From: Shouchella clausii
GTDB taxonomy: Bacteria; Bacillota; Bacilli; Bacillales; Bacillaceae_D
Direction of reading: 5' to 3'
Length of the DNA: 64,000 bases
NCBI RefSeq assembly: GCF_001598215.1
Contig: NZ_BCXJ01000004.1
Location: forward strand, 248,001-312,000
Below are positions 1 to 64,000 of this stretch, piece by piece (positions within the stretch are counted from its first letter, which is position 1; each line of letters opens with the position of its first letter). A program made the translations under genes and the position numbers. The notes beneath the pieces are model-generated. The model was not told the origin of the DNA, ran no database searches, and saw only the letters and a list, made by a program, of their open reading frames with translations.

Positions 1-58
1 AGGTTGTCGTTTTGCCGACTCCGCCCTTGCCGCTTGTTACAACGATCGCTTCACCCAC
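1..58 (-). CDS. minD: MinD septum-site ATPase, N-terminal fragment (gene runs off the window)
   Basis: Only the first 19 codons are present. The reading starts at a GTG at 58 and includes the deviant Walker A P-loop SGKGGVGKTT, the hallmark of MinD/ParA ATPases. A G-rich ribosome binding site (aagggggatgag) lies just upstream. MinD binds the membrane in an ATP-dependent way and recruits MinC to block septum formation away from midcell. It follows minC with a gap of about 30 bases, the usual minCD order at the end of the mre operon. Identity is secure from the motif and context; nothing can be said about the rest of the gene. Confidence 0.9.
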   Translation of the reverse strand, partial: MGEAIVVTSGKGGVGKTTT

Positions 59-87
59 GCTCTCATCCCCCTTTTTCTTTTGTCAAT

Positions 88-771
88 CTAGGAAACGGCT
101 TCCTTGTTGATTTCCGCTGCCACATCCAAAAGCCGCTGCACTCGTTCAATGCGAATGCTGCCGTTCGCCTCATCTAAAAAGGCTGCTTTCATATGATCCT
201 CTACAGCCTCCTCCTTATCGACAAAATACAGCGATTCGTCTGCAATTTGTAACCCAGCAGGAGCCATCATTGCAGCACAAATGCGGGCATCCCGTTTTCC
301 TTCAAACCCAGCATGAGCACGTCCTTTTAAAGCGCCCATTACATAAATGCTCCCTGTAGCCGTCAGGAGCCCGCCAGGATTAATGTCGCCGACAAGCAAG
401 ACATTTCCTTTGACATGGACGACTTGACCAGAACGGATCATTCTCGTTAAAGTCGTTGTTTGCGCATGCTCTTTCATCAATTGTGCTTCTTCCCAAGAAA
501 TCACACCAGAATCATAGTGCTCAATCCGCATATTGCGTCCTTCTGTGACAACCGCTTCTAGCTGCGCTTTGTCTTCCTCATTTAAATACCGGTTGCCCAA
601 ATCCATTTTAACGTAAACAGGCCGATCTTCTTCTCCACTTTTGTAATAATTGGCCGAAAGTTTGTCTGCAAGCTCATTTATTAATTCATCAAAAGAACAG
701 CGGTCATCTAAAAGAAACGTCAACCCATCCTTTGTGCCTTTGATGGTGACGAATGATTTTCCACGTGTCAT
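88..771 (-). CDS. minC: Septum site-determining protein MinC
   Basis: Inhibitor of FtsZ polymerisation that acts with MinD. The 227-aa length is normal for Bacillus MinC. The N-terminal FtsZ-inhibiting domain covers about residues 1-100 and the C-terminal beta-helix domain starts near residue 120, with the typical GNVLLVGDINPGG repeat-like stretch that contacts MinD. The ATG at 771 is preceded by gaggtgat at good spacing. It is fourth in the mreB-mreC-mreD-minC-minD series and shares its direction and probably its transcript. Nothing looks unusual. Confidence 0.95.
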   Translation of the reverse strand: MTRGKSFVTIKGTKDGLTFLLDDRCSFDELINELADKLSANYYKSGEEDRPVYVKMDLGNRYLNEEDKAQLEAVVTEGRNMRIEHYDSGVISWEEAQLMKEHAQTTTLTRMIRSGQVVHVKGNVLLVGDINPGGLLTATGSIYVMGALKGRAHAGFEGKRDARICAAMMAPAGLQIADESLYFVDKEEAVEDHMKAAFLDEANGSIRIERVQRLLDVAAEINKEAVS

Positions 772-851
772 CCACGATCACCTCGGTACCTATCTCTTTG
801 TCGTTTCGTTTCTATCAAGACTAGTTCCACACGATCCGCCAAACTCCTGCT

Positions 852-1376
852 TTAGCGCTGGCGAATGCGCGCTTGCTCTAAGACATGGGCAGCGAGTTTA
901 CGCACAGGGAGAACAATGAGGATCGCAAAAGCGCTGTTTAACACAAGTGTTGGCAAAAGCCGGTCCATAAAAAAGGTGCTCCCTTGCATTTCTGTTACGC
1001 CCAAAACATAAAATAGACCGTATTGGTAGTATTCAAATGCAAAAACAGCAACGATAGCGAGCACGACAGCCCAAAGCGCCGATTCCTTTACAGCTTTTAA
1101 AGGAATCGCAAGCGCATAGCCGAGGCAAGCAAAGCCAAACGTATAGATGCCAAGATAGTTTGTATAGACGACATCAAAGATTAGCCCGAATGCAAGCCCG
1201 TACAACAGCCCTACCTGCTTGCCAGAATAAAGGCCAATCAGCACAATAACGATAAGCGCGAAGCGAGAGACGACGATTTGGTCAGAGCCTGTGTAATTAA
1301 GAAGCAAATTAGGCAACAAGGAGCCTTCTACAACGAGTAAAAAGAGGAGAACGAGCGAAAAGTACGTTCTACTCAT
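852..1376 (-). CDS. mreD: Rod shape-determining membrane protein MreD
   Basis: Integral membrane partner of MreC in the elongasome that guides lateral wall synthesis. The 174-aa protein is almost entirely hydrophobic, with about five predicted membrane segments, as expected for MreD. Its ATG overlaps the mreC stop codon by four bases (ATGA), which indicates translational coupling. Sequence conservation in this family is low, so the assignment relies partly on its position directly between mreC and minC. Confidence 0.92.
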   Translation of the reverse strand: MSRTYFSLVLLFLLVVEGSLLPNLLLNYTGSDQIVVSRFALIVIVLIGLYSGKQVGLLYGLAFGLIFDVVYTNYLGIYTFGFACLGYALAIPLKAVKESALWAVVLAIVAVFAFEYYQYGLFYVLGVTEMQGSTFFMDRLLPTLVLNSAFAILIVLPVRKLAAHVLEQARIRQR

Positions 1377-2254
1377 TCCGACCCACCTTCTTCAAGCAGC
1401 TCCTCATCCATAGACGGTAGATGACGCTGAACGATGAACACATAATCGAGTGCCGAAAAATCTGCTGTTGGGCGAATGTATACATTTTGAGAAAGACCAT
1501 ATTCGTCTGCTTCCGTATGGTCCACTTCTCCTATCAACAGACCAGCCGGATAGACATCGCCAAGGCCTGAAGTCGTTACCGTTTGTCCTTCTTCAATTTC
1601 ACTTTCCACGTCAACTTTGCGCATGATCAATAAATCATTTTCTTCATCATAACCTTCGATGAAACCGACAGCCGTGTCCTCCTCGAGCACCACTTGTGCA
1701 GACACCCGATTTGTCGGATCATTGTCGCTAAGCAGCTGTACGTAGGATGTAAACTTGCTAGTCCGGCTCACTTTGCCGATTAATCCACCTTGCGAATCAA
1801 CAACGGCCATGTCGGCAGTGACTTCGTCTGTTTGTCCGCGGTTTAAGCCAACGTATTGCTCCCAAGCATCTGGAGAACGGTTAATGACAACAGCAGGGAT
1901 TTGATCATAATCGTTTAGCGTTTCGTCAATCCCAAGCATATCGACTAAACGGGCATTTTCTTCTTTTAGGAGGTCCCGTTCCACCGAGATTTGCGTATAC
2001 TCTTCAAGCCGCGCCCGCAAAAGTTGGTTTTCGTTATAGACGTCAAAGATTTCTTGGATGTTTTCATAGATGCCGCCAACAAAATGGGCGGGCCGGGCAA
2101 AGACATTTTGCACCCACCCTATTGCATCACGCATAATTTGTTCCGGCTCTGACAAATCCCGATCCCGATTCATTGAGAATCCAATTAACGCCACTAGAAT
2201 GATAATGCTCACCAGTAAGACGATAAGCTTTTTATTGGAGAAAAAAGACCTCAT
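1373..2254 (-). CDS. mreC: Cell shape-determining protein MreC
   Basis: Bitopic membrane protein that links MreB filaments to wall-synthesising enzymes outside the membrane. It has a short cytoplasmic N-terminus, one membrane segment at about residues 9-27, a coiled coil near residues 65-105, and the extracytoplasmic beta domain with the family sequences VINRSPDAWEQYVGLNRG and VDSQGGLIGKV. Length (293 aa) is typical. The ATG at 2254 follows taaggg. It lies 11 bases after mreB and overlaps mreD. Confidence 0.95.
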   Translation of the reverse strand: MRSFFSNKKLIVLLVSIIILVALIGFSMNRDRDLSEPEQIMRDAIGWVQNVFARPAHFVGGIYENIQEIFDVYNENQLLRARLEEYTQISVERDLLKEENARLVDMLGIDETLNDYDQIPAVVINRSPDAWEQYVGLNRGQTDEVTADMAVVDSQGGLIGKVSRTSKFTSYVQLLSDNDPTNRVSAQVVLEEDTAVGFIEGYDEENDLLIMRKVDVESEIEEGQTVTTSGLGDVYPAGLLIGEVDHTEADEYGLSQNVYIRPTADFSALDYVFIVQRHLPSMDEELLEEGGSE

Positions 2255-2265
2255 CCCTTACACCC

Positions 2266-3300
2266 TTACTTCCAGTCCGATCTTGTTTGGCTACTTGACT
2301 TGCCCCGGAACAAATGAATGTTTTCCAAAGCTTTTCCTGTGCCAATTGCCACGCAGTCAAGCGGTTCTTCAGCGACAATGACCGGCATATTCGTTTCCTC
2401 ACTTAGGACTTTGTCCAAGTTGCGCAACAGCGCCCCTCCACCAGTTAAAACAATGCCACGGTCCATAATATCGGCTGCAAGTTCAGGTGGCGATTGCTCA
2501 AGCGTGCCTTTCACTCCGTCAATAATCGTTGCCACTGTATCCGCCAATGCATTGGATATTTCTTCGGCCGTCACCGTAATGGTTTTCGGCAACCCAGTCA
2601 ACAAATCACGGCCGCGTATGTCCATCTCACCGTTTTGCTCGTCGTCGGAACTGGCCGAACCAATTTCCAGCTTCAACGTTTCAGCAGTCCGCTCGCCAAT
2701 CAGTAAGTTGTATGTCTTTTTCACATATTGAATAATGGCATCGTCCATTTCATCGCCAGCGACACGGATTGACTGGCTCGTGACAATTCCTCCTAAAGAA
2801 ATGATCGCGACTTCCGTCGTACCACCGCCAATATCAACTACCATGCTTCCCGTAGGTTCCCAGACAGGAAGGTTGGCGCCAATCGCAGCCGCAAATGGTT
2901 CCTCTAGCGTATAAGCTTCTTTAGCACCTGCTTGTTTTGTCGCATCTTCAACCGCCCGTTTTTCGACAGCAGTAATGCCTGAAGGCACACATACCATGAC
3001 AGCCGGTTTTTTACTAAACATAGAACTGTTTTTCATTGCCTGTTGGATGAAGTATTTTAACATCGTCGCCGTCGTGTCAAAATCGGCAATCACGCCGTCT
3101 TTCATCGGGCGAACGGCAACGATGTTGCCTGGCGTACGGCCAATCATATTTTTGGCGTCATTTCCGACTGCTTGAATCGAATTTGTATCGGTCCTTAGCG
3201 CGACTACAGATGGCTCGCGTAGCACAATCCCTTTTCCTTTTGTATATACGAGTGTATTTGCTGTTCCTAAATCGATTCCAATATCTTTGCTTCCAAACAT
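2266..3300 (-). CDS. mreB: Rod shape-determining protein MreB (bacterial actin)
   Basis: Actin-like ATPase that forms membrane-bound filaments directing cell-wall elongation. The phosphate-1 motif [12 protein letters not shown] is at about residues 8-19 and the phosphate-2 motif [12 protein letters not shown] near residue 156. The adenosine-binding [11 protein letters not shown] is near residue 290. The 344-aa length is standard. The ATG at 3300 has only a weak upstream purine run, but the N-terminal match MFGxxDIGIDLG supports it. It is the first gene of the mreBCD-minCD unit. A perfect -10 hexamer TATAAT occurs at 3463-3468 on this strand, without a convincing -35. Confidence 0.97.
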
Positions 3301-3536
3301 TTTATATGTACTGTCCGACCAAAATACAGCCGCTGTTACGCTGGCTGCTACCCCTAATGATCAAACAGAAAGCCTCCCTTTATTACACGTAGGTTCGTGT
3401 CTTTTGTTTTTTGTGTTCATAGTGTGAAACATCGCTTGTCATAATATGAAATCATACCCATTATTATATCGAATAACTGCAAAAAAAAATAGCCTTAAAG
3501 TTCCCCAGGCATAAAAATCTGTCCAAAGTCTGACAC

Positions 3537-4229
3537 TCACGAAATCGTTGCTAAAAAACCACGTTCTTTTAGGCTAATAAAACAACCATCACCAACAATA
3601 ATATGGTCGAGTAATTCAATTCCGAGGATGGCTCCAGCTTGACGCAAACGCTTGGTAACACTGATGTCTTCCGGGCTTGGACTTGGGTCTCCGCTAGGGT
3701 GATTATGGAGGCAAATGACGGAGGCAGAGGATGACTGAAGAGCTTCTTTAAATACCTCCCGTGGATGGACAATGCTGGCATTGAGGCTGCCAATAAAGAG
3801 CGTTTTTTGCTTTATCACATGATTTTTTGTATTTAAATACAATGCTACAAAGTGTTCTTGTTGAAGGCCGCGCATATCTTCCGAAACGAGCTCTGCCGCA
3901 TCTTCAGGCGAGGAAATCACGGGTCTTACCAGCTTGGTTTCTTTCTGAATTCTCCTTCCTAGCTCAATCGCAGCAGACAATTCAATTGCTTTAGCCAAAC
4001 CAATGCCTGGCACTTTTTGAATTTCTTCTAACGGCGCTTCACTGAACATCGCCAACGTCGGAAATTTGCTTAATAACGCGGACGCTACATGCAGCGCCGA
4101 GCTTTGCTTCGTGCCTGTCCGAAGCAAAATCGCGACAATTTCTTGATTTGACAATGCTTTGGCCCCTTCACGGATAAACCGTTCCCGCGGGCGTTCTGTT
4201 TGCGGAACATCGCGTATAAGCAACGTCAT
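3537..4229 (-). CDS. radC: RadC/YsxA family JAB-domain protein
   Basis: Member of the RadC family, originally linked to DNA repair; the true biochemical role in bacteria is not settled. An N-terminal helix-hairpin-helix-like part carries VPGIGLAKAIEL (about residues 73-84). The C-terminal JAB/MPN+ metalloprotease-like domain carries the metal-binding HNHPSGDPSPSPED at residues 175-188. The 230-aa length matches B. subtilis YsxA. The ATG at 4229 is preceded by aaaggagttggatt. It lies between maf and mreB, as in B. subtilis. Confidence 0.93.
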   Translation of the reverse strand: MTLLIRDVPQTERPRERFIREGAKALSNQEIVAILLRTGTKQSSALHVASALLSKFPTLAMFSEAPLEEIQKVPGIGLAKAIELSAAIELGRRIQKETKLVRPVISSPEDAAELVSEDMRGLQQEHFVALYLNTKNHVIKQKTLFIGSLNASIVHPREVFKEALQSSSASVICLHNHPSGDPSPSPEDISVTKRLRQAGAILGIELLDHIIVGDGCFISLKERGFLATIS

Positions 4230-4242
4230 AATCCAACTCCTT

Positions 4243-4818
4243 TTAACCGATATTCGGATAGATATGAAATGTTTCCAGCGCTTTTGCTGTTTTTGAAATA
4301 GGTAGCCCCGCTACTGTATAAAAATCCCCTTCTATTCGCGAGACAAAAATGGCGCCAAAGCTTTGAATTCCATATGCCCCAGCTTTATCGAGCGAATCGC
4401 CTGATTGCAAATAGCGCTCTAACCGCTCTGGTGTAATTTCATCGAACGTCACTTTGGCGGCATCGGAAAAAACATGTTCTTTGTTTCCGTGTAGGATGGC
4501 GACGCCTGTATAAACCGTATGGGTGCTATTCGACAATTCCATGAGCATCGTTTTTGCTTCTGTCAAATTCGCTGGCTTGCCTAAATGCTTGCCATTATGG
4601 ACAACAATTGTGTCCGCCCCTAGAACAACCGCATTTGGATGATTAGCTGCGACTGAAGCCGCCTTTCGCCTCGCTAGCTCTTTTACAATGGTGTCATTAT
4701 CCCATGATGGGTCAAACGTTTCCTCTACATTGCTTGGTTGGGTAAAAAATTGATAGTGGCATTGCTTTAAAAACTCGCTGCGCCTCGGGGAACTTGAGGC
4801 TAATAGAAAGGTATTCAT
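4243..4818 (-). CDS. maf: Maf nucleotide pyrophosphatase (dTTP/UTP type)
   Basis: House-cleaning nucleoside triphosphate pyrophosphatase that removes non-canonical or modified pyrimidine nucleotides; overexpression in B. subtilis affects septation. The N-terminal signature LASSSPRR is at residues 6-13, with later conserved motifs VLGADTIV and DKAGAYGIQ. The 191-aa length is typical. The ATG at 4818 has gaggtgac upstream. It is 13 bases before radC, in the conserved maf-radC-mreB order. Confidence 0.94.
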   Translation of the reverse strand: MNTFLLASSSPRRSEFLKQCHYQFFTQPSNVEETFDPSWDNDTIVKELARRKAASVAANHPNAVVLGADTIVVHNGKHLGKPANLTEAKTMLMELSNSTHTVYTGVAILHGNKEHVFSDAAKVTFDEITPERLERYLQSGDSLDKAGAYGIQSFGAIFVSRIEGDFYTVAGLPISKTAKALETFHIYPNIG

Positions 4819-5093
4819 GAAGTCACCTCTACATCGTTTTTATCTAGTGTACAGGTTCTTCGTTAGTTTACCAAATCGTGTACGTGAAAGACAAGACTGT
4901 TTTTTACAGGATTTCTTTAGAGAGAATGTAAATGGAGGGAGCGTATAAGTGTGCCAAACACCCGCCTTCGCCTTAAGATGAACGATTTGTCGCCACTGTA
5001 GTTGAAAACGCTCTCCTCCAGTAAATCGAGCCGCTCGCAAACAAGGAAACATATCGGCGCGAGCAGCATCGATGGCTACTGATTTCGATTGAT

Positions 5094-5111
5094 AACGCCT
5101 GGCAGGCGTAT
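5094..5111 (-). terminator. Short hairpin after the S9 peptidase gene
   Basis: The near-palindrome acgcctg/caggcgt directly follows the S9 peptidase stop codon on the minus strand. Only a few scattered T residues follow, so it is a weak terminator candidate. The 292-base gap between maf (ends 4818) and the peptidase contains no gene I can support; one 70-codon frame there lacks any recognisable features. Confidence 0.4.
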
Positions 5112-7057
5112 CATAACCGATTGGAAAACCAATCTGCTATCGCATTGAGACGTTCGATCCGCAAATTCGGTTTACCACTTCTTGACAGTTCATGATTAGC
5201 ATCTGGGAAACGGATAAATACAGTCTCTTTCCCGTGCTTTTTCAATGCAATAAACAATTGCTCTGCTTGTTCAATCGGACAGCGATAGTCTTTTTCACCG
5301 TGCAAAATAAGCAACGGCGTTTCCACGTTTTCAACGTATTTGAGTGGGGAATGGGCCCATAGCGTTTCGATATCTTGCAAATCTGCTTTTAATTGCCACT
5401 CCGAAAAATAGTAACCGATATCGCTTACGCCATAAAAACTAATCCAATTGGATATCGAGCGTTGCGTAACAGCCGCTTTAAACCGATTCGTATGACCAAT
5501 AGCCCAATTCGTCATAAAGCCACCGTAACTTCCCCCAGTCAGACCGATGCGGTCCTGATCAATCCAGCTATGTTGTCCAATTGTAAAATCAAGGACGTCG
5601 ATTAAATCTTGGAAGTCCCCTCCCCCATAATCGCCACGGACCGCATCAGCAAACGCTTGCCCGTACCCAAGCCCACCACGGGGATTGGTAAACAGCACGC
5701 CAAACCCTTTCGCGCATAATAGTTGAAATTCATGAAAATACGTACGTGCATACATTGCATGGGGACCGCCATGTACTTCTAAAACAAGCGGGTACGTTTT
5801 TCCTTCTTCAAATCCAATTGGCTTCATTAGCCAACCTGCGACAAAACTGCCATCTTCCCGTTTATAGCAAATTTCTTCAAGTCCGCTAAACTCGTACGTA
5901 CGCCGCGGTTGGTCATTGAACGCCGTAAGTTCATGAAGCGTCCCAGTGGCAAGTTCAAGCCGATAGGCCTCGCTAAGCTGTTTGACGTCGCTTATCGTAA
6001 CAATCCCTTGGCCATTTTGAATATCGAATCCATTTATGTGACGCTTTTCATGCGTCACCTGATTCACTGTGCCGTCGAGGCTAAACGACCAAACATTCAC
6101 ATCGCCTTCTTTTGAAACAAGCGCATAAATGGACTGACCATCTTCTCCCCATTTCAACCCATTTGATCCAATATTCTGTAAAAAATCCCCAATTGCAACG
6201 TCGCCAATGGACGCATCAACTTGCCTAGAAAGCAAACGGATCTCTTGCTTTTGGCAATCATAGACATACAACTTCGTCAATGTCGCGTTTTTGTATTCTC
6301 TATCATGGCCTAAGAGAGCGACATAAGAACCATCAGGCGACACGGATCCGCTTTGCACAACCATTGGCTCCTTTGTTATTTGTGTTTTTGCTCCCGTCTC
6401 CAAGTCAATAAACCAAACATCGACCGCGAAGGTAAAATCATTGTTTTCGTCATGGTTGCCAGCAACAAGAATAGCACGTCCATTTGCTGAAAAATCAATT
6501 ACATTTACATCAGCAGGACTATCTGTTACCCACTCCCACTTTTTTGTGGCCATGTCCACTACGCCAATTTGTTTCAAGCTGCCATCAAACAAGCCTCTCT
6601 CGTCTGACTTATATTTCATTGCCTCTATTACTAACGGTTTTGGCCAATCACTGCTTTTCCCTGTTTTTTCAGTCTGTTTATAAGCAGTAAAGGCAATTTT
6701 GCTCCCATCAGGTGACCAAAAAAACGAGTTAACACCATTTTCGACATCCGTCAGTTGTTCAGCTTCCGCCATGCCTTGTTTAACATAGACTTGCATTTTC
6801 CCAGTCCGGTTCGAGAGATAGGCAAGCGCCCCAGTTGAGGACCATTTTGGTGAAATATGCTTATCGTTCCCAAATGTCCATTGAGAAACGTGACTACTTT
6901 TTTGGATGTCCACTCCATAAATATTGGCTATGTAGTCATTTTTTTGCTTGTCCATTTTTGTGACAACCATTGCAGCACTTTTGCCATCAGGCGCTAAAGC
7001 TGGGCTTGTTACCGTTGTTAATTCATATAATGTCTCTGCAGATACGCGGCTTTTCAT
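5111..7057 (-). CDS. S9 family serine peptidase (acylaminoacyl/dipeptidyl peptidase-like)
   Basis: Cytoplasmic serine peptidase of the prolyl-oligopeptidase clan, similar in layout to B. subtilis YuxL. An N-terminal seven-bladed propeller (WD40-like/TolB-like repeats, residues about 10-380) precedes a C-terminal alpha/beta hydrolase. The catalytic triad reads as Ser about 510 in GGSYGGFM, Asp about 590 in GEKDYRCP and His about 622 in DANHELS. I place the start at the ATG at 7057, because gggagg-type SD (aggaggg) sits eight bases upstream; an ATG at 7081 lacks one. It has no signal peptide. It interrupts the maf-spoIIB pair seen in B. subtilis, so it is a local insertion. Natural substrates are unknown. 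Confidence 0.9.
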   Translation of the reverse strand: MKSRVSAETLYELTTVTSPALAPDGKSAAMVVTKMDKQKNDYIANIYGVDIQKSSHVSQWTFGNDKHISPKWSSTGALAYLSNRTGKMQVYVKQGMAEAEQLTDVENGVNSFFWSPDGSKIAFTAYKQTEKTGKSSDWPKPLVIEAMKYKSDERGLFDGSLKQIGVVDMATKKWEWVTDSPADVNVIDFSANGRAILVAGNHDENNDFTFAVDVWFIDLETGAKTQITKEPMVVQSGSVSPDGSYVALLGHDREYKNATLTKLYVYDCQKQEIRLLSRQVDASIGDVAIGDFLQNIGSNGLKWGEDGQSIYALVSKEGDVNVWSFSLDGTVNQVTHEKRHINGFDIQNGQGIVTISDVKQLSEAYRLELATGTLHELTAFNDQPRRTYEFSGLEEICYKREDGSFVAGWLMKPIGFEEGKTYPLVLEVHGGPHAMYARTYFHEFQLLCAKGFGVLFTNPRGGLGYGQAFADAVRGDYGGGDFQDLIDVLDFTIGQHSWIDQDRIGLTGGSYGGFMTNWAIGHTNRFKAAVTQRSISNWISFYGVSDIGYYFSEWQLKADLQDIETLWAHSPLKYVENVETPLLILHGEKDYRCPIEQAEQLFIALKKHGKETVFIRFPDANHELSRSGKPNLRIERLNAIADWFSNRL

Positions 7058-7122
7058 CAAAGCATCCCTCCTGTTTACCATTATAAACAGAAATTTCGAG
7101 TATAGAAAGAATAATAAGGAGT

Positions 7123-7203
7123 AAAACGCGTCCGGCGTTTTCTAGCAGTCTGAATTTATTTCCTATGGACAACCTTAAGAAGAACGCTTCCAGGCGTTCT
7201 TCT
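7123..7203 (-). terminator. Two hairpins downstream of spoIIB
   Basis: A perfect 10-bp stem agaagaacgc/gcgttcttct (7178-7203) overlaps the spoIIB stop codon. A second stem aaaacgc/gcgtttt (7123-7141) ends in four T residues on the minus strand. Together they probably stop transcription of spoIIB before the S9 peptidase gene. Confidence 0.6.
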
Positions 7204-8296
7204 ACTGTTTGATCGCAGCAATGGCATTTTCATAATCGCTTAATGCCTGCAAAAGTGCTTGCTGTGTTGCCCATAATAGTGGTTCCTCTGCTTTTTCTTG
7301 GTACGATTCAAGGTTCACTGTCGCTTCAGAAAGAGCATCACTCATCGCCAATGCGAATGGTTTCGCTTCCTCACCTAACTCATCAAATGCCCCATCACGG
7401 TTGGAACGTAGCTCTGCTACCGCTGTATTCAACTGCTGAAGTTGTCCTTGGTTTAAAGGAGAGTCATCAGCCGCTAACAACTGGCTGGACGACAAATCTG
7501 CGAGAGCGCTATACAGAGAATAAGCGTCTGTGAACCAAGCGGCAGCTGCTTCTCCGCCAGCTTCAGGCACGCCTCCTTCGACTGTATATGTTTTCACATA
7601 GACATCTTGACCTGCTTTTGACACAAGCGCACCAAGTTCTTCGGCACGGGAACGATCGCCAGCAACGCCAACAAACATAAAATACGGCTCCTCCTGGCCG
7701 ATTAATGTTGCCGGCAGCCCTTTGGCCTTTGTTGACTGAATCACTTGCTCCTCTTGTCCTGGCTCATCAAATGCTGCGCCTTGAACAACATCAACTTGCA
7801 TTGTCGGAAAAGCAACCTGCCCACTGGCGGTAACCGAGACCGCTTGCGGTGTCTGATCTTGGGCAGGGCTTGCAATGACAAATTGGTATAGAACAGCCCC
7901 TAGTCCAACGCCGACGACAATCGCTGACACAACAGCAGCTACTATGTTCCATGGAAACGCTTTTGCCGTCCAGTTTATAGGACGCTTCCGTTTTTTCGGA
8001 GGCAGCTTTGGCGACTTTGAACGGTTGCCATCATCCCAAAATCGTTCTTCTTGTCCGCGTTCTTCCCGTTTTCTGTTTAAATCAATAACTTTGTCCGGCT
8101 TCGGCAAAAATTCATCCTCACCGCTGCTATCTTTTATCGCTTCTTCTTCCGGTTTTTGAAAAGGCGTCCCATCCCATGTCAATACTTCCAGTGGCGGGTT
8201 TTCTTCTTGTTCACTCGTTTTAGCGGGTGTCTTTTTTGGCGGCAGTGGTTCGTTGTGATCAAAGCGAAAAGACATTGTTTTTTTGTTGTTTTCCAT
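7202..8296 (-). CDS. spoIIB: Stage II sporulation protein B-like SPOR-domain protein
   Basis: SpoIIB helps septal peptidoglycan thinning and the onset of engulfment. The 364-aa protein has a long charged cytoplasmic N-terminus, a basic patch (KKRKRP, residues 101-106), one membrane segment at about 116-141, and an extracellular part with a SPOR-like segment at roughly residues 200-260 (EPYFMFVGVAGDRSRAEELG). This domain order and the position beside comC and maf match B. subtilis spoIIB. Overall sequence is poorly conserved, so the name rests on architecture plus synteny. The ATG at 8296 follows agaggggtg. Confidence 0.82.
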   Translation of the reverse strand: MENNKKTMSFRFDHNEPLPPKKTPAKTSEQEENPPLEVLTWDGTPFQKPEEEAIKDSSGEDEFLPKPDKVIDLNRKREERGQEERFWDDGNRSKSPKLPPKKRKRPINWTAKAFPWNIVAAVVSAIVVGVGLGAVLYQFVIASPAQDQTPQAVSVTASGQVAFPTMQVDVVQGAAFDEPGQEEQVIQSTKAKGLPATLIGQEEPYFMFVGVAGDRSRAEELGALVSKAGQDVYVKTYTVEGGVPEAGGEAAAAWFTDAYSLYSALADLSSSQLLAADDSPLNQGQLQQLNTAVAELRSNRDGAFDELGEEAKPFALAMSDALSEATVNLESYQEKAEEPLLWATQQALLQALSDYENAIAAIKQ

Positions 8297-8353
8297 TTTT
8301 TATACACCCCTCTCTGCTTTTATTTATATGAGGCTTGTCTATTTTTAGAACGA

Positions 8354-9073
8354 TCAAATCCCAGCGACAAAATAAACAAGCAATGCTGCTGCGCTTATAA
8401 ATGGCGCAAAAGGGATTGCAGTGCCTGATGCAAACTTTCCTAGCACCATTTTCGCTCCTACAAATAATAAAGCCAAACAGGCAGAACAAGCGAGCATAGG
8501 TAAAAACAGCTTTGACCCGAGCACAAAAGCAAGCACGACAAATAATTTCAAGTCGCCACCGCCCATGCTTCCATTAAGACACGCAGCTACGAGCATAAGA
8601 AGCATAACTGTTGTACTGATCGTACTAAGCCACGAAAATGGTACCGGCACGACAAACAAGCGCAAAAAAACAAGGGGAATGGCAAAAAACAACAACACCA
8701 CATTCGGGATTATCATCCGGCTATAATCCGTCATCGACACTAAAAGAAGCATCGCAATGAGAAGAATGGAAACAACCAATTCAAGGCGAAGACCTATCAA
8801 AAGCCAGGCAAGCAGATACAAACAAGCGCTGGCCATTTCGATAAGTGGATAGGAGATTGAAAGAGGCATTCGGCAATGTTTGCATTTACCAGATTGGATG
8901 ACATACGACACAATGGGAATCAACTCAGACGGCCCTAATACACGGCGGCAGCCCTCACAGCGCGACCGTCCCAAAAAACTTAAGCGCAGTGGCACCCGTG
9001 TTGCCGCTACATGGAGATAAGAGCCAATTAGCCCTCCACAAATAGCAGCATAACAGGATATGACGAGAGACAT
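8354..9073 (-). CDS. comC: Type IV prepilin peptidase ComC (competence)
   Basis: Membrane aspartyl protease that cleaves and N-methylates prepilin-like ComG proteins needed for DNA uptake. The cytoplasmic loop holds the paired cysteine motif CEGC...CKHC (residues about 39-75). The two catalytic aspartates are in MTDYSRMIIPN and in the GxGD-type motif GGGDLK. About seven to eight membrane segments follow. The 239-aa length fits. The ATG at 9073 is preceded by ggagaggtgg. It stands between folC and spoIIB, as in B. subtilis. Confidence 0.93.
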   Translation of the reverse strand: MSLVISCYAAICGGLIGSYLHVAATRVPLRLSFLGRSRCEGCRRVLGPSELIPIVSYVIQSGKCKHCRMPLSISYPLIEMASACLYLLAWLLIGLRLELVVSILLIAMLLLVSMTDYSRMIIPNVVLLFFAIPLVFLRLFVVPVPFSWLSTISTTVMLLMLVAACLNGSMGGGDLKLFVVLAFVLGSKLFLPMLACSACLALLFVGAKMVLGKFASGTAIPFAPFISAAALLVYFVAGI

Positions 9074-9220
9074 CTTCCACCTCTCCTTCCTTTTCGTCTT
9101 CGTTTTTCGACGACATTAGCCTGATTCCTGCAAAAATGTTTCAATTTTCTAGTGCAATTCGCCATGTTTCACTCGTGTTAGACGAGCCGCAAATGAAAAC
9201 CTGCTGTATTGTAGGTGTGA

Positions 9221-10525
9221 TCACATGCCTTCTTTGTGAGAAGCCAACGATTGCCGCACGGCTGAAATAAAATAAAGCGACCCTGTCACAACAAGGACAT
9301 CCTCCTCGCCAAGGTTTTCCATCATCGTTTTGAGCGCTTTTCGCCAATCAGCTGCTACCCGCTTTCGCTTGACTGGTGCTTGTTTGAATAGTTCTTCAGC
9401 ATTGGCAGCACGGTGGAAATTAAAGCTTGTGAACGAAAATGCCACTTCAAGGCCGCTTGTTGCAAACGACTTTAACAACACATTCATGTCTTTTTCTTTT
9501 GTAGATGCAAGCAATACGTGGATGTTCTTGTCGCTAAAACGTTCTTGTAATGCAGCTGTTAGTGCTAAAAAGCCTTCTTCATTATGAGCTCCGTCTAAGA
9601 CGACTGGTGGATCAACTTGGAGAATTTCAAACCTTCCTGGCCATCTTGTGTTGGCAATCCCGATTGCCTTAGCTCCCTTTCCGACCTTTCGCTTCAGTGA
9701 ATCGCTTAGCAAAGAAGCAGCTTTAAGGGCAAGCGCGGCATTTTTATGTTGGTGTGCCCCATAGAGCCCGGCTTGATAACAAACCCCTTCCTCGCCCTTT
9801 TCCTCTTTGTATGTAAACGTTCGTCCTTGTAGGCTCTCCACAAAAAACGTTTCATTTAACTGGTGCAAGGGGCATCCTTTTTGGCGAGCTGTCTCGGAAA
9901 TAACCACATACGCTTCTTCTCCTTCAACTCCTGAAATAAGCGGAACGCCTTGCTTAATAATGCCCGCTTTTTCATGGGCAATTTCCGCAAGTGTATCGCC
10001 GAGAATGTGCATGTGGTCGTGACCAATCATGGTGATAATAGATAAAACAGGCATCACCACATTGGTTGAATCGAGTCTGCCTCCTAGACCGACTTCAATT
10101 AAACAAATGTCCGGTTTAGCGACTTCGGCAAAGTGGTAAAACATCATGGCCGTCAGCACTTCAAACTCTGTTGGCGACCCGAGGTCAGACTGTGCCACTT
10201 CCTCTACAATTGGCTTTAGGCGCTGGGCAGCTTGAAGCAAGTCATGATCTGAAATGGGCACACCGTTTACAGAAATACGCTCTGAAAACTGTTCAATGTA
10301 GGGCGATGTAAACGTGCCGACTGAAAAGCCGTCCGCTGTAAGGATGTGGCGTAAAAAACTGACAGTCGAACCTTTTCCATTGGTGCCAGCGACATGTACT
10401 GCCGTTAGTTTTTGTTCTGGGTGGCCTAATGCCTCAAGCATCCATTCCATCCGCTTTAATCCTGGCTTTATGCCAAACGGCAATAGCGAATGGACCCATT
10501 GTACTGCTTCTTCTGCTGTTTTCAT
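9221..10525 (-). CDS. folC: Folylpolyglutamate synthase / dihydrofolate synthase
   Basis: Adds glutamate to folates (and to dihydropteroate), keeping them in the cell. Mur-ligase-type fold: P-loop GTNGKGSTVSF near residues 47-57, the omega-loop ATPase region, and VLDGAHNEEG in the C-terminal domain. The start chosen is the ATG at 10525 with gggga five bases upstream; an in-frame TTG six codons earlier has no such signal. This gives 434 aa, normal for the family. It is directly downstream of valS, separated by the valS terminator, so folC may need its own promoter or read-through. Confidence 0.95.
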   Translation of the reverse strand: MKTAEEAVQWVHSLLPFGIKPGLKRMEWMLEALGHPEQKLTAVHVAGTNGKGSTVSFLRHILTADGFSVGTFTSPYIEQFSERISVNGVPISDHDLLQAAQRLKPIVEEVAQSDLGSPTEFEVLTAMMFYHFAEVAKPDICLIEVGLGGRLDSTNVVMPVLSIITMIGHDHMHILGDTLAEIAHEKAGIIKQGVPLISGVEGEEAYVVISETARQKGCPLHQLNETFFVESLQGRTFTYKEEKGEEGVCYQAGLYGAHQHKNAALALKAASLLSDSLKRKVGKGAKAIGIANTRWPGRFEILQVDPPVVLDGAHNEEGFLALTAALQERFSDKNIHVLLASTKEKDMNVLLKSFATSGLEVAFSFTSFNFHRAANAEELFKQAPVKRKRVAADWRKALKTMMENLGEEDVLVVTGSLYFISAVRQSLASHKEGM

Positions 10526-10557
10526 TTCGATCCCCGCTTTCAAAGTCAGTCTGTTTT

Positions 10558-10586
10558 AAAAAAGCCCAGCGAACGGCCGCTGGGCT
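10558..10586 (-). terminator. Rho-independent terminator of valS
   Basis: A perfect 9-bp stem agcccagcg/cgctgggct with a 6-base loop (10563-10586) is followed on the minus strand by six T residues. It lies 10 bases after the valS stop. Confidence 0.93.
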
Positions 10587-10596
10587 AAAAAATGCG

Positions 10597-13239
10597 TTAT
10601 GCCTTCAATTCAGCGATGCGCTCAATCACCGTTTGCCGCTTCGCTGCATAATCTTGCTGTTTGGCTTTTTCCTCTTCTACGACGTGAGACGGCGCCTTTG
10701 CAAGAAAGCCTTGGTTGTTTAGCTTTTTCTCGATCCGTTCAACTTCCTTGTTCAACTTATCCAGTTCTTTTTCTAAACGGGCCACTTCTTTATCTAAATC
10801 AAGCATGCCGGCCAACGGCAAGAATAGTTCCATTCCCGAAAGTGCATGGGACATAGCTTTTTCCGGTGTAGCCAAGTCGACCGCTATATCGAGTGAACTT
10901 GGGTTGGCAAACTTTTCAATATAAGCGCCCCCTCTTTGCAGCCGTGCCGCCATTTGTTCGTCTTGTGGGCGGATCTTTAGCTCAATTTGTTTGCTCATTG
11001 GCACATTCAGTTCCGAGCGTGTTGTCCGGATAGCGTGGATAAGCGATTTGAGTGCTTCCATATCTTCTACAGCTTCCGCGAAAACAAGAGATTGATCGTA
11101 CACTGGCCAGCTGGCAACTGTAATCGATTCGCCATCATGAGGAAGATGCTGCCATATTTCTTCCGTAATAAACGGCATAAACGGATGGAGCATACGCATC
11201 GTTTGGTCAAGGACATAGGCTAGCACAGAACGAGTTGTCTGTTTTGCTTGCTCATTTTCCCCATAAAGGGCGAGCTTTGCCATCTCAATGTACCAATCAC
11301 ACACATCGTCCCAAATGAAAGCATAGAGTACTCTTCCAGCTTCGCCGAATTCATAAGCATCAATTAATCGAGTAACCGATTCTACCGTTTCTTGCAAACG
11401 CGTTAAGATCCACTTGTCAGCAATCGACTTTTCTTGGCTAATATCAATGTCGCTATAAGAGAAACCATCCATGTTCATTAAGGCAAACCGGGAAGCATTC
11501 CAAATCTTATTGCCAAAATTCCAAGTCGACTCGACTTTTTCCCAGTAAAAGCGCAAATCGTTTCCAGGTGTGCTGCCTGTCGCTAAAAAGAAACGTAAAG
11601 AATCGGCGCCATACTTGTCAATAACCTCTTGGGGATCAACGCCATTGCCAAGAGATTTGCTCATCTTCCTGCCTTCAGCATCACGAATCAGGCCGTGGAT
11701 GAGCACATCTTTAAATGGCCGCTGCCCAGTAAAGGCTTTGCCTTGGAAAATCATACGCGATACCCAGAAGGCAATAATGTCATAGCCTGTCACTAACACA
11801 TTCGTCGGGTAGTAACGCTTGTAATCAGGCGCTTCCTCGTCAGGCCAGCCCATTGTTGAAAAAGGCCAGAGTGCAGAGCTAAACCAAGTATCAAGGACGT
11901 CCTCATCCTGACGCCAGTTTTCGCTGTCGCGCGGAGGCTCTTTGCCAACATAAATTTCGTTTGTTTCTTTATGGTACCAGGCTGGAATTTGGTGACCCCA
12001 CCACAGCTGTCTCGAAATACACCAATCACGGATGTTTTCCATCCAGCGTATATACGTTTGTTCAAACCGTTGCGGCACAAATGTCACTTTTGTGTCAGCT
12101 TGTTCTTGAAGCTTCAATGCCTCTTCTGCCAGCGGACGCATCTTCACAAACCACTGCGTTGATAAATATGGCTCTACTACAGCGCCGCTACGTTCTGAAT
12201 GGCCGACAGAATGGAGATGGTCTTCGATTTTGAAAAGAACTTGTTGTGCTTGTAAATCTTTGACAATCTGCTTCCGGCACTCGAAACGGTCCATTCCTTC
12301 ATACTGTCCCGCTTTTTCATTCATCGTGCCGTCTTCATTCATAACAAGGACACGAGGCAAGTTATGGCGGTTGCCAATTTCAAAATCATTTGGATCGTGG
12401 GCAGGTGTAATTTTGACAGCGCCAGATCCAAATTCGCGATCTACATAATCATCGGCTATGATCGGGATCTCTCTTCCTACAATTGGCAATTTGACCATTT
12501 TTCCGATCAAATGCTGGTACCGTTCATCATCAGGATGTACAGCTACAGCTGTATCGCCTAGCATTGTTTCTGGCCGTGTCGTAGCAATTTCGATTGAACC
12601 GCTTCCGTCGCTAAGGGGATACCTCATATGGTAAAACGCCCCTTGGACGTCCTTGTAAATGACTTCAATATCAGACAGAGCCGTTTTTGTTTGCGGATCC
12701 CAGTTAATAATATACTCGCCTCGATAAATCAGCCCTTTGTTATATAGACTGACAAACACTTCTTTTACCGCATCGGACAGCCCTTGGTCAAGGGTAAACC
12801 GTTCCCGGCTATAGTCGACGGAAATGCCGACTTTTGCCCATTGCTCCCGTATAAACTTAGCGTACTCATCTTTCCACTCCCACGATTTCTCTAAAAACGC
12901 CTCGCGGCCAAGGTCGTATTTTGAAATGCCTTGTTCCCGGAGTTTCCCCTCTACTTTTGCTTGTGTGGCGATGCCAGCATGGTCCATTCCTGGCAGCCAC
13001 AGCGTGTCATACCCTTGCATTCGTTTCGTCCGTGCCAGGATATCTTGGATTGTTGCATCCCAAGCATGCCCTAGATGAAGTTTGCCTGTTACATTTGGGG
13101 GCGGGATGACAATCGAGTAAGGTTGTTTGTCAGGGTCACCTGTTGCCTCAAAAAATCTTCCTTTGAGCCAATACGTATACCATTTTTTTTCGGTTGCGCT
13201 TGGATCATATTTGGTTGGCATCGAGTGCTGTTCTTCCAT
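10597..13239 (-). CDS. valS: Valyl-tRNA synthetase
   Basis: Class I aminoacyl-tRNA synthetase charging tRNA-Val. The HIGH motif appears as KLHLGHA near residue 55 and the KMSKS motif as KMSKSLGN near residue 525. The editing domain lies between them, and the C-terminal coiled-coil tRNA-binding arm ([20 protein letters not shown]) begins near residue 815. The 880-aa length equals B. subtilis ValS. The ATG at 13239 has a strong aaggagg upstream. Expression is controlled by the T-box leader at 13259-13512. Confidence 0.98.
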
Positions 13240-13258
13240 GTTTTATCCTCCTTCACGT

Positions 13259-13512
13259 AAAAAAACCCCCGTTCATCTCAAAGGACGAAGGGAGTGTTCG
13301 CGGTGCCACCTTTGTTCACGGCATACTTGTATCCGTGCAGCTCGACTTTTTTGTAACGGTCAAAAACCGATTCCGCTTACTAAGATTCGTTCAGCGGAAC
13401 AGCTCACAGGCGACGTTCAAACGCTTGTAGCCTAGGAAACTTCCAGCCTTGGTTTCCCTCTCTTTAGGCACAGCCATTTTACTCTTCCTGCTCATCGCTT
13501 TTTATAGGATAT
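13259..13512 (-). promoter_or_regulatory. T-box riboswitch of valS (specifier GUC, valine)
   Basis: The leader contains the T-box core AGGTGGCACCGCG (13299-13312), an F-box CCGTTA (13354-13359) and a terminator stem ctccc-ttcgtc/gatgaa-ggggg followed by seven T residues (13259-13294). In the specifier loop TGAAC-GUC-GCCTGTGAG the triplet GUC (13412-13414) codes valine. The same frame of conserved bases surrounds the CUC triplet in the ilvB leader of this window, which supports the assignment. Uncharged tRNA-Val should pair with GUC and free the antiterminator. Confidence 0.95.
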
Positions 13513-13518
13513 GTCCGT

Positions 13519-13547
13519 ATTTTACCGTTTGCCAGAGCAATCGTCAA
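13519..13547 (-). promoter_or_regulatory. Sigma-A promoter of the valS leader
   Basis: TTGACG, 17-base spacer, TAAAAT on the minus strand. The implied start near 13512 is just ahead of T-box stem I. Confidence 0.8.
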
Positions 13548-13654
13548 TAACAGCTTTGCCGGATAAGTGTTTTTTATACGATGGCTTTCTTGGAGCACGC
13601 AAATAGGCAATGTTTGCATAAACTATTGCAAACCATTCACAGGAGGTCATGAAC

Positions 13655-13867
13655 ATGGCTAAACGGTTTCGGGGCTTCCCGCCTCCTTACCCGCCAAAAG
13701 GCCCACCGAAAAAGGGGGGCGGGTTTAAAAACATTTTGCTCCAAGTGTTGCCGCCTATTATTGTTTTCCAACTTCTGCGTACGCTCTTTTTTCCGACCAC
13801 GTTTGATTTGATTGTGTTAACCGTCATTATTGTTTTGTTTTTCTGCCTCTTCCTGCGCATTTTCTAA
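13655..13867 (+). CDS. Small membrane protein with proline-rich N-terminus, unknown function
   Basis: A 70-aa plus-strand gene among minus-strand genes. The start at 13655 is preferred because aggaggt lies eight bases upstream; the ATG at 13649 is too close to it. The N-terminal 25 residues are rich in Pro, Gly and Lys (FPPPYPPKGPPKKGGG). The rest is a pair of hydrophobic segments (about 28-45 and 48-68). Upstream lies the inverted repeat gtttgca/tgcaaac (13611-13632) that contains CATAAACTA, a match to the mother-cell sigma-K -10 element CATANNNTA, but the nearest AC -35 is 18 bases away. The 3' end overlaps the convergent gene at 13817 by 51 bases. I do not recognise the family. Confidence 0.6.
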   Translation: MAKRFRGFPPPYPPKGPPKKGGGFKNILLQVLPPIIVFQLLRTLFFPTTFDLIVLTVIIVLFFCLFLRIF

Positions 13868-14581
13868 AGTTGCTGTAGCGTGTGGTGGCGGTGGCAAGGC
13901 TACCGGCATTTGCCGATCTTGCGCTTGTTCCTGTTGTTCCTCTAACACGTGCTTAAGGCGCCTTGCGCCAAACCAGCCGACAATAGACAGCACAAGGAAC
14001 AACAGGCTACTCGGGAAATCCAATGTCACTGTAAGAAGCCCATCCCAAAGCCTCATCGCTGTAAAAAACAGCAACACAGCGAGCAGCTCACTAGCGATAC
14101 CAGCCACTTTCCAAATTTTCGCGCGTTTTTTTTGCTTTGTGCCATGCACCATATAGATACCAGCAAGGCCAAAAACGGCGAGTAACACGAGGGGAAACAA
14201 TGAAAATTTTGTCGCTTGCACAGTGGAATCAAAAAAGCCAATAAATTGGACGATTGTCTGGACAGCAAAGGCACCCGCCAAAATGAGCATGCCTGTTGCG
14301 AGCGCTTGGGCTACTTTCAGTTTTGCTGGCTGTTTCGGTATACCTGAAAGTCGTTTTTGACAATAAGCAGCAACACTGTGTTTTTGTACATGAAGGGGGA
14401 GGCCGTGCTGTTCTAGCTCAAGCCATTCAGCAATGATTTCAGCGAGGACTTGATTCGCCTGCCGCGAAGAAATCGGCGCTGAATAGATATAATTCGATAC
14501 TTCTTCAAAAAGAAGCTGGTTTTCTTCGCTTAGCTTCTCTGCTTTCGTTCTTATATCGTTTGCGCGCAACATGTTGCCCAC
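13817..14581 (-). CDS. DUF1129-like membrane protein, unknown function
   Basis: A 254-aa protein with a helical N-terminus (residues 1-90, ENQLLFEEVSNYIYSAPIS) similar in style to HAAS/DUF1129 proteins, then four hydrophobic segments between about 95 and 210, and a polar Gln/Glu/Pro-rich tail. Family assignment is tentative. The GTG at 14581 has an aggtg upstream; an ATG nine bases downstream (14572) is an alternative. It lies between ysxE and valS, which are adjacent in B. subtilis. Its 3' end overlaps the small convergent gene ending at 13867. Confidence 0.7.
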   Translation of the reverse strand: MGNMLRANDIRTKAEKLSEENQLLFEEVSNYIYSAPISSRQANQVLAEIIAEWLELEQHGLPLHVQKHSVAAYCQKRLSGIPKQPAKLKVAQALATGMLILAGAFAVQTIVQFIGFFDSTVQATKFSLFPLVLLAVFGLAGIYMVHGTKQKKRAKIWKVAGIASELLAVLLFFTAMRLWDGLLTVTLDFPSSLLFLVLSIVGWFGARRLKHVLEEQQEQAQDRQMPVALPPPPHATATLENAQEEAEKQNNNDG

Positions 14582-14789
14582 AGCTCATTGACACCTGCCT
14601 TTGCTCCTCATGGTTGTATGATTAAGATCTAGACTCTTTCATTTAACAGGAGAGCGGATTGTTTTTCAAGCTTTAACATTGCAGCACAGCATTACCGTAA
14701 AAAAGAATGCCCCCATTGTGAGCCAGGTTGCCAAAATGAATAGCAATCTGTATTCCATGAAGCATGTTTTTTGTTTATTTCTTCTGGCA

Positions 14790-14822
14790 AAGAAAAAGCC
14801 TTCAGCTTTCGCTCTGAAGGCT
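14790..14822 (-). terminator. Rho-independent terminator of ysxE
   Basis: Stem agccttcag/ctgaaggct (14797-14822) followed on the minus strand by TTTTTC. The stem begins at the ysxE stop codon. Confidence 0.88.
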
Positions 14823-15820
14823 TATGCTTCCTTTTTTTCTTCGGCTGGCGCAAGTTTGGAAACAAAGCGCTGGACTTTGCGCATGGCAATGATGCGCTTC
14901 TCAAGGCGGCGGACATGTTCGAGTTCGTTTCCGCCGTGCCTGTAATCGCCAACCGCGTAATAAATCGGATCTGGATACAATAAATACGCACAAAGGAGGT
15001 GTTTTTCAGAATCAAGCAATGGCAAATGTTGCTCGTAACGCTGCAACCAACGGAACACTTCATCGTCTTCCCATAATGCGTAAGGAAAGCTGCGTCGGCA
15101 AAAGCTGGCTAAGTCCCGTGCTGGTGTGTCTAAACTTGCTTGTTCAAAATTAAACAACAACAGTTCGTTTGTTTCCGTTGCCATTGCATGGTGGCGAGAA
15201 AGCCTTCCATGTGTCAGCACGCTTCTATAAGAGCTTTTTTCTAATGTTGCTTCGTACCATTTTTCCAACTGATTGCGCGCCCCTTCAGCAAGCTGCTCCA
15301 GCAAGCCGTAATGGGTTAAAAACGTTAGCTCAAAGGGCGAAATATAGCGATTCTGTTCGGCTTGATCCGCAAAACGCGACATTTCTAAGAAATGCCTGTC
15401 CCAACGGGCCAACAGCCGTTCACATGATCCATCAAGTAACTCTTTTACAGCTGGCTGCGTCTTTACCGTCAAGCGGTGGATGACACCAAGATGATCTGCA
15501 ATTGCTTCTTCAATCGAGATGCGGCTATGATATTCAACCTCATTGACCCATGGCATTAAATAATAGCTTTTATCCCCGGCAAAAAGCGTATACTCGCCAA
15601 ACTTTGTTGGCAAAACAGGAATAAATTGCTTAAAACGGAGCTTTGTCAATTTGCGGATCGCATGAACAAATTCATCCGCCCGCATTCGGTCAATATCCGT
15701 CTCCTTTAAAGCAAACATGCCTTGGTCCGTCTCTACACGGATTAACTTCTGACCAACTTGCTCGATTGCTCTTGGCTGTAAATCATAGTAAAACAAAATC
15801 GCTTCATAGAGCGGATTCAT
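14822..15820 (-). CDS. ysxE: CotS-family spore coat protein YsxE
   Basis: Member of the CotS/aminoglycoside-kinase-like fold family; in B. subtilis YsxE is a SpoVID/SafA-dependent coat protein made under sigma-E. Visible features: ALKET (residues about 37-41) as the N-lobe lysine strand, and LTHGRLSRHHAM (about 200-211) where active kinases have an HGDLxxxN-type loop. The missing aspartate suggests a structural, non-catalytic role. Length (332 aa) is normal. The ATG at 15820 overlaps the preceding stop codon (ATGA), so it is translationally coupled to the gene at 15817-16695. Confidence 0.88.
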   Translation of the reverse strand: MNPLYEAILFYYDLQPRAIEQVGQKLIRVETDQGMFALKETDIDRMRADEFVHAIRKLTKLRFKQFIPVLPTKFGEYTLFAGDKSYYLMPWVNEVEYHSRISIEEAIADHLGVIHRLTVKTQPAVKELLDGSCERLLARWDRHFLEMSRFADQAEQNRYISPFELTFLTHYGLLEQLAEGARNQLEKWYEATLEKSSYRSVLTHGRLSRHHAMATETNELLLFNFEQASLDTPARDLASFCRRSFPYALWEDDEVFRWLQRYEQHLPLLDSEKHLLCAYLLYPDPIYYAVGDYRHGGNELEHVRRLEKRIIAMRKVQRFVSKLAPAEEKKEA

Positions 15821-16695
15821 ACTTTCACCCTCTTTTCATCTAGCCAACTAGCAAATGCTGAAACAAACTTCCTTGTTTTGTCCCAATCAGAAACAGCATG
15901 TTTCACTATCTCTGCCAGCTCTTTGTCGCGATTGCCTGACGCATACGCCAACAACGGGTCAAGCTCATCCACTTGCAGCCCTTCTGCTAACAGTGCTTTT
16001 TTTTCTGGCGTTGTCAGTGCTGCTTGTGCATCCAATGCATCGAGCAACGCACAAAACGATTCTTGTCCATGTTCAGCGTACCAGTTCTTTAAAAAGCGCA
16101 TCATTGAACCGTATCCTACTTCAGGAGGCTTAGTCGTTCCTTTCACGACAAGCATATGAAAGAGGATTCCAGACTGTTCAGGCGCCTCGATCCGATCCAT
16201 TACCGGTTGTTTTTTGTGTTCCTGCGCTAGTTTTTCAGCTTTTGACTGGCGCTTCTCAGCTTCCTTCCACAATCCTTTTACAATCTTTCTCTGTTCAGGT
16301 TCAAGGTTTGGCAGAAGGCACTCCAGTTCTTTCAAAGGTTTGGCCCTTTCTTCCCTGTTTTTGCTTTCCTTTCTTCCGCTCGCTACCATCGCTCCTAATA
16401 ACGTGCCCCACTGCTGTTCATAGCCTTTTTGCAAACAACTAGGGGCAATGTGGTCGTGAACCGTAATATACCGGCCATCCACTTTTATAAAAGGCTTTCC
16501 GTCTTTTGTACGAATCATGCGATCCATCAAGACGGTTGGCGTGACGCTGCAACTGTCACGCCAATTTGTATGCCAATCCAATAACGCTTTATCTTGCCAG
16601 TATTCAAGCCGTTTTGTCCCATGGTCTGTCAATAGCTGATTGTTTTCGAGAGTGGCATCTACAAACCCGTAGCGTGATTTCAATTGTTCAATCAT
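15817..16695 (-). CDS. Unknown protein in the spoVID-ysxE operon, possibly a divergent CotS/YsxE-like protein
   Basis: A 292-aa protein between spoVID and ysxE, which are neighbours in B. subtilis. The segment at about residues 55-105 (DRMIRTKDGKPFIKVDGRYITVHDHI, split here as TKDGKPFIKVDGRYITV) resembles the N-lobe beta strands of CotS-type proteins, and QKGYEQQWGTLLGAMVASG fits the following helix. Residues 110-165 are a highly charged helical, probably coiled-coil region. The rest (PPEVGYGSMMRFLKNWYAEHG) is helical without a kinase loop. The ATG at 16695 has a weak gtaggcag upstream. Its position predicts a spore coat role. Function is inferred from context only. Confidence 0.6.
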   Translation of the reverse strand: MIEQLKSRYGFVDATLENNQLLTDHGTKRLEYWQDKALLDWHTNWRDSCSVTPTVLMDRMIRTKDGKPFIKVDGRYITVHDHIAPSCLQKGYEQQWGTLLGAMVASGRKESKNREERAKPLKELECLLPNLEPEQRKIVKGLWKEAEKRQSKAEKLAQEHKKQPVMDRIEAPEQSGILFHMLVVKGTTKPPEVGYGSMMRFLKNWYAEHGQESFCALLDALDAQAALTTPEKKALLAEGLQVDELDPLLAYASGNRDKELAEIVKHAVSDWDKTRKFVSAFASWLDEKRVKV

Positions 16696-16702
16696 TGTCT
16701 GC

Positions 16703-17827
16703 CTACTTCGCTTTCACAGGTATATAGAGAATTTGCCCTTCTGATACCTGTTCATCAGCTAAATTGTTATAGCGCGTCAACTGGCTTGCTGACAGTTCAT
16801 ACCGCTCCGCGATCGTGTCAAGCGTTTCATTTTCTTGAATGATGCACATTTTCCACTTTGTAAATTGCTCGACTTCATTTCTGAGCATGCTCGTCAAATA
16901 CGTCGCATTTTCTTCTCGCTCTCCTTTTTGATCTGGTTCTTCAAGTGCTTCTTCTAATTCTTGTTCATCGGCCGCTAGCGCTTCTTCCTGCTGCTGAGAT
17001 TCCTCATAACGATCCTCTTCTTCTACGTCTTCTGTCGCCACTTCCTCTGTCGTTTCCCCAGACTCTTCTATCTCTTGCTCAACGTCCAGTTCATTTTCCG
17101 TTGATCTTGGCAAAACCGGTTCAGAAGGAAGTGATGTTTCATGTTTGTTTTCAAGTGCTTTTCCAAAAGCAGCAGAGATGTCCAACACTTGCTCTCTATT
17201 TACTTGAGGATTTTCTTCGTTAGCTGGCGCTGTCTGTTGCTCATCCGATTCGTCTGTTGGCTCTTCCCCCTCACTCTCCTTGTAAGCAGTGAAAGAAAAA
17301 GCCGTTTCCTCCGCTTCTTCAGCTTCTTCTTCCTGTTCCAGCTCACGGTCATCCGTATCGACTTCCAGCTCCTGCTTTTCCGATTTCATGCCGCTAATGC
17401 TGACGTCAGCAGTCAATTGGATGCATCCTTTTTCTGGCAGGTCATAGTCAAAGCTGGCAATTTCCACGAAAATATCATCAATATGTTGAATTCTAGCCAT
17501 CGGGATTGTGATATCAATTGGAAACAAATGTTCAATTTCGCCAATTTCCCCTTCATGCTCAACCAATTGCCCAGATTGGCGGAAATCGCTCAAGTCAGCA
17601 AACGATTCTCCATCATCAATGCGCTTTTCTTCTTCTACACCACGGTCAATTTTGTACTCACCAACAAAACGTAGTCCACCCTTAATTGTTACATGTTCGC
17701 CGTCTTGATCGACAAAGATCTCTGGCGTTAATGTCATGCCGAGAATTTCGTCAATTTGTTGCCCTTGGTTCAGCCATACGGAATCTTCTATGGAAAAGGT
17801 TAACGTCGATGATTGCTCCTGCGCCAC
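16703..17827 (-). CDS. spoVID: Stage VI sporulation protein D (coat encasement, SpoVID)
   Basis: Morphogenetic protein that drives encasement of the forespore by the coat; it binds SpoIVA through its C-terminus and SafA through its N-terminus. The 374-aa protein has a conserved N-terminal domain (residues 1-150), a very acidic Glu-rich low-complexity middle (about 155-310), and a C-terminal LysM domain (about 326-371: QENETLDTIAERYELSASQL ... EGQILYIP). The start is a GTG at 17827 with gaagggggaa upstream. It is followed by the YsxE-type coat genes and preceded by hemL, as in B. subtilis. Confidence 0.93.
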   Translation of the reverse strand: MAQEQSSTLTFSIEDSVWLNQGQQIDEILGMTLTPEIFVDQDGEHVTIKGGLRFVGEYKIDRGVEEEKRIDDGESFADLSDFRQSGQLVEHEGEIGEIEHLFPIDITIPMARIQHIDDIFVEIASFDYDLPEKGCIQLTADVSISGMKSEKQELEVDTDDRELEQEEEAEEAEETAFSFTAYKESEGEEPTDESDEQQTAPANEENPQVNREQVLDISAAFGKALENKHETSLPSEPVLPRSTENELDVEQEIEESGETTEEVATEDVEEEDRYEESQQQEEALAADEQELEEALEEPDQKGEREENATYLTSMLRNEVEQFTKWKMCIIQENETLDTIAERYELSASQLTRYNNLADEQVSEGQILYIPVKAK

Positions 17828-17874
17828 TCTAATTCCCCCTTCTCAAATGTCCTAAAAAACGTTGTACACTATAA

Positions 17875-17902
17875 CGTTTATGACATAGTTTACGTGAATA
17901 TG
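17875..17902 (-). promoter_or_regulatory. Sigma-E-type promoter of spoVID
   Basis: CATATT, 14-base spacer, CATAAACG on the minus strand, about 50 bases before the GTG start. This fits the mother-cell sigma-E consensus (kmATATT N13-15 CATACAnT). spoVID is sigma-E dependent in B. subtilis. Confidence 0.65.
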
Positions 17903-17993
17903 CGTGGCCTCGGTCTAATTTAAATCGTTAATGGAGCACTAGCGTCAGCTCCCCATCGCCCAAGCTTGACGAAGCAACGGTTGGCGCCCATAC

Positions 17994-18029
17994 AAAAAAC
18001 CAGTTGGCATGTATGCTCAACTGGTTTTT
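17994..18029 (-). terminator. Rho-independent terminator of the hem operon
   Basis: Stem aaaaccagttg/caactggtttt with an 11-base loop and runs of A and T on both sides. It lies 16 bases after the hemL stop and could act in both directions. Confidence 0.88.
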
Positions 18030-18045
18030 GCAAATGAACGCTAGT

Positions 18046-19338
18046 TTATTTCGTGGCGATTGTTTGAAAGACTCGCTCTGCTGCTGCAATGGTCGCCTCA
18101 ATATCTTCGCTTGAGTGGGCCGTCGATAAAAACAACCCTTCAAACTGCGATGGGGCTAGGGATATGCCTTCTGCCAACATTCCGCGGAAATAAGCAGCAA
18201 ACAAATCCAAGTCGGACGTCTGCGCTTTTTCAAAGTTATACACGCGCTCGTCTGTAAAGAATAAGCCAATCATCGAGCCAGCACGGTTAATCGAGTGGGG
18301 AATGCCGTGCTGTTTCGCTGCCGCTGAAAGGCCAGCTTCCAAACGCTCTGCTTTACGAGCAAACTCATTGTAATCTGCTCTTGTAAGCTGTGAAAGTGTG
18401 TAGTAACCTGCCGTCATTGCAAGGGGATTTCCAGAAAGTGTTCCTGCTTGGTAAATCGGCCCGCTTGGTGCGATTTGCTCCATAATTTCCCGTTTGCCGC
18501 CAAAGGCGCCGACAGGGAGACCCCCACCGATTACTTTCCCAAGGCATGTTAGGTCAGGCGTTACGCCAAATTCCCCTTGTGCACACGTATAGCCAACGCG
18601 GAAGCCAGTCATGACTTCATCAAAAATAAGGAGCGTACCGTTTTCTTCCGTCCACGTTCGCAAAGTTTCTAAGAAGCCTGGTTCTGGAGGGACAACCCCC
18701 ATATTCCCTGCGACTGGCTCGACAATGACGGCTGCCAAGTCATCTCCAAACGTCTCAAATACATAGCGAACGCTCTCCAAATCATTGTAATGAACCGTCA
18801 ATGTATTTTGGGCTACACTTTCTGGAACACCTGGACTATCAGGGAGGCCGAGTGTCGCCACACCAGAACCTGCTTTAATCAACAGCGAGTCGCCATGTCC
18901 ATGGTAACAGCCGACAAATTTTAAAATTTTGTTTCGCCCCGTATAGCCCCGTGCTAGGCGCAATGCGCTCATTGTCGCCTCTGTCCCTGAATTGACCATC
19001 CGGACAACATCAATTGAGGGCACACGCTCGATGACAAGTTTGGCAAGCCTCGTTTCATATTCATGGGGAGCGCCAAAACTTGTCCCCAGTTCCGTTGCTT
19101 TTTTTAACTCTTCGACGACAACGTCATTGGCATGTCCTAAAATAAGCGGCCCCCAAGACAGGACATAATCAATGTACTCATTCCCGTCAATGTCTTTTAT
19201 CTTTGCGCCTTTCCCCTCTTTCATGTAAACCGGGTTCATGCCTACTGATTTAAATGCCCGCACCGGGCTGTTCACTCCGCCTGGCATGAGCGGCTGTGCT
19301 TCTTTAAACGCTTCAATCGACTTGGTCCAATTTTCCAT
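18046..19338 (-). CDS. hemL: Glutamate-1-semialdehyde 2,1-aminomutase
   Basis: PLP enzyme converting glutamate-1-semialdehyde to 5-aminolevulinate, second step of the C5 haem route. N-terminal substrate loop [11 protein letters not shown] is near residues 18-28. The PLP lysine is in [17 protein letters not shown] near residue 266. Length (430 aa) is standard. The ATG at 19338 has aaagggag upstream. It is the last gene of hemAXCDBL, four bases after hemB. Confidence 0.97.
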
Positions 19339-19342
19339 GCTT

Positions 19343-20320
19343 TCAGCTCCCTTTTAGCCAGTTGGCTACATCTTTGGCATGATAAGTCAAAATCAAGTCC
19401 GCCCCTGCCCGCTTCATGCTGATTAATGTTTCCATTACCATTGCTTTTTCATCAATCCAGCCATTTTGGGCGGCCGCTTTTACCATTGCATATTCGCCGC
19501 TTACGTTATAAGCGACAAGCGGCATGCCTGTTTCATTTTTGACTTCGCGGACAATATCCAAGTAGGAGAGTGCAGGCTTAACAATTAAAAAGTCGGCTCC
19601 TTGCTCTACATCTGAACGGGCTTCTCGCAAAGCTTCTTCACGGTTGGCAGCATCCATTTGGTACGTTTTGCGGTCGCCAAAAGCAGGAGCGCTATTAGCA
19701 GCATCACGGAACGGCCCGTAAAAAGCAGAAGCATATTTTACGGCATAGGACATAATCGGAATATCAGCAAAACCTGACTCATCCAATCCGTTGCGGATCG
19801 CATAAACAAAGCCGTCCATCATGTTGGATGGCGCGATGATATCAGCCCCTGCTTCCGCTTGGGAAATAGCCGTTTTCGTAAGCAATGCTAAACTTTCATC
19901 GTTTAGGACATCGCCCTCTTTCACCAGTCCACAATGGCCGTGGTCCGTAAACTCGCATAAACATGTATCGGCAATCACGACCATATTTGGAAACGCACGC
20001 TTTACTTGCCGGATCGCGCGCTGGATGATGCCTTCTTCCGCATACGCTTGTGAACCGCAAGCATCTTTTTCTGACGGAATGCCAAATAGAATAATAGCCG
20101 GGATGCCTAGGCTTTCCACTTCGCCAACCTCTTCATTTAAGCAATCAAGTGAAAACTGATAGACCCCTGGCATGGACGGTACTTCCGTCTTCTTGTTTTT
20201 TTCTTCTGTCACAAAAAGGGGGTAAATCAAATCATCTGCTTGTAGTGTCGTTTCTCGAACCATGCGGCGAATCGCGTCACTTTGGCGTAAACGGCGGTGG
20301 CGTGTAAATGGTTGGTTCAT
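19343..20320 (-). CDS. hemB: Porphobilinogen synthase (5-aminolevulinate dehydratase)
   Basis: Condenses two 5-aminolevulinate molecules to porphobilinogen. The two Schiff-base lysines are in [19 protein letters not shown] (near 200) and [13 protein letters not shown] (near 253). The cysteine cluster [14 protein letters not shown] near residue 118 indicates the zinc-dependent type. Length is 325 aa. The ATG at 20320 has cggggga upstream and overlaps the hemD stop (ATGA). Confidence 0.97.
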
Positions 20321-21075
20321 CGTTTCATTCCCCCGATATCGTTTAAAATCGTATCAATTAGGCCTTTAACAGTATATTCGCTAGCAGTTACTAGAGGAGA
20401 TAGTCCGCATTGCTTTGCTGCTCGGGCTGTGACTGGGCCAATGCAGGCAAACGTTTGGGCGAGAATCCCAGCTGCCGGTGCGACGTTGGCATAATGCACT
20501 GCCGCTGAAGTGCTTGTCAGCGTAACGTAATCAAATGTCTTTTGTTCTAAACGTTTCGCCTGTTCCCCAGCACCAGCAGGGCATATTGTATCGTATACGA
20601 TCATTTCTGTAACAGTGGCCTGTCTGTCTGATGATGAAAGGATGTCGCAGACCGTTCTTTTAGCCAGTTGTCCCTTTACAACCAATACATCCGAATGTGG
20701 AGCAAGCAATGGGACCAACTCTTTTGCGAGCGCTTCACCTGTATATTCACTCGGAATAAAATCACAGTGTAGCCCCTGGTCTTCAAGAAGTTGTGCAGTT
20801 TTCGGGCCAACCGCCGCTACTTTTGCCGTAAATGGCTGCCCTTTATACAGTTCCAAAAAAGCACGCACGCCATTTGCGCTCGTAAAGACAACCCAAGCAA
20901 ACTGGTGTAAATGAGCAAATGTTTCCCTAAGTGCCGGTGTCAAATTCCTTGTCACGCATTGAATGAGCGGCAAAGAATGAGGTATAGCGCCTAAAGCAGC
21001 TAGCTCGGCTGCCCACCTTTCGTTTTGCCGCTCTTCTCTCGTCATGAGAATATGTTTCCCCTTTAGCGGTTTCAT
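20317..21075 (-). CDS. hemD: Uroporphyrinogen-III synthase
   Basis: Cyclises hydroxymethylbilane with inversion of ring D. The family is weakly conserved; visible features are the two Rossmann-like halves, [12 protein letters not shown] (about 65-76), [11 protein letters not shown] and the late [13 protein letters not shown] and [12 protein letters not shown] motifs. Length (252 aa) and the position between hemC and hemB, with ATGA overlaps at both ends, make the call secure. Confidence 0.94.
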
Positions 21076-22007
21076 GACCCTTCCAGTTCGCTCCTGACCT
21101 TTTCAAGAATTGCTCCAGCCCCTTGTGCAGTCAACAGGCTTGACACCTTTTTCCCTAGCTCTTCCGCAACCATTCCACTTTTTGCTTCTTTTAGTATCGT
21201 TTTGCCGTCAGGAGAACCGACAAGCCCTGTCAGGAATACTGTGCCATCCTCAAGCACCGTTGCATATCCGCCAATCGGCACTTGGCAACCGCCGTTCATT
21301 TCCTTTAAAAAAGCACGTTCTGCCAAAACGGCTTTTCCTGTTTCATCATGGTGCAGCTTTGCTAACAGTTCCGTTGTTTCCACGTCGTCCACACGGCATT
21401 CAAGCCCTAGCGCCCCTTGGCCAATCGCAGGTAAGCATACGTCTTTGCTCAAGTATTCGGTAATGATCTCCTCGTCATAGCCAAGCCGCTTTAACCCAGC
21501 TGCAGCCAAGACGATCGCCGAAAAATCTTCCTCTTTTAATTTGCGCAAACGGGTCTCCACATTGCCCCGTATCCATTTTACTTGCACATCTGGGCGCCTA
21601 TGTAAAATTTGCGCAGAACGCCGTAAGCTGCTCGTGCCGACAATTGCACCTGCTGGGAGCTCGTCCAGCGTTTGTCCTCCTTCGCTCACAAGCACATCCC
21701 GTGGATCCTCTCGCTCTGTAATTGCAGCAAGGGTGAACTCTTCCAACAGTTCGGACGGCACGTCTTTCATCGAGTGGACAGCGACGTCAATTTCTCCAGA
21801 GCGGAGCGCCGCTTCAATTTCTTTAACAAACAACCCTTTCCCGCCTACTTTTGATAACGTCACATCGAGAATGCGGTCGCCCTTCGTCACAATTTCTTTC
21901 ACTTCAAACTCATAGGGAACGCCAAGCTGTTTAAGCTGCTCAATGACCCAATGCGTTTGCGTTAACGCCAATTTGCTTCGGCGTGTGCCAATCATAATCT
22001 TTCGCAT
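21072..22007 (-). CDS. hemC: Porphobilinogen deaminase (hydroxymethylbilane synthase)
   Basis: Polymerises four porphobilinogens. [12 protein letters not shown] is at the N-terminus, and the cofactor-attaching cysteine lies in [11 protein letters not shown] near residue 240. The start used is the ATG at 22007, with aaaggagg five bases upstream; an in-frame GTG seven codons earlier includes the SD itself and is unlikely. Product 311 aa. It overlaps hemD and follows hemX. Confidence 0.97.
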
Positions 22008-22018
22008 GTGCTCCTCCT

Positions 22019-22834
22019 TTATAACCACGTGTGAAAATCAGTATAACGACCGCTAACAATATAATTAACGAGCAAAACGGCGAAGGCGCCTATATTAAGC
22101 CAAATCGACCGATAGCCTTTTCCGACAATTGCAAGCCGCAAATAAAAATATAGCCCGTAAGCGGCAAGAACGCACAACGACAAAATCGTTTTTGCATCCG
22201 TCCACCAAACATGGTCATATTGGCTAATCGACCAAACCACGCCCCAGATGACGCCGACTAAGTAAAACGGAAAACTTGCCACAGATGCGAAGTACGAGAA
22301 TTTTTCAGTTTGTGGCAGCGAACCAAGGCGAATGAGCCGCTTACCCCATAGCCGTCGCTTCAAAAGCTGGTGCGCTAGCAAATAGAGTACGGCAGCAGCG
22401 GCCGCAACGGTAAAGCCTGTATAGGAAAGCAAGATAAAAACAACATGCATGACAAGCAGCTCTGAAGCAAGCAAATCCATCGTTGCTTGTGTCACGTCAC
22501 CAGAAGGGACAAATAGGCTGCCTGACATAACGGCGAAACCGAGGACATTAAGGACGAAGACTAAAAAGGCCATTTTCACTTTCCAATTAATGAAGAGCGA
22601 AACGGTCACAATCGACCATGCATAAAAAAACAGCCCTTCAAACGGAGTGATTAAAGGGAGCCGATCCAATTCAAACATCCGCATAACAAAGTAAACAGTT
22701 TGTAGCCCCCAAACAAACAAAAGCAACCAAAAGGCAATTCGATTGGCTTTTTGGTTGTTAGTCAAAAAGTCGATAAAATATCCAATTAAGCTCAAACTAT
22801 AGAGCAAGACGGTGATTGGATAAACGAAATCCAT
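22019..22834 (-). CDS. hemX: HemX membrane protein (CcsA-like), modulator of glutamyl-tRNA reductase
   Basis: Integral membrane protein with about eight hydrophobic segments, of the cytochrome c assembly (CcsA-like) family. In B. subtilis HemX lowers the amount of HemA. The conserved [20 protein letters not shown] stretch ([19 protein letters not shown]) sits near residue 205. The ATG at 22834 is chosen because gtggag is six bases upstream and it lies 14 bases after the hemA stop; a longer frame would overlap hemA. Product 271 aa. Confidence 0.92.
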
Positions 22835-22848
22835 TGGCACTCCACGTC

Positions 22849-24213
22849 CTATGTCCGCAGCGCTATGCCTTGATTTAAGGAAGGGCGCTGCCCTTCTTTC
22901 CAAGATTGTTCCGCATAATCAGCTTCTGCCTTTTCGGCAAGTTCTATTTGTGCTTCGAGGGCGAAAATCGTCTTAAACAACTCAAGGGAATGCTTGGCAT
23001 CCGGTTCAGCTGCAAGCTCTTTCACTCTCGTCAACGGATCGCGGAGCAATTGATTGACAATGCTTTTCGTATGTTTGTTCAACACTTTTATGTCACGTTC
23101 TGATAAGTGAGGAAGCTTCCGTTCAATGCTTTCCATTGTATCGCCTTGGATTTGCAATGCTTTCTCACGCAAGGCTGTAATAAGGGGCACAACGCCTAGT
23201 GTATTTAGCCATGCTTTAAAGTCATCGATCTCTTCCTCAATCATAACACCGATTTTTTCAGCTTCTTTTTTGCGCTCTTTTTTATTGGCTTCAACAATGT
23301 TCTGTAAGTCATCAATGTCGTATAAGTAAACGTCGCTAATCGTTGCAATTTCCGGGTCGATATCCCGTGGCACCGCTATATCAATCGCAAACAGCGGCCT
23401 GCCCTTCCGTTTTTTAAGGGCGTCTGTGGCATTTTCCTTTGTGACAACAAAGTTGCGGGCCCCCGTGGAGCTAATCACGACATCTGCTTCTTTTAAAGCA
23501 TCATTCAATTCAGCAAAAGAGCGTGCCGTTCCTGAAAACTGGCTTGCCAGTTCTACCGCTTTTTCTTTTGTCCGGTTCATGACGCTAATGGAAGCTGCAC
23601 CATTCGCATAAAGATGTTTGGCCGTCAATTCGCTCATTTTTCCAGCGCCTAAAATAAGCACATGTTTTCCTGAAAACGTGCCGAAAATTTTCTTTCCAAG
23701 TTCTACGCCTGCATAGCTAACGGAAACGGCTTGTGAAGAAATTTCGGTTGACGAGTGCACACGTTTGCCGAGCGTAACCGCTTGTTTAAATAGCTGGTTA
23801 AACACAGTGCCTGTGACTTTCTCTTCTTGGGCAAGCAAAAAGGCCTGCTTCACTTGTCCAAGAATTTGCGTTTCGCCGATCACCATTGAGTCTAAACCAC
23901 AAGCAACGCGGAAAAGGTGTTCAATGGCATGGTCATTTTCACGGATAACCAAATACGGCGTTACGTCTTCCATATCGACAGAAAACCACTCTGCCAAAAA
24001 TGCTTTTGCAAAATAGCGCCCAGTATGAAGCTGATCTGCGACTACATACAGTTCAGTCCGGTTGCAAGTAGAAAGGATAACGCATTCCATCATGCTTTTT
24101 GATGAGCGAAGCTTCTTGAGTGCTTCTGGAAGCTGGTGTTCGCTAAATACTAGTTTTTCCCGTATTTCTACTGGGGCTGTTTTATAATTTAATCCTATTG
24201 CGATCGTATGCAT
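22849..24213 (-). CDS. hemA: Glutamyl-tRNA reductase
   Basis: NADPH-dependent reduction of glutamyl-tRNA to glutamate-1-semialdehyde, first committed step of haem synthesis. The catalytic cysteine is in [10 protein letters not shown] near residue 50, with conserved [17 protein letters not shown] near 110 and the nucleotide-binding [16 protein letters not shown] near 185. The ATG at 24213 follows taggggg; it gives 454 aa, as in B. subtilis. A direct repeat in the promoter region (24275-24304) may carry control. Confidence 0.97.
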
Positions 24214-24274
24214 GTCATAGCCCCCTAAAGGTCGATCCAATTCTAGTTTCTCTACTTTACTTTGCCCAAAATCG

Positions 24275-24304
24275 ATTATAACATGTCTTAATTATAACAT
24301 GTCT
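24275..24304 (-). repeat. Direct repeat in the hemA promoter region
   Basis: The 14-mer attataacatgtct occurs twice with a 16-base period (24275-24288 and 24291-24304). On the minus strand each copy reads agacatgttataat and contains both a perfect -10 hexamer TATAAT and a TTATAAT half of the PerR box. In B. subtilis hemA is repressed by PerR. Confidence 0.7.
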
Positions 24305-24387
24305 AAATAAGGACTCAAAAACATTTTGTGAACAAACAAAGAAAACGCTCTTATTTTGAATGAATGTAATCTAGCTCGATCACTTGC

Positions 24388-24418
24388 AAAAAAAGCAGTG
24401 GAAGTTTACTCCACCGCT
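24388..24418 (-). terminator. Rho-independent terminator of ysxC
   Basis: Stem agcagtgga/tccaccgct (one G-T pair) followed on the minus strand by seven T residues; it overlaps the ysxC stop. Confidence 0.88.
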
Positions 24419-25011
24419 CATTCTGTTACTTTTAAATGGTTCAAAATCGTTCGCCAAGCCTCATCCTTGCCGAGCCCAGTGGCAGAAGAAAAGATTAGCA
24501 ACGGGTCACTTGCCTCTTTGTCCAACGTTTTGGCAATGGCCGTTAACTGCTTCTGCCATTTTCCTTTCGGGATTTTATCAGCCTTTGTGGCAACCAAAAT
24601 GACAGGAATGCCGTAATGCTTCATCCAGTTGTACATGAGTTGGTCGTCTTCAGATGGGCGATGCCGAATATCAACTAGCTGCAACACAGCTTTTAGTTCT
24701 TCTCGTTCGGACAAATACGTTTCAATCATTTTACCCCATACGGCTCGTTCCGTTTTTGAGACTTTGGCGTATCCATAGCCTGGAACATCAACAAAGTAAA
24801 GGCGTTCGTTAATTTCATAGAAATTAAGCGTTTGTGTTTTTCCCGGTTGGCCTGATGTACGGGCAAGCCCTTTCCGATTTAGCATTTTGTTGATGAAAGA
24901 AGACTTGCCGACGTTGGAACGGCCGGCAAGGGCAAGTTCAGGAAGCTGGTTTTTCGGGTATTGCTCTGCTTTCACAGCGACATGCGCTAATTCTGCCTTT
25001 GTCACTTTCAT
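24418..25011 (-). CDS. ysxC: Ribosome biogenesis GTPase YsxC/EngB (YihA)
   Basis: Essential GTPase for late 50S assembly. G1 GRSNVGKSS (residues about 31-39), G3 DVPGYGYAK (about 75-83), G4 ATKADK (about 145-150). Length 197 aa. The ATG at 25011 overlaps the lonA stop (ATGA), so it is coupled to lonA, as in B. subtilis. Confidence 0.96.
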
Positions 25012-27335
25012 TGGGTTTCCTCTTTCAACGCAACTTTCAATACTTCATCCAAATGGGAGACAGAAACAATGTTTAATTCCTTTCTGACGCTTTCTGGAAT
25101 ATCATCGACATCCCGTTCATTGTCTTTCGGAATAATGATCGTCCTAATGCCAGCCCGATGAGCACTCATTGCTTTTTCTTTTAAGCCGCCAATCGGCAAC
25201 ACTCGGCCACGCAACGTAATTTCGCCAGTCATGCCGACTTCGCGGTCGACCTTTCTTCCAGTCAGTGCAGATATAAGTGCTGTCGCCATTGTAATCCCCG
25301 CTGACGGGCCATCTTTCGGAGTCGCCCCTTCAGGTACGTGGATGTGTATGTCTGTTTTTTCATTAAACCCAGGATCAATCTCAAGCTCTTCAGACCGGGA
25401 ACGGATATAGCTGAAGGCTGCCTGGGCTGATTCCTTCATGACATCACCAAGTTTGCCCGTTAGTGTCAGCTTGCCTTTTCCAGGAACTGCGGAAACCTCA
25501 ATTGCTAGCGTTGTCCCTCCAGCAGATGTATAAGCAAGGCCAGTCGCCGCGCCAACTTGGTCTTCCACTTCCGCCATCCCATAGCGAAAACGTGGTTTGC
25601 CTAGCATCGTTTCCACCATTTTTTCTGTAAGGACGACCCGCTTTCTCTCATTCATCACAATCATTTTCGCCGCTTTACGGCATAGCGTTGCCAGCTGCCG
25701 TTCAAGACCGCGCACGCCTGCTTCTCGAGTGTAATAGCGGATTACCTTTTTAAGGGCTTCAGGTCTTGCTTGAAACGTGCTCTTTTTTAACCCATGCTCG
25801 CTCACTTGTTTCGGCAGCAAGTAGCTTTGGGCAATCTCTAACTTTTCCAGCTCGGTATAGCCTGGGATTGAGATGATTTCCATTCGGTCAAGCAGGGGTC
25901 CAGGAATTGTGCCGATATTATTTGCCGTTGTCACAAACATCACCTTCGAAAGGTCATAAGCTTCTTCAAGGTAATGGTCGCTAAATGTACTGTTTTGTTC
26001 AGGGTCTAACACTTCAAGCAAAGCAGATGCTGGATCACCCCTAAAATCTTGGGCCATCTTATCAATTTCATCGAGGAGAAATACTGGATTGATGGTCCCC
26101 GCTCGTTTCATTCCTTGAATGAGACGGCCTGGCATCGCCCCAACGTATGTGCGGCGATGACCGCGAATTTCTGCTTCGTCACGTACGCCGCCTAGTGACA
26201 TACGTACAAACTTCCGGTTTAATGAGCGAGCAATGGAACGGGCCAATGACGTTTTACCGACTCCAGGCGGTCCAGCTAAGCACAGAATCGGTCCTTTCAT
26301 GCTTTTTGTCAGTTGGCGCACGGCCAAATACTCAAGGACGCGCTCTTTCACTTTATCAAGTCCGTAATGGTCTTCATTCAAAATGGTTTCAGCACGACCG
26401 ACATTAAGCTCATCTTCTGTTTCGGTTTTCCATGGAAGTTGGATAAGCCAATCCAAATACGTTCTTAAAATCGAGCTTTCTCCCGCATTGGCTGGCATTT
26501 TTTCATATCGACCTAGTTCTTTGATCGCTTTTTCATACACATGTTCAGGCATACCAGCTGCATCAATTTTTTCACGGAGCTCGGCAATCTCGCCCGTTCG
26601 CCCTTCACGGTCGCCTAATTCCTTCTGAATCGCCTTCATTTGCTCACGCAAGTAATATTCTTTTTGCGTTTTCTCCATAGCCTTTTTGACGCGCTGGCCA
26701 ATTTTCCGTTCAAGCCCAAGCACTTCTTGTTCATTGCCTAATCGTTCAATCAGTTTATGGAGCCTTTTGTTGACATCAATCAACTCAAGCAATTCTTGCT
26801 TTTGCGTTAGTTTTAACGTTAAGTTCGCAGCCACGATATCAGAAAACAATTCAGGATCTGTTGTTTCTCTAAGGGAATTAACCGTTTCTTGTGAAGCTCG
26901 TTTCGATTGTTTGGCAAATTGTTCATACATTGATAAAAGCGTGCGCATCAATGCTTCTGATTCAATATCGCCTTCCCGTTTTACTTCAAATAAGGACACA
27001 TCGACAACTAAGACATCGCCATAATCTTTAAAAGAAGTGATTTCTCCTCGTTGGATGCCTTCCACTTGTATTCTGACAGTGCCGTTTGACAATTTTGACG
27101 CTTGGTTTATTTTTGCAAATGTCCCTATTTTATACAAATCCTCCTGTTGAGGATCATCTAACGTCGTTTCTTTTTGGGTGGCCAAAAATAAGTGATGGCC
27201 ATTGCTTTTCGCTTCCTCTAACGCTTTGACAGATTTTTCGCGTCCAACGTCTAAGTGCATGATCGTGCCTGGAAAAATAAGCACACCACGCAAAGGAAGG
27301 AGCGGAACACGTCGTTCCGAACGAATTTCACCCAT
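25008..27335 (-). CDS. lonA: ATP-dependent protease LonA
   Basis: Cytoplasmic AAA+ serine protease for misfolded and regulatory proteins. N-terminal LAN domain (1-200), coiled coil, AAA+ module with Walker [10 protein letters not shown] (near 355) and Walker [10 protein letters not shown] (near 417), and protease domain with the catalytic serine in DGPSAGITM (near 678) and a lysine about 43 residues later. Length (775 aa) is typical. The ATG at 27335 has ggaggtg upstream at rather long spacing (about 11 bases). Confidence 0.97.
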
Positions 27336-27543
27336 CCGTCATACACCTCCGCACATTCTTCTCTAGAAGCCTTAATCCTTTTTGTTTTACCAGTGTATCC
27401 GAATGCAAGGAAAGATAATACTCTTTTCTTGCTTTCAAGCACACAACGCTTAGAGCGCCACTCAAATGATTGACGCTCTGTCATTTACATCATTCTACTC
27501 ATTCAACTTATTTTAGCTTACTTACGCGCCCTTTGTCTAATAC

Positions 27544-29211
27544 TTAGATTGGAGAGGGATCGTATCCTATCGCAGACGCTGGAATCGCCTCTGTTTCAAT
27601 TTTTTCTTTTACGAGCGCAAGCTCAAGGACTTCATCAAATGTTTTCACAGGATGAATGGTAATGCCCTCTATTGTGTTCAAGAGCGCTTGTTCATTTTCT
27701 TTCGGGATAATGATCCGTTTGGCTCCAGCTTGCTTAGCCGCTTTCACTTTTGCGATAACGCCGCCAATCGGTCGAACTTTGCCATGAACACTTAATTCTC
27801 CTGTCATCGCTACTTCGTTTGAAACGGCAGTTTGTTTAATACCCGAATAAATACCAGTAGCAATGGCAATCCCTGCAGACGGGCCATCAACAGGCGTACC
27901 CCCTGGAAAATTGACATGAATATCGTAATCGCCAGTTGGCAGCCCTTTCCGCTTCAGAACAGTAATGACATTTTCAACGGATGACCGGGCCATGCTTTTT
28001 CTTTTAATTGAACGCATTTGCGAACCCGACTGTTCTTCTTCGGCAATTCCTGTAATCGTCAGCGTGCCATTCCCTGCTCGTTCTTGTACAAGCACTTCAA
28101 TTTCTAGAAGCGCGCCGCTATTTGGCCCTGTTACAGCCAAGCCATTGACAAGGCCAACAGCAGGCTGTTCGTGAATGCGCCGTTCTGGCCGTGGCGACAT
28201 TTGGCTCGAATGGAGCACCCATTCAATATCGTGTTTTTCGATGGAAGTGCGTTTATCTGCCCGGGCTGCTCCAACGGCAATTTGGACGACATTGACCGTT
28301 TCCCGTCCATTGGTAGCATAGTCAGCAATCTTTTTGGCTGCATCATCTGTTAAAGCCATGCCCGCTTTATCAGCGGCTCTTTTCGCAATTTCCACAATCT
28401 CATCAGGATCAAGAGCCCGGAAAAATACTTCCAGACAGCGAGAACGAATGGCAGGAGGCATTTCTTCTGGCTGTCGCGTCGTCGCAGCGACTAGGCGAAA
28501 ATCAGCAGGGAGCCCCCTTTTAAAAATATCGTGGATGTGAGAAGGGATTTGCTCGTTTTCCGAGCTGTAATAAGCGCTCTCTAAAAACACTTTTCGATCC
28601 TCAAGCACCTTTAACAGCTTATTCTGCTGGATTGTATGAAGTTCTCCAATTTCATCAATAAATAAAATGCCGCCGTGTGCTTTTGTAACTGCCCCTGGCT
28701 TTGGTTGGGGGATGCCAGCTTGTCCCATCGACCCCGCGCCTTGGTAAATCGGATCGTGTACAGAACCAATAAGGGGATCAGCAATGCCCCGTTCATCGAA
28801 ACGGGACGTCGCACCATCCAACTCGACAAAAGCAGCAGTTGAGCGAAACGGCGAATCTGCTTGGCGTTTTGCCTCGTCAAGAACTAAACGCGCTGCGGCT
28901 GTTTTCCCGACCCCTGGCGGACCGTAAATGATCACATGTTGAGGATTTGGCCCACATAGCGCCATACGCAACGTTTTTAACCCATCTTCCTGACCAACAA
29001 CTTCCGACAAATGCTTAGGTCTCACTTTTTCAGCGAGGGGCTCTGATAAGCGAATATCACGGAGCCTTTTCATTTTCTCCAATTCCACTTTCGATTCTTT
29101 ATCAAGATATGTTTTTTGGCTACGCTGGCTTTTTAACAAATTCCAAAAGTAAACACCAATGATGATTCCAAAAAACAGTTGTACAAACAAGGCAATGGTT
29201 GCAAAGCCCAT
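27544..29211 (-). CDS. lonB: ATP-dependent protease LonB (forespore, membrane-anchored)
   Basis: Sporulation Lon paralogue that in B. subtilis is made in the forespore. An N-terminal membrane segment (residues 3-23) replaces the LAN domain of LonA. The AAA+ module has Walker [10 protein letters not shown] (near 95) and Walker B LFIDEIGEL (near 187). The protease domain has the catalytic serine in DGPSAGIAIATG near residue 440. Length is 555 aa. The ATG at 29211 follows gaggaagg. A sigma-F-like promoter lies at 29247-29275. Confidence 0.95.
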   Translation of the reverse strand: MGFATIALFVQLFFGIIIGVYFWNLLKSQRSQKTYLDKESKVELEKMKRLRDIRLSEPLAEKVRPKHLSEVVGQEDGLKTLRMALCGPNPQHVIIYGPPGVGKTAAARLVLDEAKRQADSPFRSTAAFVELDGATSRFDERGIADPLIGSVHDPIYQGAGSMGQAGIPQPKPGAVTKAHGGILFIDEIGELHTIQQNKLLKVLEDRKVFLESAYYSSENEQIPSHIHDIFKRGLPADFRLVAATTRQPEEMPPAIRSRCLEVFFRALDPDEIVEIAKRAADKAGMALTDDAAKKIADYATNGRETVNVVQIAVGAARADKRTSIEKHDIEWVLHSSQMSPRPERRIHEQPAVGLVNGLAVTGPNSGALLEIEVLVQERAGNGTLTITGIAEEEQSGSQMRSIKRKSMARSSVENVITVLKRKGLPTGDYDIHVNFPGGTPVDGPSAGIAIATGIYSGIKQTAVSNEVAMTGELSVHGKVRPIGGVIAKVKAAKQAGAKRIIIPKENEQALLNTIEGITIHPVKTFDEVLELALVKEKIETEAIPASAIGYDPSPI

Positions 29212-29246
29212 AATTTCCTTCCTCCCTAATAGATGAATGATGCTGT

Positions 29247-29275
29247 TAGTATTTCCTAGAGCGTTTTCGTTAATC
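29247..29275 (-). promoter_or_regulatory. Sigma-F-like promoter of lonB
   Basis: GATTA, 14 bases, GGAAATACTA on the minus strand. The -10 matches GGnnAnAnTA at every fixed base; the -35 differs from GywTA at one base. lonB is sigma-F controlled in B. subtilis. Confidence 0.55.
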
Positions 29276-29333
29276 GAAAAACAACACGCTCATTTTTTCC
29301 AATTTCGATTGCACCTTTGGAGGAAGGAAGCGT

Positions 29334-29361
29334 AAAAACCCTCCGGCAAACTGCCGGAGGG
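29334..29361 (-). terminator. Rho-independent terminator of clpX
   Basis: Perfect 9-bp stem ccctccggc/gccggaggg with a 5-base loop followed by five T residues on the minus strand, eight bases after the clpX stop. Confidence 0.95.
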
Positions 29362-29368
29362 GGGCTTG

Positions 29369-30640
29369 CTATGCGCTTTCTTTCGGTTTATCCAACGTTA
29401 GTTCAGTACCGTCTGCTGATTTTAAAATCGGCGGTGCGTCATCCGTCACACATGCACCATGAATGATGCATTTGACCGCATCCTCTCGTGACGGCAAATC
29501 AAACATGACGTCGAGCATGATGCCTTCAATAATGGAGCGAAGCCCGCGAGCGCCTGTTTTACGTTCAATTGCTTTATTGGCAATTTCTCGCAACGCGTCT
29601 TCGGTAAATTCAAGCTCCACGTCATCAAGCTCTAGAAGTTTTTGATACTGTTTGACAAGCGCATTTTTTGGCTTTGTCAAAATTTCAACGAGCGCATCTG
29701 TGTCAAGCGGCGACAAACTTGAAATGATTGGCAAACGACCGATAAACTCTGGGATTAAGCCAAAGCGCAGCAAATCTTCTGGAAGCACTTTTGATAAATA
29801 TTCACCTGGCTTCAGATCATCTTGTTTTGCATCGTCGGTACCAAAACCAATCACTTTCTTTCCAAGGCGCCGTTTAATGATTTGTTCGATCCCATCAAAC
29901 GCCCCTCCACAAATAAAGAGGACATTGGTTGTATCGATTTGGATAAATTCTTGATGCGGATGCTTGCGGCCCCCTTGAGGAGGGACGCTTGCTGTTGTTC
30001 CCTCTAGAATTTTAAGCAATGCTTGTTGGACCCCTTCACCAGAAACATCCCGTGTAATCGATGGGTTTTCTGACTTGCGTGCAACTTTGTCAATTTCGTC
30101 AATGTAAATAATGCCTTTTTCAGCCTTTTCCACATCATAATCGGCCGCTTGTATCAGCTTTAGCAAAATGTTCTCTACGTCTTCCCCGACATAACCAGCC
30201 TCGGTAAGCGAGGTGGCGTCCGCAATCGCGAACGGAACATTCAAAATGCGCGCTAGCGTTTGTGCGAGCAACGTTTTCCCGCTTCCTGTTGGCCCGATTA
30301 AAGTGATATTGCTTTTTGAAAGCTCTACGTCTTCAGACCTAGACATGGAATTAATCCGTTTGTAATGGTTATAGACCGCTACAGAAAGGGATTTTTTTGC
30401 CTCTCTTTGTCCAATGACATAGTCATCCAAAATAGAGCAAATTTCATTAGGCTTAGGGATTTCTTCAATTTCTACTTCTTCATCCGTGCCTAATTCCTCT
30501 TCTACAATCTCTGTGCACAGTTCAATGCACTCATCACATATATACACACCAGGGCCAGCTACGAGCTTTCGAACTTGATCCTGAGTTTTTCCACAAAACG
30601 AACATTTTAATTGGCCTTTTTCTTCGTTAAATTTAAACAT
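29369..30640 (-). CDS. clpX: ClpX, ATPase subunit of the ClpXP protease
   Basis: AAA+ unfoldase that feeds substrates to ClpP. The N-terminal zinc domain has CSFCGKTQ ... CDECIELC (residues about 10-37). Walker [13 protein letters not shown] is near 117, Walker [10 protein letters not shown] near 180, and the ClpP-docking IGF loop appears as KVIGFG near 265. The ATG at 30640 has aaggggtga upstream; a longer in-frame extension lacks one. Product 423 aa. Confidence 0.97.
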
Positions 30641-30824
30641 GCCCTCACCCCTTACAGGATATTGTTTTCTGTTGCTTGAGAAGCTCAAACAAAGAAAATC
30701 ATTAACGTCAAATCATTGTAGCATATCCGCCGTTAACACTCTAGAAAAATGCTTTTTATGTACGTATTTTGCCATTTGCCTTAATTGTGGACTTAAAAAA
30801 GGAATTGGTCGCTCCCTTTGCCAC

Positions 30825-30854
30825 ATTATAATACTATTCAAGCAAACGATGCAA
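30825..30854 (-). promoter_or_regulatory. Sigma-A promoter of clpX
   Basis: TTGCAT, 18-base spacer, TATAAT on the minus strand. It implies an untranslated leader of about 175 bases, longer than usual, with no riboswitch class I recognise. Confidence 0.65.
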
Positions 30855-30926
30855 AAACCCTTTAAAATTTGCCTAGTTCCAGCATGTTCAATATCGGAAC
30901 AGAACATACTAAAAATATGGAGAAAG

Positions 30927-30947
30927 GCATGGAACAATTCCATGCCA
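30927..30947 (-). terminator. Hairpin downstream of tig
   Basis: Perfect 9-bp inverted repeat ggcatggaa/ttccatgcc with a 3-base loop, about 40 bases after the tig stop. Only TTTCTCC follows, so termination would be partial. The 345-base stretch 30641-30985 holds this hairpin, the clpX promoter and the clpX leader, and no gene. Confidence 0.5.
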
Positions 30948-30985
30948 AGTTCACATACAAAGGCAGTATGAGGCTCGTGCCGCCC

Positions 30986-32290
30986 TTATGATTCTGTTGT
31001 TACTTCTTTGCTGTTATCGACAAGCACGTCAATCGCTTTGCGCAGTTTCAGATCGCCTTTTACATTGTCTGTGCCGCCTTGGGCAGCGAGCAATGCTTTG
31101 ATTTCCTCCACTGAACGCTGGTACATATCAGCCATTTTTTGGAATTCTTCTTCAATCTCTTCTTCGCTTACTTCGACATTTTCCGCTTCTGCAATTGCTT
31201 CGAGTGTCAAGTTTACACGAACGCGCTTTTCAGCATCCTCTTTAAATTGATTGCGCATGTCTTCTTCAGTTTGCCCAGAGAACTGGAAGTACATATCCAA
31301 GTTCATTCCTTGCGCTTGCAGGCGCTGACCAAATTCTTGCAACATACGGTCTGTTTCCGTTTCGATCATCGCTTCTGGCACATTGATGTCTGCTTGTTCT
31401 GCTGCTTTTTCAAGCAGTGAATCACGGACGGCATTTTCAGAAGCCGTTTTCTTTTGCTCTTCCAATGTAGAACGCAATTCGTTCTTCAGTTCGTCCAATG
31501 TTTCTACTTTCTCATTCACATCTTTTGCAAACTCATCATCAAGTTCAGGCAACTCTTTGCGCTTAATGTCATGTACTTTCACTTTGAATGTCGCAGGCTT
31601 CCCTGCAAGTTCTTCCGCGTGGTATTCTTCTGGGAATGTGACTTCGACATCTTTTTCTTCCCCTGATTTCAAGCCAACAAGCTGTTCTTCAAATCCAGGG
31701 ATAAACGAATTTGAGCCGATTTCCAATGAATAATTCTCAGCCGTGCCGCCTTCAAACGCTTCTCCATCTACATAGCCAGCGAAATCAATAACAGCTGTAT
31801 CGCCATTGGCGATTTCACCATCTTCAAGAACAATGAGTTCTGCATGTTGTTCTTGTAGCTTTTTAAGCTCAGCTTCTACATCCTCATCGGTTACATCTGT
31901 GCTCGGCACTTCCACTTCAAGGCCTTTGTAATCACCAAGCTTGACTTCAGGCTTTACTGTAACGGTAGCTTTAACGATAAGCGGTTCGTTTTTGCCAATG
32001 CTTTCTACATCGATTTCAGGACGATCTACAGGATAGATGCCTGTTTCTTCGACAGCGTTTGCGTAAGCTTCTGGCAACAGAATGTCAATCGCGTCTTGGT
32101 AAAGCGATTCAACGCCAAACTGTTTTTCAAATAGGCCACGAGGCACTTTTCCTTTACGAAAACCAGGGACATTCACTTTCTTTACCACTTTTTTAAACGC
32201 TTTATCTAAAGCATCATTGACTTTATCTGCTTCGACTTCAATCGTTAAGACGCCTGTGTTATCTTCTGTTTTTTCCCATTTTGCAGACAT
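30986..32290 (-). CDS. tig: Trigger factor
   Basis: Ribosome-bound chaperone and peptidyl-prolyl isomerase. The ribosome-docking signature GFRKGKVPR is at about residues 43-51. The FKBP-type PPIase domain (about 160-245) includes [17 protein letters not shown]. The C-terminal arms are acidic and helical. Length (434 aa) is typical. The ATG at 32290 has tggaggga upstream. It precedes clpX, a common bacterial arrangement. Confidence 0.97.
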
Positions 32291-32401
32291 GTTCTTATTC
32301 CCTCCAGCACTAAAATAGCAAAATCATTTCTCACGTTTTTGACAACCATTCCATTATAACATAAAGGCGCCATCTTTCAATCAGTTGCTTACTAAAATCT
32401 C

Positions 32402-33529
32402 TTATGTATGGAACCATTGGTTTTGATCTTGCGACTCAAGAAGAATATCCTTTTCCAACGCTTCGATTTCATTTGAAGCACATAGCACATCAAACCGTTT
32501 GCAGCCATAGCAATCAACCATGTCCTCTTCATCTGTTTCTAAGCCAAGCTGTTCAGCAGCAACTAAATGGAAAGCACATGCCCATGCTTTTGGATTCGGC
32601 GGATCTGGTAAGAAAGGATACGTGATTAATAAGTATGTATGGTGCAGTTGTCTTGCCATTTGCAAGAGCACCGGGTCTTCCTGTTCAAGTTGTTCTTCCA
32701 AAGCTTGACGAATCGCTTTGTCTATGTCCCGTTCTCCTGGTATCGGCAATTCCGCTGGTTGTACTTCCATGCTCCGCTGTTCCTTTTTAATGATGATCGG
32801 TAGCCGATCATTCCAATCATGCAAGAGTACAAGGGCATACGTGCGCATAAGTGCCTTGGCGTTTTCATCGGCTGCCAACTCGCGCACGTCTTTGAGTAAT
32901 GCCTTCACATTGAGCTGCTTAACCGTTTGCAATGCTTTCCATTTTGCAGGCTCATTAGCGGCATGAAGGCCAGCACGCAACTCCAGCACTGTTTCTTTTT
33001 TATGTTCTTCATCCAAGAGAGAAGCGTCATATGCTTGTGAGCTCGACATTTGCCTACTGAAATGGAGAAGCTCATAAAAGGTTTCTGCATGTTCAGATGG
33101 CAGCCGGTTTTCGCTGAGAACCGTTTCCAACAAGTGGACGACTTCCTCATAACGCGACAGCTGTACAAGCAAAGACACATGGACTTGCAGCGTTTCGTAG
33201 TAATCGCCAATGCCTTCGTTTAATAGCGCTTTTGTTTTTTCAGCCGCTTCCTCTTGACGGTTTAGCTCAATCAAACTTAGGACTACGCCAAAACGTGCTT
33301 GGGCGCTCGTCGGCTCATACGTTTCCGCTTGTGAGAAAAGCTGAAGCGCTTTTTGGCCATTTTTTCTTTTTAATTCATCCATGCCTTCCTCTACAAGCCG
33401 TTTCACGACTCCTGGAAACAGGATGATGTTTTGTTCTTCATGGTGATGTTCATTCGTCAATGCAATCGCCCGCTTTCTGCCCGATTCCTTTAATGTATCA
33501 CGGCTCCTCTGTCTTATACAAATCCCCAT
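32402..33529 (-). CDS. ysoA: TPR-repeat protein YsoA
   Basis: Tetratricopeptide-repeat protein, function unknown. Repeats are visible at about residues 45-150 (GMDELKRKNGQKALQLFSQA, ARFGVVLSLIELNRQEEAAE, VSLLVQLSRYEEVVHLLETV). The C-terminal part has a CYGCKRFDVLC pair of cysteines near residue 350. Position between leu genes and tig matches B. subtilis ysoA. The start is uncertain: the ATG at 33529 has aggag only three bases away, and a TTG near residue 25 (before TNEHHHEEQNIILFPG) would align better with the usual short N-terminus. Confidence 0.8.
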   Translation of the reverse strand: MGICIRQRSRDTLKESGRKRAIALTNEHHHEEQNIILFPGVVKRLVEEGMDELKRKNGQKALQLFSQAETYEPTSAQARFGVVLSLIELNRQEEAAEKTKALLNEGIGDYYETLQVHVSLLVQLSRYEEVVHLLETVLSENRLPSEHAETFYELLHFSRQMSSSQAYDASLLDEEHKKETVLELRAGLHAANEPAKWKALQTVKQLNVKALLKDVRELAADENAKALMRTYALVLLHDWNDRLPIIIKKEQRSMEVQPAELPIPGERDIDKAIRQALEEQLEQEDPVLLQMARQLHHTYLLITYPFLPDPPNPKAWACAFHLVAAEQLGLETDEEDMVDCYGCKRFDVLCASNEIEALEKDILLESQDQNQWFHT

Positions 33530-33584
33530 GTACTCCTATTCGCTATTCCTTCCCCATTCCCTTTTAAATCAAACTTAATCAAAG

Positions 33585-33606
33585 AAAGCCCCCAAAAGGG
33601 GACTTT
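33585..33606 (-). terminator. Rho-independent terminator at the end of the leu operon
   Basis: Stem aaagtcccc/gggggcttt with a TTTT loop and a following CTTTGATT on the minus strand. It lies beyond the repeat element at 33609-33744. Confidence 0.7.
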
Positions 33607-33608
33607 CA

Positions 33609-33744
33609 CAGACTGTAGACAAACGCTCGCATTGAAGTAACGATCAAAACTGATGAGAAGGACCTAGAGAATGCACTCTGTATGGAAAACATCTCCGTTC
33701 TCCGAGCTTCTCTCGACTTTACTCCTCGTTTAACAAACGTTTTG
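33609..33744 (-). repeat. Terminator-associated repeat element, copy A
   Basis: Begins with cagactgtagacaaacgct (shared exactly with 61609, and continuing ...cgcat) and ends with ctcctcgtttaacaaacgtttt, close to ctcctcgtctgacaagcgtttt of the copy ending at 61732. The ends are imperfect inverted repeats. The middle differs strongly between copies. It lies between leuD and the terminator hairpin. Confidence 0.7.
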
Positions 33745-33751
33745 TTTGCTC

Positions 33752-34345
33752 TTATTTATTGACTGCTGACTGGCGTTGCTCGTATTTAGCAATTGCTTCT
33801 TCATATTGGAGGGTAAGGCTAATTTCATCCCATCCGTTGTAGAGCATTTGCTTCCAATACGGATCCATGTCAAACTTTGTTTCTAGCCCATTTTGCTTAA
33901 TGAGCTGTTCACCTAAATCGACTATAATCTCTTCTTGGCTTTCTTTCGCCCGTTCCATCCACAAATCAGTTTCCTCAGGCGAAAGACGGATCGGCAACAA
34001 GCCGTTTTTTACGCAATTATTATAGAAGATATCGGCAAAACTTGGGGCTATAATGACGCGGAAACCGTAATCATACAAAGCCCACGGTGCATGTTCTCGC
34101 GAAGAGCCACAGCCAAAATTATGGCCAGTAATCAAAATGCTTGCCCCTTGTGCTTCTGGTTGATTAAGCTCAAATGCCGGGTTATCTACACCATCTGCTT
34201 GAAAGCGCCAATCGTAAAACAAATATTGACCGAAGCCCGTGCGCTCTACACGCTTTAAAAATTGTTTCGGAATAATTTGGTCTGTATCAATATTGACGCG
34301 GTCTAAAACGACTGCTTTGCCTTTATGAACTTGAATCGGTTCCAT
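33752..34345 (-). CDS. leuD: 3-isopropylmalate dehydratase, small subunit
   Basis: With LeuC isomerises 2-isopropylmalate to 3-isopropylmalate. The swivelling-domain signature GHNFGCGSSREHAPW is at about residues 74-88. Length is 197 aa. Its ATG shares one base with the leuC stop (TAATG), which gives coupled translation of the two subunits. Last gene of the ilvBHC-leuABCD series. Confidence 0.97.
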   Translation of the reverse strand: MEPIQVHKGKAVVLDRVNIDTDQIIPKQFLKRVERTGFGQYLFYDWRFQADGVDNPAFELNQPEAQGASILITGHNFGCGSSREHAPWALYDYGFRVIIAPSFADIFYNNCVKNGLLPIRLSPEETDLWMERAKESQEEIIVDLGEQLIKQNGLETKFDMDPYWKQMLYNGWDEISLTLQYEEAIAKYEQRQSAVNK

Positions 34346-35757
34346 TAATACTCACCTGCTTTTACCATTTTGCGGACGTCTACAAACCGACCAGTGATCG
34401 CTGCTGCTGCTGCCATTGCCGGGCTAACCAAATGGGTGCGCGCTCCCTTTCCTTGCCTGCCTTCAAAGTTTCGGTTGGAAGTCGATGCGCAACGTTCCCC
34501 TTCAGGAACCACATCTGGATTCATACTCAAACACATGCTGCAACCTGAATCACGCCATTCAAATCCAGCTTCTTTAAACACTTGATCCAATCCTTCTTCC
34601 TCAGCACGTTTTTTGACACGCTGGGAGCCAGGGACAATAAGGGCGCGGACTCCAGGCGCTACTTTGCGACCCTTAATAACGGCTGCCGCTGCCCTTAAAT
34701 CGCTCAAGCGTGAATTGGTGCATGACCCAATAAACACATGTTGGATTTCAATCTCGCTCAAAGGCGTGCCTGGTTCGATATCCATATAGTCAAGCGCTTG
34801 GCTGATTGCGCGCCGTTCTACTTCCGTTTTCGCATCCTCTAGCCGTGGCACAGCTTTTGATATGCCCGCCCCTTGGCCTGGATTGGTTCCCCATGTCACC
34901 ATCGGTTCAATTTCCGCTGCATCAATCGTCACTGAGCGATCATAGGTTGCTCCTGGATCGGTTGCCAATCGGGCCCACTTCTCGACGATCTCATCGTACT
35001 CCTTGCCTTTTGGAACGTTTGCTCTGCCTTGCAAATAATCAAACGTTACTTGGTCAGGGGAAATCAAACCTGCTTTCGCCCCTGCCTCAATCGACATGTT
35101 GCAAATCGTCATCCGTTCTTCCATTGTCATACCGCGAATGGCTTCTCCAGTAAATTCAATGATGCTGCCTGTGCCAATATCGACGCCGAACTTTGCAATG
35201 ATGGCCAAAATCACATCTTTGGCAGTTATGCCTTCGTTAAGACGCCCAGAAATATGGACCTCGAGCGTTTTCGGCTTTGATTGCCAAATGGTTTGTGTGG
35301 CCAATACATGCTCGACCTCGCTTGTGCCGATTCCAAACGCAATAGCGCCAAATGCCCCATGGGTCGATGTATGGCTGTCGCCACAGACGATCACATGCCC
35401 TGGCTGAGTCAAGCCTAGTTCTGGGCCAATGACATGGACAATTCCGTTTTCTGGGTGGTCTAAATCAGCCATCTCAATGCCAAATTGCTTACAGTTAGCA
35501 GCAAGTGTCTCCATTTGCGTGCGCGCGATTTGATCACGGATGTCATAGCGGTTCACTGTCGGGACATTGTGGTCCATTGTTGCAAATGTTTTATCTGGCC
35601 GCCTCACTGTTCTTCCTGCAAGTCGCAACCCTTCAAATGCTTGGGGGGATGTGACTTCATGCACCATATGCAAATCAACATAAAGCAAATTCGGTTTACC
35701 TACTTCTTCCACAACCGTATGCGATTCCCATATTTTTTCGATAATTGTTTTTGCCAT
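34345..35757 (-). CDS. leuC: 3-isopropylmalate dehydratase, large subunit
   Basis: Aconitase-type subunit carrying a [4Fe-4S] cluster; the three cysteine ligands are in FIGSCTNSR (near 347) and [12 protein letters not shown] (near 407). The ATG at 35757 is preceded by agagggag; the longer frame has no SD. Product 470 aa. It sits 16 bases after leuB. Confidence 0.97.
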
Positions 35758-35773
35758 AACGCTCCCTCTTTTT

Positions 35774-36868
35774 TTAACGGCTTGAGGCACTTTTAAGAGC
35801 AAGCGCCTCAATCACCGCATTTGTTATTGCCGTTGTCGAAACAGCGTTTTCGCTTGCTTTTGCGATGTCTTTTGTCCGTACTCCTTGAGCTAGCACACGA
35901 TCAACGGCGACTTCGATTGCTTGTGCCTCGTCCGCTAACCCAAAACTATATTGCAGCATCATTGCCGCTGATAAAATGGTCGCTAGCGGATTGGCCGCCC
36001 CTGTCCCTGCTATGTCAGGAGCAGAGCCGTGCACAGGTTCAAATAAGCCGACTTTTGACGTATTCATGCTCGCCGATGGCAATAAGCCGAGGGATCCGGT
36101 AATCATCGAAGCTTCATCACTCAAAATGTCGCCAAACAAATTTTCCGTTACGATGACGTCAAACTGCCTTGGATCACGAATAAGCTGCATCGCCGCATTA
36201 TCGACAAGCATGTGCGAAAGCGTGACGTCTGGATACTCGCTGGCTACGTCATCAGCAATTTCCCGCCATAACCTGCTCGACTCCAAGACATTCGCCTTGT
36301 CAACAGAGACCACATGTTTCTTGCGCGTTCTAGCAAATTGAAACGCTTGGTGCAAAATCCGCTCGATTTCCCCCCTTGTATAAAGGAGCGTATCCACTGC
36401 CCCGTCTTCTCCATTGATTTGTCGCCGTTCACGTGGCTCGCCAAAATAAAGCCCGCCTGTTAACTCCCGTACAATCAACAAATCAACGTCGGCCAACACT
36501 TCCTCCTTTAAGGTGGATGCATCCATTAACGGTTCCAGTACACGGACAGGGCGAAGGTTGGCGTAAAGGCCCAGTGCTTTGCGGATTTGCAGCAGCCCTT
36601 TTTCTGGCCGTTTTTCAGGGGCATTGCCGTCCCACTTTGGTCCGCCGACTGCGCCAAGCAAAATCGCGTCGCTATCTTTGGCGAGATCCAGCGTCTCCTC
36701 AGGAAGGGGGCTGCCAGTTGCGTCAATGGCATCCCCGCCAATCCGCCCTTCAATAAACCGAAATGTATGGCGATACATCCGGGCAATTTCTTCTAACACC
36801 CGTTTCGTTTCGGCAATAATTTCGGGACCAATGCCGTCCCCAGGTAAAAGCAATATTTGTTTTTCCAT
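35774..36868 (-). CDS. leuB: 3-isopropylmalate dehydrogenase
   Basis: NAD-dependent oxidative decarboxylation in leucine synthesis. N-terminal [22 protein letters not shown] near 73, and the NAD-binding [18 protein letters not shown] near 278 are typical. The ATG at 36868 has a strong aaggagg. Product 364 aa. It lies 10 bases after the leuA stop. Confidence 0.97.
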
Positions 36869-36878
36869 TGTCTCCTCC

Positions 36879-39438
<2,560 letters not shown>

Positions 39439-39473
39439 TCAATCTCCCCTTCAATTGTTTTTATATGGACTCG

Positions 39474-39992
39474 CTAATTAATCAGCGTTAGTCTTGACGT
39501 ATCGGTGCTAATTTTAGAGCTGCGATTGACAGCTGTCACGCCAGTACGGGCCAGTTCTTGGATGCCATATGGTTTGACTAATTCAATAAATGCTTCAATT
39601 TTTTCGTTATTCCCAGTAATTTGCAATGTCATCGACTCTTTGCCGATATCGACTGCTTGCGCCCGGAATGTTTCAGCAAGGGAGGCGATTTCGCCCCGTT
39701 GTTGGGGCGTGGCTCCTATGCGGACAAGGGCAAGTTCACGCTCGACAATCGCTTCATCGGTAATGTCTTTAATCTTTAACACATCAACTTGTTTATGAAG
39801 TTGCTTTATCATTTGCTCGACGTTTTCCATCGAGTCGACAATAACCACAAATGTCATTCGCGAAATCGTTGGATTTTCTGTTACACCGACTGTGATGCTG
39901 TCAATGTTGTACTGCCTTCTTGCAAACAAGCCTGTCATGCGGTTTAGCACGCCTGATTTGTTGTTAACTAGAACGGTGATCGTCCGTTTCAT
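39474..39992 (-). CDS. ilvH: Acetolactate synthase, small (regulatory) subunit
   Basis: Regulatory subunit giving valine feedback. An N-terminal ACT domain (residues 4-75, [20 protein letters not shown]) and a C-terminal ACT-like dimer domain are visible. The ATG at 39992 overlaps the ilvB stop (ATGA); the longer in-frame extension is rejected because it lies inside ilvB. Product 172 aa, normal. Confidence 0.96.
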
Positions 39993-41719
39993 GATGGCTC
40001 TACTCCTTCCATACAGTGGTGACCTGTGCCTGGGCAAACCATCGGGTAGACGTTTTCTTCTTTTGCGACACACACTTCCAACAATACAGGGCCTGGATGA
40101 GCCAATGTTTCAGCGATCGCTTCGTCCAGCATTGACAGTTTGTCGACCTTTACCGCTTTAATGTTATAAGCTTCAGCGAGCTTAGCAAAGTTAGGCTGGA
40201 TTGGGAAAAGCGAATGGGAATAGCGCTCGCCATGAAAACGTTGTTGCCATTGCCGTACCATTCCAAGGGAAGCATTGTTGACAATCACAATTTTGACTGG
40301 CAAATCTAGTTCCTGCAAAATCGACATTTCTTGAAGCGTCATCTGAAAGCCTGCGTCACCAGTAATCGCCAATACCGGCAATTCCGGTTCAGCAATTTGC
40401 GCTCCGATTGCCGCTGGAAATCCAAATCCCATTGTGCCAAGGCCACCTGATGTAATCCACCGATTTGGTTTGTTAAACTTAAAGTGTTGCGCCGTCCACA
40501 TTTGATGCTGGCCGACGTCCGTCGTAACAATGGCCTCACCCTTTGTATGTTCATACAGTTTTTGGATCAGCTCCTGTGGCTTAATGACCTCCCCGTCGCG
40601 ATGAAACCACAGCGGATAATCTCGTTTCCAGTCGCTAACTTGCTTGCGCCACTCGTCGTGCTCGGCTATAGCCCCGCTTCCTTTCAATAGCATCGCTAAC
40701 GCCTCTTTCGCATCCCCTACTACCGGAATTTCGACATGAACATTTTTGCCAATTTCAGCTGGATCAATGTCGATATGGGCAATGCATGCCTCTGGAGCAA
40801 AATGTTCAAGGGCGCCAGTTAATCTGTCATCAAAACGAGAGCCAATGTTGATCAAAAAGTCTGATTTGTGGAGCGCCATGTTTGCAGCATATGTTCCATG
40901 CATGCCAGCCATCCCGAGATGCAATTCCTCTTCGCCAGGAAAAGCGCCTAGTCCAAGCAGTGTCTGAGCGACAGGAATTTGGAACTTCCGCGCAAATGCG
41001 GTTAATTCCTCACTTGCTTGTGCGTGAAGGACACCGGCGCCGACAAGCAGTACTGGCCGCTTCGCTTCTTTAAACTTATCCAGAAGCTTGCGAATTTGCT
41101 GCTTATTCGGTTTAACGGTTGGTTGGTAGCCAGGCAAGTGGACAGGTTCCTCATAATCAAAGATTCCCAGTTTTTCTGAAATATCTTTCGGCAAATCAAT
41201 CAATACTGGCCCCGGCCGCCCGCTAACCGCAATATGAAACGCTTCTTTTACTTTTTGTGCTAGTTCTTCTATGGAACGGATTTGAAAATTGTGTTTCGTG
41301 ATCGGCATTGTAATACCAAGCATATCGGCTTCCTGAAAAGCATCGGTACCAATCACCTTTGTAGCCACTTGGCCGGTGATGACGACCATCGGCAGCGAAT
41401 CCATCATCGCATCCGCAATGCCTGTAACGACATTTGTCGCTCCTGGCCCCGAAGTGACGATGCAGACACCTGGCTTTTGGGTAATGCGCGCATACCCTTC
41501 AGCCGCATGAATCGCGCCTTGCTCGTGGCGAGCTAGAATATGGTTCATTCCTAATTTATAAATCTCATCGTATGTTGGTAAAATCGCTCCGCCTGGATAG
41601 CCAAAAATGACTTCGACTCCTTCGCTGGCAAGTGCTTTTAATAAAATCTCAGAACCTGTGCAAACAGCCTGCTTGTTTTCAGCGGCTTGTGGCGTTGCCG
41701 CTTCATTGGAATGGATCAT
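39989..41719 (-). CDS. ilvB: Acetolactate synthase, large (catalytic) subunit
   Basis: ThDP- and FAD-dependent enzyme forming acetolactate or acetohydroxybutyrate. The catalytic glutamate lies in [17 protein letters not shown] near 65, and the ThDP motif runs from [11 protein letters not shown] to IVNN near 445-475. The ATG at 41719 has gggagg upstream at 10 bases; a longer in-frame start at 41746 lacks one. Product 576 aa. Translation follows a leucine T-box. Confidence 0.97.
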
Positions 41720-41771
41720 GTCTCTCGCGCCTCCCTTAGTTTTCATTTTCTATTTATTGTTTTCCGCCAAC

Positions 41772-42020
41772 AAAAAAGACTTTCTGCGCGCCCATGCTGG
41801 GATCCAGCAAGGGGCGAGAAAGTCTTCACGCGGTACCACCCTTTTTCGCTAACAATCGTTAGCCTCAAGCAAGCCGTAATCTGGCTCGCAGTTTTTATAA
41901 CGAATGCTTTAACAGCATCCGGCGCTCTTACTACAATGTTCAGAGACGCACTCAGAGGTGAGTTTCATTTAAGCTTTAACACCGTTTTCCAGCAACCAAC
42001 GGCTCTCTGTAGATAAAGCA
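41772..42020 (-). promoter_or_regulatory. T-box riboswitch of the ilvBHC-leuABCD operon (specifier CUC, leucine)
   Basis: Perfect T-box core AGGGTGGTACCGCG (41829-41842). The terminator stem gactttct-cgccc/gggcg-agaaagtc ends in six T residues (41772-41824). An F-box-like TCGTTA precedes it. The specifier loop TGAAA-CUC-ACCTCTGAG has CUC (41960-41962), leucine, the same codon as in the B. subtilis ilv-leu leader. Confidence 0.96.
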
Positions 42021-42053
42021 AAAATTACTTTCCTCTTCATCGTGTTATCATTA

Positions 42054-43718
42054 TTAGATTTTCATAACGCCGCCTGTATTGGCTGAAGTAACAAGTTTTG
42101 AGTAACGGGCCAAATAGCCTTTTTTGACTTTTGGTTCCGGCTCCGTCCATCCTTCACGGCGTTTTGCTAACTCTTCATCGCTTATTTCCCATTCAATGGT
42201 GCGTTCGATTAAATCGATTTTGATGATGTCGCCATTTTCCACGAAGGCGATTGGTCCGCCTTCTGCTGCTTCCGGCGATATATGGCCGATTGAAATGCCT
42301 CGTGAAGCGCCGGAAAAACGCCCGTCCGTAATGAGTGCGACTTTGGTGCCAAGCCCTCTGCCTTGAATGGCTGAAGTCGGTGCCAGCATTTCTGGCATTC
42401 CAGGACCGCCTTTAGGACCTTCATAGCGGATAACAACAACTTGCCCTTCTTTCACAGCACCGTTATTGATTTGCTCTTGCGCCTCTTCTTGGGAATTAAA
42501 CACGATCGCTTCCCCAGTAAATGTTTTAATCGAAGGGTCAACTGCACCTACTTTGATGACAGCGCCGTTCGGGGCCAAGTTTCCGTAAAGGATTGATAGA
42601 CCGCCGACTGGACTATACGCAGTCTCTTTTGTGCGAATGACATCCGTATTTGTTATTTGTGCATGGGCGACATTTTCATAGAGTGATTTTCCTGTAATGG
42701 TGATCCGGTCACCTTTGACCGCCCCCATTTCAATTAGCTCTTTCATAATCGCGGCTACACCGCCTGCCTTATGGACGTCGTCCATCGAGTAATCAGAAGC
42801 AGGACTGATTTTGCAAAGGTAAGGCACCCGCTCAGCCACTTTGTTGATACGTGTCAAATCGTAGTCAATTTCGGCTTCATTGGCAATAGCCAATGTATGG
42901 AGAACGGTATTGGTAGATCCACCCATTGCCATATCAAGAGCAAAGGCGTCATCAATCGTTTCTTCGGTAATGATGTCGCGTGGGCGAATATCTTTTTCAA
43001 TCAAATTGATTAAATGCTTCGCTGCATCTTTAATCAAGTTATGACGTTCCGTAGATGTAGCGACAAGCGTTCCGTTACCTGGAAGAGCTAGACCAAGCAT
43101 TTCCATAAGCGAATTCATTGAATTGGCTGTAAACATTCCAGAACAAGATCCGCAAGTTGGGCAAGCTAACTGTTCAATCTCAAGCAGCTCTTCCCTTGTC
43201 ATTTTTCCTGACGAAAATGCACCTACTCCTTCAAATACGGATACGAGTGAAAGGCTTTTTCCATCTTTTGTACGGCCTGCTTCCATTGGACCACCGGAGA
43301 CAAATACCGCAGGCACGTTCGTGCGTACAGCCGCCATCAGCATTCCTGGCGTAATTTTGTCGCAATTCGGTATATAGAAGACACCGTCAAACCAGTGGGC
43401 ATTGATGACCGTTTCCGCTGCGTCACAAATAATTTCTCTGCTTGGCAACGAGTAGCGCATGCCGATGTGGCCCATCGCAATCCCGTCATCTACGCCGATT
43501 GTATTGAATTCGAAAGGAATGCCTCCGGCTTCAATAATGGCTTGTTTCGCCACTTCTGCAAATTTATTTAAATGCATATGCCCTGGGATGATGTCAATAT
43601 AGGAGTTGCAGACGCCGATAAACGGCTTATCCATATCCTCTTCTTTTACGCCGGCAGCCCGCAAAAGGCTTCGGTGAGGCGCTCGATCGATCCCTTTTTT
43701 AATCATGTTGCTTCTCAT
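42054..43718 (-). CDS. ilvD: Dihydroxy-acid dehydratase
   Basis: Fe-S dehydratase of valine and isoleucine synthesis. Cluster cysteines lie in [11 protein letters not shown] near 121 and [18 protein letters not shown] near 190-207. C-terminal [10 protein letters not shown] is near 468. The start is the ATG at 43718, with tggggag upstream. Product 554 aa. It is placed directly upstream of the ilvB T-box, unlike in B. subtilis, where ilvD lies apart. Confidence 0.97.
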
Positions 43719-43765
43719 CGAATCGCTCCCCAGTTCACTCAGTCTCTCTACTCTTGTAAATTCCC

Positions 43766-43811
43766 GTTTTCTCTCACTTCTCAAAAGAGTTTTCTCTCAC
43801 TTCTCAAAAGA
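43766..43811. repeat. Tandem 23-bp duplication in the ilvD leader
   Basis: The 23-base unit starting gttttctctcacttctcaaa is present twice, head to tail, exactly (43766-43788 and 43789-43811). It is transcribed as part of the ilvD 5' leader, between promoter and SD. Confidence 0.9.
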
Positions 43812-43861
43812 GGTTCCTTTCGAGAAGGACATCTGTTTTTATTAAACTATTATTGCAATTT

Positions 43862-43890
43862 ACTATACGCTTCTTCTGTTTTTCGGTCAA
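43862..43890 (-). promoter_or_regulatory. Sigma-A promoter of ilvD
   Basis: TTGACC, 17-base spacer, TATAGT on the minus strand. The start near 43855 gives a leader of about 135 bases that includes the tandem duplication. No convincing CodY box was found by eye. Confidence 0.8.
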
Positions 43891-44035
43891 CCGTTTTTTA
43901 TGATAAAAAGATCGAAAATTTCGGTGAATGCGCTTCCAATGTGAACAGGACGCGATTTTTGTTTTTTTATTTTTTTTGCTGAAAAAGGCTATAAAAATCG
44001 GAAAACCGGGGATAGTAAAAAAAGGGGGTGTTTAC

Positions 44036-44446
44036 ATGAATTTCTTTTATAAGCGAGTAAAGAAAACGCTTGTCAAACTGCCATTCCTGGCAAAATTTTT
44101 AACAGACCGGCACAGACCATCCCTTGTGCTTGTCACGAACCATTGGGAGCAATGCCCAAATGAGCCGGAACGCCAACTTTGTAGAGCCCTTCAGCAGAGA
44201 GGATATTATGCTTCCCCAGAATACACAATCGATCATCTGTCGATTGATGTTGCCCTCGTTCCTTACCGCGTAGCGCTGATGCGCAACACCACTCTCACAC
44301 AAGAGCGGAAAATCGCTAAGTACCTTGAAAGAAAAGGCTGGACGCTCATTTTTTATGATGATAATCAGATTGATGGAAATATCGATCGGCTCTTATATCA
44401 AGTGGACACGCTTGTTCACCCGCCAAAAAACGCCTCATTTACATAA
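44036..44446 (+). CDS. Unknown 136-aa protein with a possible restriction-endonuclease-like fold
   Basis: Start at the ATG at 44036, with aaagggggtg upstream; the frame extends further but without an SD. The protein begins with a basic helix (MNFFYKRVKKTLVKL). The pattern ERQLCRALQQRGYYASPEYTI then IDHLSIDVALVPYRVALMRN then QERKIAKYLERKGWTLIFYD resembles the layout of DUF559/Vsr-like PD-(D/E)XK proteins: Glu helix, Asp strand, and the 'GW' strand. The expected ExK after the Asp strand is not evident, so activity is doubtful. It is divergent from ilvD. Fold guess only. Confidence 0.6.
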   Translation: MNFFYKRVKKTLVKLPFLAKFLTDRHRPSLVLVTNHWEQCPNEPERQLCRALQQRGYYASPEYTIDHLSIDVALVPYRVALMRNTTLTQERKIAKYLERKGWTLIFYDDNQIDGNIDRLLYQVDTLVHPPKNASFT

Positions 44447-44456
44447 GGCGTTTTTT
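44425..44456 (+). terminator. Rho-independent terminator after the 136-aa gene
   Basis: Stem aaacgcct/aggcgttt followed by six T residues; A-rich on the other side, so possibly bidirectional. It overlaps the stop codon. Confidence 0.9.
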
Positions 44457-44632
44457 CGTTCATTATCATGAGTCAACCTTAATAATGATTATACGTCAGC
44501 CATTGGCATACCGCTTATTTTTTGCCAAAAACGATGGCAAAAAACGCTTTTCCTATTTAGTGAAAGCGCCCAAGCAAAACCGTCAATTTGAACATTCCAT
44601 ATACCACTACCTACTGACAGGAGCGGATTTTT

Positions 44633-46162
44633 ATGGAATTAGAAAAATTTGTCGACCCTATGCCTATTATGAAAACAGCAATCCCTAAAAAAGCAAGCAG
44701 GGATGGAGATTATTACGAAATTGAAATGAAGGAGTTTTCACAAAAACTGCATCGGGATTTAAACCCGACTCGCTTATGGGGGTATGATGGCCAATTCCCT
44801 GGCCCCACGATTGAAGTGATGCGGGGAAAACCAGCTCGGATCAAATGGATGAACAACCTCCCTGATACCCACTTTCTTCCGATTGACCGATCGATTCACC
44901 ACGTTGCCCATGAACCAGAAGTTCGCACCGTCGTCCATTTGCATGGGAGCGAAACGACACCAGCAAGCGATGGCTACCCTGAAGCTTGGTTTACAAAGGA
45001 TTTTGCAGAAGTTGGGTCTTTTTTTGAACAAGAAACTTATGAGTACCCAAACGACCAAAGAGCTGCCACCCTCTGGTACCATGACCATGCAATGGGAATT
45101 ACACGCCTTAATGTGTATGCAGGGTTGAGCGGTCTATACATTATTCGTGACCCACGAGAAGAACGATTAAATTTACCAAAGGGAGAATTTGACATTCCAT
45201 TGCTGATTCAAGATCGATCTTTTAACGACGATGGCTCGCTCTTCTACCCAGCCCAGCCAGCCAATCCCGCGCCGAACTTGCCGAATCCGTCGGTTTTGCC
45301 GTTTTTTGTCGGCAATACGATTTTAGTAAACGGAAAAGTTTGGCCTTACTTGCAAGTTGAACCACGCAAGTACCGATTTCGCATTTTAAATGGATCCAAT
45401 TCACGTTCCTACCAGCTAGCCCTTGATTCAGAAGCACCCTTTTATCAAATCGCTTCAGACGGCGGTTTGTTAAGAAGGACCGTTTCTTTGCAGGCATTCG
45501 ATATCCGTCCAGCCGAACGGATTGAAGTCATCATTGATTTTAGCAAATTCGAAGGTCAAACGATTACACTGAAAAACAATGCAAGCACTGACGCCACAGC
45601 GGATGTGATGCAGTTTCAGGTCGTTCTTCCCTTATCTGGAGAAGACACAAGTATCATTCCTCAAAACCTATCCTATATCCCGTCGCTCCAGCAAAACGAA
45701 GTCAAACGGATACGAAACTTAAAGCTTTCTGGGACTACGGACGAGTACGGCAGGCCTCTCCTTTTGCTCAATAACAAACTGTGGAGTGACCCTGTTGAGG
45801 AAAAACCTTGTTTAGGAACGACGGAAATATGGTCATTCGTTAATGTCACCAACGTCCCCCATCCCATGCATATCCACTTAGTCCAATTTCAACTCTTGGA
45901 CCACCGGGCGTTTAACGTTGAGCTGTACAATGAAAATGGCCAAATCGAGTTGGTTGGGCCGACCATTCCGCCTAAAATCAATGAGCGAGGCTGGAAAGAC
46001 ACAATCACTGCGCCTGCAGGGCAAATCACTCGCGTTATTGCCCGATTTGCTCCTTTTTCCGGGCACTATGTATGGCACTGCCACATTCTCGAGCACGAAG
46101 ACTATGATATGATGCGCCCTTTCGTTGTTATTGACCCGAAAACGGAGAAGGAAGGACGATGA
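44633..46162 (+). CDS. cotA: CotA-type spore coat multicopper oxidase (laccase)
   Basis: Three-cupredoxin laccase; B. subtilis CotA (513 aa) is an outer-coat enzyme with laccase and bilirubin oxidase activity that makes the brown spore pigment. All copper motifs are present: HLHG (near 103), WYHDH (near 150), HPMHIH (near 415) and HCHILEHEDYDMM (near 488), with Met as axial T1 ligand. No signal peptide, as in CotA. Length 509 aa. aggagcgg precedes the ATG. AC-N17-CATATACCA (ending at 44606) partly fits a sigma-K promoter. In B. subtilis cotA is located elsewhere. Confidence 0.93.
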   Translation: MELEKFVDPMPIMKTAIPKKASRDGDYYEIEMKEFSQKLHRDLNPTRLWGYDGQFPGPTIEVMRGKPARIKWMNNLPDTHFLPIDRSIHHVAHEPEVRTVVHLHGSETTPASDGYPEAWFTKDFAEVGSFFEQETYEYPNDQRAATLWYHDHAMGITRLNVYAGLSGLYIIRDPREERLNLPKGEFDIPLLIQDRSFNDDGSLFYPAQPANPAPNLPNPSVLPFFVGNTILVNGKVWPYLQVEPRKYRFRILNGSNSRSYQLALDSEAPFYQIASDGGLLRRTVSLQAFDIRPAERIEVIIDFSKFEGQTITLKNNASTDATADVMQFQVVLPLSGEDTSIIPQNLSYIPSLQQNEVKRIRNLKLSGTTDEYGRPLLLLNNKLWSDPVEEKPCLGTTEIWSFVNVTNVPHPMHIHLVQFQLLDHRAFNVELYNENGQIELVGPTIPPKINERGWKDTITAPAGQITRVIARFAPFSGHYVWHCHILEHEDYDMMRPFVVIDPKTEKEGR

Positions 46163-46345
46163 GGGGGTGGAAATGAGGTTGCCCCTGGCAATCGGAAGGG
46201 CGCCAGGGGTTACGCTTGTTAAAACTTCCAGCCAGCGGCTTAGAACGCTGAGCTCTATTCTGCTTTAAGCCTTATTGTATCATTATTTACTGTATGGAAA
46301 AGAGATGAGAAAGGTTTACCTTCTCATCTTCCATGTAAATATAGT

Positions 46346-46506
46346 TTAAAGTTTTTCTTGGAGTACTTCTTTTAATAACTTGATTGAACTTTCTTCTATT
46401 GGGGAAGTAGACTTTCTTTTAATGTATTTACATAAAAAGCAGTTGAAGCAACCAAATCTTCATTATTATTTTGTACCTATGCGATATTTTTTAGGTATGG
46501 TCTAAC
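46346..46506 (-). pseudogene. Frameshifted C-terminal gene remnant, unknown family
   Basis: On the minus strand, NNNEDLVASTAFYVNTLKES continues as LLP, then after a one-base frameshift as IEESSIKLLKEVLQEKL and a stop. An in-frame TAG interrupts the part upstream (VRPYLKNIA). Codon choice looks protein-like across the shift. The ending could fit a LysR-type regulator, but this is weak. Confidence 0.4.
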
Positions 46507-46594
46507 TAGTGATACAATAACATCCAACAGATCTTTTGGCCCTACTAGGTGCTTCACTTTTATTTGCTTTTCATCAATTTATTAGGAGGAATAT

Positions 46595-46666
46595 ATGCTT
46601 CAAGTTCAGCCTTTTGACAAGCAATTCATTAATGGACTGTGGGTAAACGGAACAGGAGAAAAATAA
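46595..46666 (+). pseudogene. N-terminal remnant of an aldehyde dehydrogenase gene
   Basis: A good SD (taggagg) precedes an ATG and 23 codons reading LQVQPFDKQFINGLWVNGTG then EK and TAA. The pattern F-INGxWVxGTGEK is the usual beginning of NAD-dependent aldehyde dehydrogenases. After the stop the frame reads YSLKPIAG, which fits the next conserved block (YxLKNPxxG). The rest of the gene is gone, so it is a remnant. Confidence 0.55.
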
Positions 46667-46906
46667 TACTCATTAAAACCTATAGCTGGACAGAAGGGCA
46701 ATCCGTACTTTCGTTTTTCCCAAATAGCAACTTACGTGCAATTCAATAGTAATAAAAACCAATCTAGGGGTTCCTAGCTTGGCTTCTTAAGTAAGTCCTA
46801 TCCAATCCAGTTTGGCAATGTATTCAGGTTCACGCCGGTGCTCACCACAAAACGAGTAGGATAAAGTATTTAACTTCACCTTACTCGTTTCCATTTCTTT
46901 ATTCTA

Positions 46907-47767
46907 TTACCTATTAACCGGTTGCTCAAGTTTCAACATTTTGCCGACCACTTTATCTAATTCTTCGTCATTAAATACGCGTTTCCAATCTGATTTTATG
47001 ATCGCTTCTTTTCCATAATCAATAGCGATCATTGCAGCATCAGAGAATGGATTGGTTCCTTTTAAAGCAACGGATAGTGCGATTTGAATATGTCCGTAAA
47101 GCATTGCTTTTGCAGCCTTCTCAGGTACACCTTTTTTCACTGTTTCTTCCAAACTTTCCTTGAATACTGTACCAATCATACAAGTAATAACCTCTGCTAA
47201 AGTAGGTTCTAGAATGGCCATATCTTTCACGGTTATGCGATGAATCTCACCTACTGGCGCATACATGTTTCTTACTACTTCTTGGCCGACATTAAATTTA
47301 TCCTCGTCGCCTGAGTATTTTGCGATCACTACATCCTGTTCTGCTGCTATTCCGCCAAAGAAGTCTGCATGCTCTTCCTCTGTTAAATATTTTCCAAATA
47401 CAGATGGATGACAAGGATGCGCTACAATGGAAGTAATATCTTCACGCGTATGCAAAAGTCCGGCATAGGCTGCTGCTGGATCTAAAGTTAATAGAACAGC
47501 CCCAGGTTTCATATTTGGAACAATTTGTTTCGAAACATTCCCAATTGCCGTATCAGGTACAGCTAAAATAACAACATCACTGCTTTTGACTGTTTCGTTC
47601 ATCTCTGAAATTTGCAGTCCTTTAGCTTCAATCTCCTCTATCTTGCGTGGTGACGTTTCACATAGTTTTAACTCATACTCGTTACACTTTACAAGGTTAT
47701 TCGTGATTCTTGTGCCCATTTTACCGCCAGCACCTATTACCGCAACGATAGCATTTTTATCACTCAT
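46907..47767 (-). CDS. Rossmann-fold oxidoreductase of the phosphogluconate-dehydrogenase C-domain type; candidate D-apionate oxidoisomerase (ApnO-like)
   Basis: The 286-aa protein has an N-terminal NAD(P) site IGAGGKMGTRITNN (residues 11-24) and a helical C-terminal domain. This size and layout match the 'phosphogluconate dehydrogenase C-terminal domain' oxidoreductases, among which ApnO oxidises and rearranges D-apionate to 3-oxo-isoapionate. The gene overlaps the 3' end of the TIM-barrel gene upstream by eight bases. ATG at 47767 has aaggggg upstream. Context (DAK kinase, TIM, RpiB, GntP permease) fits the ApnO route. Other hydroxyacid substrates remain possible; the functional call is inferred from memory of the family. 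Confidence 0.65.
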   Translation of the reverse strand: MSDKNAIVAVIGAGGKMGTRITNNLVKCNEYELKLCETSPRKIEEIEAKGLQISEMNETVKSSDVVILAVPDTAIGNVSKQIVPNMKPGAVLLTLDPAAAYAGLLHTREDITSIVAHPCHPSVFGKYLTEEEHADFFGGIAAEQDVVIAKYSGDEDKFNVGQEVVRNMYAPVGEIHRITVKDMAILEPTLAEVITCMIGTVFKESLEETVKKGVPEKAAKAMLYGHIQIALSVALKGTNPFSDAAMIAIDYGKEAIIKSDWKRVFNDEELDKVVGKMLKLEQPVNR

Positions 47768-48563
47768 TTAAATTCCCCCTTAAATAGTCAAAACTTTTTC
47801 TCATCCACTCTTTTTCCAACCTTATAGTCTCTTCCATACTATTTGTAAAAGGTAACCATAGTTCAATGATTGCGTTCACATCTCTGTTTTCTCTTTTCAA
47901 AGCCTTTAACATCGTATCTAAATCAAGCAAACCTTCTCCCAAAGGACAACCTACTAAGGAAAATCCAACCCAACCACTTTTTCTTGTAAAAACAAAGTCT
48001 TTCACATGTAAATTTGTAACGTACGGCGCTGACAGTTCCACAACATCCTTTGGGAGCTCTAAAGCAGCGATCGTATTTCCCGGGTCTAAACAAATGCCAA
48101 CATAGGGACTGTCGATTCGCTCAACAACACTTATGATATCTTTTGTTTTCACCTGCTCATACGTCTCAATAGCTAGTTTTACTTCCGCTTTTTCGTATTT
48201 CGGGAGAACTGCGAGTAATCGTTCATAAGCTTGCTCAGTAGTAGGAGTATCCCCTACCGTGTTAAACATCGTTCTTATTAATTTCACTCCGAGAAGGTTA
48301 GCGATTCTCAAATAGTTTAATAAATGATCGGGCTTAACGCCTCGTGTGCCTAACTCTAGCTCAATGTTTAGTTCACTTGCTTTTTTGGCAATGGAGAACA
48401 GCTCACCCTCCTGCATCTTTTCTATTAAAGGATAATCACATATTTGAAAAACTTCCCCACCTAATTCTTTGGTAACCTCAAGCATTTCATCTACCGTTAT
48501 TGGGGAATCATTCTTTTCATTCAGCTGCCAAAAAAATGCATACGTACTGATTCCAACTTTCAT
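47760..48563 (-). CDS. Xylose-isomerase-like TIM-barrel protein; candidate 3-oxo-isoapionate decarboxylase (OiaC-like)
   Basis: The 267-aa sugar phosphate isomerase/epimerase-type TIM barrel has metal-ligand-type segments: LAIETYEQV (Glu near 139), GICLDPGNT (Asp near 172), VTNLHVKDF (His near 199) and NAIIELWLP (Glu near 242). In the D-apionate pathway such a protein, OiaC, decarboxylates 3-oxo-isoapionate to L-erythrulose. It is translationally coupled to the oxidoreductase that follows. ATG at 48563 has tggaggc upstream. The generic family annotation is safe; the reaction is an inference from the gene set. Confidence 0.65.
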   Translation of the reverse strand: MKVGISTYAFFWQLNEKNDSPITVDEMLEVTKELGGEVFQICDYPLIEKMQEGELFSIAKKASELNIELELGTRGVKPDHLLNYLRIANLLGVKLIRTMFNTVGDTPTTEQAYERLLAVLPKYEKAEVKLAIETYEQVKTKDIISVVERIDSPYVGICLDPGNTIAALELPKDVVELSAPYVTNLHVKDFVFTRKSGWVGFSLVGCPLGEGLLDLDTMLKALKRENRDVNAIIELWLPFTNSMEETIRLEKEWMRKSFDYLRGNLNE

Positions 48564-48629
48564 TATGGGCCTCCATTACTAGAAGTTTATAGTCATATCT
48601 AGCCACTAAGGTTGGCTGTCACTTGTTCT

Positions 48630-48686
48630 TCAAAAAGTTGGAGATTTATTGATAAAATCCATTGTCTTTCGGGCAATCTTATCCAT
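48630..48686 (-). pseudogene. Possible gene remnant between the permease and TIM-barrel genes
   Basis: ATG with aaagga upstream and 18 codons reading MDKIARKTMDFINKSPTF then stop. The end resembles the start of M18 aminopeptidases (LLDFIxKSPTPFHAV), but the match is short. A TATAAT (48726-48731) lies upstream on this strand and may really serve the TIM-barrel gene, 160 bases downstream. The whole 48564-48829 gap contains nothing else I can support. Confidence 0.25.
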
Positions 48687-48829
48687 GTTTCATTCCTTTT
48701 ATAGTGATGCCCACCTGTCTTTTCCATTATAAAGGACTATTTCTTTGCACAGAACAAAAAATGAACATTTTTAGTTTTTCTAATAGTGAGTTTATATTTC
48801 ATGCAATTCTAGTGGTATCTAGCAACTTA

Positions 48830-50194
48830 CTAAAATATCATATTGGCAATGAGAAGCATTACTAATGAAACGCCCCAAATTAATGTCATCGGGATTGACC
48901 AAACCATGATTTGCTCTTTTACATTCCTAACCCCCATTAATCTGGTTATGACATGAAAACCACTATCATTAAAGTAAGAAAAGACCAAGGCACCTAAAGT
49001 AGCTGCTTGAGCTGCAAGAAGCATATTCACATCCATATTAGCTAATATGGGTGCTGTAATTGAAGCTGAAGTTATCATCGCTACAGTCCCGCTACCTTGA
49101 ATCAAGCGAACTATACTAGCGACAAAGAACGGTATGAGAATGGCTGGGAGAGGCAAGGAGGCAACAAGTTCTGCAAGATAGTCACCTGTCCCACTATTTC
49201 TGAGAATCGTCCCTAACGCTCCACCCGCACCTGTCACTAATAAGATAATACCAGCTGAACTGATCCCTTCTTCCATACGATCTAGCGCATCAGATCGCTT
49301 CAGATGATTAAATAGCGTGTAAATAGCAACTACAAGCCCAATTCCCACCGCTATTACAGGTGAGCCAATAAACTGCAAGTACTCATAAACACCATCATTT
49401 AATCCCCCAGCACTTAATCCAGTATTCATAAAAATTAATACAATCGGTAACAGAATAGGTGTTATAGACTTAAACAGAGACGGAAGATCTTTACTTTCTT
49501 CCATGTTTACATACTCTGCAAAACTCTCTGGCTTTTCTGGACGTTTCCAGCCTAGACCCGTTTCATCTGGTAGCTGATATATTTTTTTTCCAATCCATTT
49601 AGCGTAATAAACACCGACGATAATCAATGGAATACCAAAAATTAAACCAGATAAAATCATTTGCCCGATGTCAACACCAAAGATTCCGGCTACACCTAAA
49701 GGACCAGGGGTAGGCGGCACGGCATGGTGAGTAACAATTAATCCCACCCCTAAAGCAACACCTAGACTAACGATTGATTTACCAGTCTTAGTCGATAATG
49801 CCTTAATAAGTGGTGCAAGAATAACAAATGCCGAATCTACAAAGATAGGAATAGACACGATGTACCCTGTGATGGCCATTGCCCACTCTTCTTTTCGCTT
49901 CCCTAACCACTTTAACAAGGTAAAGGCTAAGCGCTCAGCTGCCCCAGAAACCTCCAAAACCCTTCCGAGCATCACTCCAAAGCCAATAACTATACCAATG
50001 GAACCAATCGTTGATCCAAACCCCGACGTGATAGAATCAACAACATCAATTGCAGGCATTCCGCCAATTATACCTGTTAGTGCCGATGCTATAATTAATG
50101 CAGGAAATACGTGAACTTTAGTTTTTAAAACTAAAAGAATTAGGGCAAAGATCCCAACTACTAACCCTAATATCATTTGGCCTTCGGTTGTCAT
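48830..50194 (-). CDS. GntP-family sugar-acid permease
   Basis: Proton symporter of the gluconate permease family; 454 aa with about 12-14 hydrophobic segments. The signature VTHHAVPPTPGPLGVAGIFG near residue 157 is typical of GntP transporters, and PIFVDSAFVILAPL near 115 is conserved. Members import gluconate, idonate, glycerate and similar acids. In this operon it points to an acidic sugar substrate, supporting an aldonate such as apionate over a neutral polyol. The ATG at 50194 has caggagggg upstream. Confidence 0.88.
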   Translation of the reverse strand: MTTEGQMILGLVVGIFALILLVLKTKVHVFPALIIASALTGIIGGMPAIDVVDSITSGFGSTIGSIGIVIGFGVMLGRVLEVSGAAERLAFTLLKWLGKRKEEWAMAITGYIVSIPIFVDSAFVILAPLIKALSTKTGKSIVSLGVALGVGLIVTHHAVPPTPGPLGVAGIFGVDIGQMILSGLIFGIPLIIVGVYYAKWIGKKIYQLPDETGLGWKRPEKPESFAEYVNMEESKDLPSLFKSITPILLPIVLIFMNTGLSAGGLNDGVYEYLQFIGSPVIAVGIGLVVAIYTLFNHLKRSDALDRMEEGISSAGIILLVTGAGGALGTILRNSGTGDYLAELVASLPLPAILIPFFVASIVRLIQGSGTVAMITSASITAPILANMDVNMLLAAQAATLGALVFSYFNDSGFHVITRLMGVRNVKEQIMVWSIPMTLIWGVSLVMLLIANMIF

Positions 50195-50318
50195 AATTTC
50201 CCCTCCTGATTTAGCCCTTAGTAATATATCACTTAATGTTTAAACTTCACCGTATCCAAATATCTCCAGATGCGATATTCTATGAAGAAACCAACATACC
50301 AATTTAAGACTAAACCAC

Positions 50319-51260
50319 TTAAACCAGCGGATGACAACTCTCAACCACCTGCATTTTCTGTGTTTCTCCATTTAACAGGAGCGAATGAGTGGTTAAAGCT
50401 CCCTGTATGTCACTCTTAATTCCATCAATCAAGTGAGTATTCGTAACTGCCGTTGCAGAAAAGAGACAGTTAGAGGATGCAACAATATCTTGGAGCAGCA
50501 GTGGGGTTTCTGGATTTTTCAGCCCCATCGCTTCACACCTCGCCCGCTCCTGCGTTGTTTGTGGAACAAGTTTGGCTTGAAAATCCCCTCCAAGACATTT
50601 TAGGGCTACGGCAGAGATTACACCTTCCGGGGCGCCCCCTGTACCTAAAAATAAATCAATAGGGTCGCTTGCAATGGCGGTCGCAAGAGAATAGCAGATA
50701 TCTCCGTCGCCGAATAGCAGAACCTTTGCACCGAGCTCTCGCAATTCTCGGATCGTCTCTGAGTGTCTAGACCTATCTTGAATGGCAACCGTTACGTCCT
50801 CTATTCTTTTATCCTTTGCACGGGAAATTATTTCAAGATTCTTACTAATCGGATAATCAATATGCACTTCGCCAGCTGCTTCTCTACCGACAGCTAGCTT
50901 TTGCATATACATATCCGGGGCGTGCAAAAGCGTCCCTTTCGGCGAAGCAGCAATAACAGTCATTGCATCTCTCGTCCCCTTCGCTGTCATGCTCGTTCCG
51001 TCTAGTGGGTCTACAGCGATATCAATTTCGATGCCTTCCCCTAGCCCAAGTTCTTCACCAATATACAACATGGGCGCTTCATCCATCTCGCCCTCGCCTA
51101 TCACCACATTTGCTTTCATGCTCATCTGATTTAAATGCATTCTCATCGCCTCTGTTGCGACCGCATCTGCATTCATTTTGTCGCCTCTTCCGATAAGCGG
51201 ATAAGCAGCAATTGCAGCGGCTTCTGTAACGCTTACAAAATCAAGCATCAGCTGTTTCAT
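50319..51260 (-). CDS. glpX: Fructose-1,6-bisphosphatase class II (GlpX)
   Basis: Metal-dependent sugar bisphosphatase; GlpX proteins hydrolyse fructose 1,6-bisphosphate, and some act on sedoheptulose bisphosphate. Motifs VIGEGEMDEAPMLYIGE (near 55), IAVDPLDGTSM (near 81) and FLGTGGAPEGV (near 200) are present. ATG at 51260 with aaggagg five bases upstream; a GTG six codons earlier contains the SD. Product 313 aa. Within this operon it may supply fructose 6-phosphate (or sedoheptulose 7-phosphate) for reactions with erythrose 4-phosphate. B. subtilis has its own chromosomal glpX elsewhere, so this is likely an extra copy. Confidence 0.9.
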   Translation of the reverse strand: MKQLMLDFVSVTEAAAIAAYPLIGRGDKMNADAVATEAMRMHLNQMSMKANVVIGEGEMDEAPMLYIGEELGLGEGIEIDIAVDPLDGTSMTAKGTRDAMTVIAASPKGTLLHAPDMYMQKLAVGREAAGEVHIDYPISKNLEIISRAKDKRIEDVTVAIQDRSRHSETIRELRELGAKVLLFGDGDICYSLATAIASDPIDLFLGTGGAPEGVISAVALKCLGGDFQAKLVPQTTQERARCEAMGLKNPETPLLLQDIVASSNCLFSATAVTNTHLIDGIKSDIQGALTTHSLLLNGETQKMQVVESCHPLV

Positions 51261-51294
51261 CGCACCCTCCTTCGCCACATGCGCACCGGTGATT

Positions 51295-51753
51295 TTAATT
51301 ACTTGTGCTAAATTGTTCTTTTTCTTTGTCTGTAATCAACTGCACTTTCTTACCTGAACGAGATTCATCGAAGAAAGACTCTAAATAAGCCCCAGCAATC
51401 TTTTTGCCAAGTTCAGGACCGATTACTTGGGCGCCCATTGTCAGAATTTGCGCGTTGTTACTTTTTTGCGCACGTTCCGCGGAGTAAATATCGTGGCAAG
51501 TCGCTGCACGGATCCCCGGGCATTTGTTTGCGGCAATGGCTACACCAAGACCTGTACCACAAATCAAAATTCCTCGCTCAACCTCTCCTTTATTAATTGC
51601 ATCGGCCACTTCAAAGGAAACGTTAGGGTAATCCACTGCCTCACAAGAATGACAACCATAATCAATCACTTCGTGCCCTGCCTCTTCTACAAAAACTTTA
51701 ATTGTCTCTTTAAAATCGAACCCGTTGTGATCACTGCCAATGGCAACTTTCAT
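51295..51753 (-). CDS. RpiB/LacAB-family isomerase; candidate D-erythrulose 4-phosphate isomerase (DerI)
   Basis: 152-aa RpiB-type aldose-ketose isomerase. GSDHNGFDFKE (residues 6-16), VDYPN (near 42), CGTGLGVAIAANK with the catalytic Cys (near 66-78) and the active-site loop NNAQILTMGAQ (near 99) are all there. RpiB relatives act on ribose 5-phosphate, galactose 6-phosphate or, in tetritol pathways (EryI/DerI), D-erythrulose 4-phosphate. Pairing with a TIM paralogue and a DAK kinase is the known LerK-LerI-DerI set. SD gggaggt. It has its own promoter at 51791-51819. Confidence 0.8.
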   Translation of the reverse strand: MKVAIGSDHNGFDFKETIKVFVEEAGHEVIDYGCHSCEAVDYPNVSFEVADAINKGEVERGILICGTGLGVAIAANKCPGIRAATCHDIYSAERAQKSNNAQILTMGAQVIGPELGKKIAGAYLESFFDESRSGKKVQLITDKEKEQFSTSN

Positions 51754-51790
51754 GTTGATACCTCCCGATAGTTATCTTTTTTCACTATCG

Positions 51791-51843
51791 ATTGTATTCC
51801 TTTTTTATCATTTAATCAAGTTTAATTTTGTTTTATTTTATTT
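51791..51843 (-). promoter_or_regulatory. Internal promoter and candidate DeoR operator before the rpiB-like gene
   Basis: TTGATT, 17-base spacer, TACAAT (51791-51819, minus strand). Just upstream is aaaaaataaaataaaacaaa, which shares AATAAAATAAAAC with the dhaK promoter. Confidence 0.6.
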
Positions 51844-51847
51844 TTTG

Positions 51848-52606
51848 TTATTTCATTCCGTTTAACAGTTGTGTGAAGCTTTCAATATCCCAAGCCGTAC
51901 GACCAATAAACAGACCATCGACATTATCGAGCTCTTTATAAGCTTGGTAATTGTCTAGATTAATACTGCCCCCATAAAGAAGCGCGACCTCTTCTCCCCC
52001 GTCCTCAAATAACTCTTTTAATACAGTTCGAATATGCGTATGGATCTCATCTACATAGCTTGGTTCGGCTGGTCGTCCATTTTCCCCAATCGCCCAGACG
52101 GGTTCATACGCAATAAGAACCTCTTTAGCTGCTTCTTTTGTAATTCCTTTTAGACACACTTTAAGTTGCATGGTTAAGTGTTCTTTGGACGTACCATTTT
52201 CTTTTGTTTTCCAGTCTTCTCCAATGCACACAAGTGGCTGAATCCCAAAACGAAGTGCGCTTAGTACTTTCTTATTTATGGCTTCATCTGTTTCATTGTA
52301 GAATTGCCGTCTTTCTGAGTGCCCAAGCTCAATCAAATCCACTCCAACTTCTTGTAACATAAGTGGGGAAACTTCTCCCGTAAACGCCCCTCTCTCCTCC
52401 CAGTGCATATTTTGGGCACCGAGCTTGAGAGTGGAACCTTCAAGCTCGACCTTTATCGATGGTAAAGAAGGAAAGGAAGGAATAATAAACAATTGGTAGT
52501 GAGAGGGAATCGTTTTGCTTAATTGCTTTAATTTGGCCGTATACGCGAGTCCTTCCGCTGTTGTTTTTGTCATCTTCCAGTTGGTCCCGATCCAAAACGC
52601 CTTCAT
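51848..52606 (-). CDS. Triosephosphate-isomerase paralogue; candidate L-erythrulose 1-phosphate isomerase (LerI/EryH-like)
   Basis: 252-aa TIM barrel with all catalytic residues of TIM: Asn and Lys in GTNWKMTKT (residues 7-15), His in LIELGHSERR (near 95), Glu in AYEPVWAIGE (near 170) and the phosphate loop LLYGGSINLDN. Two family-level differences from glycolytic TpiA are visible: TNWKMT instead of the usual GNWKMN, and AQNMHWEERGAFTGE with Trp. EryH/LerI enzymes look like this. The gene sits in a kinase-isomerase-isomerase operon rather than beside pgk/gpm. SD tggaggc overlaps the dhaL end. Confidence 0.75.
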   Translation of the reverse strand: MKAFWIGTNWKMTKTTAEGLAYTAKLKQLSKTIPSHYQLFIIPSFPSLPSIKVELEGSTLKLGAQNMHWEERGAFTGEVSPLMLQEVGVDLIELGHSERRQFYNETDEAINKKVLSALRFGIQPLVCIGEDWKTKENGTSKEHLTMQLKVCLKGITKEAAKEVLIAYEPVWAIGENGRPAEPSYVDEIHTHIRTVLKELFEDGGEEVALLYGGSINLDNYQAYKELDNVDGLFIGRTAWDIESFTQLLNGMK

Positions 52607-52607
52607 A

Positions 52608-53255
52608 TTATGCCTCCAGCTCCATCCACTCTCTCATTGATCTAAAAATGATCCATACAGAAGTTGCACCGGCATCTTGGTGTCCAACTGCACGCTCACC
52701 TAGCGATTTGGCACGCCCAAAATTTGCTTGATACTCTTTGGTTTTCTCGACCCCTTCAAGGGCCTTTTCTTCAGCCTTTTGCAGCCCTTTTAAAAGAGGA
52801 GCATCTTCATTTTGTTTCAAGGCTTCAACCGCTGGCTGCAAGGCGTCAATCATTGTCTTATCTCCAATTTCCGCTTTGCCTCTCGTTTTAACTCCTTGTA
52901 ATGCATCGGCCATAAGACCTGCCAGAACTTTCGTGCTTAGGTTTTCGGTAGGCTCCAAGTTCTTGAGGCCACCTACAAACATCGTGCCAAAAATAACACC
53001 CGATGCGCCGCCCATTGAGGAAATCATCGACATACCAATCGTTTTAAACACATCATTGATCGTTGCCGGATCCTTTATTTCTAAATTTTCGAGTGCTTTT
53101 TTAAATCCAGTTTCCATACCAATGCCGTGATCACCGTCGCCAATTGCACTATCAATCTCTGTTAGCAGAGGCTTAGCATTAATCATTTGTTTTCCTACAT
53201 ATTGAAACATCAATTTCGTTTGTTCAACTGTAATCGCTTGCATTTGTGTTTGCAA
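52608..53255 (-). CDS. dhaL: DhaL-type ADP/ATP-binding subunit of a dihydroxyacetone/L-erythrulose kinase
   Basis: Eight-helix nucleotide-binding subunit. Mg-binding AIGDGDHGIGMETGF is near residue 43, followed by SSMGGASGVIFGTMF and GDKTMIDALQPA, and late GHQDAGATS. The start is probably the TTG at 53255, eight bases after aaggag; the ATG at 53243 is 12 bases further from it. An earlier frame overlaps dhaK. Product about 215 aa. No DhaM is present in the window, so the phosphoryl donor is probably ATP rather than the PTS, though a distant DhaM cannot be excluded. Confidence 0.85.
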   Translation of the reverse strand: MQTQMQAITVEQTKLMFQYVGKQMINAKPLLTEIDSAIGDGDHGIGMETGFKKALENLEIKDPATINDVFKTIGMSMISSMGGASGVIFGTMFVGGLKNLEPTENLSTKVLAGLMADALQGVKTRGKAEIGDKTMIDALQPAVEALKQNEDAPLLKGLQKAEEKALEGVEKTKEYQANFGRAKSLGERAVGHQDAGATSVWIIFRSMREWMELEA

Positions 53256-53271
53256 ATTCTCCACTCCTTTT

Positions 53272-54273
53272 CTAGTTATGCTTACCCCTCTTTGCGTAAT
53301 AAGGAGAGTATGCTGGTTGATCAAAATAGTTCTTTAGCTCCTCATCCAATTTCATCATGGAGATAGAGGCGCCGCCCATTTCCTGAGTTGTGCAATAATT
53401 ATTCACATCCGCATCATGAATAACGATGCCTTTATCCTTCAAAACTTCTTGAACTCGCCGATTCATAACGAAAAGTTCCAGTAACGTCGTGGAACCGAGC
53501 CCGTTTAATAATAAACAAACTTCATCCCCTGCTTGGATGTCCGATTCACGCAACAATATTTCAAGCATTTTGTCTACAAGCGCGTCAGCTTCCATTAATT
53601 TCGTACGTTCTACACCAGGCTCGCCATGAATGCCCATGCCAAATTCAATTTCATCATCCGGAATGGTGAATGTCGGCTTATCTAATCCAGGAATGGTTCC
53701 AGGCGAAAGCGCTACACCAATAGAAAACGTCGAATCACTCGCTTTTTGCGCTACGCGCGCTGTTTCATCTAAAGATAACCCTTCTCGCGAAGCTGCTCCC
53801 GCAATTTTTATAACAAAAACATCCCCAGCAATTCCTCTACGCTCTTCTTTCTTTTCGCTAGGAGCTGAAGCCACATCATCCCGTACAAGCACAGTTCTTG
53901 TCTCTATCCCGGCTAAATCCGCGAGTTCCGCTGCCATATCAAAATTCAGAATGTCGCCAGAGTAATTGCCATACACATAGAGAACACCTTGGCCTTTATC
54001 AAGCGCTTGCGTGACATCTAAAACCGTATCAGGCGTAGGAGCAGCGAATACATTCCCAATAGCAACACCATCTGCTAACCCATCGCCGACAAAGCCAAGA
54101 AATAAAGGCTCGTGCCCACTCCCTCCTCCAGTAAGAACAGAGACTTTATCTTTTAAATCGCTTACAATAATGCCATTTGCTTCTGTTTTCTTGTAATCAG
54201 TGCCATATGAAGCCAAAAACCCTTCGATGACTTGCGGAATAAGTTCTGTAGTTTGATTTAGAATTTTTTTCAT
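53272..54273 (-). CDS. dhaK: DhaK-type substrate-binding kinase subunit; candidate L-erythrulose kinase (LerK)
   Basis: 333-aa DAK1 domain. GGGSGHEPLFLGFVGDGLAD (residues about 50-69) is the signature, and the substrate-linking histidine is in MGIHGEPGVER near residue 213. First gene of the minus-strand operon, coupled closely to dhaL. DAK kinases phosphorylate dihydroxyacetone or, in tetrose pathways, L-erythrulose at C1. The TIM and RpiB paralogues downstream favour L-erythrulose. SD aggtgag precedes the ATG at 54273. The kinase call is firm, the substrate an inference. Confidence 0.85.
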   Translation of the reverse strand: MKKILNQTTELIPQVIEGFLASYGTDYKKTEANGIIVSDLKDKVSVLTGGGSGHEPLFLGFVGDGLADGVAIGNVFAAPTPDTVLDVTQALDKGQGVLYVYGNYSGDILNFDMAAELADLAGIETRTVLVRDDVASAPSEKKEERRGIAGDVFVIKIAGAASREGLSLDETARVAQKASDSTFSIGVALSPGTIPGLDKPTFTIPDDEIEFGMGIHGEPGVERTKLMEADALVDKMLEILLRESDIQAGDEVCLLLNGLGSTTLLELFVMNRRVQEVLKDKGIVIHDADVNNYCTTQEMGGASISMMKLDEELKNYFDQPAYSPYYAKRGKHN

Positions 54274-54352
54274 TTCTTGTTCTCACCTCACTAATTATCA
54301 TCGCGAAAATTTCGAATACAATCAAATGATTTTGTTTCACTTTTCACTTCAC

Positions 54353-54381
54353 AGTATAAAACCGTTTTATTTTATTGTCAA
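54353..54381 (-). promoter_or_regulatory. Sigma-A promoter of the dhaK operon with operator in the spacer
   Basis: TTGACA, 17 bases, TATACT on the minus strand. The spacer is ataaaataaaacggttt, so the shared motif AATAAAATAAAAC would be masked by a bound repressor. The divergent DeoR gene is the obvious candidate. Confidence 0.8.
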
Positions 54382-54444
54382 TTACACGTTTCACGAAATA
54401 TCTTGTTTTTTCTTTTCATTTGTTTTTGAAATAAAGTCTTCCCA

Positions 54445-54473
54445 TTGAATAAATTGCTAAATTCACATACTAT
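54445..54473 (+). promoter_or_regulatory. Sigma-A promoter of the deoR gene
   Basis: TTGAAT, 17-base spacer, TACTAT on the plus strand, about 30 bases before the SD aaggga. Confidence 0.7.
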
Positions 54474-54511
54474 AGAGACAGCAAATTAATTTTTATTAAG
54501 GGAGTTTTAAG

Positions 54512-55297
54512 ATGGCAAAGTTATTTGTTGCTGAAAGGCGCAATAAAATCATGGAGATCCTTCATAAAGAACAGAGAATTACAGTAAAAGAATTGTCCGA
54601 GAAAATGTCTGTTTCTGAGGCCACTCTCCGTATTGATCTAAACAAAATGGAGCAGGAAGGCCTGTTAAAACGCACGCACGGCGGCGCAGTTCTAAACGAC
54701 TTAGTCGAAAACGAGACAACCTTCTCCGTTCGAGAAAAGCGCAACCGCGATGCAAAATCATTGATCGCTCAAGAAGCACTGTCATTCATTCAAGATGGCT
54801 CTTGCATTTTACTTGATGCAAGCTCAACAGCACTTGAACTCGCCCGTTTACTTAAGGATGAGTCCATTAAAGTAACGGTGGTAACAAGTGGAATTTACAC
54901 AGCACTTGAACTGCGTGACAATCCTGGCATTACCGTTATATTGACGGGGGGCGTACTAAGCCGAGAGTCCAGTTCTTTAGAGGGAATGTTCGGGGCAACC
55001 GTTCTTGATCAAATTAACGTTGATTACATGTTCACGTCTGCAAACGGCTTCTCTTTCGATACAGGACTAACTGATTTTAATGTTTATGAAATTGATTTGA
55101 AAAAGCGTATGGTTGAGAAATCAAGGTCGGTCATTGCTTTAATTGATAAATCGAAAATTAATAAAATCTCTATCGCTTCATTTGCCAATGTAGACGAGAT
55201 CCATGCTTTTATTACAGACCATAAGCCAGATGAGGAGCTTCTTCATCAATTCGAGAAACATAACATCACCTTGATAACCACTTCAAAGGGTGATTAA
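54512..55297 (+). CDS. DeoR/GlpR-family transcriptional regulator
   Basis: 261 aa. The N-terminal winged helix shows the DeoR signature: RRNKIMEILHKEQRITVKEL, then SEATLRIDLNKMEQEGLLKRTHGGA (split here as SEATLRIDLNKMEQEG) at residues 8-60. The C-terminal DeoRC sensor domain, related to sugar phosphate isomerases, has ILLDASSTALELARLL, LTGGVLS and MFTSANGFSFDTG. These regulators usually bind a phosphorylated sugar intermediate and act as repressors. Divergent from dhaK and upstream of the transketolase, so it probably controls both. Confidence 0.88.
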   Translation: MAKLFVAERRNKIMEILHKEQRITVKELSEKMSVSEATLRIDLNKMEQEGLLKRTHGGAVLNDLVENETTFSVREKRNRDAKSLIAQEALSFIQDGSCILLDASSTALELARLLKDESIKVTVVTSGIYTALELRDNPGITVILTGGVLSRESSSLEGMFGATVLDQINVDYMFTSANGFSFDTGLTDFNVYEIDLKKRMVEKSRSVIALIDKSKINKISIASFANVDEIHAFITDHKPDEELLHQFEKHNITLITTSKGD

Positions 55298-55307
55298 CAC
55301 AAGAAAT

Positions 55308-55370
55308 CAAAATAAAATGAAATAAAACGATAAAAAATGATTGACTGCCGTGTTTGTTTCTGTGTACATT
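55308..55370 (+). promoter_or_regulatory. Promoter and candidate operator of the transketolase gene
   Basis: TTGACT (55341-55346), 18 bases, TACATT (55365-55370). Immediately upstream is aaataaaatgaaataaaacg, again with an AATAAAA(C) pattern as at dhaK and rpiB. Confidence 0.6.
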
Positions 55371-55384
55371 AGAACCAAACGTAC

Positions 55385-55446
55385 AGAAAGGCGGTGAACA
55401 CTACGTAACAGTTCGTGCCGTTAGCGGACTGTACACGTAGCGATTT
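55385..55446 (+). promoter_or_regulatory. Shine-Dalgarno separated from the tkt start codon by a hairpin
   Basis: AGAAAGGCGGTGA (55385-55397) matches the anti-SD complement at 12 of 13 positions but lies 49 bases before the ATG. Between them is a stem CTACGT/ACGTAG (55401-55406 with 55435-55440) extended by ACAGT/ACTGT and CCG/CGG. With the hairpin folded, the SD-to-ATG distance is 3 + 6 = 9 bases. An in-frame TAG at 55438 excludes any upstream start. Confidence 0.75.
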
Positions 55447-57453
55447 ATGATTGAACAATTAGCTATTAATACCATTCGTACATTATCCATTGACAGCATT
55501 GAAAATGCACAGTCCGGACACCCTGGACTTCCAATGGGGGCTGCTCCAATTGGCTATCAATTGTTCGCCAAGACAATGAATCATAATCCAGGGAACCCCA
55601 ATTGGTTCAATCGCGATCGCTTTATTTTGTCAGCCGGACATGGCTCAGCTCTTCTTTATAGCCTTCTGCATCTATGCGGATATGATGTATCTATCGAAGA
55701 TTTAAAGCACTTTCGTAAACTAGATAGCAATACACCTGGTCATCCCGAGTACGGCCACACGCCTGGAGTAGAAGCCACAACTGGACCACTTGGTCAAGGG
55801 ATTGCCATGGCTGTTGGAATGGCCATGGCAGAAAGGCAGCTAGCAGAGACTTACAACAAGGAGAATTTCCCTCTAATTGACCATTACACCTATTCCCTTT
55901 GTGGGGACGGGGACCTCATGGAAGGAATTTCTTCAGAAGCCGCTTCATTAGCTGGTCATTTGAAACTAGGCAAATTGATCGTTCTTTACGACTCCAACGA
56001 TATCTCCTTGGATGGTGAATTAAGTCATTCCTTCTCTGAAGATGTGGGATCCAAATTTATCGCCCAAGGATGGCATGTGGAATATGTAAAAGACGGCAAT
56101 GATTTGAAAGCGATTTCTGAGGCGATTGATCGTGCGCAAAAAGATGACCGTCCATCTCTTATAGAGGTAAAAACCATCATTGGATTTGGGTCTCCCAATA
56201 AATCAGGCTCCTCTGCCTCGCATGGAGCGCCACTTGGATCTGAAGAAGTGCTTTTGACAAAAGAAGCCTATAAGTGGACATTTGACGAAGACTTCTATGT
56301 TCCTAAAGAAGTACAAGTACACTTTTCTAGAAAGAAAAACGAAGGTGCATTACTAGAAAAGAAGTGGAATGATTTATTTGCTAACTATGAAGCGGAATAC
56401 CCTGAACTTGCAGCACAATTAAAACAAGCGATTCAAGGAAAACTACCGGCAAACTGGTATAAGTCCCTGCCAACTTATGAAATTCATTGTTCCGAAGCCA
56501 CTCGTGCTTCCTCTGGAACAGCTTTAAACGCCGCCGCCTCTCAAATACCGCAATTAGTCGGAGGATCAGCTGACCTCGCTTCTTCTAATAAAACGAATTT
56601 AAAGGGCCAAGATATCTTTAATCACTTAAACTATGGAGGTCGCAACATTTGGTTTGGTGTTCGTGAGTTTGCGATGGGTGCTGCCTTAAATGGAATGGCC
56701 CTCCATGGTGGATTGAAAGTATTTGGTGGTACGTTCTTTGTTTTCTCTGATTATTTACGCCCAGCCGTACGTCTGTCGGCCTTGATGAAATTACCTGTCA
56801 TTTATGTACTTACACACGACAGCATTGCCGTTGGAGAAGACGGACCTACGCATCAACCGGTTGAGCATCTTGCTTCGCTACGCGCTATGCCAGGATTGTC
56901 TGTCATACGCCCAGGAGATGGAAATGAGACGGTTGCTGCTTGGAGACTCGCTCTTGAAAGTGAGGACACGCCAACTGCCCTTGTCTTATCACGCCAAAAT
57001 GTACCTGTTCTATCAAACACTGCAGAACTTGCTTATGAAGGCGTAAAAAAAGGCGGTTACATTGTTTCCGAAGCTTCTAAGGAAGCAGAGCTTATTTTAA
57101 TCGCCACTGGTTCAGAACTACCACTTGCGCTTCAGGCACAGACTCAATTAGAAGCTGATGGTGTTTCTACTCAAGTCGTAAGCATGCCATCCTGGGACCG
57201 TTTCGAACAGCAGCCAAAAGCTTACAGACAGTCTGTTCTGCCCCCAACTATCAAAAGTCGCCTTGCCATTGAAATGGGATCTTCCCTAGGGTGGGCTAAA
57301 TACATTGGAGACGAAGGAGAGGTTCTTAGCATTGATACGTTCGGCGCCTCGGGAAATGGCGACCTTATTATGAAAACGTATGGATTCACTGTTGAGAATG
57401 TCGTGAATAAAGCGAAGGCACTTTTGAAAGAGACAGAAACTCTTTCTTCATAA
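55447..57453 (+). CDS. tkt: Transketolase (pathway-specific paralogue)
   Basis: ThDP enzyme moving C2 units between ketoses and aldoses; it would use erythrose 4-phosphate, the predicted end product of the operon. N-terminal [20 protein letters not shown] is standard. The ThDP motif begins [19 protein letters not shown] near residue 154, and the central domain holds [19 protein letters not shown]. Length (668 aa) is full. Start fixed by an in-frame stop just upstream. No SD lies directly before it (see leader hairpin). Probably an extra copy beside a housekeeping tkt, because it is tied to this cluster. Confidence 0.93.
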
Positions 57454-57464
57454 TTAAAGGAAGT

Positions 57465-57723
57465 CCATAGAGAAGTCGGGGGTGACTAACCCCCGACTTC
57501 TCATACCACCGTACTTACCGTTCGGTATACAGCGGTTCAATTAAGTATTACGAAAAATCATACCGGGGGTTTTGTTTAAGATTAGACTGTTAGAGATTCT
57601 CGTATTTCTCCATTTGTTAAGGAGCTTAGAGTGGAGGATGGAAAAAGCAACGGTTGAAACGTTTGAACAAATGGTCGGGTAAACCTGCGTGTGTAAAACA
57701 AAATCAATTTCTAATGTCTTCAA
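57465..57723 (-). mobile_element. Remnant of a group IIC intron (RT tail, domains V and VI)
   Basis: On the minus strand, GAACCGCTGTATACCGAACG then GTAAGTACGGTGGT (57538-57505, 34 nt) has the form of class C domain V, and a long hairpin gagaagtcggggg/cccccgacttctc (57470-57502) follows as domain VI. Upstream, the frame ending at 57541 reads KWRNTRISNSLILNKTPG, a shortened match to the maturase tail pattern NTRKGYWRISNSPILNKT. Most of the intron is missing. It lies just after the tRNA operon terminator on the same strand, the usual IIC target. Confidence 0.75.
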
Positions 57724-57741
57724 TCGTCACCCTTCAAAAAT

Positions 57742-57781
57742 AAAAAAACTCGAAAACGTTGATACACAAGCGTTTACGAGA
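57742..57781 (-). terminator. Rho-independent terminator of the tRNA operon
   Basis: Stem ctcg-a-aaacg/cgttt-a-cgag (57749-57781) followed on the minus strand by seven T residues. Confidence 0.88.
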
Positions 57782-57822
57782 CTTCATTGACAGTATAAAC
57801 TTTTCCTAAAAAGATGTAATGG

Positions 57823-57896
<74 letters not shown>

Positions 57897-57901
57897 ATGA
57901 T

Positions 57902-57975
57902 TGGAGCGGGTGAAGGGAATCGAACCCTCATCATCAGCTTGGAAGGCTGAGGTTTTACCACTAAACTACACCCGC
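57902..57975 (-). tRNA. tRNA-Gly (anticodon UCC)
   Basis: 74-nt cloverleaf with encoded CCA: acceptor GCGGGTG/CACCCGC, discriminator T, anticodon loop CTTCCAA flanked by TCAGC/GCTGA, T-arm GAGGGTTCGATTCCCTT. Its 5' half is repeated twice upstream. Confidence 0.96.
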
Positions 57976-58288
57976 ATTTTAAATTAAGCTAATTTCTTTA
58001 TTTCGAGCACCGTACTTTATGCCTCTTCCTCTACTCGCCTATTCAACGATGTTCATGCGTCGAGGCAACTCGATGTCTATTCACAGATGTTTCGCTCGTG
58101 GCTGAGGTTTTACCACTAAACTACACCCGCATTTTAAATTAAGCTAAATTTCTTTATTTCGAGCACCGTACTTTATGCCTCTTCCTCTACTCGTCTATTC
58201 GATGATGCTTATGCGTCGAGGCAACTCGATGTCTATTCACGGATGTTTCGCTCGTGGCTGAGGTTTTACCACTAAACTACACCCGCAT
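57945..58288 (-). repeat. Tandem 155/156-bp repeat carrying 5' halves of tRNA-Gly
   Basis: The unit runs from the anticodon stem of tRNA-Gly through its 5' end and about 120 bases of upstream DNA. Copies start at 57945, 58100 and 58256; the third stops after the tRNA part. The two extra 5' halves (GCGGGTG to CTCAGCC) are identical to the intact gene. The spacers differ at only about six positions, so the duplication is fairly recent. Confidence 0.95.
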
Positions 58289-58367
58289 TTTTATTACAAG
58301 CGATTCCTATTGTTTGATGACCCCATTATGTACATGCAAAGCGCCGCTTACAGCAGCGACGCTTATA

Positions 58368-58396
58368 ACTATACAGGACATTGAAAAGATTGTCAA
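58368..58396 (-). promoter_or_regulatory. Strong sigma-A promoter of the tRNA-Gly/tRNA-Arg operon
   Basis: TTGACA, 17-base spacer, TATAGT on the minus strand, about 390 bases before the intact tRNA-Gly and 80 bases before the first tRNA half. A stem agcgtcgctgctg/cagcagcgacgct-like repeat lies right after the start. Confidence 0.85.
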
Positions 58397-58419
58397 CCAT
58401 TGTTTATAAAAACAAGGCT

Positions 58420-58929
58420 TTAAAAAGTGAAGTGCTTGTCCAAGTCCGTTGCTTTTTTGCCCTCCGTTGTCCAATAGTTGATGTCGACATGTTCGTTTCC
58501 GATTGTTAGGCAGCAATATGTGCCTACAGGGTACTGTTTCGGTAGGCGAACACTACCAGGATTAATGAGGATGACACCATCCTGCTCTTCTGCCCGGGCA
58601 ATATGACTATGGCCGTATATAGCGATGCGTGCTCCTTTTTCTTTTGCACGGTCAATTAGTTTCGCAAGCGTCTGTTTAACGCCATGATGATGGCCATGGG
58701 CGATATAAGCGGTTGTTCCTTCCCATTGGCATTCTAGTTCGTTTGGAAAAGAAGAGAACACATCACAATTGCCAGCAACCACTTTTACCCCGACTAGTTC
58801 TGGCGCGTGTTCAGGAAGTTCTGAATCACCAACATGGATGACTTGATCAACCTCATTTTCGTGGCGGACCATAATCGCCTTTAGCTGATCAGTCCAGCCA
58901 TGGCTGTCGCTGATGATAAGAATATTCAT
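58420..58929 (-). CDS. ysnB: YfcE/MJ0936-family metallophosphoesterase YsnB
   Basis: Small calcineurin-like phosphodiesterase (169 aa). Metal-ligand motifs ISDSHG (residues 6-11), VGDSE, GNCD (near 53-56), AHGHHHGV and YGHSH (near 105) are complete. Cellular substrate unknown. The ATG at 58929 overlaps the rdgB stop (ATGA), favouring it over a GTG three codons upstream. Order rph-rdgB-ysnB is that of B. subtilis. Confidence 0.93.
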   Translation of the reverse strand: MNILIISDSHGWTDQLKAIMVRHENEVDQVIHVGDSELPEHAPELVGVKVVAGNCDVFSSFPNELECQWEGTTAYIAHGHHHGVKQTLAKLIDRAKEKGARIAIYGHSHIARAEEQDGVILINPGSVRLPKQYPVGTYCCLTIGNEHVDINYWTTEGKKATDLDKHFTF

Positions 58930-59522
58930 TTCGGCCACACTCCCTCGATTGTTTCTTTTAAGGCTGTGAGGGCACGTGCGCGGTGGCTGAGCTGGTTTTT
59001 TGTTTCTGCTGACAGCTCTGCCATTGTTTGTTCGTGGCTAGGCACAAAAAAGATCGGATCATAACCAAAACCATTCGATCCTATTGGCTTTTCGGTAATG
59101 AGGCCTTCGCAAGCTCCTTCGGCAAAAATTGTTTCTTTTCCTGGTTCGGCCAAAGCAATGACACAAAAGAAGCGGGCGGTACGCTTCTTTGTCGGAACAC
59201 CGTCAAGCTCTGAAAGGACTTTAGCGATATTGGCTTGGTCGTTCTTTGGTTCGCCAGCATAGCGAGCAGAGTATACTCCTGGCTTGCCGCCAAGGGCATC
59301 GATCAGCAGCCCTGAATCATCGGCAATGACCGGTTTTTGCAAATGGGCGGCCAGCGTTTCTGCTTTTTTGGCGGCATTCTCATGGAATGTGTCGCCGTCT
59401 TCAATAATCTCAGGGACTTCCGGGTAATCGTAAAGTGATTTTACTATGTAACGATCAGTAAACAATGTTTGAAAATCGGCAAGTTTGCCTTTGTTTTTTG
59501 TTGCCACAACCAATTCGTTCAA
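58926..59522 (-). CDS. ysnA: XTP/dITP pyrophosphatase (RdgB/HAM1, YsnA)
   Basis: Hydrolyses deaminated purine nucleotides (dITP, XTP) to keep them out of DNA. VATKNKGKLADF is at residues 5-16, IADDSGLLIDALGGKPGVYSAR near 67 and GFGYDPIFF near 149. The start must be the TTG at 59522: an in-frame TGA (the rph stop) lies directly before it, and aaaagggga is nine bases upstream. Product 198 aa. Confidence 0.95.
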   Translation of the reverse strand: MNELVVATKNKGKLADFQTLFTDRYIVKSLYDYPEVPEIIEDGDTFHENAAKKAETLAAHLQKPVIADDSGLLIDALGGKPGVYSARYAGEPKNDQANIAKVLSELDGVPTKKRTARFFCVIALAEPGKETIFAEGACEGLITEKPIGSNGFGYDPIFFVPSHEQTMAELSAETKNQLSHRARALTALKETIEGVWPK

Positions 59523-59525
59523 TGT

Positions 59526-60278
59526 TCATGTCCCCTTTTTTTCTTCAATCCAACTAGCCGCCTCACCAAGAAACGGGCGTTGGATGTGAATCAATTGGCC
59601 AATGCCCTCTGCAGCGAGGTCAAGGAGCTCATTCAATTCACTGCGTGTATAAACGGCTTCTTCTCCACTGCCTTGCACTTCAACAAAATCGCCGGAACCC
59701 GTTTGGACGATATTCATATCGACCTTTGCCTGTGAATCCTCGCTATAACACAAGTCACACACGGCCCCTTCCCCAGGCAAAATGCCAACGGATATAGCTG
59801 CTAAAAAATCAGTAATCGGCCAAGCGCTAATTGTTTTTTCGGCGAGTGCTTTTTTAACCGCGAGCACAAGCGCCACATAGGCACCTGTAAGCGATGCTGT
59901 CCGAGTACCGCCATCTGCTTGGATTACGTCGCAGTCGATCCAAATCGTCTTTTCGCCGAGCTTTTCTAAATCGACAACTGCCCGGAGTGCCCGGCCGATA
60001 AGGCGTTGGATTTCCATTGTTCGCCCGCTCAATTTCCCTTTTGCGGCTTCGCGAATCGTGCGCTGGCCTGTCGCTCGTGGCAGCATCGAATATTCCGCAG
60101 CTAGCCACCCTTTATTTTGCCCACGTAAAAATGGGGGGACGCGGTTTTCAATGCTTGCTGTACATATCACTTTTGTATCGCCAACAGAAATCAGTACAGA
60201 CCCTTCGGCATGCTTTGTAAAATGAGGAATGATCTCAACCTCTCTTAGTTGATTTTGTTTTCGGCCGTCTTGGCGCAT
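59526..60278 (-). CDS. rph: Ribonuclease PH
   Basis: Phosphorolytic 3'-5' exoribonuclease trimming tRNA 3' ends. N-terminal [12 protein letters not shown], the phosphate-binding [14 protein letters not shown] near 85 and [20 protein letters not shown] near 117-136 are conserved. Length 250 aa. ATG at 60278 with aaggagg upstream. It follows gerM, as in B. subtilis. Confidence 0.96.
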
Positions 60279-60340
60279 TTGTTTTCCTCCTTAGCAATGG
60301 AAAGCCCTCCAAATTGTATCGGCTCTAGTATAACATACCT

Positions 60341-60377
60341 AAACAGGCGCCTGCATATGCAAGCGCCTTGTCTGTTT
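60341..60377 (-). terminator. Hairpin after gerM
   Basis: Stem aaacag-ggcgc/gcgcc-ctgttt with a small bulge, immediately after the gerM stop. The T tract is short (TTT), so it may only attenuate transcription into rph. Confidence 0.55.
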
Positions 60378-60379
60378 CA

Positions 60380-61498
60380 CTATAGAGGCTTAGCATTCAC
60401 GAGCTCAGGGCGGGTGACTTCTTCCACTTCAATGCCTGCCTCATTTACGCCTGCCTCTCCGTTCACTTGGATTGACACTTTTTCGATGCCGCTTTGCTCT
60501 GTTAATGTTAACGCTAAGCTTTCCAATACACTAGTCGGGATGGCGCTGCCTTCGTTGGCCGACTGAATGGCTTCGTTAAAGTCTAAGACGACTTCGCCAT
60601 TTTGCAGTTTAGGTTCATTAAGAAGTTCCACATCGCCTGACATTTCCGTTAGCAAATTTGTCATAAGCGATGGCCCTTCAATCAATTCATTGATTGCCGT
60701 CTCGAGCTCATTGTTGACATTTTCGACCCGTTTCGTTACCGGTACGTAGTACGTGTCTTCGTCATTTGTCCCGAGGAAGTAGAGCGTGATGTCTGTGCTG
60801 TTTGTAAAGTCAACCACTTCACTCGTGTCGACATTTATGCCGTCTGCGCGACTAAGGTTTCCGACAAGTGGCTTCTCACTTTGTGGCATTTTATCGAGTT
60901 CATACCCGTTTACTTCGACTTTCACTTCTTCAACCTCAGGAAATTGCGTCAATGTCCAGGTGACAGCTTCAAAAATGCGCTTTTCATCTGCGAGGTTGTA
61001 ATCATTAAACTCGCTAGAAAAATTGACAATCGCCAACTTTTCTTCTTTTAAGTGGTCGATATCTACTTCCGTTCCTGCTGGCAAGACGGCTCGGAAGCCG
61101 TTAGGGAGAATATCATTGATTGGTCCCCCTTCTACTAAATACTCAAGCGCCTGTTTCATCACACTGTCTGTTTTTGGAAGCGTCAACGTTTGCGGGACGA
61201 CCAGGCCATTGCTATCAATTAAATAAAGCTCTCGCTGATTTAACGATTCAGCAGCTTCATCTGGTGTTGTTTCATCTGTTGGTCCTGTTTCCTCCCCTGC
61301 TTCGCTTTCATCAGCTTGTTCTTCCGTTACATCCTCTTCCGATTCATTCTCTTCGTTTCCAAAATCCTCATCCGCATCCGTGTATGTGACTGGCGGTTCA
61401 TCTAGTGTGTCCACAGCATCATTGGCTCCAAGTGAACAGCCCGTAGTAAGTGCAAGTACAACAACAAAAGGCGCGCTAACTCCAGCTAATTTACGCAT
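60380..61498 (-). CDS. gerM: GerM spore germination/sporulation lipoprotein
   Basis: Lipoprotein of the SpoIIIA-SpoIIQ complex, needed for normal sporulation and germination. Signal peptide with lipobox LTTGC (Cys near 21). An acidic linker rich in Glu/Asp/Thr (about 35-85) is followed by two GerMN domains (about 100-220 and 245-360; VNFSSEFNDYN and VVLDFNEAIQS are equivalent strands). The ATG at 61498 follows ggggaggg. Product 372 aa. Located between rph and the racemase end of the cluster. Confidence 0.93.
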   Translation of the reverse strand: MRKLAGVSAPFVVVLALTTGCSLGANDAVDTLDEPPVTYTDADEDFGNEENESEEDVTEEQADESEAGEETGPTDETTPDEAAESLNQRELYLIDSNGLVVPQTLTLPKTDSVMKQALEYLVEGGPINDILPNGFRAVLPAGTEVDIDHLKEEKLAIVNFSSEFNDYNLADEKRIFEAVTWTLTQFPEVEEVKVEVNGYELDKMPQSEKPLVGNLSRADGINVDTSEVVDFTNSTDITLYFLGTNDEDTYYVPVTKRVENVNNELETAINELIEGPSLMTNLLTEMSGDVELLNEPKLQNGEVVLDFNEAIQSANEGSAIPTSVLESLALTLTEQSGIEKVSIQVNGEAGVNEAGIEVEEVTRPELVNAKPL

Positions 61499-61579
61499 AC
61501 GTTTCCCTCCCCAGAATGGTTGTACTTCCATATATACGAGCTTTCTCTCAGATTAGACCAGCTTGTTTATACCTTGAAT

Positions 61580-61608
61580 AAAAAAACGCCTCCCAAAAAA
61601 GGAGGCGT
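61580..61608 (-). terminator. Terminator hairpin, distal copy with T tract
   Basis: Stem acgcctcc/ggaggcgt with an A-rich loop, followed by seven T residues on the minus strand. A near-identical hairpin without T tract lies at 61761-61784, nearer to trhO. Confidence 0.88.
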
Positions 61609-61760
61609 CAGACTGTAGACAAACGCTCGCATACTTCGTCGTTTGCCTCGGTCATTTGCTCATGAACCCTCGTTCTATTCGCATCTTCCCTCGGCTGCAC
61701 TCCTCGTCTGACAAGCGTTTTCTATCAGTCTGATTGTTTGTCGACTTTGTCGACAACCTC
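61609..61760 (-). repeat. Terminator-associated repeat element, copy B, inside a duplicated terminator
   Basis: Starts cagactgtagacaaacgct and ends agcgttttctatcagtctg (61732), imperfect inverted repeats; a palindrome ttgtcgac/gtcgacaa follows. It is flanked by two copies of the hairpin acgcctccc...ggaggcgt, like a target duplication. Copy A is at 33609-33744. Confidence 0.75.
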
Positions 61761-61784
61761 ACGCCTCCCCAAAAAAGGAGGCGT
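61761..61784 (-). terminator. Terminator hairpin, proximal copy lacking a T tract
   Basis: Stem acgcctccc/ggaggcgt directly after the trhO stop. The minus strand continues GAGGTTGTCG, so this copy probably does not terminate by itself. Confidence 0.6.
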
Positions 61785-61793
61785 GTAAACGAT

Positions 61794-62762
61794 TTATAAT
61801 CTAGCAGGTAGCTTCTCTCCAAGAACGTCAAGCCGCGCTTGGTGCTCTTCGGGAGAAAGCTGATGCTCTTTTACATAGAGATTGCGAGGGTGGACGCGGC
61901 ATTCAGGTGTACAGCCGCGCAAATATTTATGCTCATTTTCCTCTGAACATAAAATTTGCTTGTTGCACTCTGGATTGGCGCAATTGACATACCGCTCACA
62001 CGGTTTTCCGTCAAAGTAATCTTTTCCGACTACTGTTGGCGATACGTGGTTAATCGGCACCGTTAGACGCTCATCAAATACATAGCATTTGCCATCCCAC
62101 AATTCCCCTTTTACTTCTGGGTCTTTTCCGTAGGTGACAATGCCGCCATCGAGTTGAGCCACATCTTCAAACCCTTCTTTTTTAAGCCAGCCTGAAAATT
62201 TCTCGCAGCGGATTCCTCCTGTGCAGTAAGTAAGAATTCGTTTATTTTCAAATTGCTCTTTGTTTTGTCGAATCCAATCAGGCAACTCCCTAAAGGCCTT
62301 AATGTCTGGGCGTATGGCCCCACGAAAATGGCCGACATCATACTCATAATCATTGCGGGCGTCAATGACAACCGTGTCTTCTTTCAGCATTGCTTCACGC
62401 CATTCTTTTGGCGATAGATGCTTGCCTGTCAGTTCATTTGGATTAACATCGTCTTCATTCAAGCGAAGCGTTACCAGCTCTGGACGAGGACGTACATGCA
62501 TTTTTTTAAATACGTGCCGCTCTTCTTCGTCGACTTTAAATACAATGCCTTCAAACAACGGGTTGGCTTTCATCGCCTCCATATAGGCATCGGTATTTTC
62601 CTTCAGCCCAGATACGGTTCCATTAATGCCTTCTTTTGCTACAAGCACTCGTCCTTTTAACTGCAAGCTTTTGCAAAAAGCGAGATGCTCTTTAGCAAAT
62701 CCTTCTGGATCTTCAATCGTAGTGTAATAATAATACAGTAGTACACGGTAATCTTTAGACAT
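61794..62762 (-). CDS. trhO: tRNA uridine(34) hydroxylase TrhO (rhodanese domain)
   Basis: Oxygen-dependent enzyme producing 5-hydroxyuridine at tRNA position 34. N-terminal acylphosphatase-like part ([15 protein letters not shown] near 37), then a rhodanese domain with [18 protein letters not shown] and the catalytic Cys in [11 protein letters not shown] near 182. A C-terminal Cys-rich tail ([15 protein letters not shown] ... [12 protein letters not shown]) follows. The ATG at 62762 is used with ggtggaagag upstream; an in-frame GTG four codons earlier is possible. Product 322 aa. Confidence 0.93.
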
Positions 62763-62921
62763 ATACTCTTCCACCTATCTCCTTATATTTGCAAGATACA
62801 ATGTGTAGGTGTCTTACCTAGTCAGCCACATCTGTGTCTCATGTTTTGCCAACCTATATTATACAAAAATTCGCCTCTTTGTCCAGTTCCTTGCTGTTTT
62901 AACATTGCAAGTGAAATGACC

Positions 62922-62960
62922 AAAACAAAAGCTCCCTCCAATCCCAAGGAGATGAGCTTT
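62922..62960 (-). terminator. Rho-independent terminator of the ferredoxin gene
   Basis: Stem aaagctc..ctcc/ggag..gagcttt followed by TTTTGTTTTG on the minus strand. Confidence 0.8.
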
Positions 62961-63006
62961 CTATCGTGGGCTACTTTGATAAATGTTGTTAGCGCGTTTC
63001 CAACTG

Positions 63007-63246
63007 TTATTCAATCCCAAAAAATTCTTCCGCTTTTTTCAAGAACTTTTGATCTTCCGGGGCCATCTCATATTCTTCCACAATTGCATCAACTGGACAT
63101 ACACCTTGGCAAGCGCCGCAATCAATGCAAATATCCGGATTAATGAAGTATTGATCTTCTCCTTCTTCAATGCAGTCGACTGGGCATACATCGACACATT
63201 CCCCAGCTTTCTCCCCGATGCAAGGGCTTAAAATGACAAATGCCAT
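63007..63246 (-). CDS. fdxA: 7Fe-type ferredoxin
   Basis: 79-aa electron carrier. The first cluster region has CIGEKAGECVDVCPVDC, spaced as in FdxA proteins with a [3Fe-4S] (or labile [4Fe-4S]) centre. The second, CIDCGACQGVCP, is a standard [4Fe-4S] motif. ATG at 63246 with aaaggagtg upstream. It is monocistronic by its terminator. FdxA-type ferredoxin is a safe family call; partner enzymes cannot be told from here. Confidence 0.92.
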   Translation of the reverse strand: MAFVILSPCIGEKAGECVDVCPVDCIEEGEDQYFINPDICIDCGACQGVCPVDAIVEEYEMAPEDQKFLKKAEEFFGIE

Positions 63247-63379
63247 GTTTTACACTCCTTTAAAAAGTCTCCTCTTTTAAGGGAACAGCAAAAAGCCGCT
63301 CTCTCCTTTTCAATCATTCTTACTGCCTGTCTCTAGCATACACCTCTGCCACATAAACATAAAGGGTTTTGCCTGAATT

Positions 63380-64000
63380 TCACTTACTTTTCATCGTTGC
63401 TTGAACGGGTAATGGCCCTTCAAGATCAATCGACGCGACTGAGTCCGTGTGGATGTTTAGCCAACTAGCCGCTAACTGCTTAAATTGATTCGCTTCTCCA
63501 GTCGTATAAAAACGATGTGCCGCCTTTACCGGATGTTTTTCGTTCATTGAATGGTAAAATAGCAAACTGCTTACTTCCCTTGCCGTCTCCTCGCCTGATG
63601 AAATCACGGTAACGCCAGGCAAACACGCTTCAATAACAGGCTTTAACAATGGGTAATGGGTACAGCCTAAAATCAACGTATCGAAGCCAGCGCCTTGAAG
63701 AGGAGCGAGCGATTCGCGTACCACCGCTTCTGCTTCAGGTCCTTTAATCGTCCCCTGTTCAACAAGCGGCACAAATAATGGACATGCCAAGCTTTCAACT
63801 GTTACGTTTTCATCAATCGAATGGAGCGCCATCGTGTAGGCATTGCTTGCAATTGTGCCTATTGTTCCAATGACAGCAACATGTCGATTTTCGCTCACTT
63901 GTATCGCGCTGATCGCCCCTGGACGGATCACGCCAACAACTGGGATGTCTAACTGGGCTCTCGCTTCTTCCAGCACAACGGCAGTTGCAGTATTGCAGGC
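63380..64000 (-). CDS. racE: Glutamate racemase, C-terminal part (5' end outside the window)
   Basis: Makes D-glutamate for peptidoglycan (and poly-gamma-glutamate in some bacilli). The visible frame starts with CNTATAVVLEEA, which contains the first catalytic cysteine, and later has LILGCTHYPLLKP with the second; IRPGAISAI and the Thr/His surroundings are normal. About 207 codons are present, so roughly 65 N-terminal residues are missing. It stands upstream of gerM, as racE does in B. subtilis, but with trhO and the ferredoxin gene in between. Confidence 0.95.
   Translation of the reverse strand, partial: ACNTATAVVLEEARAQLDIPVVGVIRPGAISAIQVSENRHVAVIGTIGTIASNAYTMALHSIDENVTVESLACPLFVPLVEQGTIKGPEAEAVVRESLAPLQGAGFDTLILGCTHYPLLKPVIEACLPGVTVISSGEETAREVSSLLFYHSMNEKHPVKAAHRFYTTGEANQFKQLAASWLNIHTDSVASIDLEGPLPVQATMKSK

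Follow-up and report, generated by a model that had tools for sequence, protein, structure and literature searches.

What a cluster of genes for a GntP-family permease, kinase subunits of the DhaK and DhaL types and paralogues of triose-phosphate isomerase (TIM) and RpiB would do for Shouchella clausii was the question raised by a 64,000-nt stretch of its genome (contig NZ_BCXJ01000004.1, positions 248,001 to 312,000), hereafter the window, to which all coordinates refer. The original prediction described an accessory catabolic island converting a sugar acid, best fit D-apionate, to erythrose 4-phosphate.

A ten-gene island beside tRNA-Arg

The ORF list and family profiles placed ten adjacent genes at 46907–57453, and these correspond, in place and family, to all ten genes named in the original prediction. 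Eight lie on the minus strand; a DeoR-family regulator and a transketolase are encoded on the plus strand, divergently to the eight. The proposed accessory status also held up. Homology to a close relative (G1065) ends at 46190 and restarts at 57818, with 212 bp in between in the relative, and the oxidoreductase gene had no match anywhere in that genome. Among 10.5-kb stretches (step 500 bases), the G+C minimum begins at 46001 (0.412 versus a mean of 0.450), and a tRNA-Arg (TCT) gene detected by ARAGORN (57820–57896, minus strand) marks the right boundary of the insertion. This is a lower-G+C accessory island that adjoins tRNA-Arg and is absent from the close relative. Its grouping is not due to chance, because the same ten genes recur in unchanged order elsewhere on the chromosome of a congener (G1064).

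Predicted functions of the island genes

The gene at 46907–47767 (minus strand) encodes an ApnO-like, NAD-type oxidoreductase of the PGDH_C family (PF16896, 199.9 bits; best solved relative 5t57, 218.4 bits), a predicted acid oxidoisomerase/dehydrogenase. In the PGDH_C tree (midpoint root), it falls in a tetrulose-type (T) clade (support 99/98) that adjoins a ribulokinase/AraD (P) clade, while the PGDH_C gene of the R. etli apiose locus lies in a separate clade and shares only 38 % identity with it. A residue-by-residue comparison of groups T (n=6), P (n=2) and X (n=9) revealed 46 positions occupied by one residue throughout T (6/6) and P (2/2) and in 85 % or more of the nine X proteins. The window protein keeps these group-constant residues, consistent with membership of the ApnO family at family level, and is, judged by sequence, akin to the R. 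etli protein, whose locus carries apionate lactonase and OiaX. Three positions separate T from X and P jointly, and three join T to X, two of them merely V/I; His176 is common to T and 8/9 X, with Tyr in both P.

Its partner (47760–48563, minus strand) is an OiaC-like TIM-barrel protein and predicted 3-oxo-acid decarboxylase (PF01261, AP_endonuc_2, 69.3 bits), which shares 44–73 % identity with its counterparts in five other T-type loci; no OiaC-named model was among its profile matches. Structure predictions from three-row alignments were of low confidence for both the oxidoreductase (mean pLDDT 41.8) and the TIM-barrel protein (56.6).

The candidate LerK is encoded by two genes on the minus strand: a DhaK-type subunit (53272–54273; PF02733, Dak1, 380.5 bits) as the predicted substrate-binding half and a DhaL-type subunit (52608–53324; TIGR02365, 188 bits, cut-off 138.3; Dak2, 182.2) as the predicted nucleotide half, whose listed TTG start overlaps dhaK and whose true start probably lies further in. 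The window DhaK shares 48 % with the R. etli apiose-locus DhaK versus 39 % with the other, DhaKLM-type DhaK of its own genome (320 versus 213 bits pairwise). Both it (360.7) and the R. etli protein (389.9) miss the cut-off of 406.25 for DhaKLM-type dhaK1, which the other DhaK of this genome passes (434).

The TIM paralogue (51848–52606, minus strand; TIM family, 252.9 bits) is a predicted LerI, i.e. an L-erythrulose 1-phosphate isomerase. Its sequence kinship points this way: the best solved relative, 11ef, is named L-erythrulose-1-phosphate isomerase (219.8 bits), and our tree placed it outside the true TPI clade (support 100/100). It also passes NF000722 (326.5, cut-off 293), as does the R. 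etli paralogue (424.4) and unlike the true TPI of this genome (251.7); however, this model is not a clean test for LerI, because the TIM paralogue of Pantoea is missed too (190.5). The RpiB-family isomerase (51295–51753, minus strand; PF02502, 176.8 bits) is a predicted DerI, acting on D-erythrulose 4-phosphate to give D-erythrose 4-phosphate. Both it (159.8) and the Pantoea RpiB (179.2) fall below the cut-off of 240 for the DerI model NF051858, which may be too narrow since its short name ends in Rhiz. Elsewhere, the genome encodes its own TPI and a DhaK-DhaL pair with a DhaM-like ORF (DhaM judged by eye).

The remaining genes encode a GntP-family sugar-acid permease (48830–50194, minus strand; TIGR00791, 329.7 bits, cut-off 292.75; GntP, 421.5), a GlpX-type bisphosphatase (50319–51278, minus strand; TIGR00330, 366.1 bits, cut-off 259.3; GlpX family, 400.4) that is a predicted FBPase/SBPase and a paralogue of the other copy in the genome (G000:C1:268560), a transketolase (55447–57453, plus strand; TIGR00232, 945.6 bits, cut-off 682.25) and the DeoR-family regulator (54512–55297, plus strand; PF00455, 163.9 bits, C-terminal; PF08220, 59.5 bits), homologues of which (56–57 %) accompany these genes in G1064, Oceanobacillus and a further genome, G397. 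A promoter-like site, TTGACA-17-TATACT (54353–54381, minus strand, 11/12 matches), precedes dhaK in a region with 27 such sites versus 27.0 in shuffles; an exact 15-bp palindrome overlapping it (54356–54370) is a possible operator. Four cre-like sites were counted in the window with a consensus pattern (shuffle mean 1.81; 14/100 shuffles reach 4), on which we base no claim. A search for an intergenic word shared as an operator gave one 10-base word in 3/7 regions and no 11-base word, and this candidate was discarded.

Proposed pathway

The gene content, its conserved neighbourhood, the family of each protein and the insertion are established by the sequence comparisons, from which we infer all of the following reactions, the substrate and the regulation. 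GntP would take up a five-carbon sugar acid (D-apionate being the most likely one), which the ApnO-like enzyme would oxidise with NAD to a 3-oxo acid (with a hydroxymethyl shift if the acid is D-apionate), and the OiaC-like enzyme would remove CO2 to give L-erythrulose. DhaK and DhaL would phosphorylate this to L-erythrulose 1-phosphate, the TIM paralogue would isomerise it to D-erythrulose 4-phosphate, from which the RpiB paralogue would form D-erythrose 4-phosphate. The transketolase and GlpX (as sedoheptulose- or fructose-bisphosphatase), together with host transaldolase/aldolase, would pass erythrose 4-phosphate into the pentose phosphate pathway, with DeoR as the likely repressor. We put the probability of this whole reading, with D-apionate as the most likely C5 acid, at roughly 60 %.

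Counterpart loci in other genomes

A PGDH_C gene and a TIM-barrel gene stand beside DAK and TIM-paralogue genes at six loci in two phyla: the window, G1064, Oceanobacillus, G397 and plasmids of Pantoea At-9b (L008) and Erwinia E602 (L009). All five enzyme types occur together in five of these and four of the five in G397, so that the core from sugar acid through erythrulose to erythrose 4-phosphate, as originally proposed, is well supported. RpiB is present in 5/6 T-type stretches and transketolase in 4/6, with a fragment in G397. The neighbourhood comparison suggested at the outset showed the ten-gene set elsewhere: G1064 carries it at 51–79 % identity (transketolase cut by the stretch end), and Oceanobacillus carries it as two blocks with three genes between them. 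Scanning genome contigs with one protein returned two loci. In viral contigs, two scans yielded 2 and 120 stretches that matched the pattern, none of them with a relative.

Related oxidoreductases also occur in other settings. In G948, a T-clade oxidoreductase (62 %) is located near an OiaK-like kinase (468.1 bits), which, like the R. etli OiaK-type kinase (473.2), misses the cut-off of 700; no OiaC-like or DAK gene was found within the 40 kb read. The P-clade pairs (G420 and G1066) neighbour genes for L-ribulokinase (772.3 and 771.4 bits, cut-off 428) and AraD (406.1 and 405.6 bits, cut-off 389.1), predicting a version of the same enzyme pair that would convert a C6 acid to L-ribulose.

Comparison with known systems

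D-apionate catabolism reportedly proceeds via ApnO, OiaC, LerK, LerI and DerI (a route attributed to Carter et al. in 2018), the five enzyme types of the window when likened by family rather than by characterised sequences; the window differs in its two-gene kinase, GlpX and GntP. The D-apiose/D-apionate locus on R. etli CFN 42 p42f (L022) shares with the window a PGDH_C gene, TIM and RpiB paralogues (the latter, in R. etli, a DerI at 257.9 bits, cut-off 240) and separate dhaK and dhaL genes. Unlike the window, it encodes an OiaK-type kinase with OiaX (783.9 bits, cut-off 700), an ABC importer, a Gfo/Idh dehydrogenase and the apionate lactonase ApnL (1049.7 bits, cut-off 750), and the stretch read contains no OiaC-like gene; GntP, GlpX, transketolase and DeoR are particular to the window side. 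The Pantoea and Erwinia clusters likewise combine RpiB, DAK, TIM, TIM-barrel and PGDH_C genes, with a transketolase in Pantoea, but have a fused DAK, an MFS transporter of the acid-transporter type, another regulator and a more distant TIM paralogue. The split kinase and built-in transketolase, originally put forward as marks of a distinct version, thus have precedents in R. etli and Pantoea, respectively, and we rejected the DhaK/DhaL split as a novel feature.

The gol operon of Listeria presumably includes DhaK and DhaL types as well. As far as the part of the account consulted goes (PMC10247797), this operon (lmo0341–0351) resembles the window in its transketolase, RpiB and TIM types and differs in its transaldolase and glycerol-metabolism genes, with no acid-oxidising pair named there. 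A literature word search for a Bacillus erythrulose operon with erythrose 4-phosphate found nothing. Overall, the island looks like a Gram-positive relative of the pathway published for apiose/apionate, not like a system of a novel type.

Substrate and alternative readings

D-apionate is a likely rather than an established substrate, because the genome has no match to the ApnL model NF049900 (only R. etli matched, 1/14 genomes or records) and a sister pair sits with L-ribulokinase and AraD, which also means that no single substrate goes with the pair. The predicted growth on free acid fits a genome without an ApnL match; however, the same absence fits a different acid. Such an acid could be a linear L-pentonate (for instance L-lyxonate, L-xylonate or L-arabinonate), oxidised at C3 and decarboxylated to erythrulose with no need for a hydroxymethyl shift. 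An acid permease as the sole transporter gene in an island lacking sugar dehydrogenase and lactonase genes, the TRAP-type importer of G397 (judged by eye) and the P-clade neighbours, which would follow from decarboxylation of a C6 acid to L-ribulose, would all suit this route. We nevertheless consider it rather improbable: no position unites T and P against X, the ABC sugar importer and SMP-30-like domain at the Pantoea locus fit sugar entry, and the stereochemistry has only chemical reasoning behind it.

The family names would also fit a tetronate route, in which the pair converts a C4 acid to dihydroxyacetone, DhaK and DhaL form DHAP, and the TIM paralogue and GlpX serve as a genuine triosephosphate isomerase and a fructose bisphosphatase, respectively. 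The genes between the Oceanobacillus blocks, which include a PdxA gene and one resembling D-threonate kinase (257.8 bits, cut-off 450), would suit it as well. This route is very unlikely, as it leaves RpiB and transketolase without a role, the TIM paralogue groups outside the TPI clade with an L-erythrulose-1-phosphate isomerase as its nearest solved relative, and the genome already has another, DhaKLM-type DhaK-DhaL set. Equally implausible are two neighbouring units, one for acid oxidation (GntP, TIM barrel and PGDH_C) and one for erythrulose/tetritol, as the Oceanobacillus gap and a second DhaK-DhaL-RpiB-TIM set with different partners in this genome might suggest, given that the genes form one block at all five other loci (window, G1064, G397, Pantoea and Erwinia).

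Implications

Returning to the erythrulose route from a C5 acid, we tentatively propose that the ApnO-like/OiaC-like pair may be a portable oxidise-and-decarboxylate module split by chain length, the window type leading from a C5 acid, which may be a linear L-pentonate and not apionate, to erythrulose and the sister type from a C6 acid to L-ribulose for AraB/AraD. We know of no description of either version, our word searches having covered the erythrulose/apionate side and not the L-ribulose version. To our knowledge, the OiaC type of the branched plant-sugar acid pathway occurs mostly in Gram-negative bacteria; if our reading is true, its range would come to include Bacillaceae, where it takes the form of an island at a tRNA site that carries a permease for the free acid. 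Names would also be corrected, since NCBI models would label the TIM paralogue a triose-phosphate isomerase and the RpiB paralogue a ribose-5-phosphate isomerase B, and the sister clade would offer a new route to L-ribulose that can be tested directly.

Gene content and insertion site

All ten genes of the original prediction were found at positions 46907–57453 of the window, in families named by profile matches. The minus strand carries, in transcription order, dhaK, dhaL, a TIM paralogue, rpiB, glpX, gntP, a xylose-isomerase-like TIM-barrel gene and a PGDH_C oxidoreductase gene, while the DeoR regulator and the transketolase are encoded on the plus strand. Counterparts of all ten proteins occur in the same species (S. 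tritolerans, L002; 99.65–100 % identity), and the congener G1064 possesses all ten genes in the same order. A transaldolase and a further GlpX are encoded elsewhere in the window's genome.

The ten-gene stretch makes up an accessory island. Its flanking genes, for a multicopper oxidase and yfcE, adjoin each other in the close relative G1065, whose homology with this genome ends at 46190 and picks up again at 57818; in G1065 these two points are 212 bp apart. Genes for tRNA-Arg (57820–57896) and tRNA-Gly (57902–57975) lie at the right edge of the island, and the same site in G1062 is occupied by other genes (restriction-modification/transposase-like by eye). The G+C content is 0.418 in the island vs 0.458 in the remaining window. 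At 57945–58322, the 5′ half of tRNA-Gly (TCC) is present in two additional copies beside the real gene (repeat ~156 bp), and G1065 and G1062 align here in several registers.

Distribution and genomic contexts of the oxidoreductase

The oxidoreductase was detected in 1/299 genomes of the phylum and 4/397 of the order (single-protein searches), and in 4/398 of the class and 5/41 of the family (alignment searches); each count includes the window's genome, joined in the family count by a second one from its species.

Loci in which PGDH_C and TIM-barrel genes lie alongside DAK and TIM-paralogue genes were designated T (tetrulose) type, comprising those of the window, G1064, Oceanobacillus, G397 and the Pantoea and Erwinia plasmids. 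The Oceanobacillus genes form two blocks, plus a transaldolase. The G397 locus has a TRAP-type importer and a broken GlpX gene, with no RpiB gene in the 20 kb read; a second copy at the contig's other end holds PGDH_C and TIM barrel in pieces. Among the loci examined, only those of the window's species and G1064 showed the GntP–GlpX arrangement. In Pantoea, an annotated lumazine synthase gene (L008, 13982–14419) directly follows the cluster regulator.

The P (pentulose) type, with L-ribulokinase and AraD as partners, comprises G420 and G1066, whose loci are predicted to encode a pathway from a C6 acid to L-ribulose. The ApnO-like/OiaC-like pair lies with L-ribulokinase, AraD and TRAP-type genes at 5856–10037 of L016 (G420) and 5820–13697 of L040 (G1066). 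For transport, G1066 carries a TRAP set. On visual inspection, G420 has ORFs resembling binding proteins, and neither stretch showed an arabinose isomerase.

The X type, with a RuBisCO-like protein and an OiaK-type kinase, was found in R. etli, Roseibium, Haloterrigena, G644, G813 and G774, and two Shinella X-type loci have the RuBisCO-like protein in the stretch. The S. meliloti gene (L010) was assigned to X by tree position; in a similar strain (L023), the stretch contains ABC-importer and Gfo/Idh genes and neither a RuBisCO-like protein nor an OiaK-type kinase. Finally, G948 (L039, L051 and L052) carries a T-clade PGDH_C gene with an OiaK-like kinase, an SDR, an ABC importer and an amidohydrolase, and lacks TIM-barrel (OiaC-like) and DAK genes in the 40 kb read.

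In the midpoint-rooted oxidoreductase tree (n=18), T and G948 form one clade (99/98) with which P groups (100/99), X being separate (100/99). Across a small sample (six T, two P and nine X rows; G948 excluded), 46 positions hold a single residue; T matches X against P at three (His176 and two V/I), T matches P against X at none, and T alone is distinct at three. All six T-type TIM-barrel proteins, from two phyla, share QICDYP and ETYEQ, whereas both P-type proteins have QIADN and ENHDRH instead, which suggests that the T members have a common function and the P members a different one.

Enzymes of the predicted lower pathway

The best solved match of the TIM paralogue is an L-erythrulose-1-phosphate isomerase (11ef, 219.8 bits; best triosephosphate isomerase, 192.6), and thirty TPIs form a 100/100 clade excluding it (n=38), the deeper order being unsure because of long branches. 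The model NF000722 (cut-off 293) scores the paralogues of the window (326.5), G1064 (312.8) and R. etli (424.4) above threshold; it is suggestive only, since the Pantoea paralogue (190.5) falls below together with the window genome's true TPI (251.7) and third TIM (220.5). The window DhaK shares 48 % identity with that of R. etli and 39 % with its own genome's DhaKLM-type DhaK. RpiB scores under the DerI model cut-off. GlpX may act as a sedoheptulose bisphosphatase. Elsewhere, L021 (2503–9771; window's genome, C1) and L003 (2141–6573) encode DeoR, a class II aldolase, two proteins judged by eye to be of PTS type, and a cupin protein resembling lyxose isomerase, followed in L021 by a second DhaK-DhaL-RpiB-TIM set.

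Predicted route and substrate

On R. etli p42f, OiaX, apionate lactonase and DerI are each identified by an NCBI model above its cut-off, the OiaK-type kinase scoring below the OiaK cut-off (473.2 vs 700). The same stretch encodes the oxidoreductase and a TIM paralogue, with dhaK and dhaL as separate genes; through this gene context the PGDH_C family is linked to D-apionate. Growth on D-apiose is reported in PMC11747546 for a strain whose cluster is of the ApnO, OiaK and OiaX type. The apionate lactonase model (ApnL) matches 1/14 genomes or records, that of R. etli. The split kinase and built-in transketolase, put forward as distinctive, both have precedents. We consider it likely (probability about 0.87) that the island converts an acid via erythrulose to erythrose 4-phosphate, and D-apionate is, somewhat less securely, its probable main substrate.
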